This document shows positions 1 to 64,000 of a stretch of DNA of 64,000 nucleotides, piece by piece (the first letter of the stretch is position 1; every line of letters starts with the position of its first letter). Source of the stretch: a virus; IMG/VR virus record IMGVR_UViG_3300043392_000054, positions 1-64,000 of that record. The stretch is one strand, 5' to 3'. The notes beneath the pieces are model-generated. The model ran no database searches, had not been told where the DNA came from, and saw only the letters and a program-made list of their open reading frames with translations. The position numbers were made by a program, and so were the translations under genes.

Positions 1-1673
1 ATGAATTAGGCGAATTAATCTTTTTTTATATTGAAGATTCTACAGTTGAACAAAATATTTTAACAGCACAGCAACCTGAATCGGTTTATGGTCTATCTAG
101 ATTAGCAGGTCATGACCCATATAGAGGTGCAAGTGCATTTGGAGAAATAGCAATTAGATTAAACACCACTGCAGCAAATGAAGTAGCTGGTGATTCATTA
201 ATTATACCTTCTAATTCTATTATAGTTTCTAATACAAATGGTCTTTCGTATTTAATGAGAACAAATTCGGACCAATTTAGAATTGATAAATCTAATTCTG
301 ATTATATTTTTGTACCTATTATACAAGGTAAATTAGAAACACAAACAGTTACTGCAACGGGTTTATCATTACAATCATTTAATATTATTACGCAAGGTTC
401 AACTGACCACGATAATGTTACTGTTTCAGTTAATGGAGAAAAATGGACTAAATATGATTCTCTATATGATATGAGACCTGATACAAGGGGTTATTTATTA
501 AAAACTGCCATTTCAGGAGGTTTAGATATTTACTTTGGTAATAATTCATTTGGAATGATTCCGCAGGCTGGGGCTGCAATTGATATATCATATATTGTAA
601 CTAAAGGAACTGCTGGAAATTTAATAGATGCAAAAGACCTTACATTTAAATTCCAAGCAGTTGGTTATGATTCGCTTGGTAATTCATATAATTTAAATGA
701 TATATTAGATTTAACGTGTACAGTAGCTCCTAGAATGGGAGCAGACCCTGAAGATATTAATTTAACGAAGTTAATTGCTCCTTTAGCATCTAAGTCATTT
801 GTTTTAGCAACACCAGATAATTATGAATATTTTTTATCTAAGTATGGAATGTTTTCTTATTTAGATGCATATAATACAACGGACGATGGATACTTAGATG
901 ATGACAATATCATTTATCTTTTTATGTTGCCCGATGTTAAAAAGAAATTACAATCAAATCAAGATTATTTTAGTCTTGCATTAGATGAATTTGTTTTTTC
1001 TCAAAATCAAAAGAATGCAATACTTGGTGTTTTAGAAGCTTCAGGTCAACAAATGGTAACTACTGAAGTTAAAATAGTTGAACCAAAAATTAAAAAGTTT
1101 AGAGTTGATATTAAAGTTAGATATTTTGAAGGATATTCTAAAACGGTTTTATTTAATAATATTAGAAACAAGGTATCTGAATATTTATTAAATATCACAA
1201 GAAGAGACCGTTTACCTAAATCAGATATTATTGCAGTAATAGAAGCTATTGAAGGTATTGATTCTGTTAACTTAAGATTTGTATCTCAGAGTGAAGAAGA
1301 TGCAAGAAGATTCGGTTATTATACAGTTACTAATACTATTGTTACTCCATCTACGCCAACTTTAGAAGACATTGGTAATGGTAAACAAAAATATGTTTTC
1401 TTTAAGAAAACCGTTAGAGAAACAATTGTTAATATTAATGATGGCGACCCTTTACCAGAATCTGTAATTGGTATGGATTCATTCGGAGATATTATTTTAG
1501 ATAAAGAAGAAATTGCTTTATTTAGAGGTGGATGGATGGATAGAAATGGTGCAACTGTCGTAGATGATGCTAAAGCTAATGAAATGGCAGCATTATCTGT
1601 TTACTTTGATGAGCCAGCTGTGCCTAATACAATATATAGTAAATTACAAACTAAAAATAGAAAAGCAATCTAA
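1..1673 (+). CDS. Baseplate wedge protein, gp6-like (5' partial)
   Basis: The frame is open from the left edge (first full codon at base 3), so the gene starts outside the window; 556 codons are visible. T4 gp6 is 660 aa and forms the dimeric wedge framework that closes the baseplate ring. The C-terminal third has the gp6/gpJ-type pattern: a K-hydrophobic strand region, then RDRLPKSDIIAVIEAIEGID and a following strand, as in Baseplate_J-like domains. An internal ATG at 255 exists, but the in-frame sequence upstream (ELGELIFFYIEDSTVEQ onward) reads as normal protein, so 255 is not the start. The stop overlaps the next ATG by one base (TAATG). Its place before a run of tail genes fits the T4 order 6-7-8. 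The family call rests on pattern and context, not on a search. Confidence 0.6.
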   Translation, partial: ELGELIFFYIEDSTVEQNILTAQQPESVYGLSRLAGHDPYRGASAFGEIAIRLNTTAANEVAGDSLIIPSNSIIVSNTNGLSYLMRTNSDQFRIDKSNSDYIFVPIIQGKLETQTVTATGLSLQSFNIITQGSTDHDNVTVSVNGEKWTKYDSLYDMRPDTRGYLLKTAISGGLDIYFGNNSFGMIPQAGAAIDISYIVTKGTAGNLIDAKDLTFKFQAVGYDSLGNSYNLNDILDLTCTVAPRMGADPEDINLTKLIAPLASKSFVLATPDNYEYFLSKYGMFSYLDAYNTTDDGYLDDDNIIYLFMLPDVKKKLQSNQDYFSLALDEFVFSQNQKNAILGVLEASGQQMVTTEVKIVEPKIKKFRVDIKVRYFEGYSKTVLFNNIRNKVSEYLLNITRRDRLPKSDIIAVIEAIEGIDSVNLRFVSQSEEDARRFGYYTVTNTIVTPSTPTLEDIGNGKQKYVFFKKTVRETIVNINDGDPLPESVIGMDSFGDIILDKEEIALFRGGWMDRNGATVVDDAKANEMAALSVYFDEPAVPNTIYSKLQTKNRKAI

Positions 1674-1951
1674 TGCCAGTTAATAACTTACAAGACGGTT
1701 TATTTAAGGCTGATAAAGAGAGCTTATATGATTTTCAGCATACTATTAAAGACAATAGAAAAAATTTAGGTCGTAATTTTACAAAAGACCTATTATTTAT
1801 GAATATTTCAAAGTCTATTTATAGAAATGCATATATGAAAGACTTTGTCTTATTGCTTCAAAATATTTTAGTTAAATATGTATATGCCGTGACATATTTA
1901 AAAATTTTTAAATCTTTTACGGTAGATAAGAACTATAAAAAAGTTAGATAA
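1673..1951 (+). CDS. Small hypothetical protein (92 aa)
   Basis: Its ATG overlaps the stop of the gp6-like gene by one base, so the two are probably translationally coupled. The protein is basic, rich in Lys, Asn and Tyr, with a hydrophobic helix around residues 55-80 (FVLLLQNILVKYVYAVTYL) that may be amphipathic or membrane-associated. No family recognised. Position between two baseplate genes suggests a small baseplate component or assembly factor, which is inference only. Confidence 0.6.
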   Translation: MPVNNLQDGLFKADKESLYDFQHTIKDNRKNLGRNFTKDLLFMNISKSIYRNAYMKDFVLLLQNILVKYVYAVTYLKIFKSFTVDKNYKKVR

Positions 1952-1953
1952 GA

Positions 1954-4737
1954 ATGCTTAAATACCAAAACCTGAGATTTTTTGATGGTAATTCAGGTGA
2001 ACTTGATTTTTATTATGATGAAGAATCACAATATTGGTCAGGTACAGTATATATGCCTAAAGTTTCAGTAGGTTTATATGAGACTACAAACTTATTTATA
2101 TTTGAAGAAGTTATAACAGAATCTGGACATATTGAATACGTTAAACCTATTTCAGAAAACTCCGGAGAAGTTACATTTAGATTTGAATTTATAGACCAAG
2201 AAAATTCTAGTGATTCTATTTTTATATATGATGCCAAAGTTAATAAAGGAGGAAATTATGAAATAGATATTAAATCTGTTTTAGAACTTGCAATTCAAGA
2301 AAGTTCAATAAGTCAATCTATTACGTCATATCAAGAGTCTAATTCCAGTGTTGGAAATATTACAAAATCTATTGAATATAAAACAATAGGTGATTCATTT
2401 GATAAAAATGCAATTCATTGTAATATCGCAATTAATTCAGAATCTGAAGGTTTACATATTAGACTATTAAATATTTATGAAATAGTAGATGGTGTACAAG
2501 CTAGTCCTATTGCTGCAATTCAATTTTATGGAGAAACAATTGCCGAAGACGAAAGACTTGCAACACTTTTATCTAATATTGGTCTTTCTATTAACGAAGA
2601 AGATGGTCTTATTTTTAAAGATACCGATGTAAATGAATTAGCAACAGATTGGCAAATAATTAATAATAAAAGAAAGGAACTTCTTTTAGAGGCACATAAT
2701 ATTGCACCATTTATAGGAACTTATAAAGCTATTTTAAATGCTATTAAATTCTATGGTTATGATAATTTAACTCTTAAAGAATATTGGTTAAATATCAATG
2801 AGCAATCTTCTAATTTTGGAAAGTTATTAGCAGTTGCTGTTCCAAATCAAACTGAAAGGGGATTTTTAATCGATAAGGCAAGTAAAATTGAATTGCCTAA
2901 TTCTAATCATAAGAAAACTTCAAGATTTTCTTTACATTATAGAATTAATGAACCAACCGGTAAATTTGACGAGCATGATATTCCATTAACGGAAGAAGTT
3001 TCAAACTTTTCTCCTGATGAAATTTTAATTAAGCTATATGGCTTAAAAAGAAAATTACAAAAAGAATATTTACCGCTACAAGCAAAAATTGTAGATATTA
3101 CAGGAGATGCTGATTACTTTACCCAATTTAAACAAAGAGTTTGGAACAATCAACAAACTATCCAGGTTCAAGATTCTGGCGTAGAAGTTGATTTTATGAT
3201 TTGGCCTGAAAGACCTCTATTTATAGAAGATTTAAGAAAGGTCGACCCTATATTTAAAGAAAATACTAGCGATTATACAACATTAACCACTCCGGTTAAT
3301 ATAACTAATTTTTATGATACTTATTATAATAATGACCTTGACACATATCCAGAGTTAGGATATACTCCAATTGGATGTCCTATTATTTTAAAGGGAACTT
3401 CTCTTAAAAATACATGGGATGATTGTGATTTTACATGGGACGATGCTCATTCAGGAAGTAATGATTATACTGGCATTTCAGCAAGTTTATTAACTTGGGA
3501 AAATTGGTGGTATAGAGGTGTTTATGAAATTGAATGGATTATTACTGGTCCAAACGACTATACTTTTATTAAAAGAGACCTTATTCAAAATATTTATGAA
3601 TATGCCCATGTTTTACCATACACTGGTGAATATAGCGTTACATTAAATATGTATGATTTATATAATGCAAGGTCATACAGAACTAAAGCTAATATTATTA
3701 ACGTTAAATCTAAAGAAGTTGACGTATATGGTATTTATGAATATAAAGAAGATACTGTAATTTGGAATAATTACGATACTACTTATGATAAAGCTGGTGC
3801 AACATTTGACTTATTACAAGAAAATAAAACAGAATTACAAGATTTAGATGCTTCTTGGTATTTAACATTAGACCGTTCTAATTATATTAGTAATGAAGCA
3901 ACTGAAATACCTAAACAGTTTTCAACTGTTAGAAGATATGTTGACCCTAATTCTCCAGATGGATACGCTGAAACAACAGGCCCATATATTTGGAACTATT
4001 TAAAGGAACATACTTGGAATGATGGAGCACATATAACATGGGATATGACAAGAGTTGGTGCTGATTTAAATGCATCGTTCTTAATAGATGTTAGAGAGGA
4101 CCAAGCATATACAAATGGTACGCCATTAGTTATTGAATATACTAATCAATTAACTAAAATTACGTATTCTGATTCATATATTATTCAGTCTCCATACCCT
4201 GTAGATAATACTGATTTAGCTGCATGGCAAGCAATTGCGAATGAATTAAACGGTTTAAATTCTAAAGATTATCCTATCTTAAAGAAATTTATCTATAATC
4301 CGGTTTATAAAGATGCTGATAAAAATCAAACAGTAGACACTTGTAATTTTATTTTAGCATCGGCAATAGAATATTCATCTTCATACGATTTTGATGATGT
4401 ATATTTTGATAATGCAAATGGTGGAAATGTTTATGGCAAAATTCACTATAAGGGATATAATCCAACATATAATGATATTAGAATAGTGAGAAGCCATGAA
4501 AATATAGATTTATTAAATCACGTTACTTTTTCTTTTGATAGAACTAAAATGCCAGGTGTAATTACACAGCAATGGAAACTTAAGAATAACAGTAGAAATG
4601 AAGATGATATATACTATAATAATCAGTGGCTTACGTACTTATTTCCACATAGAGGAGATTATACTTTAGAGCTAGAATTAACTGATTGTAACGGTAACAG
4701 AAATAATATTACTAGAAATATTTTAACTATAAAATAA
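1954..4737 (+). CDS. Large baseplate/tail protein with PKD-like modules (gp7 position)
   Basis: 927 aa, directly after the gp6-like gene and its small partner, the place of the T4 wedge protein gp7 (1032 aa). Residues about 245-275 contain an APFIGTYKAILNAIKFYGY helix segment, a pattern seen in tail and baseplate assembly proteins. The second half alternates Trp-rich motifs (TWDDCDFTWDDA, VIWNNYDTTYD, HTWNDGAHITWDM) with beta modules of PKD/Ig type whose last strands read like GEYSVTLNMYDLYNAR and GDYTLELELTDCNGN. Such modules commonly decorate surface-exposed phage structural proteins. Homology to gp7 itself cannot be shown by eye; structural role is likely, exact subunit uncertain. Confidence 0.5.
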   Translation: MLKYQNLRFFDGNSGELDFYYDEESQYWSGTVYMPKVSVGLYETTNLFIFEEVITESGHIEYVKPISENSGEVTFRFEFIDQENSSDSIFIYDAKVNKGGNYEIDIKSVLELAIQESSISQSITSYQESNSSVGNITKSIEYKTIGDSFDKNAIHCNIAINSESEGLHIRLLNIYEIVDGVQASPIAAIQFYGETIAEDERLATLLSNIGLSINEEDGLIFKDTDVNELATDWQIINNKRKELLLEAHNIAPFIGTYKAILNAIKFYGYDNLTLKEYWLNINEQSSNFGKLLAVAVPNQTERGFLIDKASKIELPNSNHKKTSRFSLHYRINEPTGKFDEHDIPLTEEVSNFSPDEILIKLYGLKRKLQKEYLPLQAKIVDITGDADYFTQFKQRVWNNQQTIQVQDSGVEVDFMIWPERPLFIEDLRKVDPIFKENTSDYTTLTTPVNITNFYDTYYNNDLDTYPELGYTPIGCPIILKGTSLKNTWDDCDFTWDDAHSGSNDYTGISASLLTWENWWYRGVYEIEWIITGPNDYTFIKRDLIQNIYEYAHVLPYTGEYSVTLNMYDLYNARSYRTKANIINVKSKEVDVYGIYEYKEDTVIWNNYDTTYDKAGATFDLLQENKTELQDLDASWYLTLDRSNYISNEATEIPKQFSTVRRYVDPNSPDGYAETTGPYIWNYLKEHTWNDGAHITWDMTRVGADLNASFLIDVREDQAYTNGTPLVIEYTNQLTKITYSDSYIIQSPYPVDNTDLAAWQAIANELNGLNSKDYPILKKFIYNPVYKDADKNQTVDTCNFILASAIEYSSSYDFDDVYFDNANGGNVYGKIHYKGYNPTYNDIRIVRSHENIDLLNHVTFSFDRTKMPGVITQQWKLKNNSRNEDDIYYNNQWLTYLFPHRGDYTLELELTDCNGNRNNITRNILTIK

Positions 4738-4747
4738 TTGTTCAACA

Positions 4748-5290
4748 ATGGCAAACATTACACAAATTTTAGGTACAGATAGCGTATCTTCATCAAGAGT
4801 TATCCTAAATGATAACTTTACAGCTATCAATAGCGATTTAGCTGATATTGCTAATGTATTAAATACAACAACTGAAACTATCACTTTAACTGGTGCAGCT
4901 TCTTTTGGTTCAGCTAATATTGCCAGCGGAAAAGTTACTATCAATGCCACGGCATTTACTTCAACTGTTCCAGTTATCGTTAATGCAGCATTAACAGCTG
5001 CAGCAGCATCTCTTAAATCAGTTAAAACAATTTCAACTGGAAATTTACCAGCTGCAAATTCATTTGTACATTCAATTTATAAAATTGGAACAGTTACATC
5101 TGTTACTCTAAATGTGGGTGATGCTGGACAAGAGATTGTTTTAGTAGCTGATGGAAATGATGTTACTGTATCTGCTACTAATGTCGCTGGAGCAACTGGA
5201 ATTACTATTTCAAATAACGGAGCCTTATCTCTTAAGTTTGCGGGTTCTAAATGGTATATTACAGGTTCTCACGGTTGTACAATCGTTTAA
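4748..5290 (+). CDS. Small tail/baseplate structural protein (180 aa)
   Basis: Begins with SSSRVILNDNFTAINSDLADI, a short helical N-terminus with the pattern LNxNFxxI that recurs at the N-termini of both collagen-like fibre proteins downstream. The rest is Ala/Thr/Val-rich and predicted beta, ending in GSKWYITGSHGCTIV, which looks like a trimeric beta tip or decoration domain. Lies alone between baseplate genes with short gaps. Function is inferred from composition and place; no family recognised. Confidence 0.55.
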   Translation: MANITQILGTDSVSSSRVILNDNFTAINSDLADIANVLNTTTETITLTGAASFGSANIASGKVTINATAFTSTVPVIVNAALTAAAASLKSVKTISTGNLPAANSFVHSIYKIGTVTSVTLNVGDAGQEIVLVADGNDVTVSATNVAGATGITISNNGALSLKFAGSKWYITGSHGCTIV

Positions 5291-5314
5291 TTTAAAACAC
5301 AATAACACTTATAA

Positions 5315-7282
5315 ATGGCAACTCCATTAATTAGAATACCACAAGAGCAAGGCGGAACTTTTTATGCTTTCTCTAGTGCTTCAAGAGATTTAACAAGGTC
5401 TTATTATAACCCAGATTTAAACTTTCAATTTTCAAAGTTTGCTTTGGTTAAAATACCTGTTGTTACAACTCCTAGCCCTGGAGCAACTAATAATTATATT
5501 CAATTTAAAAACCTATTTGATATAGGCGGAGATGCATACGACGATACCACTGTCGACAATGCTAATGTGCATTTTGCTCAAACTTTACAAAATTACGCTC
5601 TTAACTTAGAGCAATTAATTTTAACAGATAATTCATTTGACTCTGTATTATTAAAGTCAGATGCTGAAAAGATTTTCTTTAAATATTTAAATAGAATCGG
5701 TGCGTTTAGAGTTAGAAGCGCGACAAACCAAGAAGTAAGCAACGGATTTAGTAGAGTTATTGAACAAGACGATTCTACTTTAACAGGTTCTGAATACGAA
5801 AAAGTTATTAAATATGTTGGTAATATTGACGTATCTAATGATAAAAATTATGAGGGTGATACTTACAATGAAGTCTTTATTAATGTCCCATCAGCTGTGG
5901 GTTATACTCCAGAAGTATTATTAAAACAAGACGTATATAATACAGCTTCAAATTCATACGCTCCTCAAACAACAATAGAAGGTCGTTCTGGACAATCTCA
6001 TCCTGATGCAAACTTAAATTTAATTTCAATTGTTGATGATGCGAACGGTGAAATTTCTATTGATGAAAATGAAGTAGGAAGAGTTGAAAATGCAGTAGGT
6101 ATTGATTTTGCACCAGATGCATACGCTAAAATAGTAAATTCAACTAATTTAAACAATCTATTTGATTACTCAAAATTAGGAGGTGATTTTAGCTTTAATG
6201 CTATTTTAGTTTATTATGATATTTATTCTAAGTCAACTCCAGTAAATAGAGCTACTAACTTATATGGTGTTTTATTATTAGATAATTTTAAAGATGACCC
6301 TAATGTTAGTGGATGGTATATTCCAACTCAGACAAAATATAAGCCTAATGATATTACAGGACTTAATGGTAATGCATTTGGTTTAAAGCTTAATATCAAA
6401 TTTAACACTTCTTTAGAAAACGTAGGTGTTGAAAACAATATAAATGATTTCTCTACATTTGGAATGGACATCTTCTTAGATACCGTTTCAGCTTTAGATA
6501 ATGCATCTAAATTAATGCAAGATGCAAATCAAAAATATACCGATATTGCAAATAGAGTTTCTGAAGTAGAATCTTTAATGTTAACATCTGGTCAAATTAC
6601 TGATTTACAAAATCAGGTTTCTGCTCTTCAAATTGAAGTTCAAAATGCTAAATTAAATTATGCTAGCCCAACGGAACTTCTTAAAATGATTCAAGCTACT
6701 AATGCTAGAATTAATCAAATGCTTGATGGAACGGTTCCAACAAGTGTTCAATATAATATAGATGTCTTAAGACAAGGTGATGGTATTTTATTAGATAAAG
6801 GCGCAAAAGACAAAATCAAAATTACAAATAATGTAAATGGTTATGAGATTGATGAAGTCTTTAATTATGATATTGCAAATCAATCTTTTTTAAATTGGAA
6901 TATTGTTGATAAAATTAGTTCTTCTAATTTATATAATCCAGCAACTGCATCAACTACTGGTATTTGGGCTAGATTAAGACCTTTTACAAATAGACTTTCT
7001 ATTTACTTAGACTCTTCAAATGAGACTGCAAATGATATTAATATATACATAGATGATACAACGGTTAGTTGGAAAAAAGGTCAAGTTGTTAAAATTGCAT
7101 TCAATTCAATGCTAGATTTAGGCAATAGAAACCTTAAAATTTATACTAACAAAACTAATTCAAACGGTTGGGTTCAAGTTGCAGGATTTAATGCATCTGC
7201 AATGATAACTGAAAAACCTTATTTAGAACTAGTGTGCATCGATGAACAAAACAAGACATTTGAACTTGACATTTTAAGATAA
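5315..7282 (+). CDS. Tail/baseplate structural protein with central coiled coil (655 aa)
   Basis: The N-terminal half is mixed alpha/beta. Residues about 390-475 form a clear heptad-rich coiled coil (QITDLQNQVSALQIEVQNA), suggesting an oligomeric, probably trimeric, elongated protein. The C-terminal ~150 residues are beta-rich (SIYLDSSNETANDINIYIDD). One base separates its stop from the next gene, so the two are probably co-translated and co-assembled. Plausible roles are a baseplate outer-wedge or short-fibre subunit analogous to T4 gp8-gp12. No direct family recognised. Confidence 0.55.
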   Translation: MATPLIRIPQEQGGTFYAFSSASRDLTRSYYNPDLNFQFSKFALVKIPVVTTPSPGATNNYIQFKNLFDIGGDAYDDTTVDNANVHFAQTLQNYALNLEQLILTDNSFDSVLLKSDAEKIFFKYLNRIGAFRVRSATNQEVSNGFSRVIEQDDSTLTGSEYEKVIKYVGNIDVSNDKNYEGDTYNEVFINVPSAVGYTPEVLLKQDVYNTASNSYAPQTTIEGRSGQSHPDANLNLISIVDDANGEISIDENEVGRVENAVGIDFAPDAYAKIVNSTNLNNLFDYSKLGGDFSFNAILVYYDIYSKSTPVNRATNLYGVLLLDNFKDDPNVSGWYIPTQTKYKPNDITGLNGNAFGLKLNIKFNTSLENVGVENNINDFSTFGMDIFLDTVSALDNASKLMQDANQKYTDIANRVSEVESLMLTSGQITDLQNQVSALQIEVQNAKLNYASPTELLKMIQATNARINQMLDGTVPTSVQYNIDVLRQGDGILLDKGAKDKIKITNNVNGYEIDEVFNYDIANQSFLNWNIVDKISSSNLYNPATASTTGIWARLRPFTNRLSIYLDSSNETANDINIYIDDTTVSWKKGQVVKIAFNSMLDLGNRNLKIYTNKTNSNGWVQVAGFNASAMITEKPYLELVCIDEQNKTFELDILR

Positions 7283-7283
7283 C

Positions 7284-10200
7284 ATGAGCGCAAACAATTC
7301 AATTTCACAGCTATTAGAGCAATTTATAGAACTTTATAATAACTCTTTAGCCACATTTGAAAAAACAAATGAAGCAATTACAACAGATAAAGAATCAGTT
7401 GTAATAAACTTATATGACCCTGCAAATAAAGGGGTTAAAACTGTGCAAGTACCTTCATTTGGTTATTTAAAAAGAGAGATTGAAAGATTAGGAAATAATT
7501 TAAATGCTTTATCAGCTGTTGGAAATTCAACATCTAGCGTTAAATTAAAAGATGGTACCTATAGAAGAGTTTATTCTAGTAGATTAAATGGACCTGCTCC
7601 TAAAATTACTAGCGTTTATACACCTACTCAGTTTGGAACAAAAGCTAATCAGTTCTTTGAAGATTTTTTAAATCCTCTTTTAACTATTAGTCTAAATGTT
7701 AATGGTCAAATTCCATCTAATACTGAAAAGGTTTATACTGAAAGATATATTTTTGACAGCACCGATGCTGCAAGTTCTCAAGCATTTGATACTTTATATA
7801 AAGGAGCAAATACAATTGACTACACTTTATTTCAAAATGAATTAAAGCAAAATGGTTACAGATATACGTTAGACTCATCTGTAATTGATATGCCAGCTAG
7901 AACTGTTCAATATTTTGGTACATTTGATGTATTAAGTGTTGACAATGTTCAAAAAACGCAAATTGTAGATGGTGTTACTCAAACTGATACTGTTAAATTA
8001 TTTACACTTAATAAATTTACATATTCGGATTCATCTAAATCACTTAAAGAAACTGAAGTATTAAAAGTTGGCGATTCTTTAGTTGTTAACTCTGGTAATT
8101 TAGCAACAAGATACACTGTTAAATCTTTAAACAATAGTACTTATCAAGTTGAACTAGATTTAATTGAAGGATTTGAGCCTATTTTACTAGGAACTTCTCA
8201 ATTAAGAATATACAAAGAGATGGATATTCAAACTAACATTGAAATTAATGTTGCGTTTGACGAAAGACAAGTTATCTTTATTAAGGCCATTGACCCAGCT
8301 TCTAAAATTGAAGCTGAAGAGTTTTCTCCAGGTACTGCATTCTATTCAAATGAATTATCATTAACTCAAACCGATGGAACTATAATCACATTAGCTGATT
8401 ATTATAAAACAGAGGTTGCTGACTTTGGTCAATTCATCAAGAGTTTAAAATATGATTTTATTCCACCGGCTACAGTTGGTTTAGTGCCAGATGCACCTGT
8501 ATTAGATGTAAATAATTTTAAAGTTGTTCAAGTTAATACTCACTTAACAGACAATGACGCTACTAATAAAATTACTAAATTAAAATCAGATAAAGCAACA
8601 TCTGAACAAAATTTAAAAAAGTTAGATGAATCAATTGGTCAGAAGAGAGCTTCTATGATGACTAAAAAATATACATCTACTGTTGAAAGAGATAGAGACC
8701 AAAATGAATATAAGTCTTTAGTAGACCAAAGAGCTGCTGAGGCTTCATTATATTCATCTCTAGTATCTCAAATTAAATCAATTGCAGATTCTAATAACTT
8801 ATCAACAATAGCTCCCAAATTTAAAGTAAGAGGTTTCTGGTCTATTCCATTCCCTAAGAAATTAGCTAATTCAGTGTCTCAAGAAATTGTTCAATTTAAG
8901 ATTAGATACCGTTATGTTTCAGCAAATGGTAAAACTAGTCAAATTGACCAAATTACGTTTAATGATACAACAAATGCAACTACAAAAACTGCAGCTTTTT
9001 CAAATTGGAATGAAATTACAGGACCTGTTAGAAAAAGAGTTAAAGACGCAAACGGTAAATATTATTGGCAAATAGAAAATGAAGAAGATGCGCAAGCTGT
9101 TAACTTTAATTCATTAGATATTTCTTTACAATCTGGTGAATCTGTTGAAATTATGGTTAAATCTATTTCTGAAGCAGGTTTCCCAGTTACTCCAGTAGAG
9201 TCAGATTGGTCTTCTATTATTAAAATAGATTTTCCAGAAGGACAATTTACTGGAGATGCTTTAAAAGATACTATTAGTCAAAATGAATTAGAGGTAATTA
9301 AAGTTCAAGTTGACCAAGATTTATCAGCTACTGGAGTTTATAATCACTTAGCTGATTCATTTAATACTAATTCTAAATATTTTTCACATAATGCAACTTC
9401 GATTGCATCTGGATTTTTAACGAGTGAACAAAACCCAGTTAGTTTATTTGATAAACTTGTTGAAATGCAAGCTCAAATTGAAAAATTACAAGCACAAATT
9501 GCTGGAACTATTGGTGAATTAGCTATCATTATTGAAGACCAAGCTGGAAATCAAACAGTAGTAAATAATCACTCTACTGTTAAATTATTTGCAGGTTATT
9601 ATACTGATGAAATTACAACTCAATCTGATAGAAAGGGTGCAATTGTAACTAAAAACTTTAAGCTTAAATTATCAAATACTAAAGCAACTAATTTAGAATT
9701 AGTGGCAAGATTGGTTGGAGATAGAACAAAACAGACTTACGCTTCTGGTAATTCAACTGTATTAGGTGTTTCTCCAAGTGCTACAGCAGATGCAGAGGTT
9801 TTAGCAAATACTTATTATACAACTGAAGGTAAATATGATTTAGTTCCAATTCTATATCAAAATTTAGATACTGAATCGATTCAAAATAATCAATTCTTTA
9901 ATTCTATACCATATCAATCGGGTCAATTAAGAGGACAGTTTATTAATTCAAGATTCCGTAATTTAGCAAACGATGGAGACTTATATTCAATGGCTGCTCC
10001 AGATTTAACTGTTACAACTGGTGTTGATGATTTTGAATACGGTCTTTCTTATTTATTTGATGATGTTGCAATAAACCCAACTACAAGAGTAAGAAATTAT
10101 CAACCTGCTACTGAAACTGCATTTGATTCATCGACTGACGCAAACGCATTTATTTGGACAGGTTCATATACTAGTAATACGCCAAACGCTACTATCTTAG

Positions 10201-10949
10201 AAAAGCCAGCAGCATCACATGCTGTCACATCTACGATGTATGATAACGGTATTTTCTTACATAAAGACCATCCTCTTTTAAATAATGGAGCTATATCACC
10301 ATTGACGATTCAATCGCAAGGTTTAGTTTCAATGTCTAAGAACGCACCTAGAAGAGCTAATATGGAAGATGGAGGATTACAAAATCCATATAAAAGATTC
10401 TCATTTACAAATAAAGCTGGCACAGTAGTTACTAGAACTCTTAAAATGGCATTTGATTCTAATGACCAATATCTATTAGGTGGACATTCTTGCGGAGCTT
10501 ATTTATATATGGCTCCTTTAGAAAAAACTAGTCTAACAGTTAATGCTGATAACAAATTTGGAGTTAAATCTATTAAGCAAGGTATTACAAACGCTATTTC
10601 AATTGACTTAATTTTCCAATATAGAATGACAGATTATTATGGAGTTGCAGATACAACATTTGCTTCTACAACATCAGTAAATGAAACTGGTAGAGTTGGA
10701 GGTATTGTTAGTAACACTCTATCTAATATTACTTATTCTAAAAAATTAGGTATTGATATTTTAGATTCAGAAGGTAATTCATTCTTATTTGATGTTGAAG
10801 TGTATGCTAAATATAAGCAAGAGGGCTCATCCGCTACAAATGTTACAAATAGCATGATTGATACTTATAATTTACCAAGTTCTCACGCTAAGTATTTTAT
10901 CAATAGCAATGACATGTCTACACCCGGTGCTCTTAATGAAATAGTATAG
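7284..10949 (+). CDS. Giant tail/fibre structural protein with coiled coils and FN3-like region (1221 aa)
   Basis: Starts one base after the previous stop. The N-terminus is helical (ISQLLEQFIELYNNSLATFEK). A charged coiled coil lies near residues 430-495, and a second near 715-745 (MQAQIEKLQAQIAGTIGEL). Between them, about residues 510-650, is a beta region with fibronectin-type features: paired strands with W/Y positions, an SEAGFPVTPVESDWS loop and a closing VKIDFPE-like strand. The C-terminal ~450 residues are beta-rich. Size and architecture suit a long baseplate-attached fibre or outer-wedge protein. Followed by a candidate late promoter. No family assigned. Confidence 0.55.
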   Translation: MSANNSISQLLEQFIELYNNSLATFEKTNEAITTDKESVVINLYDPANKGVKTVQVPSFGYLKREIERLGNNLNALSAVGNSTSSVKLKDGTYRRVYSSRLNGPAPKITSVYTPTQFGTKANQFFEDFLNPLLTISLNVNGQIPSNTEKVYTERYIFDSTDAASSQAFDTLYKGANTIDYTLFQNELKQNGYRYTLDSSVIDMPARTVQYFGTFDVLSVDNVQKTQIVDGVTQTDTVKLFTLNKFTYSDSSKSLKETEVLKVGDSLVVNSGNLATRYTVKSLNNSTYQVELDLIEGFEPILLGTSQLRIYKEMDIQTNIEINVAFDERQVIFIKAIDPASKIEAEEFSPGTAFYSNELSLTQTDGTIITLADYYKTEVADFGQFIKSLKYDFIPPATVGLVPDAPVLDVNNFKVVQVNTHLTDNDATNKITKLKSDKATSEQNLKKLDESIGQKRASMMTKKYTSTVERDRDQNEYKSLVDQRAAEASLYSSLVSQIKSIADSNNLSTIAPKFKVRGFWSIPFPKKLANSVSQEIVQFKIRYRYVSANGKTSQIDQITFNDTTNATTKTAAFSNWNEITGPVRKRVKDANGKYYWQIENEEDAQAVNFNSLDISLQSGESVEIMVKSISEAGFPVTPVESDWSSIIKIDFPEGQFTGDALKDTISQNELEVIKVQVDQDLSATGVYNHLADSFNTNSKYFSHNATSIASGFLTSEQNPVSLFDKLVEMQAQIEKLQAQIAGTIGELAIIIEDQAGNQTVVNNHSTVKLFAGYYTDEITTQSDRKGAIVTKNFKLKLSNTKATNLELVARLVGDRTKQTYASGNSTVLGVSPSATADAEVLANTYYTTEGKYDLVPILYQNLDTESIQNNQFFNSIPYQSGQLRGQFINSRFRNLANDGDLYSMAAPDLTVTTGVDDFEYGLSYLFDDVAINPTTRVRNYQPATETAFDSSTDANAFIWTGSYTSNTPNATILEKPAASHAVTSTMYDNGIFLHKDHPLLNNGAISPLTIQSQGLVSMSKNAPRRANMEDGGLQNPYKRFSFTNKAGTVVTRTLKMAFDSNDQYLLGGHSCGAYLYMAPLEKTSLTVNADNKFGVKSIKQGITNAISIDLIFQYRMTDYYGVADTTFASTTSVNETGRVGGIVSNTLSNITYSKKLGIDILDSEGNSFLFDVEVYAKYKQEGSSATNVTNSMIDTYNLPSSHAKYFINSNDMSTPGALNEIV

Positions 10950-10966
10950 TCTCTCTTACTATGATT

Positions 10967-10980
10967 GATATATACTTATA
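10967..10980 (+). promoter_or_regulatory. Candidate late promoter (GATATATA type)
   Basis: GATATATACTTATA lies 21 bases before the start of the 1581-aa gene, in a 50-base gap. It belongs to a recurrent GATATATA element found in short gaps before several genes. T4 late promoters use TATAAATA, and this phage encodes gp55- and gp33-like proteins. Weak on its own in such AT-rich DNA. Confidence 0.35.
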
Positions 10981-11000
10981 ACAATACATAGAAAAGTTTG

Positions 11001-14000
11001 ATGAGTATATCTACTAATTTTGATGCGATTAATAACAATGTCGATGACGTTTCATTTGGTTTATTAAGAACTAATCCAAAATTAACTACTAATATTAAAT
11101 TGGTAGTTAATTCTGAGGGTTCATTATATATGGATGCAATCGCAGCCAATAAATCTTTATCTAATAATTCATTTAAAAATTATGCAATTCATTCAGATGG
11201 AAAATATTCTAATGATGTTGCATTGTTTTATGGAAATACTCCAAATGAATTAAAATATGACGTTCTTAGAGATAACTCAGACCTAAGTGTATACCGTGAA
11301 TATTCAAAACAATACGAAGATTCATATCAATATGGTGCATATTTTAATGCTTCTAAAACTACAACTGAACAATATAGATTTTTTGCTCCTATTTGGTTAG
11401 AAAAAAAGATTCCATCTCATTTTGTAATTTATAGAGTAGAAGGTGTAGATTATTCTGAACAATTAGATAATACTGTAGCTAGTCAAAATTCTAGAATCTT
11501 AGAATTATTAAAAAATGCAACAATTGTTAAAACGTTTGATTTAACTACTTCTTCTAAATTAGGAAAGTATTTAAGCAATCATGTTAATGATTCTAAATTT
11601 CCAAATGGTAGTATTACACAAAACTTTGATGTAAAGCAACCTACCTCGTTTAACGGGATAGACATTACAAATGGAGGGTTTGTTAACAAAAAGGATTACA
11701 TAAATTCTGATTTAGTTGTAGATAAAATTGAAATCTTAAATAATTATATTTTAACTTCTGGTTTTCAAAGAAATGAATTAGCTGTTGCTAACATAATTAA
11801 TCTTGAATTTTTATTCGATGATGAGAATGCTGATAATTATAGCATTTATCGTTATTTTGGATTATATGTAGATGCAATTGAAGAAGGCGAATTTACGGCA
11901 TATAGCATAGTTTCTAATAGTATACAAATTGAAAATGATTCAATTAAGACATACTACGATATTAGTAATTCTTCATTGACTCATAATGATATGTTTTTAA
12001 CTAATGAAGATTTACAACTGCCAACGTTAAATTGGGTTAAAGACGGTTTTAATAATTTTTATCATATTAAAAATAATACTAATTTTAGAAATAGTTCACC
12101 GATTAGTTTACCAGTTTCTATAAATCAAGCTTCTCTTAGCAATTTTATAAATAAAACAAATGTCGGTTCTATTCAATTAGAAAGTTTTTTAGTTGACTTA
12201 AAAGATGTTTTAAGTTTTAATATAACTGAAGCCCCTCATAATGGTGATAAATTATTTTTAACTGCTAAATCCGAATTAATAGCATCTAATTATAAATTAC
12301 ATAATTTTGAATTTGTTGCTGAATCTGAATTAGAAGCCGGTAAATATTTAAACAATACGTATTCTAGTAATGGAACGTTAGAAGAAATTGCAGCAGCCCT
12401 TGCTGGCGCAATTACAGCATCTGAAATTCCTTATACTGCTAAAAGAATTGGAGAAAAAATCATAATTGAAGATTATGGTGTAGGTAACACTAGAAAGTTA
12501 ACAGCATTTGGTATTTTAAATGGTAATATTTCTAATTTTATTGATATTGAAGCGGGTTTACAAGATAATATTGGTCTTAATTTATCCGATTGGACTATAT
12601 GGACTCCGATTGGTGGAGCCACTAAAAATAATTGCGTATTGGTTAATAACACTCATTTAGGTAATTTAAAGGTTGGAGATTATTTACAAGGTGTTAATAC
12701 TTCAAACTATTCTAAAATTATACAAATAGTAAAAGATCCTTATGAATTAGATTTATATAGAGTTATATTAGAATCAAATATTGAAGTTCCAAGAACTAAA
12801 TCTCTTAATATTTATGTTGATTATAAAACAAAATACGGTAAATTTAGTGCATATTCATTAAAGGATTTTGATTTTGATTTTCATGATACGTCTAATTCTG
12901 AATTAGGAGAACTTGCGTTTGAAGATTTATTATTAGATTTAAATTCATATAATAAATATGAAGATGCGTGTAACGCTAAATTTAAAGAAAGAAGCGAAGA
13001 TTATTATCCTACATTATATCCAGTTCTTGAACAAGAGCTTGTTAACAAACGCGATAACATTACTTCATTTTCACAAGAAGGTGATATTAATATTAAAGAT
13101 GTTAAAATAAGTTCTGAGTATGATAGACTTTTTGAAAATCAATTAAAAGAAACTGCAACTTTTTCAAGAATTAGTCCTACTGTAAATAAATTTGCATTAA
13201 AAGATTCGTTTAATGCAAGAATGAAACCATATTTATTAACGTATAGCGAAGCTTTTGGTAGTGATAATATGTCACCTGTTATTATGACAGGCAAATTTAG
13301 AGACCCTATAGATTATTCAATGGAATATTTCCATATTAATTCTATTCCTTCTCTATATGAATCAGACCCAACATATATTAAATCTCTTAAGAGCTATGTT
13401 GGTTTTAATACTTCTATTACAAATGAATTAACACCTGATAATTTAAAGAGTATTGATAATAATTACTTTGAAAAATTCTTTATATGGGATGGAGCATATT
13501 CTGATGCAGTTTCTATCGAAAGCATTCAAACTTCTGGAACTGTAACTTTAGTTAATTTTAGTGGTGATATAAATCCTGATTCTATATCTGGAAATAAACT
13601 GACTGCATATAATGGTCAAGAATATATTTTACCTTCAAATATTATTTATAGTCCAAATAATGGTTCTGTAATTTCATTTGTTGGAACACAAGACCCTAAT
13701 AATTTATTAAGCATAGGAGATACATTTGAAGCAAAAAATACTGAATTCGTAAAAGCTAAATCTCATAAATTATATACTAAATTCAATGACGGTTCACCTT
13801 ATAATTTTTCATCTACAGTATTTAGAGGTTTAAGATATACTTTTAAATCTAGAAAGGAGAATAGAAAATCTAATCCAACTGAATTTAAGCAAATTGATGT
13901 TAACGGTTATAAATTTGGTGTAGTTATAAATTTAGAAAACGATGCAAGCGTAAACGATGTATCTTACGAAGTTATAAAAAATGATGCATATAAGTTCATC

Positions 14001-15746
14001 TGTGTTTATATTAATTTAAGATTACAAACTAATGATGTTACTGAATTAACTAGAAAGGTTTTATATGAATTACGTCATGCATTTTTAGATGGAAAACTAG
14101 TAGATGTGCCTATTAGCGGTGCCTTAAATTTAAGAGCTGCGGATTGGAAATCTGCTAATAAAGTTACAATTAAAGGTATACCTGATAAATTTGGTAATTT
14201 ACCTCAATTTGAAAATCAAATTAATGTTATACAATCTTCTGATGTAAATGGATATTCATATCTTCTATTCGATTGGTATAATTATATTACTGACCAAATA
14301 GAGGTTAAAGCTCTTAAAGTTGTAAACGTATTAAACAATAATACTATTCAGGTTGCAGGTTACCCAGTAGAATGGAATACAACTACAAATACACCTGGCG
14401 TAAGATGGACTAAAGTTTCTAATATATCTAATGCATTACAAGGAACTTTAACATATAGATATTATAATGGAGGATATGATGCATTTAGAGAAATTTTAGA
14501 ATCAATTAAAGCTAAAAACTTTAGTGATAGTTTTAATAATAATTCTTCTAATATTGCTTATACCTCAATTGCAATAGATGGTTCTATCTCTACTAATGAT
14601 TTTGTATTAAACGTAGAAGACGGAACTTCATTTATTAAGCCTTCATTTATTAAAGCCTCTGTAGATGCAGATAAACCTCTTTCATATAAAATTACGCCAG
14701 ATGATGTTGGTAGAATTATAACGCAAAGAGATACTGGATATACTGTTGAATTAAGAAGAATGAATGGAACATATAATCCATTAACAAATGATGTTATTTC
14801 ATTTACTGATATTTATACAGAATATAAAGCAGTTAGTGATACTGCACCCGTTAATAGAAATAAATTAATTTATGATAAATTTAATAGATTAGGCATTTCC
14901 TTTGCAACATATTTTACAGAAATTATAAAGCCCGGTCATCCTGTTCATACACCTGAATATGGTTATGGCATTATTAAGAATTACTATTATCATAAAGTAA
15001 ATCCAGAGTCGCCTGATACAACGCTTAAATTATCAAAGGCTTCTGATAAATTACCTTTATATCCAAAGATTGGAGAAATTGCAATTGATAAAAAAGACTT
15101 AAATATTTTAGAATCTAAATATTCTCAAAATTATTTTACAAAGTCATCTCCAAATGGAGGAACTAATACTGAGTGGGGAACAATGAGTCCTATTGAAAAA
15201 AGAGCTTTTATGGCTTCAACTATTATGAAGACCGAGGCCTTTTATGATATTACTAATTTTACGACTGAAACAGTTGGTTCTTTAGAAGAATTAAATTCAA
15301 TTAAGTTAAATAATAATGCAAATGCATCAATTATATGGACTGAAACAGATGAAAGAATCTATGCTGATTTTTATGTAAAAAGGTCTGTATTAAATGAATT
15401 AGTAGAACAAGGTATTAAAGATTTTTTTGATAATTATGTTACTCCTGCAAAATCATTTGGAGATTTAACTACAACCGAAGATGATTTACAAGAATACGTT
15501 GAATGGAATATCGTACCTAGATTTAATATTGATTCTATTGAGTTTTTTGCAAAAGAGGCTAAAAATATCGATACTGATTTTTTAAGTGCTAATTCTGCAA
15601 CTGATATAGACTTAAGCATTTACAAACCGCAGACTAACTATATAATTGAATCTTTTGCAACAGATGGCCTTAGTTTTAGATTGATATATAATAAAAGATA
15701 CGGATATAGTTATCAGTTCAAAACAATGGTCAAAATACGTGCGTAA
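11001..15746 (+). CDS. Giant tail structural protein (1581 aa)
   Basis: The ATG at 11001 is preferred over the in-frame TTG just before it. The N-terminus (RTNPKLTTNIKLVVNSEGSL) resembles the opening of large virion proteins I have seen in other phages of this host group, but I cannot name a family. The protein is long, mostly beta with interspersed helical linkers, and lacks enzymatic motifs, signal peptide or membrane segments. The stop overlaps the next start (TAATG). Size, place between fibre-type proteins and a candidate late promoter upstream all suggest a major structural element of the tail or baseplate periphery. Confidence 0.5.
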   Translation: MSISTNFDAINNNVDDVSFGLLRTNPKLTTNIKLVVNSEGSLYMDAIAANKSLSNNSFKNYAIHSDGKYSNDVALFYGNTPNELKYDVLRDNSDLSVYREYSKQYEDSYQYGAYFNASKTTTEQYRFFAPIWLEKKIPSHFVIYRVEGVDYSEQLDNTVASQNSRILELLKNATIVKTFDLTTSSKLGKYLSNHVNDSKFPNGSITQNFDVKQPTSFNGIDITNGGFVNKKDYINSDLVVDKIEILNNYILTSGFQRNELAVANIINLEFLFDDENADNYSIYRYFGLYVDAIEEGEFTAYSIVSNSIQIENDSIKTYYDISNSSLTHNDMFLTNEDLQLPTLNWVKDGFNNFYHIKNNTNFRNSSPISLPVSINQASLSNFINKTNVGSIQLESFLVDLKDVLSFNITEAPHNGDKLFLTAKSELIASNYKLHNFEFVAESELEAGKYLNNTYSSNGTLEEIAAALAGAITASEIPYTAKRIGEKIIIEDYGVGNTRKLTAFGILNGNISNFIDIEAGLQDNIGLNLSDWTIWTPIGGATKNNCVLVNNTHLGNLKVGDYLQGVNTSNYSKIIQIVKDPYELDLYRVILESNIEVPRTKSLNIYVDYKTKYGKFSAYSLKDFDFDFHDTSNSELGELAFEDLLLDLNSYNKYEDACNAKFKERSEDYYPTLYPVLEQELVNKRDNITSFSQEGDINIKDVKISSEYDRLFENQLKETATFSRISPTVNKFALKDSFNARMKPYLLTYSEAFGSDNMSPVIMTGKFRDPIDYSMEYFHINSIPSLYESDPTYIKSLKSYVGFNTSITNELTPDNLKSIDNNYFEKFFIWDGAYSDAVSIESIQTSGTVTLVNFSGDINPDSISGNKLTAYNGQEYILPSNIIYSPNNGSVISFVGTQDPNNLLSIGDTFEAKNTEFVKAKSHKLYTKFNDGSPYNFSSTVFRGLRYTFKSRKENRKSNPTEFKQIDVNGYKFGVVINLENDASVNDVSYEVIKNDAYKFICVYINLRLQTNDVTELTRKVLYELRHAFLDGKLVDVPISGALNLRAADWKSANKVTIKGIPDKFGNLPQFENQINVIQSSDVNGYSYLLFDWYNYITDQIEVKALKVVNVLNNNTIQVAGYPVEWNTTTNTPGVRWTKVSNISNALQGTLTYRYYNGGYDAFREILESIKAKNFSDSFNNNSSNIAYTSIAIDGSISTNDFVLNVEDGTSFIKPSFIKASVDADKPLSYKITPDDVGRIITQRDTGYTVELRRMNGTYNPLTNDVISFTDIYTEYKAVSDTAPVNRNKLIYDKFNRLGISFATYFTEIIKPGHPVHTPEYGYGIIKNYYYHKVNPESPDTTLKLSKASDKLPLYPKIGEIAIDKKDLNILESKYSQNYFTKSSPNGGTNTEWGTMSPIEKRAFMASTIMKTEAFYDITNFTTETVGSLEELNSIKLNNNANASIIWTETDERIYADFYVKRSVLNELVEQGIKDFFDNYVTPAKSFGDLTTTEDDLQEYVEWNIVPRFNIDSIEFFAKEAKNIDTDFLSANSATDIDLSIYKPQTNYIIESFATDGLSFRLIYNKRYGYSYQFKTMVKIRA

Positions 15747-18586
15747 TGTCAATCATCATTAAAGAAATATATGAATCTGATTCCGATTCAACTGGAGCAT
15801 TCTGGTCACCTCAAAAAATCGAGAAGTTAAACTTTAATTTCGAACAAATTGATTTAGCTGGAGGCGGCCCAATGGGTCCTACAGGACCAGATGGTGAAGC
15901 TGGACCAGACGGCGCAAAGGGGCCAACTGGTCTACAAGGTCCTCAAGGTCTTATAGGTACTCAAGGTGCTAAAGGTATAACGGGCGATTCTTTATGGGAA
16001 GTTAATAGTATCGAAAATTTTACTAACAATACTATTAGACCTAATCAATTTGATAAAAGATTTCCAACTAATATGATGGTTGGAATTGATAATACACACG
16101 GAGATTACAATAATCAAAATGGTCTAGCAACTGTAATAATTAATTCAACACATAATAATATTAGGTCCCTTCGTTTTAGAACAGTCGACGTTAATAATGT
16201 ACCTTTAGATACTCAACCTTATTTTAAACTATATCAAGATGGTTCTAACGCTATTTTACAAGAGAGTTGGACTGACATAAATGATGCTGTTTTTAGAGAA
16301 GAAGCAGACATACATTTATTTACAAATGACGAATGGTTAAAAATAGATGGTACCGATAATACTGCTGATATTAATTCGTTAGGCAAATTAAATTCTGGAG
16401 CTGAAGTTATTAATGGCGCTAGTGTTAAAATAAACATAGCTAACGTTGATAAAAATAAAATATTGGCGGCTAATGATAATACAGGCGTAACTAAATGGGC
16501 TAGATTAAAGGACTTAATTAATGTTTTTCCAATTGGTTGTGTAACTGCAATATCTGCATCAGATTTTAATAGTACTAATTTTGTTTTAAGTGAACAAGTT
16601 ATTCAAACTGGAACTCCTAAATTAATTAATAGCGTTGGCGCTGGCAAATTAGAATCTCAGTATGAAGGCTGGTATTTATGTAATGGTCAGACTTGGACCA
16701 ATGGTACTGAAACTTATTATTTACCAAACTTAAATTCAGTTGATTATAATATAGCTTCTAATGGCGGTAGTCAAACTGCTGAAATTTCAGTTTCACCAGG
16801 AACTAAATTATCATTAGTTGCAAGTGCAGATATTAAAACAACATATACTTACACAGATAGAACGTATATTATAGATGAAGAGACATTTAATACTTATTTA
16901 GATGGAAGTGAACCTACGCAGACTCATTTTCCTACATCTGGTGCTACTGAATATAAAAACAGTAAACTAATATACCTTTGCTATTTAGGCTCTTCAGATT
17001 TGAAATGGCAAACTGGGGGAAATACTACAAGTTGGATTAGAACAAATTCAGGTGTAACTCATTTAGGATTTACTCCAATGACATATAGTGCATTTAGAAC
17101 TGGAACCTTTAGTAAAGATGATTGTGCATCTGGAGAATATACGACGCCTGTTACATTTAGTAAAACTTATACTAGTACAGTATCTCAAGCTGCAGCTGAC
17201 GCATTAGCAGATGCTAACTTTAATACTGAAGGTCAAGCTTATGCTAATATTTCAGGAGTTTGTTCTACTACACCAAGCTGGTCTGCAACTAGAACTGAAT
17301 CATTTGTTAGGAACGATTGTCCTGTTGATTATACGGGTTCACCTGTTCCATTTAGTAAAACATATACATCAACCATTAGTCAAGCTGACGCAGATAATCA
17401 GGCTGCAACAGACCCTAATTATGCTACATTAGGTCAAGCAAACGCAAACGCAAATGGAACATGTACATATGTAGAACCTTCATTTGATTGGTATAAATTA
17501 AATGCATGTGATTCTGGAGGAGGACAAGTTTATACTAAAGTAGTTCCTAGTATTTCTAGTCAAAGATACATTGACGCTCAAACTTTAGCATATTTTACAT
17601 GGGATAATGTATCTCCAATAAACCATACACAATCATATATGACTAATAATGGTTTTAATACGAGCGGTAGTATGCAATTAGTGTCTGGTCAGAGTGGGTG
17701 TCCAGCTGGAACTTCCGGAACATCAGGTACATCAGGAACTCCACCAACATTAACTCTTTCAGTTTCTACTGGATGTGCAGATATTAATAACAATAAAGGC
17801 TTTATTAGTATTAGTGCAAACGGTGGGTCTGGTAATTATGTATATCATATTTCTAATACACCTCCTGGTGGTACAGCTGGAACATTTAACGGTGTTAATT
17901 ATAGTAATACGTTAGATGTTATGTCAGGTGGATATGCTGTTTCGTATTACGTTGGAGCATACGATACAACTTACAATATTTCAATAGTTCAACAAACAAC
18001 TATAAATTGTGTAATAACCTTTTATGCTCCAAGGTCTGGTACATTTACTACACAGTGTGGAAGTGGAGGAGTAGGTTCTTCAGTTTCATATAGTAATACT
18101 TATACTAGTACATCTTCACAAGCAGCAGCCGATGCTTTAGCAGAAGCTAATTTTAATGCAGATGGTCAAGCTTATGCTAATGCAAATGGAACTTGTACAT
18201 ATAGTGCATATCGCAGCGGTACATTCCAAAGAAATGATTGTCCAGCTGGAGAAACGGGTTCATACCATAATTATAGTCAAACATATACAAGTGCAACATC
18301 TCAAGCAGACGCAGATTTACAGGCAAGTGTATTTAACGCAGAAGGTCAAGCTCACGTAAATGCAATTGGCACCTGTACATATATTCCACCGACAACATAT
18401 ACTGCATATAGAAGTGGAACTTTTTATAGTTCAATTTGTCATCCTGGAGAAATTAGCGATGGCGTATTGTATTCTAATACGTATACTAGCATATATGACC
18501 AAGCAACAGCTGAAGCATTAGCAGACGCTAATTTTAATGCAGATGGACAGGCTTTTGCAGATGCGAATGATATGTGTTATTTTTAA
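15746..18586 (+). CDS. Collagen-like tail fibre with tail-collar, SprB-like and DUF5977-like repeats
   Basis: 946 aa. A short N-terminal helix contains EKLNFNFEQIDL, the same LNxNFxxI pattern as the 180- and 740-aa proteins, probably an attachment segment. Residues about 41-82 are 14 uninterrupted Gly-X-Y triplets (collagen-like triple helix). Around residue 308 is GWYLCNGQTW, typical of phage tail-collar domains. From about 447 onward there are five ~60-aa repeats with the pattern GTF..xxC..G......YTS..SQA.AD.LA..NFN..GQA.AN..G.C, resembling DUF5977. Between repeats two and three lie a GTSGTSGTSG linker and a SprB-like repeat (about 665-750, GFISISANGGSGNYVYHIS). These domains are frequent in Bacteroidota surface adhesins. 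Likely a receptor-binding fibre. Confidence 0.7.
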   Translation: MSIIIKEIYESDSDSTGAFWSPQKIEKLNFNFEQIDLAGGGPMGPTGPDGEAGPDGAKGPTGLQGPQGLIGTQGAKGITGDSLWEVNSIENFTNNTIRPNQFDKRFPTNMMVGIDNTHGDYNNQNGLATVIINSTHNNIRSLRFRTVDVNNVPLDTQPYFKLYQDGSNAILQESWTDINDAVFREEADIHLFTNDEWLKIDGTDNTADINSLGKLNSGAEVINGASVKINIANVDKNKILAANDNTGVTKWARLKDLINVFPIGCVTAISASDFNSTNFVLSEQVIQTGTPKLINSVGAGKLESQYEGWYLCNGQTWTNGTETYYLPNLNSVDYNIASNGGSQTAEISVSPGTKLSLVASADIKTTYTYTDRTYIIDEETFNTYLDGSEPTQTHFPTSGATEYKNSKLIYLCYLGSSDLKWQTGGNTTSWIRTNSGVTHLGFTPMTYSAFRTGTFSKDDCASGEYTTPVTFSKTYTSTVSQAAADALADANFNTEGQAYANISGVCSTTPSWSATRTESFVRNDCPVDYTGSPVPFSKTYTSTISQADADNQAATDPNYATLGQANANANGTCTYVEPSFDWYKLNACDSGGGQVYTKVVPSISSQRYIDAQTLAYFTWDNVSPINHTQSYMTNNGFNTSGSMQLVSGQSGCPAGTSGTSGTSGTPPTLTLSVSTGCADINNNKGFISISANGGSGNYVYHISNTPPGGTAGTFNGVNYSNTLDVMSGGYAVSYYVGAYDTTYNISIVQQTTINCVITFYAPRSGTFTTQCGSGGVGSSVSYSNTYTSTSSQAAADALAEANFNADGQAYANANGTCTYSAYRSGTFQRNDCPAGETGSYHNYSQTYTSATSQADADLQASVFNAEGQAHVNAIGTCTYIPPTTYTAYRSGTFYSSICHPGEISDGVLYSNTYTSIYDQATAEALADANFNADGQAFADANDMCYF
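17086..18586 (+). repeat. Tandem DUF5977-like coding repeats
   Basis: Five related units of about 180-200 bases encode the C-terminal repeats of the 946-aa fibre: roughly 17086-17270, 17271-17470, 18025-18202, 18203-18385 and 18395-18586. An unrelated spacer and a SprB-like domain separate the second and third. Nucleotide identity is visible in short blocks such as GGTCAAGCTTATGCTAAT (near 17230 and 18164). The units are substrates for copy-number change by recombination. A sixth, diverged Cys-containing stretch lies at about 17471-17706. Confidence 0.6.
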
Positions 18587-18632
18587 TAAATAAAAGACAG
18601 ATAAATAGTTATATAGAAAAAGAAATAGTCCA

Positions 18633-20855
18633 ATGGTCATTAATTTTAAAGAATTACTTTCATCTGATTTATCTAATATTATTTTAGATAAAATTAACTA
18701 TAATTTTGACCAAGTTATAGTTAATGGAGGTGGACCTATGGGCCATCAAGGAGCGCAAGGACCTCAAGGTTTTGATGGTTTAACAGGCGATACTGGTCCT
18801 CAAGGAGCACAGGGTCCACAAGGAGCACAAGGAGCTAAAGGAGACCCAGGTTTAGAAACTTGGAAATCTAATTCTGGAACTTATAATAATACATTAGTAC
18901 CTATTCACGAAGGCACATTAAATCCTCCTACTGTAATGGTAGGTGTTAATAAAGATGATGCAATATATGATACTGTCATAAACGATGTATCCTTTTTAAT
19001 AAATAAAAAAGACAAGGGTAATAATGAGGCCTTTTATAATGTCGCATTTTGGGATGATGATGTGGCCAATAATAATGGTAATTATGCATATATTTCATTA
19101 GATTATGATACTGCAACTGGTAAAGTTGTTAAAACTGAAGGTTTTTCAGAATTATTAGATACTGTTAGTAAAAAAATAGCATCTAAATTTATTTTTGCAA
19201 AAGGTAATACAGAATTAGTTACAATTGATGATACTGTATTTAATTCTAATGTGAATGCAAGATTTAATACTGGATTAGAAATATCGACGAGTCTTAAAAT
19301 TGGCGTTGGTACACCAGCTCTTAATAAAGTTTTAGCATCGACTGACGCTTTAGGTAATTCAACATGGAAACATGTTTCAGAAATTGGAGGTGCTGTACCC
19401 GTTGGAACTATTGTTCCTATTCTAACTAATATTTTTGATAACGCTAATAATTTTGACCAAGATGCATATTTAGCTAACGACGCTTCTCCTTTACAAATTT
19501 ATTACGGTAGAGGTAAAGGTGATTATAAAGGTTGGTATTTATGTAATGGTCAAACTTGGACTAATGCAACAAAAAGTTATACAACACAAGACCTTTGTTC
19601 ATTTAGTTATAATATTACAAACAATACTAATAGACCTACTGGGGCTGGACAAGGCCCAGCATCTGAAACTAATAGCATTTTATCTATTACCGGGGGTGGT
19701 GATGCTAGTATAAATGCAACATATAATGGTACTAGTAAAACATACACGGTTACTAGTAATTTAAATTTAGACCCAGCTTTAATATATCCATCTGTATCTG
19801 GAACAGCATATGATTTATACAAAATGGTATATGTTGTTTATTTAGGCGAAGAAGACTTATCGTGGTCTCAACCGGGTGACCAAGGAGTTATAATCGGAAG
19901 TCTTACATTCGGTGGAGTAGCGTTAGGTTATTCTACAGATAATGCTATGGCATGTAGTGCTGCAACTAATCTATATGACCTAGTTATTCCTCCAACAAAC
20001 CCTACGTTTAGTACATGGCAAACGTATACAGACTTAACTGTTAAAAATGCATGGAGAGATACAACTCTTAATACTGAAGGACCTACTGGTAGAGTTTACC
20101 TATATAATGCAGGAACTACAACCCCTGCAACTACTGGTTATTATGTAATAGATGGTTATATTAGATTTGTTAGTGCAGGTGTTGTCTTTGATAATTTAAC
20201 GCCAACACCAGCTTTAGAAAATGGAGATGCAATGACTTGTATTAATCCAACTGCTAGATTTGATTCAGCAAACGGTTCTACTTCTAAAGGAGCTCAAAAT
20301 GGTGATTCTGTTACAGCGTATGCTAGTAAAAGTTTACCTTCATGGAGAAATGGTTCTCAATTAACATATAATTATCAATGGCAAACTCAATTAGGGGGAG
20401 GTCAATGGGTTAATATTGATTTAGCGACAAATGATACTTTAACTATAACAGCTCCATTAGGCACTTCATATTATAGAGTAGGTATTACTACATTAGATGC
20501 TGCAACTTCAACACAAAGTTCAGTTCACTATTCTAATTTAATAACGCTTACAACTGGAGCTTCATATGAAATAATTGGAACTAAAACAGCTACTTTAAGT
20601 CAAACTCCAGTAACGGGTAGTATAGTTGTTTCAGGGGCTTCGGCTACAATAACTTTAATAACTAGTAAAACATATTACTTATCAGGTAATGCAACATCTA
20701 GATTGGTAATAAATAGTGGAGCTAATAATTATGAGATACTAGGAAATGTAGATACTGGAGATACCATAATGACTCAAACTATTCCAACTGGTAATTACAC
20801 ATATACATTATATGTATATGGACCTAACACAGGTGCAAACGCAAACATTCAATAA
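18633..20855 (+). CDS. Collagen-like tail fibre protein, tail-collar and Ig-like domains
   Basis: 740 aa, a paralogue in architecture of the preceding fibre: N-terminal ILDKINYNFDQVIV anchor, 13 Gly-X-Y triplets at about residues 34-72, and the same GWYLCNGQTWTN tail-collar motif near 300. The C-terminal part differs. It has an Ig-like domain around 545-635 with the Bacteroidota-style pattern YNYQWQTQLGGGQWVNI and later SYYRVGITT, then a short beta tip. The identical anchor and collar with different distal ends suggest two fibre types on one attachment system, or successive segments of one fibre. Preceded by an A/T-rich gap with a weak GATAAATAGTTATATAG element. Confidence 0.65.
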   Translation: MVINFKELLSSDLSNIILDKINYNFDQVIVNGGGPMGHQGAQGPQGFDGLTGDTGPQGAQGPQGAQGAKGDPGLETWKSNSGTYNNTLVPIHEGTLNPPTVMVGVNKDDAIYDTVINDVSFLINKKDKGNNEAFYNVAFWDDDVANNNGNYAYISLDYDTATGKVVKTEGFSELLDTVSKKIASKFIFAKGNTELVTIDDTVFNSNVNARFNTGLEISTSLKIGVGTPALNKVLASTDALGNSTWKHVSEIGGAVPVGTIVPILTNIFDNANNFDQDAYLANDASPLQIYYGRGKGDYKGWYLCNGQTWTNATKSYTTQDLCSFSYNITNNTNRPTGAGQGPASETNSILSITGGGDASINATYNGTSKTYTVTSNLNLDPALIYPSVSGTAYDLYKMVYVVYLGEEDLSWSQPGDQGVIIGSLTFGGVALGYSTDNAMACSAATNLYDLVIPPTNPTFSTWQTYTDLTVKNAWRDTTLNTEGPTGRVYLYNAGTTTPATTGYYVIDGYIRFVSAGVVFDNLTPTPALENGDAMTCINPTARFDSANGSTSKGAQNGDSVTAYASKSLPSWRNGSQLTYNYQWQTQLGGGQWVNIDLATNDTLTITAPLGTSYYRVGITTLDAATSTQSSVHYSNLITLTTGASYEIIGTKTATLSQTPVTGSIVVSGASATITLITSKTYYLSGNATSRLVINSGANNYEILGNVDTGDTIMTQTIPTGNYTYTLYVYGPNTGANANIQ

Positions 20856-20859
20856 TAAA

Positions 20860-21651
20860 ATGATTAATATAAATAGAACTCTTATTGTTTTTGCTTTACT
20901 TGCTTTATTTGCGTTATTGTTTCTTAGACAATGTAATGAAACTGATAAATTAAATAGAGAATTGGCTTCTATTAAAGCTAAGTCAATCCAAGATTATAAT
21001 AATTTACTGGCTTCTAAAGATACTATTAAACAATATAAAAACGCTAATGGAAATCTAATTGCTGAAAAAAGAGCTTTCTTATATGATATTGAAGAATACG
21101 GTAATAAATTAGATTGGGCTAATGGAGAATACGCTAAAGAATTAGGTTTAAATAAGTCTTTAAAGGAAATTAATTCTCTTTTAAAAGCAAAAATTTCAGT
21201 TAAAGATACTATTTATATTAATAATCCAAGTGGAATATTACAAAGCGATGGTACAAAATTATTTAAGTTTAATGACTTTAAAGATTTTGGAAAAGGTAAT
21301 ACTAGAAATTTTAATGGTAATATCGAAGTTGCGGTTGAGGATAACAATATTAAATTAAAAAGCTCTAAGTTTGATATAGAACAATCTATAAAGTTATATG
21401 CTGCAATCGAAGAAAAAAACGGGTATAAAGAGGTTAAAATGGGTTCTTCTTACCCTGGAATTAAATTTGATACTATTGAAAATATAAATCTGATAAATAA
21501 TAAGTTGAATGAAAAGCCAATTAAAAAAGCTAGATGGTCAATTGGATTTGGAGTTGGTTATGGTATGACCTTAATTAATGGACAAATGATACAATATGGA
21601 CCAACTATAAACGCTGGATTATATTGGAGTCCTTCATTCTTACAATTTTAA
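20860..21651 (+). CDS. Membrane-anchored coiled-coil protein, possible inner spanin
   Basis: The ATG at 20860, four bases after the fibre stop, is preferred to the upstream in-frame ATG at 20812 inside that gene. This gives 263 aa. An N-terminal transmembrane segment (TLIVFALLALFALLFL) is followed by a Lys/Glu-rich coiled coil (about 25-110), a beta region, and a C-terminus with alternating Gly/aromatic strands (GFGVGYGMTLINGQ). The N-in anchor plus periplasmic coiled coil is the plan of i-spanins (Rz), which disrupt the outer membrane at lysis, and its place at the end of the fibre genes suits that. The C-terminal beta part is unusual for Rz, so a different envelope role is possible. Confidence 0.45.
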   Translation: MININRTLIVFALLALFALLFLRQCNETDKLNRELASIKAKSIQDYNNLLASKDTIKQYKNANGNLIAEKRAFLYDIEEYGNKLDWANGEYAKELGLNKSLKEINSLLKAKISVKDTIYINNPSGILQSDGTKLFKFNDFKDFGKGNTRNFNGNIEVAVEDNNIKLKSSKFDIEQSIKLYAAIEEKNGYKEVKMGSSYPGIKFDTIENINLINNKLNEKPIKKARWSIGFGVGYGMTLINGQMIQYGPTINAGLYWSPSFLQF

Positions 21652-21666
21652 AATTAATAATTAATA

Positions 21667-23709
21667 ATGGCTAAATCTTCTAAATTTTTAAGACTAGATG
21701 CTGATGTTCTGCTAGAATTTATCTACCATGACCAAGCAAATACTAGTGCGTCTGAAATTACAGTAGATGATAGTGGAAGTCATATTAAGTTTTTAGATAC
21801 TATTGAAAATGATAGTACTAAAACAAGATATTTAATTCATGAATTAGGAGGAGATGTTGTAAATTTTACGGTGTCTAAAACTGGAGCTTATATCGTTGTA
21901 AATGATTTTGCTTCACGTGAATTACAATTACAAAACGGAAAGACATATAAGTTTAATCTTTCTGCTCTTCCAAACCCAGCTAGCTTTTCAATTAGTGGAG
22001 GTGGAAGTTATACCTTATTAGGTAATATTGGTACATATGTACCTAATACAAATGGAACTTATAAGTATTCATATACTGACTTAAATGAAGGATTTATTCA
22101 AGTAAGAGATACTATAAATTCATATTATGCAACACCAGAACAAGAAACTGGAAATACTATCAAAGCTGGTACAGGCGAAATTGGAAGATACTATGCAATT
22201 ATAGACAATGTTGATAATACTAGATTTGCTCTTTTAGACAATACTTTAGGTTATTTAGAAACACAAGGTTGGACAGGAACTAAAGCTCTTGATTTAGCAC
22301 CTCAAACTTTAACAGGAAACATTGTCAATTATGATACTATTAGACTTCACTTAAGAAGCGGTTATTCTTTTTCAGGTAGAGGTTACCAAGGTTTTATATT
22401 CCAAACTAAGGCAAAGAGAAAATCAGGCATATACAATTTCTTTACATCATTAGCCTATTTAAATAGTTCTAATTACGAAATTCAAAACCCGAATCCATTT
22501 ATATTAAGTGGAACGCCATTTTCTAAGTTTATAGAAATTAAAGTGCCATCATTAGTTGATATGTATGACACTCAATTTAATTTAGATTTCCAAAATGCAT
22601 TCTTTGGATTAGAAAATACTGTACATTCAATTAATCCAAGCACAAACTATGAAATCACATTTAAGTTAATTAATAAAATTACAGAAGTAGCCGGTGTTAA
22701 ATATGCTGATGTAGCGGAACAAGTAGAAGTTACTCTTCCGCAAGAAGACGAATACCAAGATATAGCTGCTGTAGTTGAAGAAGCAGCAGATGGAGATTAT
22801 TTTAATTTATATGGATTAAAAGATGGTTCAATTGCTAACTTTTCGCAATACGTTTTAGATAGAATTCAAAAATCGCAAGATGACATTACAGTCTTTTATG
22901 ATGTTGAAGTAATGGAACAAATTGGTTTAGCATTTGCAACTACTTTTTCAAGTTCATACGTGCAAACTAATAACTTCGATACTCCTATTTCATTTAGACC
23001 TATTATTAAAAATGCTAATGTTGCGGTTTCATTTGTAATTAATCTTAATTTAAGAATTTATAATTCAACTGATAATACTCAAATATTAAAACAAGCTAGT
23101 TTAGTTTATAATAAACCATCTAGATATGGTAAGAAAATGATGCAATTGGCTTTAGGAAATAACGTGGTTAATAAAGTTTATAATACTATTGCTAGTACAC
23201 AAACTGGAGTAGCAATTGAAGCTTTTGTAAATTCTATTAGGCCATCAGTTGGAGAAACTAGATATGTCCCGGTTGCAGTAGATACTGTAAATATTTTAGC
23301 AGGCAATTCTCAAGTTGTATTAGAAGGTACTAACATCAATACAGTTACACCTCTATTATACAAACCAGAGGGAGAAGGAATCATGAGACTTTCTAAAGTA
23401 GCTGATAGCTTTATTAAATTTAAAATTGTTCAATCTAATGGAAGCTCAATGAAAGAAGTTTCTTTAGTTAATGCAGATTCAGTTGACCTTTTAATTAAGA
23501 GTGGTAATATTGAACAAAAAATTTCAGCAGATTATACATTCCCAGATGTTGATATGGGTCACGGTGAAGTTTTATTTAAAATACCTAAGGCAGTTGCTTC
23601 TAGATTTGACCAACCTGATACTAATGTTGCAACTGATAAATTTTATATTAATATAACTAATGGAGCTACTAGTTCTACATTATATTATGGAATAGTAAAT
23701 ATTGTCTAA
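21667..23709 (+). CDS. Virion structural protein (680 aa), unknown
   Basis: Starts MAKSSKFLRLDADVLLEFIYHD, then mixed beta sequence with no enzymatic motif, signal or membrane segment. A beta module near residues 60-130 (GKTYKFNLSALPNPASFSI) and further strands suggest several sandwich domains. The stop overlaps the start of the tube-like gene by one base (TAATG), so they are probably translated together and may be neighbours in the virion. Likely a neck, baseplate or fibre-attachment component; no family recognised. Confidence 0.5.
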   Translation: MAKSSKFLRLDADVLLEFIYHDQANTSASEITVDDSGSHIKFLDTIENDSTKTRYLIHELGGDVVNFTVSKTGAYIVVNDFASRELQLQNGKTYKFNLSALPNPASFSISGGGSYTLLGNIGTYVPNTNGTYKYSYTDLNEGFIQVRDTINSYYATPEQETGNTIKAGTGEIGRYYAIIDNVDNTRFALLDNTLGYLETQGWTGTKALDLAPQTLTGNIVNYDTIRLHLRSGYSFSGRGYQGFIFQTKAKRKSGIYNFFTSLAYLNSSNYEIQNPNPFILSGTPFSKFIEIKVPSLVDMYDTQFNLDFQNAFFGLENTVHSINPSTNYEITFKLINKITEVAGVKYADVAEQVEVTLPQEDEYQDIAAVVEEAADGDYFNLYGLKDGSIANFSQYVLDRIQKSQDDITVFYDVEVMEQIGLAFATTFSSSYVQTNNFDTPISFRPIIKNANVAVSFVINLNLRIYNSTDNTQILKQASLVYNKPSRYGKKMMQLALGNNVVNKVYNTIASTQTGVAIEAFVNSIRPSVGETRYVPVAVDTVNILAGNSQVVLEGTNINTVTPLLYKPEGEGIMRLSKVADSFIKFKIVQSNGSSMKEVSLVNADSVDLLIKSGNIEQKISADYTFPDVDMGHGEVLFKIPKAVASRFDQPDTNVATDKFYINITNGATSSTLYYGIVNIV

Positions 23710-24260
23710 TGATTTTAAATAGTAGAAATAATCTTTTTAATTTTCAATTCCCTAGAAATTTTATTCCAGCGGAGGTAGCTGACAAGTATAAAAAATACTT
23801 GAATAGAATGCCAGGCAATATTATAACCGAACCTATAGATTTTATTAATTATTCTATTCAAGGTATTAATTTACCAGGTTTAAATTTCGACCCTATTAGC
23901 CAAGTAAATAATGACGGTACTACTAGATATTTTAGAGGTGCTCAGCCTATTCAAAACTTAGTTGATAGACAGTTTACAATAACAATGCAATTATTAGATG
24001 GTATGATTAACTACTGGATAATGCAGGATACTTTATTGTATTATTATTCAAAGGGGGTTAAAGAGCCATTTACAGAGGACATTAAATTACAGCTACTAGA
24101 TGCAGAAGGAATTCATGTTTCTTCGGTTGTATTTGAAAAACCAATTATGAACAGTATTTCTGAGTTAGACCTTAATATGAGTTCGAACATTGCAGAGTTT
24201 AATACCTTTACTATTAACTTCTATTATAACAAATTTAATATTGCATTAGAAATAGATTAA
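23709..24260 (+). CDS. Tail-tube-like protein (gp19/gp54 fold candidate)
   Basis: 183 aa, a typical size for contractile tail tube proteins (T4 gp19 is 163 aa). The pattern fits the tube fold: an N-terminal NFQFPRNFIPAEVADKYKK segment, a strand-loop-strand region (INLPGLNFDPISQ), a central RQFTITMQLLDGMINYWIM strand-helix and C-terminal paired strands ending NTFTINFYYNKFNIALEI. The tube-initiator baseplate proteins gp48 and gp54 share this fold and would fit the baseplate context better than the main tube protein. Which one it is cannot be decided from sequence alone. Confidence 0.45.
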   Translation: MILNSRNNLFNFQFPRNFIPAEVADKYKKYLNRMPGNIITEPIDFINYSIQGINLPGLNFDPISQVNNDGTTRYFRGAQPIQNLVDRQFTITMQLLDGMINYWIMQDTLLYYYSKGVKEPFTEDIKLQLLDAEGIHVSSVVFEKPIMNSISELDLNMSSNIAEFNTFTINFYYNKFNIALEID

Positions 24261-24270
24261 TATATAGAAT

Positions 24271-24639
24271 ATGAAAACATTTTTAGAATATCTTTCAGAG
24301 CAAAATGTAACTAACCAAGAGTGGGATATGTTACAAGAATCTTTAACTTCTGAATTAACTCCAGAACTAGAAGAAAAGATAGATATGGCTATTGATGAAT
24401 TTATGTTTAACTATGAAGACCACAATGGCCTAATCGATATTGAAAGATTTAACGAAGAATTAACTAACGAAGGTCTTCTTGGTTCTATTATTGGCGGTTT
24501 AACTGGTTTTGCTCTTGGAACTACAGTTGGTAAAATTGTAGCTAGAGCATTAGGAGTTCAATCTGGACTTCTTTATGATTTATTAACTTCAAGATTAGTT
24601 GGTGCCTCTATAGGTGCTGCTCTTGGTAACCGCATCTAA
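24271..24639 (+). CDS. Small glycine-zipper protein with capsid-targeting-like N-terminus
   Basis: 122 aa. The start MKTFLEYLSEQ resembles T4 capsid-targeting sequences (internal proteins start with MKTYQEF-like peptides, cut after L/I-x-E). An acidic helical region follows to about residue 66. A possible second cleavage site, ELTNE|GLLG, then precedes a Gly/Ala/Leu-rich hydrophobic tail with repeated small-xxx-small spacing (IIGGLTGFALGTTVG, LVGASIGAALG), a glycine zipper typical of membrane-inserting peptides. Reading: a packaged pro-protein releasing a membrane-active peptide. The domain pattern is seen; packaging and cleavage are inferred. Confidence 0.6.
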   Translation: MKTFLEYLSEQNVTNQEWDMLQESLTSELTPELEEKIDMAIDEFMFNYEDHNGLIDIERFNEELTNEGLLGSIIGGLTGFALGTTVGKIVARALGVQSGLLYDLLTSRLVGASIGAALGNRI

Positions 24640-24640
24640 T

Positions 24641-25318
24641 ATGCAAATTATTGCAGTTGACTTTTCTTTAAATTCCCCCGGTATCGTAGTCCTTACTCAA
24701 AAAGGCTTAAAGTTTATTTCATATCTAAAACCTGGTATGGGAACTAAAGCTGAAACTAAAATGCAAGAAGAACTTGCAATGCTTAAAGATATTACACTTA
24801 AATTTCAACCCATTTTTGAAACCTCAAAAGACTTTTCTGAAAAAGAAATCTCAAAGTTATATAGATTTATTACAATGTCTAATGATATTATTAGTTTAAT
24901 TGATGATTTAGACCTAATAGACCCTAAATTACCTATAACTATTGCTTTTGAAGGTGTTTCTTATGGTTCTTCTGGTGGAGGCACTAATAATCTAATTGAC
25001 TTAGCAGCTGGAGCAGCCATATTTAAGTTTCATCTATTTACTAAATATAACACAAAAGAAAGAGACCTAAAGTTTAACATTGTAACCGTTGCTCCGACCT
25101 CTATAAAGAAATTTGCAGGTGGAGGCAGAATGAATAAATTAGAACTTTGGAATTCTTTTATTGAAAATAATCTTAAAGACCAAGCATTAGCAAAAAGTGA
25201 TGTGTGGGGCCTAGCTAGTAAACTAGAAATTGGTAAAAAGGTTCCAAAGCCCTTTGATGACTTAGTAGATGCTTATTATTTAGCTATGTACATTAAGGAC
25301 CTTAATCTCCTCCCTTAA
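24641..25318 (+). CDS. RuvC-like resolvase / RNase H-fold nuclease
   Basis: The ATG at 24641, just after the previous stop (TAATATG), is preferred over 24614 inside the upstream gene, giving 225 aa. The N-terminal AVDFSLNSPGIVVL is the first acidic strand of RuvC-type nucleases (DxSxxxxG). The second acid is in ITIAFEGVSYGSSGGG, a possible helix and VAPTSIKKFAGG segment follow, and the C-terminal pair lies in KPFDDLVDAYYLAMYI (DxxxDA). All four catalytic carboxylates appear present. T4 resolves branched DNA with endonuclease VII; a RuvC-like enzyme may replace it before packaging. It opens the replication block. Confidence 0.65.
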   Translation: MQIIAVDFSLNSPGIVVLTQKGLKFISYLKPGMGTKAETKMQEELAMLKDITLKFQPIFETSKDFSEKEISKLYRFITMSNDIISLIDDLDLIDPKLPITIAFEGVSYGSSGGGTNNLIDLAAGAAIFKFHLFTKYNTKERDLKFNIVTVAPTSIKKFAGGGRMNKLELWNSFIENNLKDQALAKSDVWGLASKLEIGKKVPKPFDDLVDAYYLAMYIKDLNLLP

Positions 25319-25338
25319 ATATACCTTGTAAACCGGAA

Positions 25339-25370
25339 ACCCTAAACTTATATTCTAGGGTCTCATTTTT
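25339..25370 (+). terminator. Hairpin terminator after RuvC-like gene
   Basis: ACCCTA pairs with TAGGGT across an 11-base loop and is followed by TCTCATTTTTG. The stem is short (6 bp) and the T-run is not immediate, so termination may be partial. Confidence 0.5.
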
Positions 25371-25419
25371 GTTTCAAGATTTTTAGATTATTTTTAAATT
25401 ATTTTTAAATATATACTAT

Positions 25420-25617
25420 ATGAGAAATTTAAAAGGACAAGACTCATCTTTATTGACTCCAGGAGAGTATTTAACACTTTATAGTCTACTGCATAAAATG
25501 CTTTTGATAGGTAATATTCAAGAAGAAGAATTAGAAAGCCTATTGCAAAAGTGTGGCTTAACTAAAATAGAAGCTGACTTATATAAAGACTCTGCTGGAA
25601 ATAATTATAAGATGTAA
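25420..25617 (+). CDS. Small hypothetical protein (65 aa)
   Basis: ATG preceded by A/T-rich DNA with a duplicated TTATTTTTAAA block and ATATATACTATATG. The protein is helical: LLTPGEYLTLYSLLHKMLLIGNIQEEELESLLQ spread over two amphipathic helices, then KCGLTKIEADLYKDSAGN. It lies between a terminator and the gp32 leader. Small early-type gene with no recognised family. Confidence 0.5.
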   Translation: MRNLKGQDSSLLTPGEYLTLYSLLHKMLLIGNIQEEELESLLQKCGLTKIEADLYKDSAGNNYKM

Positions 25618-25652
25618 TTGAAACTATTTTAAATAGCTCTATATAATTACAG

Positions 25653-25695
25653 TTAACGTTTAAGAAAGGTACCTAAAAGAATTAACGCATTAACG
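25653..25695 (+). repeat. Three TTAACG repeats in the gp32 leader
   Basis: TTAACG occurs at 25653, 25682 and 25690 in the 117-base untranslated region before the gp32 gene. T4 gp32 represses its own translation by binding a leader pseudoknot and adjoining unstructured RNA. These repeats may be the equivalent operator, but no convincing pseudoknot was drawn by eye. Confidence 0.35.
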
Positions 25696-25734
25696 GAATT
25701 TAAACAATTTAAAGAAAATTAAAGTTTTAAAGAC

Positions 25735-26673
25735 ATGGCAGATTTTGACATTTTTAATCTAGGGGTCAACGATGTTGACACACACGAAGTACAAACATCA
25801 TCATCAGGTGATAATATGTACAAACCAACAGCCGACCAAGGCAAAGACGGAACTTACAAAGCAATGATTCGTTTTGTTCCAAATCCAGCAAATCCACGCA
25901 ATTCATTAATCAAAAAATACGTACACTGGCTAAAAGATGCAGGTGGCGAAGGTAAATTAATTGATTCACCATCTTCTATTGGTGATAAGTGTCCAATTGC
26001 AGATGCATTCTTCAAATTACGTAAGTCTGATTCAGCAGTAGACCGTAAGATGTCAGAGCAATTAAAGCGTCGTGAACAATATTATGCATTAGTTAAGGTC
26101 ATTAAAGACCCTCAGTTTCCTGAATTCGAAGGAACATATAAGATTTTTAAATTTGGTTATAAAATCAAAGAGAAAATCGACGAAGAATTAAAACCAACAT
26201 TTGGCGACCCAACTCAAGTATTTGACCTTTTTGAAGGTAAGAACTTTGAATTAATCATTACTCGTCAAGGTGAATATAACAATTACGATAAATCTAAATT
26301 CTCAGCTAGTCGTTCAGCTATCTTAATTGATAATAAGCCTGCTGAAAAAACAAAAGAGAATATGGAAGTAATTAAAGCTGAATTAGAAAAAGCTCCGTCA
26401 TTAGAACCGTATGAGTTTAAAGCTTGGGACGATGAAACACGTGATTTTGTTAATTCAATCTTACGTCAATACTTAAATCCAGGTTCATCTATGGATTCTA
26501 TTGCAAACTCAACTCCTAAACCAGCAGCTAAACCAGCTCCTGCTAAAGTTGCAGAATCAGTTTCGGCGCCAAGCGGCAATCCTGATATTGATGCATTTGA
26601 AGCGGGCTCTTCATCAGTTGCAGTTGATTCAGGCGATGATTTAGATTCATTCTTAAATGATTTAGATTTATAA
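25735..26673 (+). CDS. 32: Single-stranded DNA-binding protein gp32
   Basis: 312 aa (T4 gp32 is 301). It aligns by eye with T4 gp32 through the core: KYVHWLKD, GDKCPIADAF, REQYYALVKVIKDPQFPEFE, then FKFGYKIKEKID, FEGKNFELIITRQGEYNNYD and SKFSASRSAI. The C-terminus is an acidic tail (DDLDSFLNDLDL) matching the T4 protein-interaction tail, after a Pro/Ala linker. It coats ssDNA and coordinates polymerase, helicase loading and recombination. Only one Cys (residue 86) is present, so the T4 zinc site (one His, three Cys) cannot form. Many CGT Arg codons suggest high expression. A strong terminator follows, so it is largely monocistronic. Confidence 0.9.
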   Translation: MADFDIFNLGVNDVDTHEVQTSSSGDNMYKPTADQGKDGTYKAMIRFVPNPANPRNSLIKKYVHWLKDAGGEGKLIDSPSSIGDKCPIADAFFKLRKSDSAVDRKMSEQLKRREQYYALVKVIKDPQFPEFEGTYKIFKFGYKIKEKIDEELKPTFGDPTQVFDLFEGKNFELIITRQGEYNNYDKSKFSASRSAILIDNKPAEKTKENMEVIKAELEKAPSLEPYEFKAWDDETRDFVNSILRQYLNPGSSMDSIANSTPKPAAKPAPAKVAESVSAPSGNPDIDAFEAGSSSVAVDSGDDLDSFLNDLDL

Positions 26674-26694
26674 AATAAACTTTTTTAAGTTTAC

Positions 26695-26732
26695 AATTAA
26701 GACCTATTAGTAATAGTAGGTCTTAATTTTGT
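26695..26732 (+). terminator. Strong rho-independent terminator after gp32
   Basis: A perfect 12-bp stem, AATTAAGACCTA with TAGGTCTTAATT, loop of 10 bases, followed by TTGTTAAATT. It separates the gp32 transcript from the primase operon. Confidence 0.8.
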
Positions 26733-26745
26733 TAAATTGGGTTAT

Positions 26746-27816
26746 ATGTCATCTAAAATATCAGAAGAACTTAAGTTTAAAATAAAGACTTTATTTAAGC
26801 AAGTTGTCCTTAAAGAACATAAGGCTGGTGGCAAAACCATGTTAAAAGATATGCCAGGTCGTATTAGCTTAGCATGTCCTTATTGTGGTGACTCTACCAG
26901 AGATGATAAAATGAAACGCGGTAATTTATACTGGGATACATTACAATATCACTGTTTTAACTGCGGTCAACACTCAGATGCGTATCAGTTTCTTAAGGAC
27001 CATGGTGTTAGACTTAATTCAGATGAAACAATAGAACTTATTGATTATGTTAAAGAACATAGAATTGAAACAAATCATGCCGATGTACTTCAACATGGAG
27101 TTTATTCTAAAGTAATTGAAATCGCCCCAACAAAACAAGACCTAAGAGATGGTTTAGGATTTAAAGATATTATTGTTGGAGATTCAGCTTGGTTATATCT
27201 AAGAAATAGAATGCTTCATAATAAGTTAGATTATTTCATGTTTTCCCCCAAAGATAAGCGCTTATATATTTTAAATTTAGGGCCTAATGATAAAGTAATA
27301 GGTATGCAATCAAGAGCTCTTATTAAAACAAAAAGTTCTAGATATTTAACGTATGACGTATTAAAAATAAAAGAATGGCTTGGACAACCATTTGAAATAG
27401 ATGAAGAATCAACATCGAACATTGGTAAAATATCAACGCTATTCGGTATTTTACAAGTTGATATGAATAGACCTGTAACTATTTTTGAGGGACCGATGGA
27501 CCGATTATTTATGAACAATTCATTGGCATTAGCATCAGCTCAAAGAGATACAACAGAATTAGATGAGATACCAACCGTTAGATATATGTTTGATAATGAT
27601 AAAGTGGGTAAAGAAAAGATGATGCAAAAAATGAAACGAGGTAAAAGTGTATTTACTTGGGATAGATTTTTAAGCGAAACTAAGATGGATAAATATCCTA
27701 GTACAATTAAAGATTTAAACGATTTAGTAATGGCATCATTTGCGATTAAAAGCGAATGTTTAAAAAAGATAGAAGAATATTTTAGTACTTCACCTTTAGA
27801 TGCTTATTACTTATGA
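26746..27816 (+). CDS. 61: DNA primase gp61 (zinc finger plus TOPRIM)
   Basis: The ATG at 26746 is preferred over an in-frame TTG at 26737, giving 356 aa (T4 gp61 342). An N-terminal zinc ribbon uses C44PYC47 and C70FNC73. The TOPRIM core shows VTIFEGPMDRLF (catalytic Glu and Asp) near residue 243 and YMFDNDKVGKE (DxD) near 280. The enzyme makes RNA primers for the lagging strand and works with the gp41 helicase, encoded at 54.3 kb. The next gene starts inside its stop codon (ATGATG). Confidence 0.9.
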   Translation: MSSKISEELKFKIKTLFKQVVLKEHKAGGKTMLKDMPGRISLACPYCGDSTRDDKMKRGNLYWDTLQYHCFNCGQHSDAYQFLKDHGVRLNSDETIELIDYVKEHRIETNHADVLQHGVYSKVIEIAPTKQDLRDGLGFKDIIVGDSAWLYLRNRMLHNKLDYFMFSPKDKRLYILNLGPNDKVIGMQSRALIKTKSSRYLTYDVLKIKEWLGQPFEIDEESTSNIGKISTLFGILQVDMNRPVTIFEGPMDRLFMNNSLALASAQRDTTELDEIPTVRYMFDNDKVGKEKMMQKMKRGKSVFTWDRFLSETKMDKYPSTIKDLNDLVMASFAIKSECLKKIEEYFSTSPLDAYYL

Positions 27817-28028
27817 TGTCATTAATAATGATGGTTGAGAAAGAATTAGAAGATTTTGAAAACGAAAGAGATAAACACAAAGGTTTAAAATCGTTAGTTG
27901 ATTTTAATACCGGTTTAACCGAATATACAGGTTCAAATTCATCTATAGAAATTAAACCAGTATTTAAAAAGAAACTAAAGGTTTCTATTTATAGAAAAGA
28001 AGATAAGAATAAAGGTCAATTGTTTTAA
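27813..28028 (+). CDS. Small charged protein with C-terminal QLF tail (71 aa)
   Basis: Starts at the primase stop; either of two adjacent ATGs (27813, 27816) could be used. Acidic N-terminus, then a basic stretch (KPVFKKKLKVSIYRKEDKNK) and the C-terminal residues GQLF. Q-L-F at a free C-terminus resembles clamp-binding peptides. It lies between primase and UvsY in a replication operon. No family recognised. Confidence 0.55.
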   Translation: MMSLIMMVEKELEDFENERDKHKGLKSLVDFNTGLTEYTGSNSSIEIKPVFKKKLKVSIYRKEDKNKGQLF

Positions 28029-28038
28029 TAACAAATAT

Positions 28039-28485
28039 ATGTCAGAAACGCCTGAACAACCAGTAAAAGTAAATAAATTAGTTAAGTTAGATGAGCTTTT
28101 AGGTAGAGAGCGTTCTGATTGGACTAAAAAAATCCAAGACCTTGCAAATGATTTAAAAACGGGTAATAATTTACACGAAGTAGCATCATACACTTTAAGC
28201 TATCGTCAAATACTGATAGAGGGTTTAGCATCAATCTCTTCTAAAATTAGAACACAAAAAGCCAAATTTGATAAATTATATCAAGAGGCTTGGATTAGAT
28301 ATTACACATACGATTACAAATTAACTGATTCTCAAAGAGAAAAGTTTATTAAGTCTGATTTATCAGACGAGTTGCAACTTCAAGAAATGTTAGAATCGCA
28401 TAAAGATTTTTTAACAGGAACGGTTAAGACACTTGATAATATGGGATTTGCAATAAAGCAACGCATAGACATGAAGCAACTATAA
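28039..28485 (+). CDS. uvsY: Recombination mediator UvsY
   Basis: 148 aa (T4 UvsY 137). All-helical with the conserved C-terminal segment LDNMGFAIKQRIDMKQL, closely matching the T4 IKSRGFAIKHIQDM region, and a central KAKFDKLYQEAWIRYY helix. UvsY loads UvsX on gp32-coated ssDNA. The uvsY-uvsW adjacency is also found in T4, which supports the call. UvsX is encoded separately at 52.9 kb. Confidence 0.8.
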   Translation: MSETPEQPVKVNKLVKLDELLGRERSDWTKKIQDLANDLKTGNNLHEVASYTLSYRQILIEGLASISSKIRTQKAKFDKLYQEAWIRYYTYDYKLTDSQREKFIKSDLSDELQLQEMLESHKDFLTGTVKTLDNMGFAIKQRIDMKQL

Positions 28486-28501
28486 AAAATAGTAGCATGT
28501 T

Positions 28502-30007
28502 TTGGTATTAAGCCTAACACAAGATAATAGATTCTTAAGCATAGACGAAGCTAGTGAATTAGAATTAGAACAACTTAATATTAGTTTAACTAAACGAATA
28601 GAAGGTTGGAGATTTAATCCACTTGTTAAAAGAGGAATATGGGATGGTTATGTGTCTTACATTAAAGATAACAGATGGATTCCTGTAGGACTTTGGAGAC
28701 ACGTAATGGTCTTATGTAAAGAATATAGATTTGAACTTAAAATCAATGGAGTAACTAGACTCTTTGATTCAAATATAACGGCCGAATCATTTGAAGAATG
28801 GGCCTTAGATTTTTTCGATGGTGCTAAAATAACACCAAGAGATTATCAAATAGAAGCATCGTTTAATATACTTAAATTTAGAAGATGTTTAGCAGAATTA
28901 GCTACTTCAGCTGGAAAGACAATGATTTCCTTTATGACAGTGGCATATATGCTAGAAAAACAAAAAGCTAATAAAATTCTTTTTATTGTGCCAAACGTTT
29001 CATTAGTAGTTCAAGCTAGTGAAGATTTTCAAGATTATAATTGGAGAAATAGAGTTAGAATAAAAATTCAACAGATATTTTCAGGGCAAACTATTAAACC
29101 TAATTCAAATGTTGTAATAGGAACCTATCAGTCTTTAGTTAAAAAAGATAAAGAATATTTTGATGAGTTTGATGCAGTCATTGTCGATGAGTGTCATAAA
29201 ATGAAATCAGCTTCTATCAAAGATATTTTAGCTAAATGTAGAAATGCAGTCTATAAGTTTGGTTTATCTGGTACTATTCCCAAAGATGGAACACTAGATA
29301 AATTAACTTTAATGTCACAAACTGGGCCTGTAATTACAGAAATTAAAGCAGCTTTTTTACAAAAAGAGGGACACATTGCAGGTTGTAGGGTTAAGGTGAT
29401 AGAAATGAATTACGCTTCAGAAAAAACAAGACAAGCATTTCAAGAATTAGCTCAAAACAGATATGAAAGCAAAGATGTATTTCAACTTGAACAAAATTAT
29501 GTTGTAAATAACGAAGCAAGATTAGATTTTATTGTAAATGTAATTGGTAAAGTTCCTAAAAATAGTCTAGTTCTCTTTCATCGAATTGAACATGGTAAAA
29601 AAATATATGAGGCACTAAGAGCTAAAAGTAATAAAAAGGTTTATTATGTTGATGGCGGTACCAATTCAGATATTAGAGAAGAACATAAAAAGAAAATGGA
29701 AGCCGGTGATGATATAGTTATTGTTGCATCTTATGGAACATTCTCAACAGGTATCTCAATTAAAAAAATCCACAGTATCTTTTTTACTGAATCCTTTAAG
29801 TCTGAAGTTATTATTAGGCAATCAATCGGTAGAGGTTTAAGACAACATGAATCAAAAACCGATGTATTAATAGTAGATTTTGTAGATAATATTTGTACAC
29901 CAGAATGGGAAAATTATCTATATAAGCACGGAAATGAAAGACAAAGAATTTATAAACAAGAACAATTTGTCTATGAAATAAAGAAGGTTTCATTTGATAG
30001 TGAATAA
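28502..30007 (+). CDS. uvsW: RNA-DNA/DNA helicase UvsW (probable TTG start)
   Basis: 501 aa (T4 503), superfamily 2 helicase. The N-terminal double-stranded-DNA-binding module WRFNPLVKRGIWDGYV matches T4 YRFNPRFRYGNWDG. Walker A is ATSAGKTMISF, motif II VDECHKM, motif III SGTIP, and motifs V-VI are VASYGTFSTGISI and RQSIGRGLRQH. It reverses R-loops and stalled forks and shuts off origin replication. The frame's first possible start is TTG at 28502; the nearby ATG at 28497 is out of frame, and the next in-frame Met is about 75 codons in, after conserved sequence. TTG fits the T4 N-terminal length. Confidence 0.85.
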   Translation: MVLSLTQDNRFLSIDEASELELEQLNISLTKRIEGWRFNPLVKRGIWDGYVSYIKDNRWIPVGLWRHVMVLCKEYRFELKINGVTRLFDSNITAESFEEWALDFFDGAKITPRDYQIEASFNILKFRRCLAELATSAGKTMISFMTVAYMLEKQKANKILFIVPNVSLVVQASEDFQDYNWRNRVRIKIQQIFSGQTIKPNSNVVIGTYQSLVKKDKEYFDEFDAVIVDECHKMKSASIKDILAKCRNAVYKFGLSGTIPKDGTLDKLTLMSQTGPVITEIKAAFLQKEGHIAGCRVKVIEMNYASEKTRQAFQELAQNRYESKDVFQLEQNYVVNNEARLDFIVNVIGKVPKNSLVLFHRIEHGKKIYEALRAKSNKKVYYVDGGTNSDIREEHKKKMEAGDDIVIVASYGTFSTGISIKKIHSIFFTESFKSEVIIRQSIGRGLRQHESKTDVLIVDFVDNICTPEWENYLYKHGNERQRIYKQEQFVYEIKKVSFDSE

Positions 30008-30011
30008 GTTA

Positions 30012-30027
30012 GATATATAAATAAATT
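30012..30027 (+). promoter_or_regulatory. Candidate late promoter containing TATAAATA
   Basis: GATATATAAATAAATT, 22 bases before the 580-aa gene, includes a perfect T4 late promoter core TATAAATA (30016-30023). It is the best of the GATATATA series. Confidence 0.5.
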
Positions 30028-30048
30028 GTAATAAAAAAATAAAATATT

Positions 30049-31791
30049 ATGTCAGTACAAAGAATTAGTTCATTCAAAACTTTCACTGAAGTTAAGAATC
30101 AACAAGCATCCATTAAGATGCATGAAGAGAATAAAGCAAAAAGAGAACAACTTTTAGCTAAGATTGGTCAAACTCTTGAAGAAGAAGGCGTTACATCATT
30201 TGATGAATTAGATGAAGAGAAAAGAGGTGCTCTAGTCGCTAAAATTTTTAACGAAGATAGAGCTGAAGATATTGAAGCTGCTAAAGTTAAAATGGGTCAA
30301 CCTAAGAAACATGAAGATGAAGAGGGTAAAGCTTTACAAGCTACATCTGAAGGGAATGCATTTATTTATGCTGCAGCAAAAGCTAAAGCTGAAGGTAAAG
30401 ATGAATTTGAACATGACGGTAAAAGATATAAAGTAACTATAAAATCAGATACAGGTCTTAAAGAATCATCGTTAAGTGAATCAAAGGAATCACAAGAAGC
30501 CGAAGACATTCTAGATGACATTTTAGGTGAAAGAGATATGGAGGAAATTCACGGTATGTCAATGGAAGATGCATTAGATACAGTTGAAGCATACGGTCAT
30601 TCTGGCTCGAAAGCAAAAAAGATTGCTAAAGAACTTTGGTCATTATGTAATGAATCCAATGTTAATGAAGCTCGTTCAATTAATAAAATCCAAGGAGATT
30701 GGTCTAAAGTAACAGCTGAAATGGCAGCAAAAGCACAAGAGTGGAAAGCTACTGAAGGTGATGCTAAAGCTAAAATTTTAGATGAATTAAAAGCTTTAAC
30801 AGCAAAAAAGAAAGCTTTAGAAGCTGAATTAGATGCAGCGGTTGCTGGTAAAGATAAAGATTTAGAATTAGCAGTTAGCGAATCTTTAGAAGTAAACGAG
30901 TCAAAAATAGATGCATACGAAAATGAAGCATATAAACTTTCATTAAAATTAAAAGAAGTAGTCGATAAGTTTAGATTTGCTGCTCAAGATAAAATAAAAG
31001 ATGTAGAAGACAAGAAAAAAGCAGACCAAATAGTTAAAGCTTTAGATAGACTACACCCTATTTTACCTGAATTAGACGGCGCTCTTATTAATTTAAAAGC
31101 AGTTTTAAAAAGTGCAGGTGTAACTTTAGAATCTTTAGAAGTAAACGAAGATATTGATATTTTTGATAAAACTGCTGACCTTATGAATAAATTACAAGTT
31201 CAAATTGGTAATTTATTACATGCAGCAAAAGGAAATAAAGATTGGACTAAAGAATTAGAAGCTATTAAAGCTGCTTTTGAAAAATTAGAAGATAGAATGT
31301 CGATTGCTAGTAAGAAACTAGGTATGATTCCAGAATCAACTGAGGTTAACGAAACTGAAGAAGTTAACGAAGCAGACATTAATTCAGATGAAGAATTTAA
31401 AGAATATGCATTTACTGTTTTAAAGAAAGCATTTGGTGAAGATTTTGATGAAGCTAAAGCTCAAGAAGTTGTAGATGGTATTTTATCTAAATCAGATGGA
31501 GACTATGGTTCTGCTGTTGGTATGTTAACGAGCTCTTTGGGAGAATCAGTTACAAATGAAGCTACTGTTGAAGTAGATGCAGTTGACCCTAAAGATAAAG
31601 GTCTTGCTAAATTATTAAAGAAACATAAAGTTACTTTAGAAGTAATTAATAAAGAAGGACCATCTGGTTTTCCAGAAGTTAGATTAACAGGAAGTGCTAA
31701 AGACCTTAAAGCTGTTTTAGCCGATGGCGAATATGGTTGGGATGATGAAGACCTTGCTGATTATATCGAAGAGTCAAATACTGAAAACTAA
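30049..31791 (+). CDS. Modular acidic prohead-core-like protein with VNE linkers (580 aa)
   Basis: Very acidic, Ala/Lys/Glu-rich, helical, as in phage scaffold or core proteins. The N-terminus SSFKTFTEV resembles the capsid-targeting tags nearby. The sequence divides into small modules bounded by short Ser/Glu linkers: VNEA at 205-208, VNES at 282-285, VNED at 365-368, VNET and VNEA at 433-442, and TNEA at 502-505, spaced about 65-85 aa. T4 prohead protease gp21 cuts after (L/I)-x-E, so the linkers could be processing sites releasing internal peptides. Cleavage is inferred. A candidate late promoter precedes and a strong terminator follows. No direct homologue recognised. Confidence 0.6.
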   Translation: MSVQRISSFKTFTEVKNQQASIKMHEENKAKREQLLAKIGQTLEEEGVTSFDELDEEKRGALVAKIFNEDRAEDIEAAKVKMGQPKKHEDEEGKALQATSEGNAFIYAAAKAKAEGKDEFEHDGKRYKVTIKSDTGLKESSLSESKESQEAEDILDDILGERDMEEIHGMSMEDALDTVEAYGHSGSKAKKIAKELWSLCNESNVNEARSINKIQGDWSKVTAEMAAKAQEWKATEGDAKAKILDELKALTAKKKALEAELDAAVAGKDKDLELAVSESLEVNESKIDAYENEAYKLSLKLKEVVDKFRFAAQDKIKDVEDKKKADQIVKALDRLHPILPELDGALINLKAVLKSAGVTLESLEVNEDIDIFDKTADLMNKLQVQIGNLLHAAKGNKDWTKELEAIKAAFEKLEDRMSIASKKLGMIPESTEVNETEEVNEADINSDEEFKEYAFTVLKKAFGEDFDEAKAQEVVDGILSKSDGDYGSAVGMLTSSLGESVTNEATVEVDAVDPKDKGLAKLLKKHKVTLEVINKEGPSGFPEVRLTGSAKDLKAVLADGEYGWDDEDLADYIEESNTEN

Positions 31792-31806
31792 AATATCTAT
31801 AAAATT

Positions 31807-31837
31807 AAAAAGACCCAATTAATCTTGGGTCTTTTAT
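31807..31837 (+). terminator. Rho-independent terminator
   Basis: AAAAGACCCAA pairs with TTGGGTCTTTT around a 6-base loop, ending in a T-rich tail. It closes the transcript of the 580-aa gene just before the ligase-like gene. Confidence 0.8.
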
Positions 31838-31849
31838 GTTTCTCTTAAT

Positions 31850-33130
31850 ATGAAAGCACTTTTAAATTATACAGAATTCCTTATTGAAAAATGGAATCAA
31901 AAGTATCCAACTTTAATTATGGAAGGTGGTGCAGCTGGCCACATGATGCATCCCTTTGATGATGACACTTTAACCTTTGGAGAAATCAAACACATCATAG
32001 ATGCTGCTTTACAGGGTAAATTAAACTTCGAAGAGGCACCAACTGAAAAAACAGATGGTCAAAATCTATTTGTTACGGTTAAAGGTGGAAAGGTTTTATT
32101 TGCTAGAAATAAAGGACAAATGAAAAGTCCAATAGACATTACACAAATTACGCAAATGTTCTTAGACCATCCATCTCCTGCAGTTAGAGATACTTTTACA
32201 TTTGCTGCAAATGATTTAGCTGGTGCATTATCTCACTTATCTGCTAAAGACCAAGCTGACTTTAATGATGGTAAATCATTTATGAATATGGAGTTAATTT
32301 ATTCAGGTAATGCAAACGTTATTTCTTATGAAAAGGATGTAATTCAATTTCATGGTATGATTCATACTGATGGAGAAGGTAACCAAACTGGTTCTGATTC
32401 TAAATTAGCTGGTAAAATTGCTGGAGCTTTAAAGGATGTTAATATGCATATTCAAAAAACTTTTGAAATTATACCTCCACAAGAACTTCAAATAGGTAAA
32501 GCAATTAATTTTGATGAAAAGAAATCTTATTTCTTAAATAAGATACAAACTTTACAAAATAGGTATAAGTTACAGGATACTGACCCAGTTTCAAAATATC
32601 ATGCAATGTGGTGGAAAGAACTGATTGACAAGGACTTTAAGAACCTAGACGAAATCGATAAAGCGGGTTTAGTTCAGAGATGGGCTTTTGATGATAAGAA
32701 AACTCTTAATGTTAGAGACTTAGCAAAGAAGATGTCTGCTGATGAATATAAAGAATTTCAACGTTTTGATAAAGAAGACGCTAAAAAGAAATTTAAGGAG
32801 AACATTGAACCATTTGAAAATTTATTCTTAGAATTAGGTTCTGTTGTTTTAAAAAATGTTTCGAATTTATTAGTTGCAAACCCTGATAAAGAAATGCAGC
32901 GTTTACACAATCAAATTAAAACCGAAGCAGATAAAATTAAACAAAACGGTGATTTAAGCCAAATGGCTAAAGTTGAAAAAGAATTAAATAGATTAAATTC
33001 AATTGGAGGTATTGAATCAATTGTACCTTCAGAGGGTTTAGTATTTCAATATAAAGGAAAGCTGTTTAAGCTGACTGGAACATTTGCTGCGATAAATCAG
33101 TTAATGGGTATAATAAAATATGGCAGATAA
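31850..33130 (+). CDS. Ligase-like covalent nucleotidyltransferase with capsid-tag N-terminus (426 aa)
   Basis: Motifs of the ATP-dependent ligase/RNA ligase superfamily are visible: motif I TEKTDGQN with the nucleotidyl-accepting Lys67, motif Ia/Arg in FARNKG (R86), motif III FMNMELIY (Glu148), motif IV SEGLVFQYKG near 395 and a motif V-like KLFKLTG. It should form an enzyme-AMP adduct and transfer it to a nucleic acid end or another acceptor. The N-terminus has LLNYTEFLIE and LIME|GGAAGH, resembling capsid-targeting and prohead-protease sites. Immediately follows a terminator and ends 50 bases before a second ligase-like gene with its own promoter. Substrate unknown. Confidence 0.65.
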   Translation: MKALLNYTEFLIEKWNQKYPTLIMEGGAAGHMMHPFDDDTLTFGEIKHIIDAALQGKLNFEEAPTEKTDGQNLFVTVKGGKVLFARNKGQMKSPIDITQITQMFLDHPSPAVRDTFTFAANDLAGALSHLSAKDQADFNDGKSFMNMELIYSGNANVISYEKDVIQFHGMIHTDGEGNQTGSDSKLAGKIAGALKDVNMHIQKTFEIIPPQELQIGKAINFDEKKSYFLNKIQTLQNRYKLQDTDPVSKYHAMWWKELIDKDFKNLDEIDKAGLVQRWAFDDKKTLNVRDLAKKMSADEYKEFQRFDKEDAKKKFKENIEPFENLFLELGSVVLKNVSNLLVANPDKEMQRLHNQIKTEADKIKQNGDLSQMAKVEKELNRLNSIGGIESIVPSEGLVFQYKGKLFKLTGTFAAINQLMGIIKYGR

Positions 33131-33134
33131 TTTT

Positions 33135-33162
33135 TTTATATCAAATAAATTTATTATATTTA
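33135..33162 (+). promoter_or_regulatory. Bacteroidota-type promoter for the ligase-NMNAT gene
   Basis: TTTATATCAAATAAA (33135-33149), five bases, then TATATTTA (33155-33162). The -7-like box matches TAnnTTTG in seven of eight positions, and the upstream box matches 12 of 15 bases of the one at 49568. The next gene starts at 33181, so the leader is very short. Confidence 0.6.
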
Positions 33163-33180
33163 CAATATTAAATTAAAAAG

Positions 33181-35043
33181 ATGGCATTACAAAGACTAAG
33201 AGATTTTTATCAAGCAACAAATAGCAATACATTTAATGAAATGTTAAAGCAAAAAGTTATTGTAACTGAGAAAATTGCTTCAACATCATTTCATGTTAGA
33301 AGAGGTTTAGAAGGATTTGAATATTTTAAATCTGGAAATACTGAACCAATGACAATGGTTGATAGAACTTTAACTTCATTATATGAAGTAGGAATTAAGC
33401 ATTTTCAAAGTCTTGTAAAAGATGTTAAAGAGGATATGCCAACTGATTGGAAATTCGGCTTTGATTATTTACCAGAGACTAATATTTCTTCTAGAATACA
33501 ATATGACCAAACACCATTTAATTTTATGATACTGTCACATATTCAAGTGATGACAAGTACTGGTAAAGTTAAAAAGGTTTTAACAGACCCTGTTGTTCTT
33601 AAAGAATGGGCTAATAAATTACAAGTACAAGCACCTACAATTATTTTTGAAGGTAATTTAGACCAATTACAAAAACAAGCATTGGTTAATTTATTATCGA
33701 CTTCAAATGAATCTTATCAAAAAAGATTTGCCAATGAGTCATTTACAAAACACGTATATAAATTATTTAATCCATCTGCATATAAATCAGTTCTTAATGA
33801 AGACTTAGAAAAACCAATTGATGGCTTAGTAATTAGCTTTATTGATTCTACGCAAATTAAGTCATTTAAATTAGATGAAGCATTAGAGCAACCTGAAGAG
33901 GTAAGAGAAAGCAGCCACATGTACCAATTAACAATGGTAGATATGCTAGAATATTTTTCTAATTACAATTTAGATTCAATCGAACTAGTAGAAACAGCTG
34001 CAGATAAAAGATATATTGAATTAGTTTCAACTATGTTTAATTCATACGTTAAAGAAAATGCAACCAAATATATCGGGGTTAATTTTAATTCTGCAGATTT
34101 TTCAAAATCCGAAATGTTTCAGCTAAATACAAAGTGGATTCAAAATGAAACAACACTAAGATACATTGAAAATCCTATTTTAGGAGAATTGTATAAAATA
34201 GTTTTAGGTTCATTTAATAAAAAGAAGATTAAAGAATCAACAATAATGAATCAAACTATGATTGAACAATTAAATGAAATTATTGACCAAATTGATGCAA
34301 AAATATACGCAGAACAAACTGATGAAAATGCAATTTATCAATTTAATCATTTCTTGTTAAAGAATAAAATTGCTGGAGCAAAGACAGACTTAAACGAAGC
34401 GCTTAAGATTGACTACCCAGAACAAGGAAAAGAAAAAGTTAATATATTTGTTGGTAGATTTCAACCATTCACCACAGGTCACGTAAAGGTCTTAGAAACA
34501 CTATACAAACAAAATGGGTATCCTGTAATTGTATTTTTAGTTAAAGCTAAAACTGCAAAAAAAGAGGATGCTATTAAAAGACCATACGATGTTGATACTC
34601 AAATAGAAATGTTTAATGCGGTTCAAAGAGAATACAAATTCTTAAAAGAAGTTATAGTTGTTCCATCTGCTGCGATTGACGTAATGTTTAATGAGTTAAG
34701 ACCTAAATATGAACCAGTTTTATGGGGCACAGGTACAGACCGAATGAAGGCATACGGTTATATGGTTAATAATGACAAATATAGAGATGAATTAGGAGTT
34801 CTTCCAGAATTTGGTCTTTATGAAATTCAAAGAGGCGACGATGATGTATCTGCTACTAAAGTTAGAAAGGCTTTAGAAGATGGAGATGCTAAAGAGTTTA
34901 ATAAAATGACACCTAATTCTTTACACTTTATGTTTGATGAACTAAAATCTAAATTAGAAGCTTCATTAGCTACATTAGAATCAATTGAAACAAATTTAGA
35001 TAATGATATACTAACATTTGAACAATTCATAACTAAACAATAA
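33181..35043 (+). CDS. Fusion of RNA-ligase-like domain and NMN-adenylyltransferase-like domain (620 aa)
   Basis: The N-terminal domain shows VTEKIASTSFHVRR, aligning with motif I of T4 Rnl2-type RNA ligases (EKIHGTNF) with Lys31 as nucleotidyl acceptor, then a motif III-like GFDYLPET, motif IV IDGLVISF and motif V IKSFKLD near 215-235. After a helical linker with TDLNEALK, residues about 420-580 form a nucleotidylyltransferase: VGRFQPFTTGHVKVL (TxGH in place of HxGH) and VSATKVRKAL (ISxTxxR). This resembles NMN adenylyltransferases that make NAD from NMN and ATP. The extreme C-terminus LTFEQFITKQ echoes the FEQF capsid tag. The combined activity is unknown; end-joining with NAD chemistry is a hypothesis. 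Confidence 0.65.
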   Translation: MALQRLRDFYQATNSNTFNEMLKQKVIVTEKIASTSFHVRRGLEGFEYFKSGNTEPMTMVDRTLTSLYEVGIKHFQSLVKDVKEDMPTDWKFGFDYLPETNISSRIQYDQTPFNFMILSHIQVMTSTGKVKKVLTDPVVLKEWANKLQVQAPTIIFEGNLDQLQKQALVNLLSTSNESYQKRFANESFTKHVYKLFNPSAYKSVLNEDLEKPIDGLVISFIDSTQIKSFKLDEALEQPEEVRESSHMYQLTMVDMLEYFSNYNLDSIELVETAADKRYIELVSTMFNSYVKENATKYIGVNFNSADFSKSEMFQLNTKWIQNETTLRYIENPILGELYKIVLGSFNKKKIKESTIMNQTMIEQLNEIIDQIDAKIYAEQTDENAIYQFNHFLLKNKIAGAKTDLNEALKIDYPEQGKEKVNIFVGRFQPFTTGHVKVLETLYKQNGYPVIVFLVKAKTAKKEDAIKRPYDVDTQIEMFNAVQREYKFLKEVIVVPSAAIDVMFNELRPKYEPVLWGTGTDRMKAYGYMVNNDKYRDELGVLPEFGLYEIQRGDDDVSATKVRKALEDGDAKEFNKMTPNSLHFMFDELKSKLEASLATLESIETNLDNDILTFEQFITKQ

Positions 35044-35044
35044 A

Positions 35045-36490
35045 ATGTCAGGAACTTACGGAGATATTAGAGCTCGTTTTGCTACTGCTTTAAATAAAGC
35101 TGTCAACGAATCCAAATCGGGTGGAGAAAGTGAACTTTTAAATGCATTAAGACCCGCATTTGATAAAGCCGGATATGATGGTAAAATAGAATCAGGTAGA
35201 AGACCTAAGCATTTAAGATATATGTTAGGTAAAAATGTTAATGATACTTTAGCCAGTATTAATGCTGTTTTAAAAAGAGAATTAAGCAATTATACAATTG
35301 ATACAATTTCACCAGGAGATTATAAATCAGGTTCCTTTTCAGGTAAATATTATACCTTTAATATTATTTTACAAGATAGTACAGTAGTTAGGGGTGTTGA
35401 ATTTCCAGCAGGTATTGAATTTAAAATAGTAAATGATGATGTTCCAGCTGGTTCAATTTCAGCAAAAGCATTGACACCCGTAGGATTAGGTTTACCTTCT
35501 ACTTATATGAATCAGCAGCAAATAATCAATGTGACTAAAAATGCTGTATCTTCTAAATATAAAGATGATGATTTAATTATAGAACTATTACATTCATTAG
35601 TAAATGATGTTGCTGGCTTCTCTTCCAAACACAGATATGAATCTGCAGGAAACGTTGATACCTTTGAAGAAACTATTACATATTCGCCAAATACATCGCA
35701 CTTAATTTCACATTTTGACCCATCAGATTTAAATACAATAGGTAAAGATTTTGGTGAAATATTAGGAGCCATTTACATGTTAAATATATGCGGATATAAT
35801 AAAGGTATTGAATTTCCTAGTGGAAATAATCCATTAGTTGATTTTTATATTGATGGATTTGGCGTATCTTCTAAATATAAATCAGGAGCAGCACCAACTC
35901 TTTCGGGAATTATAAAGAATGTTAATCAAGACCAATTAACAACTGATGCAGAAAAAGATTTATTAGAAGTATTTAAAATCGTTGAAAGTAGTAAAGTATC
36001 CGAAGGTTATTTAAAAATAGCGAAGCACTTCAATATGCCAGGCTATCAAGCATTAGTTGAAATTACAAGACAAACAGATATAACAATACAATCTCTTAAT
36101 ACGTTTATTCAACAAATTTTATCTGAAAAACCAGAGGAGTTTATGAATATTTTTGATAAATTTTATACAACTATCGGTAGATTTCCACAAGGTAAAAAAA
36201 TAGAATGGAATAGAATTAAAGCAGAAAAAGTATATGGCGCAGTAATTGGACCTATCAGTTACCATGTAACTGATTTTTTAAATGCAAACGAACAAATTAA
36301 AGATGCACTTACAAATCTTTTATCTAAACTTGAAGTAAAACAATTGTATTTGGATTTTATTCCAAAAAGAAATGAGATACATCTTCATATGAAATCGTTC
36401 TCTACTGAAGGAGTTAAATTTACCTTCGAAGCGCCTAATCAATCAGTATATGTTCCAGATAATGGTAAGCTAGGATTTAAAATGAAATAA
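35045..36490 (+). CDS. Putative PD-(D/E)XK-type nuclease (481 aa)
   Basis: No close family recognised. The central part (about residues 235-300) has a restriction-endonuclease-like core: DFGEILGAIYMLN helix with an acidic residue, then GNNPLVDFYIDGFGVSSKYKSG, where Asp and the S-x-K on successive strands match the D...(D/E/S)xK signature. The flanking regions are mixed alpha/beta with no other motif. A possible VNE|S site occurs near residue 21 (KAVNESKSGG). It starts two bases after the previous stop, so it is in an operon with the ligase-NMNAT gene, suggesting joint nucleic acid processing. The nuclease reading is an inference. Confidence 0.4.
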   Translation: MSGTYGDIRARFATALNKAVNESKSGGESELLNALRPAFDKAGYDGKIESGRRPKHLRYMLGKNVNDTLASINAVLKRELSNYTIDTISPGDYKSGSFSGKYYTFNIILQDSTVVRGVEFPAGIEFKIVNDDVPAGSISAKALTPVGLGLPSTYMNQQQIINVTKNAVSSKYKDDDLIIELLHSLVNDVAGFSSKHRYESAGNVDTFEETITYSPNTSHLISHFDPSDLNTIGKDFGEILGAIYMLNICGYNKGIEFPSGNNPLVDFYIDGFGVSSKYKSGAAPTLSGIIKNVNQDQLTTDAEKDLLEVFKIVESSKVSEGYLKIAKHFNMPGYQALVEITRQTDITIQSLNTFIQQILSEKPEEFMNIFDKFYTTIGRFPQGKKIEWNRIKAEKVYGAVIGPISYHVTDFLNANEQIKDALTNLLSKLEVKQLYLDFIPKRNEIHLHMKSFSTEGVKFTFEAPNQSVYVPDNGKLGFKMK

Positions 36491-36491
36491 T

Positions 36492-36509
36492 GATATATAA
36501 TAATATATT
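36492..36509 (+). promoter_or_regulatory. Candidate late promoter (GATATATA type)
   Basis: GATATATAATAATATATT, 19 bases before the 628-aa gene, in a gap of otherwise plain A/T. Similar in position and sequence to the elements before the 580-aa and portal genes. Confidence 0.4.
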
Positions 36510-36527
36510 AAAAAATAAAATAAAATT

Positions 36528-38414
36528 ATGAACTTTGAACAGTTTTTAAATGAAGCTAAAAATTTTAAAGTAGGAGACACTTGGGAGTGGCATGGTAAAG
36601 ATTGGTCTGCTGACCAAAAGAAAGATGTTGATACTATCAAGAAAGTTAAAATTACTAAAGTTGAAGGCTCTAATATTACAGGTCAATTTGATGGCGAATC
36701 TAAAGAGTATATCATTAGAGATGCTAACAAATACTTAAAGAAAAAAGTAAATGAGTCTGAAGAAATTACAGAATCTAACATCAAAGTTGGAGATACGGTT
36801 TCTAGAAAATTTATGGGAGAAGACCCAACTCAAACTTTCAAAGTTATTAGCATTTCAGGTGGTAAAGCTAAATTAAAAGATACTAAAACTGGAGAAGAAA
36901 ACGGAATGTATCTTTCTGACCTAATTAAAGAGTCTGAAGAATTAGAAGAAGCTACAAAGGAAAATCCAAGCGTTTGGGTTCCTGGCGGATTTGATAAAGA
37001 AATGTCAAAATATCCAAATAATAAAATAACTAAAGAAATAGTTCTTAAAGCTGCTAAGAAATATAACGTTGATGCAGAAGATGCTATTCAATATGTTGAA
37101 TTTGGATGGGATATAGATTTAAATGAAAGCGTAAATGAAGCTGAAGCGTCATACGGTTTATCTAAAGCCGAAACTAAAAAGGTTGCAGAAACTTTAGCTA
37201 AAGCAATCTCTAAAAATGACGGTGTTAAATGCACTGTTAATTTAAAATCATTAGAAGAAGATTCATTTGATTTAGATATCGATGGCGAGGAATATGAAGG
37301 TGGTTCTTATTATATCAATGATAAAGGCGAAGTAGTTAATGCTGCAATAACACCACATGAAATATATGGTAAAGCTGAATCTTCAGTTGAAGATTTTATT
37401 AAAGGTTTAAAGAAGCCAGTTAAAGAATCAGCAGAAGTTAATGAATCAAAAATCACAATTAAAAGACAATATACTGAAAATTACCCAGCATCAACTGTAG
37501 GTAAGCACGCTGGAGTTAGAAATAAAATTATCGAAGCTCTAAAAGATGGTCAATTAACTAAAGAAGAATTTGAACAATTAGTTTCAGGTTTAACAGAAGA
37601 TTCTAAAAGATGGTTAAAAAGAAATGCAGCATTCTTTAATATTCAAGAAGACCAAGTTTCATTATCTGCAACAGGTAAAAAGATTTTAAAATCTATTGAC
37701 GAATCGGGTTATAGACCAATGACAGATGCAGAAAGACAAAAAGCCCAATATAAGAAAAATCAATTAGCAAGATTAAGAGCCGTTGATAAGAAAGAAGAAG
37801 AAGGCAAAAGATTAAGAGCTTTACAGCAAAAGTTACATCAGCAAAAAATGAGAAAGGCAAATGAAAGCTTTATTTATGAATCATTCTCTGAGTTTGTTGA
37901 AAATGAATTAAATGAAAAGGCCTATAGATTAACAGGTCATTATACTACTAAAGGAATTATTGGTAAAGTGATGCAGACCTTTAAGAAACATATAGAGCAT
38001 ATTAAATATGAAGAAGATGTTGAAAAAACTTTAAAAGAAGTCAATAAGGCATGGGAGCATTTTCACAATGAAGGTTCTAAAATAATCTTAGATGAAGTTC
38101 ATAAGGCAGTTAAAGATATGGAACAAGTCCTTTATGTTCAAGTTGATGGATTAAGCCAACGTTGGGAAGCAGATACTATTAATAAATTAAATAAAGAAGG
38201 CGGACCTTTGTATATTGTAATTCCTGGCGATTTTGTAATTAACATTGGATTCATGGATGATGTAGACGGTTCTAAATTTAAAAACAAATTAGGCGGTATG
38301 ATGAATAGTGCTATTTCTGGAGGTGAAGATTTATATGGAGAATTTGACCCTGAAATAGATGAAAATAACGTAGAGATTAGAGGAAACGAAGTTATACAAA
38401 TAGATTCAAAATAA
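36528..38414 (+). CDS. Modular capsid-tagged polyprotein with VNE/LNE linkers (628 aa)
   Basis: Starts MNFEQFLNEAKNF, the clearest capsid-targeting-like tag in the window (possible cut LNE|A). Two related beta modules follow, each opening with KVGDT (about 14-70 and 86-133). More small domains are separated by KVNES (73-77), LEEA (139-142), LNESVNEA (198-205) and VNES (304-307). A very basic helical stretch (about 401-445) precedes a second tag-like segment, YESFSEFVENELNE, and a final ~165-aa domain. The plan suggests a precursor cut by prohead protease into several internal head proteins. Domain functions are unknown. Candidate late promoter upstream. Confidence 0.6.
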   Translation: MNFEQFLNEAKNFKVGDTWEWHGKDWSADQKKDVDTIKKVKITKVEGSNITGQFDGESKEYIIRDANKYLKKKVNESEEITESNIKVGDTVSRKFMGEDPTQTFKVISISGGKAKLKDTKTGEENGMYLSDLIKESEELEEATKENPSVWVPGGFDKEMSKYPNNKITKEIVLKAAKKYNVDAEDAIQYVEFGWDIDLNESVNEAEASYGLSKAETKKVAETLAKAISKNDGVKCTVNLKSLEEDSFDLDIDGEEYEGGSYYINDKGEVVNAAITPHEIYGKAESSVEDFIKGLKKPVKESAEVNESKITIKRQYTENYPASTVGKHAGVRNKIIEALKDGQLTKEEFEQLVSGLTEDSKRWLKRNAAFFNIQEDQVSLSATGKKILKSIDESGYRPMTDAERQKAQYKKNQLARLRAVDKKEEEGKRLRALQQKLHQQKMRKANESFIYESFSEFVENELNEKAYRLTGHYTTKGIIGKVMQTFKKHIEHIKYEEDVEKTLKEVNKAWEHFHNEGSKIILDEVHKAVKDMEQVLYVQVDGLSQRWEADTINKLNKEGGPLYIVIPGDFVINIGFMDDVDGSKFKNKLGGMMNSAISGGEDLYGEFDPEIDENNVEIRGNEVIQIDSK

Positions 38415-38421
38415 TAAAATT

Positions 38422-39132
38422 ATGCCAGCACAATCAAAAGCTCAACAAAGATTATTTGGAATTGCATACGCAGTTAAGAAGGGTAATATGTCTATTGAAG
38501 ATGTTACGCCTGAATATAAAAAGAAGATTAAGGACTTAATCGCAAATATGTCTATTGAGCAATTAAAGGATTATGCTGAAACTGATGCAAAAACTTTACC
38601 AGATACTGTTGAAGGAGATGATACATCAGAAGGTTTAGCTTTTGCTGCTAGTTATAATGCACCGCAAGGAGCTGCAATGCCCGGCTCAGGAATGGGTAAA
38701 ATACAGTTACCAGATATGTCAACTGGCGCAACTGGTTCTGGTGATAAAATTTCAGGACAGGGTAACGCTGAAGATGAATATAAAAAGGAGAAAAAGAAAA
38801 GAAAGAAGCTTTTACAAATGATTAAAACATATGAAAGCTTTTCACTAAATGAATCAGTTTCATTTAAAGCTAAATATAAATTAGAAGGTATTAAAGGCGA
38901 AGTTTCTTTTTTAGTCTCTTATTCAGATAGCATAGTTCAATTTATACCAGCTACTTCTAAAGATTTAGAATTGATTGATAAGATTGATGCTTCTTCTGGT
39001 TTACAAAAATGGTTAGACCATAAATTTGGTAAAGGCGGATTTATTAAAAATCAAGAAGGTAGAGCTGGGTATAGTTTTACAATTACAGATGATTTAATAG
39101 AGGATTCAATCCTTAAATTTTTAAAAGTTTAA
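38422..39132 (+). CDS. DUF3008-like N-terminus fused through a capsid-tag-like segment to a small domain (236 aa)
   Basis: The N-terminus MPAQSKAQQRLFGIAYAVKKG is the start typical of small DUF3008 proteins, followed by a second helix pair (EQLKDYAETDAKTL). A Gly/Ala/Pro-rich disordered linker and a basic helix (KKEKKKRKKLLQMIK) lead into TYESFSLNES, which resembles the FEQF...E tags. A C-terminal ~95-aa mixed domain follows. Possible LNE|S processing would release the C-terminal domain. It lies directly after the 628-aa gene and ends in a shared bidirectional terminator. Confidence 0.6.
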   Translation: MPAQSKAQQRLFGIAYAVKKGNMSIEDVTPEYKKKIKDLIANMSIEQLKDYAETDAKTLPDTVEGDDTSEGLAFAASYNAPQGAAMPGSGMGKIQLPDMSTGATGSGDKISGQGNAEDEYKKEKKKRKKLLQMIKTYESFSLNESVSFKAKYKLEGIKGEVSFLVSYSDSIVQFIPATSKDLELIDKIDASSGLQKWLDHKFGKGGFIKNQEGRAGYSFTITDDLIEDSILKFLKV

Positions 39133-39155
39133 CGCGTATCATTGCTTAAACAAAT

Positions 39156-39178
39156 AAAAGGGCCGTAAGGCCCTTTTT
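39156..39178. terminator. Bidirectional terminator between convergent genes
   Basis: AAAGGGCC-GTAA-GGCCCTTT with A-run on the left and T-run on the right, so it can serve both strands. It lies exactly between the + strand 236-aa gene and the - strand 44-aa gene. Confidence 0.85.
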
Positions 39179-39182
39179 CTTT

Positions 39183-39317
39183 TTAACGACCTTGACCTCT
39201 ATATTTCTTTTTATAATTTTTAGAAGTCTTGTTGTTTGATGTTTTTGTCTTGGCTTGTAAACCTTTTCCTGTAACTTTTTTTACTTTACCAATTGTGGAT
39301 GCAATAGCTTTTGCCAT
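39183..39317 (-). CDS. Tiny very basic protein (44 aa), only - strand gene
   Basis: On the - strand, ATG at 39317 and TAA at 39183 give 44 codons: MAKAIASTIGKVKKVTGK, then GLQAKTKTSNN and KTSKNYKKKYRGQGR. About 15 Lys/Arg and no acidic residue, so it is probably nucleic-acid-binding or a histone-like/head protein. It sits between a bidirectional terminator and an oppositely facing promoter region, in an otherwise empty 300-base gap, which supports a real gene. The leader is A-rich without Shine-Dalgarno, like the others. No family recognised; too short for most gene finders. Confidence 0.6.
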   Translation of the reverse strand: MAKAIASTIGKVKKVTGKGLQAKTKTSNNKTSKNYKKKYRGQGR

Positions 39318-39385
39318 TTCTTATTAGTTATTTTTTAATCGGTAATTCGACATGCTATTTATTAAAAAATACTTTAAAAAAAGCT

Positions 39386-39415
39386 TTTATTTGTCGTAAA
39401 AATATATTATATTTA
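39386..39415 (+). promoter_or_regulatory. Bacteroidota-type promoter for the modification operon
   Basis: TTTATTTGTCGTAAA (39386-39400), seven bases, then TATATTTA (39408-39415). The upstream box is nearly identical to the one at 49568 (13 of 15 bases). It sits 20 bases before the first gene of the operon running to about 44.8 kb, and divergently from the 44-aa gene. Confidence 0.65.
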
Positions 39416-39435
39416 CATAGATAAAAAATAAAGCA

Positions 39436-39942
39436 ATGATAATACCTCAAGAATTTAAACCTATATCTAAAGCTATTTATGAATCTATCGTAATTTATAG
39501 AAATATGATAGCAGAATATGGTTTAAATCATAAAGCAACAAAGGCCTATTCAGGAGCATTAAATCATGTAATTAGACAATACGATGGTTTCATTGGGGCT
39601 AGATTAATCACAAAAGAAGCTGTTAAACAAATAAAGGTTGAAAATCCATTTGGTTTAGGTTGGACTTTTCGTGAAAAGGTAAACGCTTATTATGAACATT
39701 GCAATCCTATTAAAGAAATTAAAGAAGGTCTTTTAAAATGTAATTCTTTAGAAGAAGCTGAAGAATATCTTTTTAAAAATATAATAGTTTGTTGGATGAC
39801 AGAGGAAGAAAATAATCGACTAAATAAAGCAGGTTATAGGTCAAAAAGACCAAACGGATTTATAGAATGTTATAATAGCTTAAATATTGAAATCTTAAAT
39901 GAAACCGAATTTAAAAAATTAAAGCAATGCAACCTTATATAG
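39436..39942 (+). CDS. Hypothetical protein (168 aa)
   Basis: First gene behind the strong promoter-like sequence, so probably early. Helical N-terminal half (PISKAIYESIVIYRNMIAEYG), a central GLGWTFREKVNAYYEHC segment and a C-terminal ECYNSLNIEILNE region. Four Cys, no recognisable motif. Overlaps the next start by 16 bases. No function assigned. Confidence 0.6.
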   Translation: MIIPQEFKPISKAIYESIVIYRNMIAEYGLNHKATKAYSGALNHVIRQYDGFIGARLITKEAVKQIKVENPFGLGWTFREKVNAYYEHCNPIKEIKEGLLKCNSLEEAEEYLFKNIIVCWMTEEENNRLNKAGYRSKRPNGFIECYNSLNIEILNETEFKKLKQCNLI

Positions 39943-40205
39943 TATACTACCTACATTATGAAGATTTTCGTTTTATGAAACCTACATGGAATCTTCGGTC
40001 TGATTATAGTTGTTGCGTTATGGCTGATTCACAAGAGCATGCCATGGAAAAAACAAAGAAACTTTTAGAAAAAATATATGGACAAGTCTATATTAGTTTT
40101 AAAGGTATAGCAACTGGTAAAGTTGAATGGGTCGATGAAGAGAATTCACTTGGTAAAAATGATATTATGCCATTGGGCGGTTGGCCTAAATCTGAAACAA
40201 ATTAA
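39927..40205 (+). CDS. Hypothetical protein (92 aa)
   Basis: Overlaps the previous gene by 16 bases, so translation is probably coupled. Pattern beta-alpha-beta: QPYIVYYLHYEDF, a CCVMADSQEHAMEKTKKLLEK helix, QVYISFKGIATGKVEWVD strands. A small ferredoxin-like or dsRNA-binding-like fold is possible, but no family is recognised. Confidence 0.55.
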   Translation: MQPYIVYYLHYEDFRFMKPTWNLRSDYSCCVMADSQEHAMEKTKKLLEKIYGQVYISFKGIATGKVEWVDEENSLGKNDIMPLGGWPKSETN

Positions 40206-40211
40206 TAAAAC

Positions 40212-40230
40212 TTATATATAATATTTAAAC
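40212..40230 (+). promoter_or_regulatory. Candidate TATATATA-type promoter
   Basis: TTATATATAATATTTAAAC, ten bases before the 99-aa gene. It resembles the GATATATA late-type series but lacks the G and lies in an operon with an early-type promoter. Low weight. Confidence 0.25.
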
Positions 40231-40239
40231 TAACAATAT

Positions 40240-40539
40240 ATGAATATATTAGAACAAGCTAATAAAATTATTAATGAGCGTTCTGAAGAAAAAGAACGTC
40301 AATATGGTCCATTCGAAGAAGGTATGCGTAGAGCTGCCCAAATCGCCAGCGGTATGACTGGTAAAGATTTCACAGGAAGTGATATGTATGCTGCGCTAGT
40401 TGCATTAAAATTAAGCCGTCACTCTTACAACTACAAACAAGATAACTTATTAGATGCAGTAGCTTATTTAGGTGCTCTTGATAATTACGTTGAAAAATTT
40501 GGTTATAAAGAAACCGAAAAACCTGTTACTAATGAATAA
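40240..40539 (+). CDS. DUF6378-like small phage protein (99 aa)
   Basis: Helical protein with the pattern ERSEEKERQYGPFEEGM, AAQIASGMTGKDFTGSDMY, AALVALKLSRHSYNYKQDN, LLDAVAYLGALDNYVEK, which I recognise as the DUF6378 type common in tailed phages: a short all-alpha domain with conserved Glu, Lys and Asp, distantly like MazG/nucleotide pyrophosphohydrolases. A nucleotide-pool role is plausible in this neighbourhood. The next gene begins within its last codons. Confidence 0.65.
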   Translation: MNILEQANKIINERSEEKERQYGPFEEGMRRAAQIASGMTGKDFTGSDMYAALVALKLSRHSYNYKQDNLLDAVAYLGALDNYVEKFGYKETEKPVTNE

Positions 40540-41611
40540 TCAAGAGTTTAAGTATTTTACAGACTATGTTACTGATAAAGATGCTAAAATCGGTATTTCA
40601 GCTCTTGTTGGTAAATTAAGCCCTAAAATCAGTTCACACAAATCAGCATGGTGTTTTATGCTTGCAAATCAATTAAGAAATGCAGGTTTTAAATACGTTG
40701 ATGTTATTACTACAACTGAAATCGAATGGAATAATTATGATGTTATTCTAATTGACCATGGTATGGAATTTAAAGGTAACTTCAATATTTTTGGAGGAGC
40801 TAACGATGATTTGTACCATCAACTAATTCGTATTAAAAGCAATGTTAAGATGTATAGTTTACATCATGATATGCCATGTATTGGTGCTTTAATCGAACAG
40901 CGTTTAAAAACAGGCACTGACTTATTTAAAACTTTAGAGCAAGATATTGATTTAATTAAAGATATTTGTGCAAATAATATTCCTAGAATAGACCACATTG
41001 AAAAGACAGATAAACTTTGTTTTGGTGATTCTCACTCATTTGGCATGTACCAAGCAGGTTATATGTGTCAGCGTCATGATGGTTTAACAATGCATGGAGC
41101 TCTTAAAAGAGGTTTAGATTCTTATGTATATCCATGGATTAAAACATTAACGTGTTATATGGGTAATATTGATGTTAGACATCATCTTATGAGACAACCT
41201 AATCCTAAAAATGCAGTTGAAATCATGATGAAAAATTATGAACAACAACTTAAAGCGTTACAAGAAAATGGTGTTACTAATATCGAACTAGTTCATGTTT
41301 TACCTATAGAAAATGAATCAAGAGTTTTACCAAAAACAGGGTACTATAAAGATACACCTTTTTATGGAACTTGGTTAGAGCGTACACAACTATCAAAGGA
41401 AATTAATAATGCAATTGACCTAATGTGTGAAAAAAATAAATGGAAAGTGTATAAGCACCCAGACGTTTATTTTAATGATAAAGGTGAATTGACATTTGAT
41501 GTAATGGAACAGCCTAAATCAGTACACATTTCAAGAGAATTTTACAGATGGGATATGGAAGCTAATTGTCCTAATAAGAAATTAGAAAAGAAAGTTACAT
41601 CTTTGTTTTAA
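40532..41611 (+). CDS. SGNH/GDSL-hydrolase-like protein with C-terminal SLF tail
   Basis: The ATG at 40532 overlaps the previous gene by eight bases and is preferred to 40472; this gives 359 aa. CFGDSHSFG near residue 163 is SGNH block I with the nucleophile Ser, and MGNIDVRHHL near 209 matches the G-x-ID-x-R-x-H form of block III. A C-terminal His in KSVHISREFYRW may complete the site. Such enzymes hydrolyse or transfer acyl or glycosyl esters. In a cassette with PLP- and transferase-like genes it might trim or transfer a group on a modified base. The protein ends KKVTSLF, resembling clamp-binding tails. Substrate unknown. Confidence 0.5.
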   Translation: MNNQEFKYFTDYVTDKDAKIGISALVGKLSPKISSHKSAWCFMLANQLRNAGFKYVDVITTTEIEWNNYDVILIDHGMEFKGNFNIFGGANDDLYHQLIRIKSNVKMYSLHHDMPCIGALIEQRLKTGTDLFKTLEQDIDLIKDICANNIPRIDHIEKTDKLCFGDSHSFGMYQAGYMCQRHDGLTMHGALKRGLDSYVYPWIKTLTCYMGNIDVRHHLMRQPNPKNAVEIMMKNYEQQLKALQENGVTNIELVHVLPIENESRVLPKTGYYKDTPFYGTWLERTQLSKEINNAIDLMCEKNKWKVYKHPDVYFNDKGELTFDVMEQPKSVHISREFYRWDMEANCPNKKLEKKVTSLF

Positions 41612-41616
41612 GATAA

Positions 41617-42840
41617 ATGAAAATACAAACTACAAAGTATTACGAAGAATTTTTACATTATTTTGACCTTGCAACAAGACAACAAGCTCTTTGTAATTTA
41701 GGGACTGTTGGATATATGGAAAGCAATATGGGAGATGCTCTAATGGAGAACATTGAGTTATACGATGTTGTTGAACGTAAATTTGCAGGCTTTTCTCAAA
41801 TCGTAAATGACATTTTTTATGGTTGGACTCCAGAACATCCATATTGGGAAAAAATGAATGCAGGAATTCATACCTCTCAAAGAGAAGAAGTTGCAAAAAA
41901 TTGGACTGGAAAACAACAGATTTTTGGTTTAGAAGAATGGCTTTATCTTTTTATCTTACATAGAGTAACGGGTTCGGGTATTAATTATGCAACAAAACCT
42001 TCTGGTTACCATAACACTCTCTTGTTTCATTTGCATGAATGTGATACAATAGAACAAATGTGTGAAGTTGTTAAATCTCATCAATATCCTTTTTATACTT
42101 CAGTTGGTTATCAGTTTCCAGCTTTTCCTAAACCACCAGAAAATCAAACCAATACAGAAGATTTATTTGTTGGTATGACTGGTTTTTCTAATGAAGTAAC
42201 ATACACTTATAAAAGAGGTGGAGATTATTACTTATGTGAATTTGCACCAAGATTAGCTAGAGACTTAGCAACTTATTTAAGAACTGGTGAAAAGAAACAA
42301 CTTAGAGAATTAGGTGAATGGTTATTTCAATGGAACTATGATAACGGTTTAAGAGCTTATAGGTTTCAATATGCAGCAGTTATTGCAGATATTGCAGATT
42401 GGTACCCAGAATATGTTGTTAGAGAATCTATGTTTTATTATGGTACAAATGCAGTAGAATGTATTGGTTATCTAGCAGACCCAGAAGGTGGTAAAGGTAA
42501 TAAAAAAGGTGAAGAATTTTTAGATGCAGTAATGACTAAAATCTATAATGATACGGGTTCTTTGCCATATAATGCAGAAGATGTTGCATGCGACTATATT
42601 CGTTGGATTGAAAACTACTTAAGACCAGGAAAAGATTATGACCATGTAGATATGGATAATGTTTGGAATAGTAGCTCAATAAAAGACCACCCATTTGGTA
42701 GACAAAAGGCAATGTTAGACTTAGGTATAGTTAAAACATTTAACGGTTTGACTGCTCATCCATCAGATGATAAAATTTTAGTAGAAGCTGGGTTAACAGT
42801 TGAAAAATATAAAGAGATGGTTAAAACACTATACAAATAA
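41617..42840 (+). CDS. Helical amino acid:DNA transferase / thymine pyrophosphorylase-like protein (407 aa)
   Basis: All-alpha protein. Key stretches are GTVGYMESNMGDAL, FAGFSQIVNDIFYGWTPEHP, YLFILHRVTGSGINYATKP, GYHNTLLFHLH and LRAYRFQYAAVIADIADWYP. RVTGSG...KPxGYxN and the conserved acids resemble, from memory, the HhH/glycosylase-like AADT and aGPT-pyrophosphorylase families proposed to attach amino acids or polyamines to 5-(pyrophospho)hydroxymethyl-deoxyuridine in phage DNA. The next two genes fit the same idea. Its stop overlaps the next start (TAATG). No kinase or hydroxymethylase is in the window, so the family call needs a profile search. Confidence 0.4.
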   Translation: MKIQTTKYYEEFLHYFDLATRQQALCNLGTVGYMESNMGDALMENIELYDVVERKFAGFSQIVNDIFYGWTPEHPYWEKMNAGIHTSQREEVAKNWTGKQQIFGLEEWLYLFILHRVTGSGINYATKPSGYHNTLLFHLHECDTIEQMCEVVKSHQYPFYTSVGYQFPAFPKPPENQTNTEDLFVGMTGFSNEVTYTYKRGGDYYLCEFAPRLARDLATYLRTGEKKQLRELGEWLFQWNYDNGLRAYRFQYAAVIADIADWYPEYVVRESMFYYGTNAVECIGYLADPEGGKGNKKGEEFLDAVMTKIYNDTGSLPYNAEDVACDYIRWIENYLRPGKDYDHVDMDNVWNSSSIKDHPFGRQKAMLDLGIVKTFNGLTAHPSDDKILVEAGLTVEKYKEMVKTLYK

Positions 42841-43892
42841 TGAATACATTGTTAGAAGATAATTTTATAAGACCAGATGCTTGCGAATTACCAAAGGCAA
42901 AAAAGAAGTATCAACAAGTCGAATCTTTATTTGAAGATGAAGGAGTTCATTATACCAATATTGAATATCCAAATACTTCTGAGGTTAAAATGAAAAATGG
43001 TAAACCCATTGAATCTTGGATGAAAGATTGGACTCAAGAAGAACGCTTTGATAAATTCTTTGAGTTTTGCGAAGCTTTTGATAAAAGACAAGACAAATTA
43101 TTAGCTGAAGATTATCAAATATTTTCACATAGATTACATTGGCATGAACATCCTTTTTGTGATTTAATGCAAAATGTGACAGACCCAATGAAACGACTTT
43201 GGTATACTCTAGTATTTTCATTTACTAATGAGCATTGGGGAACTTTAACAATGTTAATTAATGAAGGTGAAGAAGCTCTCAGAAAGCATTTTAAAGATAA
43301 CCGTCACGCTCGCAATGACTTGTTTCAGATATACTATCCTAAAGGCACAGATGTTAAGGAGTGGCTTTTATGGGGTCCCAAGAAAGCAGCTGAAAAAATG
43401 CATCATGTTTTAGAGAATTTAGACCGTCCATATACAATGATGGAATTTGCTAAAATCATGGAGAAGTATTTTAAAGAAGACCAAGATTTTAGAAGTCCTT
43501 TATACCCATGTAAAAATGCAGCTAGATATTTAGCTATGGCATACCCACATTTAATAAATCCAGAAACACCTTTATATGGTGGAACAGGACACTTTGACGG
43601 TATGCAACAAATTTTTAGTGGCTCTAATGTTAATGGTAAAGTTAAATACACTATTGGTAAAAATGGTGAATTTATCGCTGAGAATAAATATGCTGAGTTA
43701 TGGTTAGAACAAATGGAAACTTTAGTTAATCATCCTAAGAATCCAATGACTAGTCAAAAATGGTTAAATGTAGAAGATAAAACATGTTTCTTTTATAAGC
43801 ATATAGCTATTTCACATGGTGTTAAATCACCAACCAAAAGAATACCATATACCTGGATATTTCCAGAATCGTTTTCACTTAAAAAAGATTAA
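42840..43892 (+). CDS. Second helical transferase/pyrophosphorylase-like protein (350 aa)
   Basis: Coupled to the previous gene by TAATG. All-alpha with segments ERFDKFFEFCEAFDKRQDK, IFSHRLHWHEHPFCDLMQ, FRSPLYPCKNAARYLAMAYP and GGTGHFDGMQQIF. The K-N-A-A-R-Y helix and the GTGHxxGxxxIF turn fit the HhH-glycosylase-like fold suggested for thymine hypermodification enzymes. It is probably a partner or distant relative of its 407-aa neighbour rather than a copy, since identity is low. The two may act on successive steps or form one complex. Function is inferred from fold impression and neighbours. Confidence 0.4.
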   Translation: MNTLLEDNFIRPDACELPKAKKKYQQVESLFEDEGVHYTNIEYPNTSEVKMKNGKPIESWMKDWTQEERFDKFFEFCEAFDKRQDKLLAEDYQIFSHRLHWHEHPFCDLMQNVTDPMKRLWYTLVFSFTNEHWGTLTMLINEGEEALRKHFKDNRHARNDLFQIYYPKGTDVKEWLLWGPKKAAEKMHHVLENLDRPYTMMEFAKIMEKYFKEDQDFRSPLYPCKNAARYLAMAYPHLINPETPLYGGTGHFDGMQQIFSGSNVNGKVKYTIGKNGEFIAENKYAELWLEQMETLVNHPKNPMTSQKWLNVEDKTCFFYKHIAISHGVKSPTKRIPYTWIFPESFSLKKD

Positions 43893-44777
43893 ATGTCACA
43901 TAATAATCACACAAAAAGCAGTTATAATCAAGACCTTAATTTAGCTTATCCTAATAGAGATTCTTGGTTAGAATTAGCTGGAGATTGGAAAGACCCATTT
44001 CCTGCACCTATTATTAAAGAACATGATGGATTTAATGTAGTTAGAGAAGATTTAATGGGCTTTGGTTCTAAATGTCGTTTTGGCGATATTTTAGTTTCAA
44101 CTTGTCAATCAGATACATTAGTCTATGTGCAACCTAGATATGGTTTTGCTGGAATTTCATTGGCTTATTTAGCTAAAAAATACAATAAGAAATTAGTTCT
44201 TTTTAGTCCAAGCCAAAAAGAAATTTCAGACCATCAAGCTATTTGTATTGAAAGAGGAGCAGATATGAGATTTCGTAGAATTGCTGCTATGCCAAATCTT
44301 AATAAGATTGCTGCAGATTGGGCAAGAGAAAATAATGCGTTCTTTATTCCATTAGGGTTAAGACACGAATTAGTTACAGCAGCTGCAGTAAAAGTTGCGT
44401 ATGACTTAGCACAAGAACATGGAGAACCTAAAGAAGTTTGGCATGCTATTTCAACAGGAGTTTTAGGTAGAGCTTTACAAATTGCATGGCCTAATGCAGA
44501 ATTTAATGGAGTAGCAGTCGCTAGAAACATTAAAGATGGTGAAAGAGGTAGAGCAACTATTTGGTCACATCCAAAAGAATTTAGTCAAAACGTATCAGAT
44601 GAGTTTATACCTCCATTTCCAAGTGCATTAAATTATGACGCTAAAGCTTGGGAATTTATGGTCAAGCATGGTAGAGAAGGAGCTTGGTTTTGGAATGTAG
44701 GAGGAAATCCTAAACCAGAAAGTGAAGAGACTAAACTACTTACAAATTCTCAAAGAGAATGGGGCGAAATAAGATAA
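43893..44777 (+). CDS. Fold-type II PLP-dependent enzyme (tryptophan synthase beta / desulfhydrase-like)
   Basis: 294 aa, beginning directly after the previous stop. FGSKCRFGDIL places Lys60 as the PLP Schiff base, as in the GGNKxRKL site of ACC deaminase and D-cysteine desulfhydrase. VQPRYGFAGISLAYLAKKY corresponds to the substrate-binding Asn-loop region, ISDHQAICIERGADM to the lid helix, and WHAISTGVLGRALQIAWP to the Gly-rich phosphate-binding loop. It should use an amino acid substrate for beta- or gamma-elimination/replacement. In the cassette it may modify an amino acid attached to a base. Shorter than free-living relatives (~320-400 aa). The cofactor call is firm, the substrate is not. 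Confidence 0.65.
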   Translation: MSHNNHTKSSYNQDLNLAYPNRDSWLELAGDWKDPFPAPIIKEHDGFNVVREDLMGFGSKCRFGDILVSTCQSDTLVYVQPRYGFAGISLAYLAKKYNKKLVLFSPSQKEISDHQAICIERGADMRFRRIAAMPNLNKIAADWARENNAFFIPLGLRHELVTAAAVKVAYDLAQEHGEPKEVWHAISTGVLGRALQIAWPNAEFNGVAVARNIKDGERGRATIWSHPKEFSQNVSDEFIPPFPSALNYDAKAWEFMVKHGREGAWFWNVGGNPKPESEETKLLTNSQREWGEIR

Positions 44778-44838
44778 TTCTTTTCTTAATATACAGAAAC
44801 AATCAATCAAATTAGCATATAACTTTTAAAATAAAATT

Positions 44839-45306
44839 ATGGCAAATATAGACAATGAATGCAAAGACTTAGAAGTTAATGACTTCTATGACCAGTCGGC
44901 AACACACTTAGCAGATATTATGGAGCATCAAAAAGAGATGCAAGAGAAAACTTATGGTATTAAGTTTGAAGATATGACTATTCGCGAAGTAATGAATTTT
45001 TGGCATGTAAATACACATGCTGTAATTGATGAGATTCATGAAATGACAGATGCTTTAGGCGGTATTAAAGATGGTGATGGTAATGCTGTTTGGAAATATT
45101 GGAAAAAAGCTCATACTAAATATGAGACTATGAAAATTTCAGACCTTTCAGAAGGAGATAAGAAAGAACTCTATATGGAATGGGTTGACATCTTACATTT
45201 CTTTATTAATTATGCAGCTTCAATTGGCTTAGACGCCAAAACAGCTTATAATTATTATTTTACAAAAGCAGCAGAGAATAAAGCGCGTCAGGCCAGAGGT
45301 TATTAA
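44839..45306 (+). CDS. Dimeric all-alpha dUTPase (MazG-like superfamily)
   Basis: 155 aa. Helical NTP-pyrophosphohydrolase pattern: THAVIDEIHEMTDALGG (ExxE), LYMEWVDILHFFINYAASIG (ExxD with HF), and the ending YYFTKAAENKARQARGY, matching the N-x-x-RQ-x-GY end of dimeric dUTPases. It converts dUTP to dUMP and PPi, preventing uracil incorporation and supplying dUMP for thymidylate or 5-hydroxymethyl-dUMP synthesis, which suits the neighbouring modification genes. A 61-base gap with A/T-rich DNA precedes it. Confidence 0.75.
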   Translation: MANIDNECKDLEVNDFYDQSATHLADIMEHQKEMQEKTYGIKFEDMTIREVMNFWHVNTHAVIDEIHEMTDALGGIKDGDGNAVWKYWKKAHTKYETMKISDLSEGDKKELYMEWVDILHFFINYAASIGLDAKTAYNYYFTKAAENKARQARGY

Positions 45307-45323
45307 TATTAAATAAATACAAA

Positions 45324-46745
45324 ATGCTATTAGACATTGAACAGAAAGAAAAAGAAGTTATCGTATCATATTATAATAAAGAGGGAGAAGTAGCATTTAA
45401 GCGTTATCCAATTGCGCAATTTAAAAATTGGCATGTATGCAATGCATCTGATAAAGATGCAAATCAAAAATTCAAAAACTGGGATGGTAGAGGAGTTAAG
45501 CTATTACCTGGCAAACAATTTAATAAGTTTTCATTAGTGTATTTCATGGATAATTTACCTGAAAAGGATAAAGAAGAAATCTATGAGTTTAATATGCCGA
45601 AAACTTATTTTATAGATATTGAAACCGAAATCGTAGACGGTTTCCCTAAAGCTGAAGATGCTAAGTCTAGAATTTTAGCATTTTCAATTATTACCCCTAA
45701 TAAAAAAGCAATCGTACTAGGATTAGAAGACTTAGCGTCTGATAAGATTAAAAAAATTGAAGACGATACCAATGAGTACTTTAAGCAATTTGGGGATGAA
45801 TGGACTTTTCAATATATGAAGTTTAAAACAGAATATGATATGTTATATACATTTCTGTTTAAATTAATGCCTAAGTTTCCAATGATGACAGGTTGGAACT
45901 TTATTAATTATGACTGGAAATATATCGTAAATCGTTGCAAGCGTTTACAGATTGATTTAACTGATGCAGCAGTTACAAAATCTCTAGATAAAGAGGATTC
46001 AAGACCACTTCACATGGGTATTCTTGACTACATGCAATTATATGATAAATATGACCGTTCGGTTAAAGTTAAAGAATCTAACACCTTAGATTTTGTTTCT
46101 AGTCAAATCTTAAATATGAACAAAATCAAATATACTGGTTCATTACAAGATTTATATCGAGATAATTTTACAAAATATATTTACTATAACGTTGTCGATT
46201 CAGTTTTGGTTTATTATATTGACCAAAAAATTAAATCAATGGAGGTATTAATTACCTTAGCTACTATAGCAAAAATGCCTTTATATAAAGCAGCATCTCC
46301 AGTAGCTTCAACAGAAGCCCTAATCGCTAGAAAATTAGTAGATGACGGTAAACGTATTGGTACTGAAGCTAGAGAAGATAATAAAAAAGATTCTAAATAT
46401 GCTGGAGCATTTGTTAAGGAACCTATTGTTGGTTTCTATGAAGGAGTTTCAGCGTTTGACTTTGCATCCCTATACCCATCGATTATGCGACAATTTAATA
46501 TTTCGCCAGATGCATTTATAGAAAAAGTTCAACCTTCTCAAATTGAAGAAAAAAGAAAAGATAAAAATATTATTGTTTGTGAAAATGGAGTAGTTTATAA
46601 TAAAGAAGACTCAATCTTAAAAAAAATATTATCAGATTTATATGGTCAAAGAAAGCATTATAAGAAGCTCTCGTATGAATTTTATACTAAAGCCGAAGAT
46701 TTAAAAAAGAAAATTTTATTAGCTGAAAAACAGATTAATAATTAA
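45324..46745 (+). CDS. 43A: DNA polymerase gp43, N-terminal part (exonuclease and palm motif A)
   Basis: 473 aa, the first half of a family B polymerase. Proofreading motifs are intact: Exo I FIDIETEI near residue 98, Exo II MTGWNFINYDW near 190, Exo III YYNVVDSVLVYYI near 290. Polymerase motif A is FDFASLYPSIMRQ near 378. It ends after LYGQRKHYKKLSYEFYTKAEDLKKKILLAEKQINN, in the first fingers helix. Motifs B and C are missing and occur in the 399-aa protein at 51.5 kb. No intein or intron sequence is visible at the end. The two parts together (872 aa) match full-length T4 gp43 (898 aa), so the enzyme is probably reassembled from two chains. Confidence 0.88.
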   Translation: MLLDIEQKEKEVIVSYYNKEGEVAFKRYPIAQFKNWHVCNASDKDANQKFKNWDGRGVKLLPGKQFNKFSLVYFMDNLPEKDKEEIYEFNMPKTYFIDIETEIVDGFPKAEDAKSRILAFSIITPNKKAIVLGLEDLASDKIKKIEDDTNEYFKQFGDEWTFQYMKFKTEYDMLYTFLFKLMPKFPMMTGWNFINYDWKYIVNRCKRLQIDLTDAAVTKSLDKEDSRPLHMGILDYMQLYDKYDRSVKVKESNTLDFVSSQILNMNKIKYTGSLQDLYRDNFTKYIYYNVVDSVLVYYIDQKIKSMEVLITLATIAKMPLYKAASPVASTEALIARKLVDDGKRIGTEAREDNKKDSKYAGAFVKEPIVGFYEGVSAFDFASLYPSIMRQFNISPDAFIEKVQPSQIEEKRKDKNIIVCENGVVYNKEDSILKKILSDLYGQRKHYKKLSYEFYTKAEDLKKKILLAEKQINN

Positions 46746-46801
46746 GAGTAAAATATATAAAAAACAAATAGCAAAGACTTTCAAATCATAAAAATCAAAA
46801 C

Positions 46802-47782
46802 ATGAATAACAATATTTTTTTAAAACGAGTAAATATTTTACCTTATGAATATCCATCTCTTTTAGATTACAAGGACGCGATTAGACATTCTTACTGGATT
46901 CACACGGAGTTTAACTTTACAACTGATATTGATGATTTTAAGACAAAGGTATCTGATACAGAACGCGAAGTAATTAAGCGTGCAATGCTTGCAATTGCTC
47001 AAATTGAGGTTAACGTTAAGACTTTCTGGGCAGACCTTTACAAAAGAATGCCAATTACTGAAATTGGTGATGTAGGTATGACATTTGCTGAGTCTGAGGT
47101 AAGACATAAAGATGCTTATGCTCAACTATTAAGAATTTTAGGTTTAGAAGAAGAGTTTCAAGGTGTTGTAGAAATTCCAGCCATTAAAGATAGAATTGCA
47201 TATTTGTCAAAATACTTAGATGGTTCTCGCAGCAAAGATAATAAGATGTATACTAAATCAGTTCTCCTATTCTCTTTATTCATTGAGCACGTAAGTTTAT
47301 TCAGTCAATTTTTAATCATGATGAGCTTTAATAAAGAGAAGAATCTTTTTAAGGGTATTTCTAATGTTGTTGAAGCTACATCAAAAGAGGAAGAGATTCA
47401 TGGTAATTTTGGCTCAGAGCTTATTAATATTATTAAAAGAGAAAATCCAGAGTGGTTTGATGCAGAATTTGAGGCACTAATTGATTCAGCTTGTAAAAAA
47501 GCTTATGCTGCTGAAGTTAAAATTTTAGATTGGATTTTTGAAAAAGGAGAACTTTCATTCTTATCAAAAGATACAATCAAACAATTTATTCAAAACAGAT
47601 TTAATAATTCATTACAAAGAATCGGTATGAATCCTGTATTTGAAGTAGATTTCCAAGAACTTGAAAAAACATTATGGTTCGATGTTGAAATTCTTTCAAC
47701 AAAAGAAGGTGATTTCTTTTATAAAAAATCAGTAGATTATAATAAGAAGAGCAAAAGTATTACCGAAGACGATTTATTTTAA
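46802..47782 (+). CDS. nrdB: Class I ribonucleotide reductase, beta subunit
   Basis: 326 aa. Di-iron ligands and the radical Tyr are visible: Asp78 in TFWADLYK, Glu99 and His102 in ESEVRHKDAY with Tyr106 as the radical site, Glu162 in LFIEHVSLF, and Glu197/His200 in EEEIHGNFG. It generates the tyrosyl radical for NrdA. The C-terminus TEDDLF is the acidic-hydrophobic tail that docks on NrdA. It lies between the polymerase halves and directly before nrdA; in T4 the order is nrdA then nrdB. Confidence 0.92.
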   Translation: MNNNIFLKRVNILPYEYPSLLDYKDAIRHSYWIHTEFNFTTDIDDFKTKVSDTEREVIKRAMLAIAQIEVNVKTFWADLYKRMPITEIGDVGMTFAESEVRHKDAYAQLLRILGLEEEFQGVVEIPAIKDRIAYLSKYLDGSRSKDNKMYTKSVLLFSLFIEHVSLFSQFLIMMSFNKEKNLFKGISNVVEATSKEEEIHGNFGSELINIIKRENPEWFDAEFEALIDSACKKAYAAEVKILDWIFEKGELSFLSKDTIKQFIQNRFNNSLQRIGMNPVFEVDFQELEKTLWFDVEILSTKEGDFFYKKSVDYNKKSKSITEDDLF

Positions 47783-47803
47783 TTTAAAAACAAAACACAC
47801 TAA

Positions 47804-49429
47804 ATGGAATACAAGAAGTATTATTGGTTGAATGAGGATAGCAGAACATTCCTATCTAGAGGGTATATTAGCGAAACGCCCGAACAAAGAATTAAAGATA
47901 TTGCTAATCGAGCAGAGAAATATCTAAAGGTCGAAGGTTTTGCAAAAAAGTTTGAAGATTATATGGCTAGAGGATTTTACAGTCTTTCAACGCCAGTTTG
48001 GATTAATTTTGGTAAAGATAAAGGTCTTCCAATTAGTTGTTATGGTTCTAATGTTGATGATACATTAGATAGTATCTTAAACGGTTCTAGAGAAATTGGA
48101 ATGATGTCAAAGTATGGCGGTGGAACTTCAATTTTCTTAGGAAACATTAGAGCAAGAGGTTCTAAAATTTCAACAGGTGGAACAGCGGATGGTCCTGTTC
48201 ACTACGCAAGAATGTATGACACAACGGTTGACGTTTGTAAACAATCAGAAGCAAGAAGAGGTGCATGTGCAGCATGGTTACCAGTAGAACACAGCGACAT
48301 CTTAGAATTTTTAGATATTGGTTCAGATGGAAACCCTATTCAAAACTTACAATATGGTGTTACAGTGACTGACCAATGGTTAGAAGAAATGAAAGCTGGC
48401 GATGCAGATAAGCGTAAGATTTGGGCTAAGATTATTCAAAGACGTAATGAGTTTGGTTTTCCATACATTATGTTTAAAGACAACTCAAATAATAATTCTC
48501 CTTATAAAGAATTAGGTCTTGAAATTACAGCATCTAACCTGTGCTCAGAGATTCAATTACCAACAGATTCATTCAATTCATTTGTTTGCTGCTTAGGTTC
48601 TATCAATCTTTTACACTGGGACGAATTAAAAGATACTGACGCTATTGAAATCTATACAATGTTCCTTAATGCAGTAATGGACGAGTTCGTTAAGAAATCA
48701 TACAATATGCCAGGCATGTCAAGAGCTCATAGATTTGCAGAGCAACATAGAGCATTAGGAGTTGGAGTTTTAGGATACCATTCATTATTCCAATCTAAAT
48801 TAATTGAATTCGATTCATTAGAGGCAAAACAATTAAATTATCAAATCTTTAAAATGCTTAAAGAAAAAACTGAAGCTGCTTCTAAATATTTACACGATGA
48901 GAAGGGTTATCGTTCTTTAAGAGAAGGATTTGCAAATACAACTTTAGTTGCTATTGCTCCAACAAAATCAAGTTCATTTATTCATGGTCAAGTTTCAATG
49001 GGAATTGAACCAATTAAGTCTAATTATTTCGTAAAAGACTTAGCAAAATCTAAGACTATTTATAAGAATCCTTTCTTAATTCAAGAGTTAGAGAAATACG
49101 GTTTAAATACGCCTGAAACATGGGAAAGTATTTTAAAAAGAGATGGTTCAGTTCAACACTTAGATTTTCCAACTAAAGGAGTATTTAAATCATTTATTGA
49201 AATCTCACCAAGTGAAATCGTTTTACAAGCTGGTCAAAGACAACAATTTATTGACCAATCACAATCTTTAAATTTAATGATTCACCCAAGTGTACCAGCT
49301 AAAGATATTAATCAACTATATCTAAAAGCACATGAATTAGGAGTTAAAACTTTATATTATCAATTTAGCCAAAGTTCAGCACAATCATTCGCAAGAGATA
49401 TTCTTGAATGTGCAAGCTGCGAGGCATAA
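47804..49429 (+). CDS. nrdA: Class I ribonucleotide reductase, alpha subunit (no ATP-cone)
   Basis: 541 aa, short for NrdA (T4 about 754) because the N-terminal ATP-cone and part of the helical domain are missing. Catalytic residues are present: redox Cys in PISCYGSN (about 76), the NLCSEI triad (Asn, Cys, Glu) near 244, the second redox Cys in FVCCLGSINL, paired tyrosines in KTLYYQFS near 516, and a C-terminal CASC pair (536-539) for reduction by thioredoxin or glutaredoxin. It reduces NDPs to dNDPs. Lack of the ATP-cone implies no dATP feedback through that site, suiting phage dNTP demand. A structured RNA and a terminator follow. Confidence 0.92.
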   Translation: MEYKKYYWLNEDSRTFLSRGYISETPEQRIKDIANRAEKYLKVEGFAKKFEDYMARGFYSLSTPVWINFGKDKGLPISCYGSNVDDTLDSILNGSREIGMMSKYGGGTSIFLGNIRARGSKISTGGTADGPVHYARMYDTTVDVCKQSEARRGACAAWLPVEHSDILEFLDIGSDGNPIQNLQYGVTVTDQWLEEMKAGDADKRKIWAKIIQRRNEFGFPYIMFKDNSNNNSPYKELGLEITASNLCSEIQLPTDSFNSFVCCLGSINLLHWDELKDTDAIEIYTMFLNAVMDEFVKKSYNMPGMSRAHRFAEQHRALGVGVLGYHSLFQSKLIEFDSLEAKQLNYQIFKMLKEKTEAASKYLHDEKGYRSLREGFANTTLVAIAPTKSSSFIHGQVSMGIEPIKSNYFVKDLAKSKTIYKNPFLIQELEKYGLNTPETWESILKRDGSVQHLDFPTKGVFKSFIEISPSEIVLQAGQRQQFIDQSQSLNLMIHPSVPAKDINQLYLKAHELGVKTLYYQFSQSSAQSFARDILECASCEA

Positions 49430-49437
49430 AAGATCCG

Positions 49438-49482
49438 GTGGCTTGAAACATAGCCACATTTTAGGACCGTTTTAGTTAACGG
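49438..49482 (+). ncRNA. Two-hairpin RNA element downstream of nrdA
   Basis: Hairpin 1: GTGGCT (49438-49443) pairs with AGCCAC (49452-49457). AGGACC follows at 49463, then hairpin 2, CCGTT (49467-49471) with AACGG (49478-49482), and then the terminator. The same order, including AGGACC, is found 500 bases downstream after the 110-aa gene. May be a 3'-UTR element or small RNA; function unknown. Confidence 0.4.
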
Positions 49483-49485
49483 GTT

Positions 49486-49523
49486 GGGCAGGAAACAAGT
49501 TCGCTACTATTCCTGCCCTTTTT
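49486..49523 (+). terminator. Rho-independent terminator after nrdA
   Basis: GGGCAGGAA pairs with TTCCTGCCC (9 bp) around a 15-base loop, followed by TTTTT. Strong. Confidence 0.85.
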
Positions 49524-49535
49524 ATGTTTTAAGGA

Positions 49536-49552
49536 GATATATAATAAAATAA
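49536..49552 (+). promoter_or_regulatory. Candidate late promoter (GATATATA type)
   Basis: GATATATAATAAAATAA directly after the nrdA terminator and before the Bacteroidota-type promoter. It shares ATATATAATAAAATAA with the portal upstream region (62108-62123), so the 110-aa gene may have early and late promoters in tandem. Confidence 0.45.
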
Positions 49553-49567
49553 TCTTAAACATATTTT

Positions 49568-49595
49568 TTTATTTCACGTAAATTAATTATATTTG
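49568..49595 (+). promoter_or_regulatory. Bacteroidota-type promoter for the 110-aa gene
   Basis: TTTATTTCACGTAAA (49568-49582), five bases, then TATATTTG (49588-49595), a perfect TAnnTTTG match. The best of three similar sites. The gene begins 25 bases later. Confidence 0.7.
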
Positions 49596-49617
49596 TATAT
49601 CAAAAAACAACAAAATT

Positions 49618-49950
49618 ATGAAACACATTAAATTATTCGAACAGTTCGTAAACGAAGCTGTTAAATTTATCGATTTTAAATTTAACTCGCATAAAGACCA
49701 TAATCCATCATGTGATATTTTACAAGGTCACTTAGATGCAGATACTTTTATTACATACGGAATTTATATTAAAGATTATGGCGCAAGAAAAACCGGAGAT
49801 GAATTTATGGAATACTACACAGGTGAAAACTATAATGTAGGTTCATCTAAAAAATCAAATTCTAGAGTGTATACTGTGGATAAAATTCCAGCAAAATATA
49901 AGGCTGCTTGGGAAGAGTTAAAGTCAAAATACGAAGCTGAATATAAATAA
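49618..49950 (+). CDS. Capsid-tagged small protein (110 aa)
   Basis: Starts MKHIKLFEQFVNEAVKF, the capsid-targeting-like tag with possible cleavage VNE|A. The remaining ~95 residues are mixed alpha/beta with KDHNPSCDILQGHLDADTF and a basic C-terminal helix (IPAKYKAAWEELKSK). The gene is a stand-alone unit with its own tandem promoters and terminator, unusual here. Interpretation: an internal head protein delivered with the DNA; function unknown. Confidence 0.6.
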   Translation: MKHIKLFEQFVNEAVKFIDFKFNSHKDHNPSCDILQGHLDADTFITYGIYIKDYGARKTGDEFMEYYTGENYNVGSSKKSNSRVYTVDKIPAKYKAAWEELKSKYEAEYK

Positions 49951-49992
49951 CCTCTCCTCAGGATAGAATCGGAGGACCACTCTTAATGAGTT
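49951..49992 (+). ncRNA. Two-hairpin RNA element downstream of the 110-aa gene
   Basis: CTCC (49954-49957) pairs with GGAG (49971-49974). AGGACC is at 49973-49978, then ACTC (49979-49982) pairs with GAGT (49988-49991), then a terminator. It mirrors the element at 49438. The short stems make folding uncertain. Confidence 0.35.
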
Positions 49993-49993
49993 C

Positions 49994-50020
49994 AGCCCGT
50001 CAGCAATGTCGGGCTTTTTT
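49994..50020 (+). terminator. Rho-independent terminator
   Basis: AGCCCG pairs with CGGGCT around a 10-base loop and runs into TTTTTT. Closes the 110-aa gene unit. Confidence 0.8.
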
Positions 50021-50038
50021 AATATAAACATTTCATAT

Positions 50039-50710
50039 ATGATTATAGATGTAAATCAATTTAAAAACTCCGGTTACATTAGATTAGAAAACGTAATATC
50101 TATAAATGATGTAGATATTGTAAGACAAATTGCTTTAGATTTTAAAAATGAAATAATAGACAATAATTTATTAGGTACACCCAAAAAAATAGGCGTAGAA
50201 AGATATTGGAGAGGTCTAGATATGGCAAGTACAATGTCACCTAAATTATATGAATATTATACATCTAATATAATGTATCAAATTGCAACATCTTTATTAG
50301 AAACAAACGAGATATATCTTTTTAATGACCAGGTGGTAGTCAAACTACCAAATGAAGAATTTGAATTTGTTGAACATACTGATAATTCTTTTGGCCCAAA
50401 TAATCAAATGGCACTTAATAATGAATTTAAAACAATTACATGCTGTTGGGTCCTTGATGATTTTAATTTAGAGAATGGTCCTATTAGTATTTTAGATAAA
50501 ACTAGTAGGGAGTGGAAATTACCTTTACCTAAAAGAGGCGACATTATAATATGGGATGGAAACACAATTCATAAATCTAGTAAAAATATTACTAATCTAG
50601 AAAGATGCGTTTGGCTATGTGTTTATTCGACTACAAATCTAAAACAAATAAAGAATTTATCTACTGCAAGTTTCGACACTTTTTATGGAGATAGATTTTA
50701 TCCTTCTTGA
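50039..50710 (+). CDS. PhyH-like 2-oxoglutarate/Fe(II) dioxygenase
   Basis: The ATG at 50039 is preferred; an in-frame ATG at 50006 lies within the terminator loop. 223 aa. Iron ligands His113 and Asp115 are in FVEHTDNSFGP, the distal His178 in GNTIHKSSKNITN, and the 2OG-binding Arg189 in LERCVWLCVYS, the arrangement of the phytanoyl-CoA dioxygenase family. It hydroxylates an unknown substrate using 2-oxoglutarate and oxygen. Phages use 2OG oxygenases on bases, proteins and metabolites; nearness to polymerase and clamp makes a nucleic acid or nucleotide substrate possible but unproven. Confidence 0.7.
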   Translation: MIIDVNQFKNSGYIRLENVISINDVDIVRQIALDFKNEIIDNNLLGTPKKIGVERYWRGLDMASTMSPKLYEYYTSNIMYQIATSLLETNEIYLFNDQVVVKLPNEEFEFVEHTDNSFGPNNQMALNNEFKTITCCWVLDDFNLENGPISILDKTSREWKLPLPKRGDIIIWDGNTIHKSSKNITNLERCVWLCVYSTTNLKQIKNLSTASFDTFYGDRFYPS

Positions 50711-50761
50711 AACAAAATTTAACTTTCATATAGAATATCTAAACATAATAAAAAAATAAAT

Positions 50762-51508
50762 ATGAAAGTAACAATCTCGAAAGTTGACCAGAACTCGTTT
50801 ATCACGTTCGTCAATCGCCTCAAAGTTATCGACTCATTCATTTACTTTAAGATTAAAGATGGAAGAGTTATCTCGTCTGCTTATTTGCCACAGCGCGATG
50901 CAGTAAAGCACCACATTGTTCCAGTTGATGAAATTTTTGTATTAGACTCAAAAATTGAAACGACTAAAGAGCTTAAGGTTGCCTTTTTTGATGCTGCTAA
51001 GTTAATCGAAGCATTTAAACAATTTGAATATGATGCTATTCAAGCTGAAATCGAATTCGTTGAAAATGAAGATGATTTCGTTGCATCGTCATTCAAGATT
51101 TTTAATGATGAATTAGAAATTACATTAGCTTGTTCAGAACCATCTTTAGGTTTCAAAGACTTAACAGAGTCTCAATTACAAACTATCTTTAATACAGATG
51201 GAGCTGATGTTACATTTGATATGTCGCATATCGAAATTTCTAAAATCAAGTCATTATTTGGTTTAGATAAAGATGAAACCTTTACAATTTCATCATCTAA
51301 AGAAGGTGTACGCATTAAAGGTAAATCTTATAATAAATTAATCAATACTACTAGCGCTGCTAAATCAAATGCAGTTATTTACAAGAAGTATTTAAACCTT
51401 TTTGACAAAGAAGATTATGCAGCAAATGTATTCTCAAATCGCGTAGTGTTACGCTCTAAAGATTCAAATACATTGTTAACAATCGCAACTTGTCAATCAG
51501 CTGATTAA
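50762..51508 (+). CDS. 45: Sliding clamp gp45
   Basis: 248 aa (T4 gp45 228). Two similar alpha/beta halves: MKVTISKVDQNSFITFVNRL with IVPVDEIFVLDSKI strands, and VTFDMSHIEISKIKSLFGL with later TFTISSSKEGVRIKGK strands. Fits the gp45/PCNA fold and the usual neighbourhood. It tethers polymerase to DNA and, in T4, activates late transcription with gp33 and gp55. The stop overlaps the start of the second polymerase part (TAATG), so clamp and polymerase C-part are coupled. Preceded by CATATAGAATATCTAAAC, a possible weak promoter. Confidence 0.75.
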   Translation: MKVTISKVDQNSFITFVNRLKVIDSFIYFKIKDGRVISSAYLPQRDAVKHHIVPVDEIFVLDSKIETTKELKVAFFDAAKLIEAFKQFEYDAIQAEIEFVENEDDFVASSFKIFNDELEITLACSEPSLGFKDLTESQLQTIFNTDGADVTFDMSHIEISKIKSLFGLDKDETFTISSSKEGVRIKGKSYNKLINTTSAAKSNAVIYKKYLNLFDKEDYAANVFSNRVVLRSKDSNTLLTIATCQSAD

Positions 51509-52707
51509 TGATAGAAGAATTATTAAATAAACCAGAATCAGATTTAACACTTGATGAAATGAAAACCTTGGCAGAATTCTACTCGCGAGAATCTGCCAAG
51601 TTTACAGCTTATGAACAAGCAGTTAAATTAATGCTTAACTCTATTTATGGTGCATTTGGTAACCAGTGGTTTCACTTCTTTAATATCGATATTGCTGAAT
51701 CTATCACATTACAAGGTAAAAATGCTATCTTATATGCTGAAAAGATTTTAAACAAATATATTCAAGAATTCTTTTATAAGGATACTGAATTACATAAGAA
51801 ATTAAATATTAAGGTTAAAGGTCCAACACATAAACCTGCAGTTATCTACATCGATACTGATTCAAACTATGTTCAGTTTCAGGACATGTATGAATCAATT
51901 CAATGGTTAGATGAAACACAGAAGATGGACATCGTAACCTTTATTTTAACAGTTTATGATATTCGTTTAAAGGATTATATTGTTAAAGCATTAGACAAAT
52001 ATGCAGATGGCACAAATACAGATTCATTCTTAGTGTTTGAACTAGAATCAGTAGCATACTCTGGCATTTGGATGGCTAAGAAAAAGTATTTACAAAATTT
52101 AGCATGGGACGATAAGATTTCAACAGCTGAAAGACATAAAATGCTTAAGAAGGTTAAAACAGTTGGATTCGATACTATTCAATCTTCAACACCAACCTTT
52201 GCTAGAAAAAAATTAGCAGAAGCATTACAAATTCTTTTTGAAAAGAAGCCAACACCTGAAACATTAATGGTAATAATTTCATTCTTAAAAAAGGCTAAGA
52301 AAGAATTTAAGATGGCAAGCGTTGATGATATTACATTCAATAAGAGAACTAATAATATTGAAAAATATATTGTTGATGACCACGGTACATTTGAGTTTGG
52401 CTTAAAATGTCCGCCTAATGTTAAAGCTGCTGGATTTTATAATTACCTAATGAATAATAATTCAAAATACAAATCTAAGTATAGAATGATTAATAACGGT
52501 GAAAAGCTAAAAATATACCACACAACACACAATATTTGTGAAGTTTTTGGCTATCTTCCAGGAGACCATCCTTATGAATTTGCACCTGAAATAGATTATG
52601 AAACTCAATTTGAAAAATGTATTATTGACCCGTTAAATAGAGTTTTAGATTGCGTAGGTTTACAAACATTAAATAGAAATTTAATTTATTCATCAACATT
52701 ATTTTAA
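51508..52707 (+). CDS. 43B: DNA polymerase gp43, C-terminal part (motifs B and C, thumb)
   Basis: 399 aa. It starts in the fingers with a short new N-terminus (MIEELLNKPESDLTLDE). Motif B is KLMLNSIYGAFGN at 40-52, motif C YIDTDSNYV near 116, and the KKxY motif WMAKKKYLQNL near 185. Thumb sequence follows, ending RNLIYSSTLF, a hydrophobic tail like the clamp-binding end of T4 gp43 (SLDFLFG). All polymerase residues missing from 43A are here. Both parts appear under selection, with no frameshift or stop. The parts are 4762 bases apart and should associate in trans. Confidence 0.88.
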   Translation: MIEELLNKPESDLTLDEMKTLAEFYSRESAKFTAYEQAVKLMLNSIYGAFGNQWFHFFNIDIAESITLQGKNAILYAEKILNKYIQEFFYKDTELHKKLNIKVKGPTHKPAVIYIDTDSNYVQFQDMYESIQWLDETQKMDIVTFILTVYDIRLKDYIVKALDKYADGTNTDSFLVFELESVAYSGIWMAKKKYLQNLAWDDKISTAERHKMLKKVKTVGFDTIQSSTPTFARKKLAEALQILFEKKPTPETLMVIISFLKKAKKEFKMASVDDITFNKRTNNIEKYIVDDHGTFEFGLKCPPNVKAAGFYNYLMNNNSKYKSKYRMINNGEKLKIYHTTHNICEVFGYLPGDHPYEFAPEIDYETQFEKCIIDPLNRVLDCVGLQTLNRNLIYSSTLF

Positions 52708-52913
52708 TGCAAACAAATTCAGACCATTTATTAGATAATTTAGACGAAATTCAAATAGAATTCGTTGAGAAATATCAAGAGATTTTAAGTAGAGTTAAAG
52801 TTTTACAAACTAGAATGGCTCTTTTAGAATCTGAAATTAATCTTGCAACGAAAGAGTTACAGGATTTAAGAGAATTAGAACAAAAAACAATACAAGAAAA
52901 TGGCAAAAAGTAG
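52707..52913 (+). CDS. Small coiled-coil protein (68 aa)
   Basis: Overlaps the polymerase stop by one base and uvsX by 14. Almost entirely one coiled coil (LSRVKVLQTRMALLESEINLA). It may be an oligomerisation or adaptor protein of the replication or recombination machinery. No family recognised. Confidence 0.6.
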   Translation: MQTNSDHLLDNLDEIQIEFVEKYQEILSRVKVLQTRMALLESEINLATKELQDLRELEQKTIQENGKK

Positions 52914-54018
52914 TAAAACATTTACATTTGACGACCTAAATGCAGAATTAGCTGGAATTAATCCACTTGGTTCAGTGATGGAAATGTCAGATTTTAGTGA
53001 AATTACAGAGTACTTAGATACTGGTAACTATCACTTAAACGCATGTGTATCAGGTTCTCTTTTTAAAGGATGGCCTAATAATAGAGCTTGCTCAGTTGCA
53101 GGTCCATCTGGAACAGGTAAAACTTTCTTAATGCTAAACACAGTAAGAGAAGCTATTAATAAAGGTTATTCTGTTATTTACTATGATTCAGAAGCTGCAA
53201 TTGATAAAGAACTTATGAAAAAGTTTGGTATTGATGTATCAAAGGTTAATTATCAACCAGTGAATACTGTTCAAGAGTTTAGAACATCTGTGACTACAAT
53301 CACTAAAAAGATGCAAGAGGCTAAAAGAAATGGAGCAGAATTACCAAAGGTAATGATTCTTTTAGATTCAGCTGGTAACTTAGCAACTCAAAAGGAAATT
53401 GATGATGCAGTTTCAGGTTCAGAGAAAGCAGACATGACACGTTCTAAAGTTCTTAAATCAATCTTTAGAATTATTATGACTCCATTAGCAGACTTAAAGA
53501 TTCCATTCTTATTTACTAACCACACATATATGTCTCAAGACTTTATGCCAGTTAATGTGGCTGGTGGTGGAACTGGACCAGAGTATGCTGCTTCTATTGT
53601 TTTAATTTTGACAAAGGCACAATTAAAAGATAAATCTGGTAAAGAAAGAGTAGGAATTATTGTAACTGCTAAACCAGCTAAAAATAGATTTGCAAAACCA
53701 GTACCTGTTAAATTCCATTTAGATTTTAGTAAAGGTATGAATAAATTTGTTGGTCTAGAAAAATATGCAACTTGGGATATTTGCGGAATTGCTAGAGGAA
53801 CTATTGACCCAAAAACTAAGGAAAAAGTTCTTAAAGATACGGCTAGAACTTGGGTTTGCAAGCATTTAGATGTTGCAATTCCAGATTCAGAGTTTTTTAC
53901 AGAAACTGTCTTTACTCAAGATGTTTTAGAACAAATTGATGCTTATATCCAACCAATCTTCAATTATAATTCTGAAACAGCAGACTTTATTGATGATATA
54001 ATTAATGATGAAGACTAA
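52900..54018 (+). CDS. uvsX: RecA-like recombinase UvsX
   Basis: 372 aa (T4 391). Walker A is GPSGTGKTFLML near 68-79, Walker B VMILLDSAGNLA, with DNA-binding loop regions (SGSEKADMTRSKVLK, AGGGTGPEYAAS). It forms filaments on ssDNA and drives recombination-dependent replication with UvsY and gp32. It opens an operon with gp41, gp33 and gp46/47. Confidence 0.92.
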   Translation: MAKSSKTFTFDDLNAELAGINPLGSVMEMSDFSEITEYLDTGNYHLNACVSGSLFKGWPNNRACSVAGPSGTGKTFLMLNTVREAINKGYSVIYYDSEAAIDKELMKKFGIDVSKVNYQPVNTVQEFRTSVTTITKKMQEAKRNGAELPKVMILLDSAGNLATQKEIDDAVSGSEKADMTRSKVLKSIFRIIMTPLADLKIPFLFTNHTYMSQDFMPVNVAGGGTGPEYAASIVLILTKAQLKDKSGKERVGIIVTAKPAKNRFAKPVPVKFHLDFSKGMNKFVGLEKYATWDICGIARGTIDPKTKEKVLKDTARTWVCKHLDVAIPDSEFFTETVFTQDVLEQIDAYIQPIFNYNSETADFIDDIINDED

Positions 54019-54019
54019 T

Positions 54020-54331
54020 ATGACTAATTTAGGTAGCATAGCTGAAGATAAATTACCAATTAAATATATTTTGGGTATAGAAAGTGAATTCGAAACATAC
54101 CCAGATGCATTCGACATAGTGTATGCATATATTTTAAAGGTTAAAAAGAATCCAGAAAGATATAAAGGTACATTTACTAAACATGGTTTAATCACATGGG
54201 AATTTCCAGGTTGTTCCATTGATAATATTAATAATGGACTTCAGCGTGCTATCGAATTAGGTTTATTAGAATGCACCAATAAAACAGAAGATAAAGAAGC
54301 CTACAAGATAATTTTAAACCCATTTGCATGA
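54020..54331 (+). CDS. Small winged-helix-like protein between uvsX and gp41 (103 aa)
   Basis: The ATG at 54020 just after the uvsX stop (TAATATG) is preferred; ATGs at 54005 and 54008 would overlap uvsX. The pattern helix-helix-helix then short strands (TKHGLITWEFPGCSIDNINN, GLQRAIELGLLECTN) suggests a winged helix. T4 has gene 40 here, but no similarity is visible. It might help load the helicase, since no gp59 is seen in the window. Speculative. Confidence 0.55.
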   Translation: MTNLGSIAEDKLPIKYILGIESEFETYPDAFDIVYAYILKVKKNPERYKGTFTKHGLITWEFPGCSIDNINNGLQRAIELGLLECTNKTEDKEAYKIILNPFA

Positions 54332-55641
54332 AATTCGGTCAAGACTTTGAAAAAGTATTTTTCAAACTATCATTACAAAAACCAAAATATTTAGAGGCTA
54401 TTAAGAGAGGCTTTTACACCAGTGAAGACATTGATGTAATGCATTATTTAGCAACTAAATTTCATAATAAATTTCATGAAGCTCCTTCAATGGAACAAAT
54501 GAAACTATTAATTCAACGTTCTGCTGCTAAAGATAAAGTAGACGAAGATATGATTGAAATTGTGTATAGCGCAGATTTAAATCAATATGACGAAGAATGG
54601 TTAACATCAACAGCTGAATCTTGGATTAAATGGAGAAACTTCGATACAACTTTAATCGATACAATTGAGTATATTAAAACAACTCAAGTGGACCCAGATA
54701 ACGTTGATGGAATCATTTCTAAAGTTAAAAATCTAATCAATGATAGAAATTCATTGACATTTAATTCAGACTTAGGCTTAGACTTTTTTAATCCAAATGA
54801 CCACGTTCAAGAAGGCATTACAAAAATGTCAACCGGTTATAATTTCTTAGACCGAGCATTGGGTGGAGGGTATGATAAAGATGGAACCTTAGTTGTTTAT
54901 GTAGGTGAGCAAAATATTGGTAAATCAATTTATCTTGCAAATGAAGCTGCTAATTCAATTAAAATGGGAACAAATACTGCGGTAATTACAGCAGAGATGT
55001 CAGCTCATAAGTTTATGAAACGTATTGGCTCTAATGCTTTATCAATTCCGATGACAGAATACGATGAAAAGGCTAAGAACGTAGATTATCTTAAAAGAAA
55101 ATTAGAAACTATAGGTGATGGTTTAACTCCTCCGGGTCAATTATTTGTTAAGCAATTTCCAACTTCACAAGCAACTGTCCCAGATATTGAAGCTTATTTA
55201 AAACAGATTGAAGAAGAGCGTAAAATTAAATTAGGAGTAATTGTAATTGACTATATTAATATTCTTTCTAATTATAGAAACCCAAACTCTGAAAATACTT
55301 ATTTAAAAATCAAGCAAATTGCTGAAGATTTAAGAGCAATGGGAGTTAGAAACAAATGGTTAATCGTTACAGCAACCCAAATTACAAGAAGCGGTTATAA
55401 CTCAAGTGATATTTCAATGAGTGATGTTGCTGAATCAGCAGGTCTTTCACATACGGCTGACGTAATGTTAGGTATTATTCAAGACGATATTATGAGAGCT
55501 AGTTACGAGTACTGGTTAAAAATTCTAAAGATTAGAGATGGCGAAGGCCGAGGTGTTAAGTGTAAGCTAAACATTAATTATCAATATATGAGATTAACTG
55601 AAACAGATGAAATCAGTAACTCAAATATTCACGAATTATAA
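54328..55641 (+). CDS. 41: Replicative DNA helicase gp41 (DnaB family)
   Basis: 437 aa (T4 475). Walker A VYVGEQNIGKSIYLA near 190, an ITAEMSAHKFMKR segment, Walker B GVIVIDYINIL near 305, and motif 4 WLIVTATQITRSGY. It unwinds the fork 5'-3' as a hexamer with the gp61 primase. The ATGA overlap with the previous gene indicates coupling. Confidence 0.9.
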   Translation: MKFGQDFEKVFFKLSLQKPKYLEAIKRGFYTSEDIDVMHYLATKFHNKFHEAPSMEQMKLLIQRSAAKDKVDEDMIEIVYSADLNQYDEEWLTSTAESWIKWRNFDTTLIDTIEYIKTTQVDPDNVDGIISKVKNLINDRNSLTFNSDLGLDFFNPNDHVQEGITKMSTGYNFLDRALGGGYDKDGTLVVYVGEQNIGKSIYLANEAANSIKMGTNTAVITAEMSAHKFMKRIGSNALSIPMTEYDEKAKNVDYLKRKLETIGDGLTPPGQLFVKQFPTSQATVPDIEAYLKQIEEERKIKLGVIVIDYINILSNYRNPNSENTYLKIKQIAEDLRAMGVRNKWLIVTATQITRSGYNSSDISMSDVAESAGLSHTADVMLGIIQDDIMRASYEYWLKILKIRDGEGRGVKCKLNINYQYMRLTETDEISNSNIHEL

Positions 55642-55652
55642 AATAAAAAAAT

Positions 55653-56096
55653 ATGTTTGATAAGAAAGATAAAATATTTGACAATACATTTCAAGACCAA
55701 GATTTTGATTTAGATTCTAGCATTTCATTCCAAGTGTCTCCACAATATATGGATAGTACTGATGAAGAAGATAAGATTAATCTTGAAATGATTAGAAGAG
55801 ATATTCACGCCTTAATCGTAGTATCACGATTTAAATCCTTTAATGATTTAGATGATTTAGCTGAAGCTAAAAAACTTAAGAAGGTTGATATTAATGAGGT
55901 TTATGAATTTGTGGCAGGAGAGTTAGTTGAAAAATATTCACTAATTGAAATTTTTGCAGAAACAGCAGATTATTTTAATGTTAATCCAACTAAATTTTAT
56001 GCCTCTTTAAGTAATAAATTTAAAGAAGATTTAATTCAAGCTTTAGATAATAGAACTGAAATTTTAAAGCGTAAAAAAATTAATAGTTTATTCTAA
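55653..56096 (+). CDS. Candidate late transcription coactivator gp33
   Basis: 147 aa (T4 gp33 112). After an acidic N-terminus, helical segments VYEFVAGELVEKYSLIEIFAE and TADYFNVNPTKFYASLSNKF match by eye the T4 gp33 order EKMVEEFGMSYLEATTAFLEE then IPETQFAKF. The protein ends KRKKINSLF, a hydrophobic C-terminus as expected for clamp binding by gp33. gp33 links RNA polymerase to gp45 and activates late promoters. The gp55-like gene at 60.6 kb is its expected partner. The similarity is weak and needs a profile search. Confidence 0.5.
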   Translation: MFDKKDKIFDNTFQDQDFDLDSSISFQVSPQYMDSTDEEDKINLEMIRRDIHALIVVSRFKSFNDLDDLAEAKKLKKVDINEVYEFVAGELVEKYSLIEIFAETADYFNVNPTKFYASLSNKFKEDLIQALDNRTEILKRKKINSLF

Positions 56097-57211
56097 TGAT
56101 TGAAGACAAAATTTTAAAACAACCAGTTAAAAGAATTTGGGTTTTAGGAGATGTTCACTTTGGAGTTAGAGCTAATTCAATAGAATGGCTTGAAATTCAA
56201 CAAGAATTCTTTGAAAAGGTATTTATACCTACATTAAAAGAACATGTAAAGCCTGGTGATGTTTTAGTTCAAGTTGGTGATGTATTTGATAATAGACAGA
56301 GTGTTAACTTAAGAGTATTACACTATTCTATTGACCTATTTGAAAGATTAGGTAAAATTTTACCAGTTCACATTATTTGTGGCAACCATGATATTTGGGC
56401 TAAAAAATCAAATGAAGTAACTTCTATTGATGCTTTAAAATGGATTCCTAATATAGCTATCTATAAAAAGCCTAAGCAATTTACATGGAGTAATAAAAAT
56501 ATTTTACTAATGCCATGGCGCAGAGATGCTGAACATGAAGTTGAAACTCTTTCAAAGTATTCTACATCTAATATTGTATTTTGTCACTCAGAAGTAAGCG
56601 GAGTAGCCTTAAATGCAAAGGTAAAGAATCATCACGGAACAGATACTGAAAATTATAAAGGATTTGATGCTGTTTATTCTGGCCATATTCATTATCGCCA
56701 ACGTAAAGGCAAGCTAAGATTAGTTGGTACTCCATACGAATTAACACGCTCTGATTCTGGAAATAAAAAGGGATTTGACCTAGTTGATTTAGAGACGATG
56801 GAGGAAACTTTCTTCGAGAATACAGTATCACCTAAGTTTTTAAAGTTTAATCTAAAGAGCCTATATATGGTGCAATTAGGTGAGTTTAAAAAACAAATCG
56901 AAAACAATTTTGTAGATATTTACGTACCTTCTAAAATTGCAACTAGTTCAGCTCTTTCTAAATTAATTAATAAGGTTCAAAAAATATCTAGAAAGATAGA
57001 GCCTAACATATATGAAGATGAGTCCATGGTCGACAAAGACTTATATGACATGGAACAAATTGAAGATATGTATAAGAATTATAACATTATGCATTTGTGT
57101 AACTTGTATATCGATGGAGCTAATTATGATTCAGAAATGAAACAAAAGCTAAAATCTAGATTAAAACAGATACACGACCAATGTGCGTACAATTACGACT
57201 TAGACCAATAA
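56096..57211 (+). CDS. 47: Recombination nuclease gp47 (Mre11-like)
   Basis: 371 aa (T4 339). Metallophosphoesterase motifs: GDVHFG near 18-23, VQVGDVFDNRQ near 60-70, CGNHDIWA near 97, then FCHSEVSG and YSGHIHYRQ. With gp46 it resects DNA ends for recombination and breaks down host DNA. TAATG overlap upstream, one-base gap to gp46. Confidence 0.92.
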   Translation: MIEDKILKQPVKRIWVLGDVHFGVRANSIEWLEIQQEFFEKVFIPTLKEHVKPGDVLVQVGDVFDNRQSVNLRVLHYSIDLFERLGKILPVHIICGNHDIWAKKSNEVTSIDALKWIPNIAIYKKPKQFTWSNKNILLMPWRRDAEHEVETLSKYSTSNIVFCHSEVSGVALNAKVKNHHGTDTENYKGFDAVYSGHIHYRQRKGKLRLVGTPYELTRSDSGNKKGFDLVDLETMEETFFENTVSPKFLKFNLKSLYMVQLGEFKKQIENNFVDIYVPSKIATSSALSKLINKVQKISRKIEPNIYEDESMVDKDLYDMEQIEDMYKNYNIMHLCNLYIDGANYDSEMKQKLKSRLKQIHDQCAYNYDLDQ

Positions 57212-57212
57212 T

Positions 57213-58886
57213 ATGCGTATTAAATCAATAGAATTTAAAAACTTTGCTTCCTATGGCAATAAAGTTCAGACTTTGTCTTTTGAAGAGGACAAAGCTGAAT
57301 TATTTTTAACATTAGGTAAAAATGGTGATGGTAAAACTACAATCGCAAACGCAATCGTATTTGCTTTATATGGAAAGCTAGATGGCGTTAAAATGCAAGA
57401 GCTGCCAAATAGAATCAATAAGAATCTAATGGTTAGAGTAAAGTTACAATGTAAAGATATTGATGTTGAAATAGAAAGAGGACTAGCTCCTAATCATTTT
57501 AAGGTTCTTCTCAATGGAGTTGAATTTGATAAAGCAGGTAAAAAGTCCGTTCAAGATTATTTAGAAGAAGAGGTATATGGTATTCCATATCATGTATTTA
57601 AAAATATTATTATCTTATCAGTAAATGACTTTAAGTCTTTCTTAACGATGTCAGGCAATGATAAAAAACAAATTATCGATAAGATGTTTGGTTTTTCAAT
57701 CTTAAATGATATGCAAAAGGCAGTTAAAGAAGAAAGACGTAGTATTAAAATGGATTTAGATTCATTTGAAAGAGACCTAAAGCAAATTAACGAAAGCATG
57801 GTATCCGTGCAAATGAAATTAAATCAATTGCTTTCAGAATCAGACCAAGTTAATAAAGATAAAATACAAGAACTTAAAGATAAGTTAATTCATTTTGATG
57901 AAAATAAAAAGAAATTAGAAGAAGCTAAAGAAAAGATAAAGCTATCTATAGGAAAAGAAACTAAATCTTATGAAATAGCAAATAATAAGCACAATATTCT
58001 TAAATATGAATTAGCTGAACTTAAAAAGAAATTAGCTTTATATGAACAAGGAACTTGTCCAACATGTGAAGCACCTTTAACTGGAGATTTTCATCAACAT
58101 CGTAAAGATGAACTAACACAGAGTGTAGAATCAATGCCAGATAAAATTAAAGAGGCTGAAGAACAAGTTAATACAATTAGACAATTAACTATTGATTTAA
58201 AGGCAAAAGAATCACAGATTTTAGATAAAGCTTCAATGTTAAATTCTAGCATTAGAACGCTTAAAGCAGAATTGTTAAAGATTAAAGAAGGATTAGAAAA
58301 TAACGGTCAATTTGACCATTTAAAACAAATTATAAATGATTTCGAGCAGAAAGAGAACCAGACCGGTCAACAAAAAGACAAATCGTCCGAGGAATACCTA
58401 TTCCTCGAAGCAGTAGAAGAGATTCTAGGAGAAGACGGAGTTAAGAATTTAGCAGTTAAAACTATTTTACCAGGATTAAATGCTAATATTGCAGCAATGA
58501 GTCAAACAATGCATATTCCATTTCAAATTAAATTTAATGATAAGTTTGATTGTATTATTACGCATTTAGGACAAGAGATTAATGCAATGACTCTTTCAAC
58601 AGGTGAACGTAAAAAAGCAGATTTTATTATTATTATTGCCATCATTAAGATTTTAAAATTAAGATTTCCACAATTAAACTTATTGTTCTTAGATGAATTA
58701 TTAAGTTCAGTCGACCAAGATGGTATCTATAATATCTTAAAGATTTTAAGTCAAGTTATTAAAGAGAGCAAAATTAATACATTTGTAATTAATCATACAC
58801 CTCTACCACATGAAATCTTTGATAAAAAGTTACAAATATATAGAGATAATGGTTTCTCTAAATTTGAAATAGAAGTCATTGAATAA
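57213..58886 (+). CDS. 46: Recombination ATPase gp46 (Rad50-like)
   Basis: 557 aa (T4 560). Walker A GKNGDGKTTIANA near 35, coiled coils around a zinc hook CPTCEAPL near 279, ABC signature LSTGERKKADF near 460 and Walker B LLFLDELLSSVD near 490. It forms the SMC-like ATPase of the gp46/47 end-processing complex. Same gene order as T4 (47-46). Confidence 0.93.
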   Translation: MRIKSIEFKNFASYGNKVQTLSFEEDKAELFLTLGKNGDGKTTIANAIVFALYGKLDGVKMQELPNRINKNLMVRVKLQCKDIDVEIERGLAPNHFKVLLNGVEFDKAGKKSVQDYLEEEVYGIPYHVFKNIIILSVNDFKSFLTMSGNDKKQIIDKMFGFSILNDMQKAVKEERRSIKMDLDSFERDLKQINESMVSVQMKLNQLLSESDQVNKDKIQELKDKLIHFDENKKKLEEAKEKIKLSIGKETKSYEIANNKHNILKYELAELKKKLALYEQGTCPTCEAPLTGDFHQHRKDELTQSVESMPDKIKEAEEQVNTIRQLTIDLKAKESQILDKASMLNSSIRTLKAELLKIKEGLENNGQFDHLKQIINDFEQKENQTGQQKDKSSEEYLFLEAVEEILGEDGVKNLAVKTILPGLNANIAAMSQTMHIPFQIKFNDKFDCIITHLGQEINAMTLSTGERKKADFIIIIAIIKILKLRFPQLNLLFLDELLSSVDQDGIYNILKILSQVIKESKINTFVINHTPLPHEIFDKKLQIYRDNGFSKFEIEVIE

Positions 58887-58898
58887 TAATTAGATATA

Positions 58899-59702
58899 AT
58901 GGCATCATATAATGTAAAATATAACTTTGATGACAGTGTGGTTCGCCACATTGTGATAGGTCTTTTGGCTGATTTAAATAATAAAGTTTATTTTTATCGT
59001 CAATTAGATAATAATACAAGAGTTGCAATTGATGTTCCATTTTATTATGCAATTACAGGAGACGACCAATTTTTAAGAGATACCTTTTTATTCTCAACTC
59101 CAGATGGTGTAGATTGTTTACCAGACCCAAAATTTGCTGATGGAAATTATGATAAAATTCCAAGAGGTGTTGCAAATTTAAGCTCTATGTCAATTGATTC
59201 TGCAAAATTAGTTAATCGTAGAATTAGAGGTAATTATACTAAAATGAATGACCAAGGAGCTATGCTTGGGTATAATGCTGAATTTATGATGATTCCTATT
59301 GTATTATCATTTGATATAGAAATTTTAGTTTCTTCTCAATTAGATTCATTAAAGATATCGGAAATGATTATTAAAAAGCTTTATAAATCTAATTATTTTA
59401 ATGTTGAAGTTGGTCATTTAAATGAAGGAACCTATAGAATTGCATCTTATTATGCATTACCAGATGAATTTACAAATGAAAAACCAATAGAGTTTACATA
59501 CGATGATAAAGGTAAATATAAAATTACTTTTCCGATAGAAGTTAATTCATTTATGCCTGTTTTTGAATTTGAAACAGAAATGCATGCTGGAAAGAGAATG
59601 TTTGAAATTATTTCTACTGTCACTGAGCAAAATCCAGCACAATTTATTAGAGGAAAAGAGTCAACTGATGATGTAAATATAATAGATAAAAATACAATAT
59701 AA
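58899..59702 (+). CDS. Conserved-looking structural protein (267 aa)
   Basis: Strongly patterned sequence: VRHIVIGLLADLNNKVYF, DVPFYYAITGDDQFLRDTF, GVANLSSMSIDSAKLVNRR, IPIVLSFDIEILVSSQLDS and FNVEVGHLNEGTYRIASY. No enzymatic motif or membrane segment. The alternating beta pattern and its place among head-tail genes suggest a neck or tail-completion protein (gp13-15 type) or baseplate subunit. I have seen similar patterns in phage virion proteins but cannot name a family. Confidence 0.5.
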   Translation: MASYNVKYNFDDSVVRHIVIGLLADLNNKVYFYRQLDNNTRVAIDVPFYYAITGDDQFLRDTFLFSTPDGVDCLPDPKFADGNYDKIPRGVANLSSMSIDSAKLVNRRIRGNYTKMNDQGAMLGYNAEFMMIPIVLSFDIEILVSSQLDSLKISEMIIKKLYKSNYFNVEVGHLNEGTYRIASYYALPDEFTNEKPIEFTYDDKGKYKITFPIEVNSFMPVFEFETEMHAGKRMFEIISTVTEQNPAQFIRGKESTDDVNIIDKNTI

Positions 59703-59708
59703 TATCAG

Positions 59709-59723
59709 GATATATAGTTAAAG
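59709..59723 (+). promoter_or_regulatory. Candidate late promoter (GATATATA type)
   Basis: GATATATAGTTAAAG, 20 bases before the 253-aa gene; same spacing as the elements before the 580-, 628- and 1581-aa genes. Confidence 0.4.
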
Positions 59724-59743
59724 CATAAAAAAATAAGCACATA

Positions 59744-60505
59744 ATGAAAACAAACATTCTTGCGCCAGTAAATGTATCTGAAAATTCAATCCAATTTTAT
59801 TTAAATGGTAGAGTTTTTGAATTAACGGGCAACCAAATCACTGAAGCTGAAACAATTGAATCAGCTCAATTTTCACAAGCAATTAAAGCATTCGAATCAT
59901 TTGAATTTACAACTGAAAATGTTAAATGGTATCACGGAGTTTCTAGATTTAACTATAATTTAGCAGAAAACAAATTTACTTGGGGTAATACTGAATTATT
60001 AGATGAAAACTTCGCTAATCAAATTATGGCAGGTGGAGCTATCAGATATGAAAATTTAGAAACTGCTCAATTATTCGCTAGCATTCCATCAATGTTAGAA
60101 AGCTATACAGTTTTAGATTTCGTAGCAACATTTGAAGGTAACGGTACAACAGTTGATTTAATGAAAGCTGAAGATAAATTATTCGTAGCTAGATTTAATT
60201 CAAATAATAAAATCTCTAAATTCTTTGAAGCTAAGAACGCAAATGAGGCATTAGAGTACGTTACAAGAGAAACAGGTGAATCTGCTCTTTCATTCTTATC
60301 AGATTTATTAGAGGGTGAAGCTGCTTCTTTAGCACAAACTGAAGCTCAAATTTCTGAAGCTAGAGATATTATCTCATTCTTAAAAGACCAAAGAGAAGTT
60401 ATTTCTAATTATGATAAAACAGTTGCTGAAATTAAAGCGGCAGATGATTTAATCACTTCTGAAATTAAAGTTTGGGAATCTAAAATTGCTGAATTAAAAG
60501 CATAA
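59744..60505 (+). CDS. Virion-type protein with C-terminal coiled coil (253 aa)
   Basis: N-terminal mixed domain (VNVSENSIQFYLNGRVFELT), a central alpha/beta region, and a C-terminal coiled coil (about 190-253, AQTEAQISEARDIISFLKD). NQITEAETIE near residue 34 contains a possible I-x-E|A prohead-protease site, but this may be chance. Own candidate late promoter and a strong terminator make it a single-gene unit, consistent with an abundant late protein. No family recognised. Confidence 0.55.
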   Translation: MKTNILAPVNVSENSIQFYLNGRVFELTGNQITEAETIESAQFSQAIKAFESFEFTTENVKWYHGVSRFNYNLAENKFTWGNTELLDENFANQIMAGGAIRYENLETAQLFASIPSMLESYTVLDFVATFEGNGTTVDLMKAEDKLFVARFNSNNKISKFFEAKNANEALEYVTRETGESALSFLSDLLEGEAASLAQTEAQISEARDIISFLKDQREVISNYDKTVAEIKAADDLITSEIKVWESKIAELKA

Positions 60506-60526
60506 TTTTTTTACATTTCATATTTA

Positions 60527-60551
60527 TAAAAGGGACCTAGCGTCCCTTTTT
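60527..60551 (+). terminator. Rho-independent terminator
   Basis: AAAAGGGAC pairs with GTCCCTTTT around a CTAGC loop and ends in T-rich sequence. Strong, and separates the 253-aa unit from the gp55-like gene. Confidence 0.85.
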
Positions 60552-60609
60552 GTCTTTAATAAACAAAACAAAGATTCTGTGTATAATTAATTAAAAAATA
60601 AGATAAACC

Positions 60610-61017
60610 GTGAATCAAGAAAAGTCAGAAAAACCAAAAGCTCTCAGAAAGAAGAACTATTTAAACAATGCAGATTTTTACGCTGCAATAGTTGCTTCTA
60701 AAGAACAAGATAAGTTAACTAGAGATGCTGAGAAAATGTTAATTTTATTGGCTCAAAAAGCTATCAATAAAATGAAATACGTTGATGAAAAGGACAAAGA
60801 AGATTGCTTACAATTTGCAATTCTTGACCTTTTAAAATATTGGCGTAATTTTAATCCTCAGTATACAAATGCTTTTGCTTATTTTACAGAAATTGCAAAG
60901 AAAGGTTATGCTAAAGGTTGGAACGCAATTCATCCCTTAAAATATAAAGGAACCTTATCCATCGATAGAGCTGGTAGAAAGGATGGAGAAGATGGAAGTG
61001 GTATTTATACAATCTAA
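60610..61017 (+). CDS. 55: Late-transcription sigma factor gp55-like (GTG start)
   Basis: 135 aa (T4 gp55 185). YLNNADFYAAIVASKEQ matches T4 YVNNKELLQAIIDWK; the following helix AEKMLILLAQKAINKMKYVD, then EDCLQFAILDLLKYWRNFNP and TNAFAYFTEIAKKGYAKGW match T4 regions through NPHAYITQACFNAF, the sigma region 2 core. It directs RNA polymerase to late promoters. The frame is closed by a stop two codons upstream, so GTG at 60610 is the first possible start. Lacks the T4 C-terminal clamp-binding tail; ends GSGIYTI. TAATG overlap with gene 4. Confidence 0.75.
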   Translation: MNQEKSEKPKALRKKNYLNNADFYAAIVASKEQDKLTRDAEKMLILLAQKAINKMKYVDEKDKEDCLQFAILDLLKYWRNFNPQYTNAFAYFTEIAKKGYAKGWNAIHPLKYKGTLSIDRAGRKDGEDGSGIYTI

Positions 61018-61502
61018 TGTCAATTAAAAACGTTAAACCTACTAAAAACTCTGGTTTTAATCAGGGTTATTTTAATCCACATAATCCACAAAAATATGTT
61101 GGTCCATCTCCTATTATTTATAGGTCATCATGGGAACGTAAATTTATGATATGGTGTGATTCTAATGAAAAGGTTTTAATGTGGTCTAGTGAACCTATTC
61201 AAATAGAATATCATTCTAGACAAGATAATAAGAAGCATAATTACTTTCCAGATTTTTATATGAAAGTATTACAAGCTGATGGTAAAATAAAAGAATTTTT
61301 AGTTGAAATTAAACCAAGTGCTCAAATACAAAAACCAGAACCTCCTAAAACAAAATCTAAAAAAGCAGTAGATTCATATAGATTTTTAGCAGAACAGTAT
61401 GTTAAAAATATGGATAAATATACAGCTGCTAAAGCATATTGTCTTAATAGAAATTGGAATTTCATAGTTCTAACTGAAAAATCAATCAATGGCTTACATT
61501 AA
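61017..61502 (+). CDS. 4: Head completion protein gp4 (PD-(D/E)XK fold)
   Basis: 161 aa (T4 gp4 150). IIYRSSWERKFMIWCDSNEKV matches T4 ITYRSNWEKFFFEWLDKN in two blocks, then WSSEPIQIEY, FPDFYMKV and EFLVEIKPSAQ supply the nuclease-fold acids and Lys, and KYTAAKAYCLNRNWNFIVLTE matches the T4 C-terminus. It completes the head before tail joining, possibly trimming DNA ends. Overlaps the next gene by 14 bases. Confidence 0.85.
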   Translation: MSIKNVKPTKNSGFNQGYFNPHNPQKYVGPSPIIYRSSWERKFMIWCDSNEKVLMWSSEPIQIEYHSRQDNKKHNYFPDFYMKVLQADGKIKEFLVEIKPSAQIQKPEPPKTKSKKAVDSYRFLAEQYVKNMDKYTAAKAYCLNRNWNFIVLTEKSINGLH

Positions 61503-62103
61503 AAAAGAAATTAATAAAATTGTTAAAGATTCAGGCGGGAAAAAGAAAGCCCGCATGTTATCTGAACAATGGTTTAATGATAGTCTTAAATCTAAAAAGA
61601 TTAAAGACGTGGAATTAACGCCAAAACCATTTAAACCGGGTATGATTTACGTTTTTAATTATGTACATCCATTAGGTCAAGACCATCTAGATTGGTGGGA
61701 TAAACATCCAGTTGTATTAGCCTTAATGCCAATTGATAAGTACACGGATTGTGGTATTAATTTAAATTTATTACCATCAAAATTTAGAGAAGAACTATTA
61801 GATAAATTCTATGATGCATTTCATGCTCCAATTAATTCAAACACAAAGGGAGTTAAGAAAAATAATGCAATCTTACAAAAAGCCTTAATAGTTCGATATG
61901 ACAAAATTAAAAAGTATCTAGATAAATTTGGCTTTGGTTTTGCAATTAGAAGGTATAAACCAAACTTAAAAAGAGGTCAAGCTGTTGTTAGTTACGAGAG
62001 TTGGGCTAGAATGGCTCTTTGTGATTTCATTAAATTAAATGGTTCAACAGTTGCAGCAGTGAGACGTATGTTTGTGGAGTATAACGCTAATAGAAATTTT
62101 TAA
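61489..62103 (+). CDS. Head/DNA-end protein, candidate gp2
   Basis: 204 aa. Basic N-terminal helix (KKARMLSEQWFNDSLKSKK), then a small beta barrel FKPGMIYVFNYVHPLGQDHL with HPVVLALMPIDKY and INLNLLPSKFREELLDKFYD, and a basic C-terminus (AIRRYKPNLKRGQAVVSY). The GxIYxFxY...YWDKHPxVL...NLxxLP pattern is one I associate with T4-like head/DNA-end proteins, and T4 gene 2 is next to gene 4. Gene 53, the other T4 neighbour, does not match. Function by context only. Confidence 0.4.
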   Translation: MAYIKKEINKIVKDSGGKKKARMLSEQWFNDSLKSKKIKDVELTPKPFKPGMIYVFNYVHPLGQDHLDWWDKHPVVLALMPIDKYTDCGINLNLLPSKFREELLDKFYDAFHAPINSNTKGVKKNNAILQKALIVRYDKIKKYLDKFGFGFAIRRYKPNLKRGQAVVSYESWARMALCDFIKLNGSTVAAVRRMFVEYNANRNF

Positions 62104-62106
62104 GAG

Positions 62107-62123
62107 AATATATAATAAAATAA
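62107..62123 (+). promoter_or_regulatory. Candidate late promoter before the portal gene
   Basis: AATATATAATAAAATAA, 22 bases before the portal ATG. Identical over 16 bases to the element at 49537-49552. A late promoter is expected for a head gene, which raises its weight. Confidence 0.45.
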
Positions 62124-62145
62124 TATAAAACTTTAATCCATAATT

Positions 62146-63765
62146 ATGGCAGGATTCGTAGATAGAAACGGCCCATTTAGTACAGGTAAACGACAATTTA
62201 ATTTAAGTGATACACTTAAGAAATTATCGTCGTTTGGTATGTATTACGATGACATGGTATTGAGACAATCTCAAGCCATTGGACCAGCTGAGGACCAATT
62301 TGGTTACGGCCAAATGAACTTAATGGGCGTTGATTCAGATGACATTTATGGTGCATTCGCAGCACTTTCGATGGCAGATACAAACATGAGAAAGAACATT
62401 CCGTTCTTTGACATGAATTATAAATCTAAAAGAGAAGAATTAAGACAATTCTCTTTATATGATGAAATCGAGGACATTCTAGACATTTTATGTGATGAAT
62501 CAATTGTATTTGATGAAAAGAATTTCGTAGCAACACCTTCTTTAATTGGTTTAGAAGTTTCTTCAGATGTTACAGAATATTTAAATAAAGCATATAGAAA
62601 CATTTATCAATATTTTGGCTTCGCAGCTGACCAATCTATTTGGTTTTATTTTAGAAAATGGTTAATTGACGGTTATTTATCTTTTGAGATTATTTATAAC
62701 CCAGAAATGACAGAGATTATTGGTTTTAAAGAGATTGACCCAGTTACTTTGGTACCAGCTTATAATAAAGATGATGGTAAAAAAGTTTGGATTCAGTTTA
62801 AAGACGACCCGATTAAAGAGAGAAAGTTATATGATGCACAAATCATCTATATTTCTTATTCTTCTATTACAACAGCTTCTCGTATTTCTTACGTAGAAAG
62901 ATTAATTAGAGCATTCAACTTAATGAGAGTTATGGAACATACTAGAGTTATCTGGGCTGTTACTAATGCCTCATATAGAATGAAGTTTATTATTCCAGTT
63001 GGTGGTAAATCTAAGACTAGAGCAAAGCAATCGCTTGCGCAGTTAATGAATAACTATAAAGAAGTAGTTGACTTTGATTGGGATTCAGGCGTTCTTAAGA
63101 CTAATGGTAAACCAATGCTTCAATTCAATAAGGAATATTGGTTACCTTCTAAGGATGGTGAGCAACCTGAAATTGAAACTTTAGGTGGAGAAGGTCCAGA
63201 GATTAATGATGTTGATGCATTAAAGTATTTTGCCGATAAATTAAAGCACGTATCTAAGATTCCATATAGTAGATTTATGTATGAAGATGGCGGTGGAGAA
63301 AACAATCTAGCTGCAGATGGTATGATTAGAGATGAAATTAAATTCTCTAAGTTTGTAAATCGTTTACGTTCTTCATTCCAAGAAATTTTAGTGAAGCCAT
63401 TATGGTTACAAATGTGTATTAAATTCCCTGAATTTAAAGAAGACCCAGCATTCAAAACGCAAATCTCATTAAGATATAATGAAGAGAACATGTTCGCTGA
63501 AATGAAAATGATGGAGATTATGGAAAAACGTTTAGACTTTATCTCTAAAATGAAGAGCGATTTAATGATTCAAAATCCAATGACAATGGAAGAAGAATAT
63601 TACTTCGATATGGACTTCTTAGTTGATAAGTACCTTAAACTTTCACCAGACGATAAAGCTGCAAACGAAGCTGCTAAAGCTAGAAAGGATGCAGAAAAGG
63701 CTAAAGAACCACCAGCTGACCCAATGGGAATGGGCGGAATGGGAGGAGGCCTAGGAGGATTCTAA
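62146..63765 (+). CDS. 20: Portal vertex protein gp20
   Basis: 539 aa (T4 gp20 524). The T4-type portal pattern is clear: YKSKREELRQFSLYDEIEDI, LDILCDESIVFD, the clip/stem region PVTLVPAYNKDDGKKVWIQF, YISYSSITTASRISYVERL, and the wing region KHVSKIPYSRFMYEDGGGEN. The C-terminus is Met/Gly-rich (PMGMGGMGGGLGGF). It forms the dodecamer through which DNA enters and to which the neck attaches, and nucleates prohead assembly. The next gene fits the T4 order 20-67. Confidence 0.9.
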   Translation: MAGFVDRNGPFSTGKRQFNLSDTLKKLSSFGMYYDDMVLRQSQAIGPAEDQFGYGQMNLMGVDSDDIYGAFAALSMADTNMRKNIPFFDMNYKSKREELRQFSLYDEIEDILDILCDESIVFDEKNFVATPSLIGLEVSSDVTEYLNKAYRNIYQYFGFAADQSIWFYFRKWLIDGYLSFEIIYNPEMTEIIGFKEIDPVTLVPAYNKDDGKKVWIQFKDDPIKERKLYDAQIIYISYSSITTASRISYVERLIRAFNLMRVMEHTRVIWAVTNASYRMKFIIPVGGKSKTRAKQSLAQLMNNYKEVVDFDWDSGVLKTNGKPMLQFNKEYWLPSKDGEQPEIETLGGEGPEINDVDALKYFADKLKHVSKIPYSRFMYEDGGGENNLAADGMIRDEIKFSKFVNRLRSSFQEILVKPLWLQMCIKFPEFKEDPAFKTQISLRYNEENMFAEMKMMEIMEKRLDFISKMKSDLMIQNPMTMEEEYYFDMDFLVDKYLKLSPDDKAANEAAKARKDAEKAKEPPADPMGMGGMGGGLGGF

Positions 63766-63782
63766 TAAACAATAATAAAAAT

Positions 63783-64000
63783 ATGAAAACTTACATTAAA
63801 ACATTTGAGCAATTCATTTTTGAAAATGATAACTCTGTAAAGGCACCAGATTCTAAAGTATTTATAGATGATGTAACTATTGAATCAGGAGAAACAATTA
63901 AAGCTGCTGAAATTTTAGGTGCTATCACTTCATCTGAAACTGAAGAAGAATTTAAATCTTATTTCTTCGAAACATACGGGCAAAACGCATTTACAGTAGA
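63783..64000 (+). CDS. Capsid-tagged prohead core protein, gp67 position (3' partial)
   Basis: Runs off the right edge after 72 codons. Starts MKTYIKTFEQFIFENDN, a capsid-targeting-like tag with a likely prohead-protease site (IFE|N). The rest so far is acidic (VFIDDVTIESGETIKAAEIL). In T4, genes 67 and 68 (prohead core) follow gene 20, so this is probably a prohead core protein. The tag in a core position supports reading the same tag elsewhere as capsid targeting. Confidence 0.6.
   Translation, partial: MKTYIKTFEQFIFENDNSVKAPDSKVFIDDVTIESGETIKAAEILGAITSSETEEEFKSYFFETYGQNAFTV

Follow-up and report, generated by a model that had tools for sequence, protein, structure and literature searches.

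The four genes at 40532-44777 of the window, the 64,000 nt of viral DNA analysed here, are supported by sequence homology and structure models as a cassette for DNA-base hypermodification, and this cassette most likely decorates 5-hydroxymethylcytosine (5hmC) in the phage DNA so that bacterial defences cannot cut the DNA. The cassette is encoded on the plus strand and consists of an SGNH-like gene (40532-41611, 359 aa), the genes of a core component, P407 (41617-42840, 407 aa), and of a second, optional helical protein, P350 (42840-43892, 350 aa), and the gene of a fold-type II PLP enzyme (43893-44777, 294 aa). The intergenic gaps measure 5, -1 and 0 bases, i.e., the genes overlap or abut. The source is a large, uncultured T4-like phage, the record of which is incomplete. 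Across the T4-like clade a gene for a DUF6378 protein (40240-40539, plus strand, 99 aa; PF19905, E 3.5e-11) is found directly upstream of the SGNH gene, a neighbourhood kept in 62 loci, and a gene for an all-alpha NTP pyrophosphatase resembling T4 gp56 (44839-45306, plus strand, 155 aa) is kept downstream. Genes of nucleotide metabolism surround the cassette (dCTPase, RNR, dCMP deaminase, and LOG-family hydrolase).

The tight coupling of an SGNH, two helical, and a PLP gene, which had been proposed from the sequence of this phage, proved to be real. Compared with the closest relative, dN/dS is 0.043 for the SGNH gene, 0.058 for P407, 0.042 for P350, and 0.094 for the PLP gene at dS values of 0.5-1.3; purifying selection acts strongly on each of the four. 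From 127 distinct P407 DNA sequences that were fetched, co-occurrence was counted in the 42 that are flanked by 5 kb or more on each side. The PLP gene accompanies P407 in all 42 of these loci, the SGNH gene in 41, and P350 in 26, and the gene order varies among them. The cassette is a mobile module that is conserved far beyond chance. P407 relatives are encoded at no fewer than 565 IMG/VR loci, and neither P407 nor P350 was matched by tblastn in 50,697 GenBank phages. The four-gene set is common to hundreds of uncultured viruses and, as a set, is absent from catalogued phage genomes.

By sequence homology the PLP enzyme is a relative of gp52 of Pseudomonas phage M6, an enzyme of the 5-NedU pathway, and belongs to the M6 gp52 type. 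An hhalign comparison of the two proteins gave a probability of 95.6 (E 1.2e-8) across the catalytic domain, and the C-terminal motif PFPxxxxYDxKAW..FWNVG is also present in M6 gp52. The match to the general family PF00291 is below the cut-off (E 7.6e-6), and phrog_7093 is matched with E 1.7e-39. The Schiff-base lysine, Lys60, does not vary across 24 sequences, one of them from a Microcystis phage. The same subfamily occurs in Erythrobacter phage R6L (gp1) and in Microcystis phage Mae-JY30 with 34-35% identity.

The original prediction had called for profile searches of the two helical proteins against the AADT and aGPT-pyrophosphorylase families; sequence profiles gave no connection, but the fold did. 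P407 and P350 have no meaningful match in Pfam, PHROG, or NCBIfam, and a PDB sequence search returned nothing for these two or for the SGNH protein. PF18724 (ADDT) matched none of 30 P407 and 30 P350 members and nothing in ten cassette-bearing records, whereas M6 and phiW-14, used as controls, did give matches, and PF18723 (HMUDK_hel) did not match either protein. Comparison by hhalign with the profiles of ADDT and HMUDK_hel from M6 gave no significant score for either protein, and unfiltered hmmsearch established no link. Since the ADDT and HMUDK_hel profiles also fail to link with each other, the profile test lacks power here.

AlphaFold models of both proteins (pLDDT 83.7 each) were compared with BFVD using Foldseek. 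The P350 model matched A0A6J5LCY1 (E 1.4e-33), HMUDK_hel of phiRSL1 (E 5.4e-4, probability 1.0), aGPT-Pplase1 (E 1.6e-3), and the proteins of phiW-14 (0.024) and SP10 (0.042), and its ten best fold matches are all members of the HMUDK_hel/aGPT-pyrophosphorylase superfamily or unnamed relatives of it. Going by the model, P350 is a structural relative of this superfamily. The P407 model matched A0A6J5L8T5, named 'Amino acid:DNA transferase' (E 8.9e-41), and also the P350-type protein A0A6J5LCY1 (E 3e-3), which links P407 by predicted fold, via P350, to the HMUDK_hel/AADT/aGPT-pyrophosphorylase superfamily. The two best BFVD matches in these searches bear the name amino acid:DNA transferase. The helical proteins did not fall into unrelated metabolic families, the outcome that would have spoken against a hypermodification cassette. 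The HhH-glycosylase-like motifs ascribed to them could not be demonstrated by sequence; against the PDB the fold matches listed for the P407 model were all weak ones to HhH glycosylases (endonuclease III, probability 0.38; OGG, 0.23), with none to the solved AADT glycinyltransferase structures 8z2m and 25qc.

The C-terminal half of the SGNH-like protein bears the motifs GDSH (G165, D166, S167, H168) and SVH (H332); the five residues named are invariant, and the motifs as a whole are invariant or nearly so. SGNH is a label at the level of motifs (S167, H332); PF00657 (GDSL-lipase) matched 5 of 23 members weakly (best E 0.0038, below the cut-off). The N-terminal half shows a faint resemblance to T4 beta-glucosyltransferase (BGT), in whose N-terminal domain the similarity lies: PF09198 was matched in 4 of the 23 members (best E 0.0017, below the Pfam cut-off), and hhalign against the T4 enzyme (E 8.8e-4, probability 23) aligned D113, conserved in at least 90% of the members, with Asp100. 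The likeness is confined to about 60 N-terminal residues and does not extend to a full GT-B fold with a UDP-glucose site. The whole protein is a full-length homologue (34% identity; hhalign probability 100) of the N-terminal region of proteins with 795 aa that occur in T4-like phages of Aeromonas. This region is fused to a HMUDK_hel-like domain in phages 31 and UP87 of Aeromonas (E 0.0036 and 0.0022, below the Pfam cut-off), which makes the proposal that the SGNH protein is a new component of a hypermodification pathway plausible. The Aeromonas phages with this fusion belong to a group that possesses a T4-type dCMP hydroxymethylase; we found no paper linking SGNH proteins with hydroxymethylcytosine in phage. 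In phiAS4 a UDP-galactopyranose mutase and what may be a glycosyltransferase precede the SGNH homologue, and neither P407 nor the PLP enzyme accompanies it, a setting that would suit a sugar-related role equally well. Taken together, the PLP homology to M6 gp52, the fold of P350, its link to P407, and the SGNH fusion uphold the hypermodification cassette of the original prediction.

That prediction had taken the thymidine pathways as its model; hypermodification as such stands, but the base is probably another one. A hydroxymethylase type (c11) with 52% identity to T4 gp42 adjoins the cassette in 10 of the 42 loci in several gene orders, and a second type lies directly beside the SGNH gene in the relative G006. 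In alignment, c11 and the TS-family proteins of G001, G004, and G006 have Asp at the pyrimidine-4 contact, as has T4 gp42; thymidylate synthase (TS) and the dUMP hydroxymethylase M6 gp58 have Asn. Judged from these residues, the cassette-linked TS-family enzymes in relatives are of the dCMP hydroxymethylase type. Because of this Asp and the identity to T4 gp42, 5hmC is the likely substrate. The identity of the enzyme after the cassette, previously read as a dUTPase, has to be corrected to a homologue of the T4 gp56 dCTPase/dUTPase (31% identity over 111 aa, pairwise E 6e-19); it is likely an accessory protein depleting dCTP/dUTP.

As had been noted, the window lacks genes for a dUMP hydroxymethylase and a base kinase. 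A search elsewhere produced a hydroxymethylase, in relatives and of the dCMP type, but no base kinase in ten cassette-bearing records. In the record of the window only a true TS was found; this record is incomplete, and the absence of the hydroxymethylase is probably explained by a 70-kb stretch that the record lacks and that contains it in the closest relative G001. The possibly incomplete records G002, G003, and G005 (123-165 kb) did not contain a hydroxymethylase either. The TS at 127846-129153 was considered as a dUMP hydroxymethylase and ruled out by its motif LGLPFNIASY. The P-loop 5-hmdU kinase (PF18748, HMUDK) was found in none of ten cassette-bearing records, several of them incomplete; canonical ADDT, HMUDK_hel, and radical SAM proteins were not found in the cassette-bearing records searched, and the T4 gp1-type dNMP kinase (PF21448) is absent from six cassette-bearing records.

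With moderate confidence we assign the four genes to a pathway of cytosine hypermodification in a T4-like phage, where they would carry out the steps that follow replication. By homology, a dCMP hydroxymethylase, present in relatives and not in this record, would form hm-dCMP, the gp56-like pyrophosphatase would remove dCTP, and replication would put 5hmC into the DNA. The BGT-like N-terminal half of the SGNH protein may then hold the flipped 5hmC with Asp113 as base, and the SGNH half may transfer an acyl or similar group to the hydroxymethyl, giving an activated or decorated 5hmC. P407 would couple that hydroxymethyl carbon to a nucleophile, which is probably an amino acid, or present the base to the SGNH protein; the M6-gp52-type PLP enzyme would tailor the amino acid, and P350 might add or present a second group in the approximately 60% of loci that carry it. 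In this scheme, the SGNH protein would stand in for the thymidine pathway's P-loop kinase, and the modified product would block host nucleases. The amino-acid origin of the added group is inferred from the PLP and helical homologies. More tentatively, and with some doubt, we propose a kinase-independent route in which the BGT/SGNH chimera acylates and thereby activates 5hmC, the helical transferases, as a new clade, exchange the acyl group for an amino acid, and the M6-gp52-type PLP enzyme finishes the product.

We considered several alternatives to the decoration of 5hmC by an amino acid. The cassette could serve a sugar-based cytosine decoration, with the SGNH protein O-acylating or de-acylating a 5hmC glycan and the PLP and helical proteins tailoring or adding an aminosugar-like part. 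It is favoured by the BGT similarity, the phiAS4 neighbourhood, a GT2 glycosyltransferase and a UDP-galactopyranose mutase between the PLP and dCTPase genes of the closest relatives, and a glycosyltransferase-like gene between SGNH and P407 in locus L288. However, at most loci the module is without a glycosyltransferase, and the PLP and helical proteins point to amino-acid-type pathways, making this alternative unlikely. The glycosyltransferase-mutase pair was also dropped as a part of the cassette core, since few loci have it and it lies 91 kb away in the window's own record (G000). Quite unlikely is a modification of thymidine as in ViI, M6, and phiW-14, in which a host or unseen dUMP hydroxymethylase would provide 5hmdU for an amino-acid-derived group. 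Homologues of the PLP and helical proteins are not known outside thymidine pathways, and the genome has a true TS, but this has LGLPFN and is an ordinary dTMP synthase; every aligned cassette-linked second TS-family protein has the dCMP-type Asp, the 5-hmdU kinase was not found, and the gp56 homologue and the BGT-like region point to 5hmC.

That the cassette acts on free nucleotides or metabolites instead of polymer DNA, e.g., in precursor modification or amino-acid metabolism, would suit the surrounding nucleotide-metabolism genes and the general metabolic fold of PF00291. We hold this to be improbable, given the subfamily motif in common with M6 gp52, the DNA-methylase-like domains fused to or adjoining the PLP proteins of R6L and Mae-JY30, and the DNA-modification superfamily to which the helical fold belongs. 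A chance juxtaposition of unrelated genes, for which nothing speaks except the missing Pfam names of two proteins, is refuted by the 42 distinct loci with rearranged order and by the purifying selection.

The known amino-acid-type phage hypermodifications (5-NedU, 5-NeOmdU, and putrescinylthymine) sit on thymine (Flodman 2019, PMC6449724). The decorations known for 5hmC are sugars or carbamoyl (compare Yang 2021, PMC8670742). Thymidine-type tailoring enzymes and dCMP-type hydroxymethylases in one cassette predict a new class of modified cytosine. If true, the kinase-independent route would give thymidine hypermodification an equivalent on cytosine, one widespread in uncultured viruses. As the complete set is frequent in viral metagenomes and missing from catalogued phage genomes, the cassette may escape isolate-based surveys. 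It may also disturb sequencing chemistries, whether bisulfite or enzymatic, and be a source of new enzymes with which to label 5hmC in DNA.

Among the known systems, the cluster of phage M6 comprises gp51 (ADDT), gp52 (PALP, the PLP enzyme), gp53 (radical SAM), gp54 (HMUDK), gp55 (HMUDK_hel), and the TS-family enzyme gp58. Shared with M6 are the PLP enzyme, which is homologous and has a common C-terminal motif, the helical fold superfamily, and a TS-family hydroxymethylase in the phage, whereas the cassette-bearing records searched have an SGNH protein in place of kinase, radical SAM, canonical ADDT, and HMUDK_hel, and the cassette-linked hydroxymethylases are of the dCMP type. The PLP proteins of R6L (gp1) and Mae-JY30 have DNA-methylase-like and ParB-annotated proteins as fusion partners or neighbours and differ from the cassette in being without SGNH, P407, and P350. 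The 795-aa protein of the Aeromonas phage 31/44RR type, which in its 31-type forms ends in the HMUDK_hel-like domain, and phiAS4 ORF27 share the SGNH-homologous N-terminal region, but P407 and PLP homologues were not found with them. With the T4 5hmC pathway the cassette has in common the gp42-like hydroxymethylases of its relatives, the gp56-like neighbour, and the BGT-like region of the SGNH protein; unlike in T4, the decoration would be carried out by the SGNH, helical, and PLP proteins instead of a recognised glucosyltransferase.

The four cassette genes lie end to end on the plus strand (40532–44777) and encode an SGNH-like protein (359 aa), the helical proteins P407 and P350, and a PLP enzyme. 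The start of P350 overlaps the stop of P407, and the PLP gene starts at the base right after P350. Compared with the closest relative (stretch L012), dN/dS is 0.043 for the SGNH-like protein, 0.058 for P407, 0.042 for P350 and 0.094 for the PLP enzyme; therefore all four are functional proteins, and the tightly coupled set of the original prediction is real. Two separate genes (45324–46745 and 51508–52707), about 4.8 kb apart, encode the family B DNA polymerase; ribonucleotide reductase, the sliding clamp and a PhyH-like gene lie between them.

P407 and P350 had no match in GenBank phages (n = 50,697); scanning IMG/VR for exact patterns turned up 278 confirmed loci for P350 and at least 565 for P407. 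Co-occurrence was counted in 42 loci with 5 kb on both sides, duplicate DNA having been removed first. The PLP enzyme accompanies P407 in all 42, the SGNH protein in 41 and P350 in 26. With P350 inside, the orders SGNH-P407-P350-PLP, P407-P350-PLP-SGNH, P407-P350-SGNH-PLP and P407-PLP-P350-SGNH occur, and without it SGNH-P407-PLP. The cassette adjoins polymerase and ribonucleotide reductase genes in the T4-like clade, and outside it sometimes recA and helicase. As the genes are kept together despite rearrangement, they constitute a functional module with SGNH, P407 and PLP as core and P350 as optional member. A LOG-family nucleotide hydrolase is found repeatedly, either inside the cassette, where it separates P350 from PLP, or beside hydroxymethylase/thymidylate synthase (TS) genes (L063:11143–11814; L131:2478–3134; 167547–168215 in the related record G001).

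For the PLP enzyme, Pfam yielded PALP under the cut-off (E 7.6e-6), and in PHROGs it matched a family of phage 'threonine dehydratase' (E 1.7e-39). Profile comparison with gp52 of Pseudomonas phage M6 gave a probability of 95.6 (E 1.2e-8); Lys60 pairs with the lysine of M6 SKIRG in this alignment, and both proteins have the C-terminal motif PFPxxxxYDxKAW...FWN[VI]G. Erythrobacter phage R6L and Microcystis phage Mae-JY30 have related PLP enzymes that are fused to or beside DNA-methylase-like domains. These similarities assign the enzyme to a PLP subfamily that serves DNA modification rather than general metabolism, and the M6 homology supports the predicted role in hypermodification. Record G004 carries a cysteine-synthase-like PLP enzyme, possibly an amino-acid supplier, immediately 5' of thymidylate synthase (L131:581–1474).

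P407 and P350 had no match in Pfam, and their AlphaFold models were good (pLDDT 83.7 each). The top BFVD match of the P350 model was an 'amino acid:DNA transferase' of an uncultured phage (57% identity). Named matches were the phiRSL1 HMUDK helical protein (E 5.4e-4, prob 1.0), aGPT-pyrophosphorylase 1 (E 1.6e-3), phiW-14 HMUDK_hel (0.024) and the SP10 5-hmdU kinase (0.042); the first plainly unrelated protein stood at rank 11 (prob 0.06). For P407 another 'amino acid:DNA transferase' (59%) was followed by two related uncharacterised phage proteins and a P350-type protein (E 3e-3, prob 1.0), with endonuclease III ranked below the latter (prob 0.38). By these fold matches P407 and P350 are structural paralogues, though distant ones. 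The kinship of P407, P350 and the superfamily did not emerge from sequence profiles by themselves, which also missed the ADDT–HMUDK_hel link. Of the family relations proposed, the one to aGPT-pyrophosphorylases is supported by the P350 fold, and neither it nor the one to AADT was seen at the profile level. By eye, we infer a common pattern G-[PT]-[GN], then E-x(2-4)-C some 50–70 residues on, in P407 (YGTNA...AEDVAC), P350 (GGTGH...VEDKTC), M6 gp55 (GPG...VEHTLC) and an Aeromonas phage fusion protein (GPG...CEIACC).

In the SGNH protein the motifs GDSH and SVH are invariant or almost so. Weak GDSL lipase matches were obtained for 5 of 23 members and T4 beta-glucosyltransferase (BGT) matches for four (E 0.0017 at best; in the alignment shown, some 50 residues at the N-terminus). 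Profile comparison with BGT gave E 8.8e-4 at a probability of only 23, and D113 stands, as read by eye, opposite BGT Asp100, which serves as the base on the 5hmC hydroxyl. Both signals are suggestive only. Stronger evidence is the fusion: the SGNH homologue of Aeromonas phage 31 and its relatives makes up the N-terminal half of a longer, 795-aa protein, and the C-terminus of that protein matches HMUDK_hel (E 0.0036 in phage 31, 0.0022 in UP87). In Tenacibaculum phage PTm1 a distant homologue (C-terminal half) lies between ribonucleotide reductase genes (L313:6557–7576).

The hydroxymethylase missing from the window was found in relatives. At locus L049, whose cassette proteins are 74–88% identical to those of the window, a T4 gp42-like enzyme (cluster c11) lies about 4 kb downstream; G001 carries its hydroxymethylase at 164123–165028. 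The window's record has 182,829 bases, and its structural and replication genes are T4-like. It shows circular collinearity with G001 (256 kb), yet 119.4–189.7 kb of G001, containing the hydroxymethylase and clpP, is essentially without counterpart, and clpP is also absent from the window's record. Therefore, the record is probably incomplete.

The c11 gene, 52% identical to T4 gp42, adjoins the cassette in 10 of 42 loci. A second TS-family type occurs in G001 (the closest relative), G004 and G006, in the last directly adjoining SGNH. We aligned the cassette-linked TS-family proteins with gp42, the window phage's thymidylate synthase and M6 gp58. Asp at the specificity position marks dCMP enzymes; it is present in every cassette-linked protein aligned (YRND, LTFD, LQYD) and in gp42 (FRND), whereas the window phage's thymidylate synthase (LPFN) and the M6 enzyme (YGAN) have Asn. 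The 155-aa gene downstream of the PLP enzyme (start 44839), predicted as a dUTPase, is a homologue of T4 gp56, which removes dCTP as well as dUTP. From the Asp-type enzymes and the gp56 homologue, the target is most likely 5hmC; this fits the pyrimidine that had been predicted, and the thymidine pathway is probably not the best template for the base. The window phage's thymidylate synthase (435 aa; L125:6846–8153) is longer than usual, extra residues breaking its conserved core.

A sugar-based variant of the modification is a less likely alternative, suggested by GT and GLF genes close to the module in some phages. In the closest relatives a GT2 glycosyltransferase and UDP-galactopyranose mutase pair is situated between PLP and dCTPase (L008:14317–15423), whereas in the window's record it is far from the cassette (135289–137533; L125:14289–16533). 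In Aeromonas phage phiAS4 (L311:1763–5035) a further UDP-galactopyranose mutase and a 358-aa protein, possibly a glycosyltransferase, precede the SGNH homologue. The window's record also encodes a NodU/TobZ-like carbamoyltransferase (555 aa, by eye; 131438–133105, L125:10438–12105) beside short GSCFA/SGNH-like proteins. Phage carbamoyltransferases are known to make 5-carbamoyloxymethylcytosine; 5hmC is a possible, not a certain, substrate of this one.

The M6 gp52-type PLP enzyme, the P350 fold matches and the SGNH/HMUDK_hel fusion uphold the reading as phage DNA hypermodification, which we hold with high confidence; that the base is cytosine we consider reasonably probable. As a tentative scheme, SGNH would activate or decorate 5hmC, P407 would attach or present, and the PLP enzyme would tailor. 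Overall, the cassette most likely represents a new form of phage DNA hypermodification, probably on cytosine, and is common among uncultured viruses.

In M6, gp52 is flanked by gp51 (ADDT, E 1.4e-46) and by radical SAM, HMUDK (E 7.7e-18) and HMUDK_hel (E 8.1e-56) genes; this group is the 5-NedU cluster of M6, and its gp52 resembles the cassette PLP enzyme. Searches for canonical ADDT and HMUDK_hel, in which M6 and phiW-14 served as controls and were recovered, detected neither in ten cassette-bearing records; the HMUDK kinase, a type of gene that the original prediction had proposed to look for outside the window, was likewise not detected there. The '5-hmdU DNA kinase' of SP10 (637 aa) joins a P-loop kinase to a helical part; set against the Aeromonas SGNH-helical fusion, SGNH seems to hold the position of the kinase.
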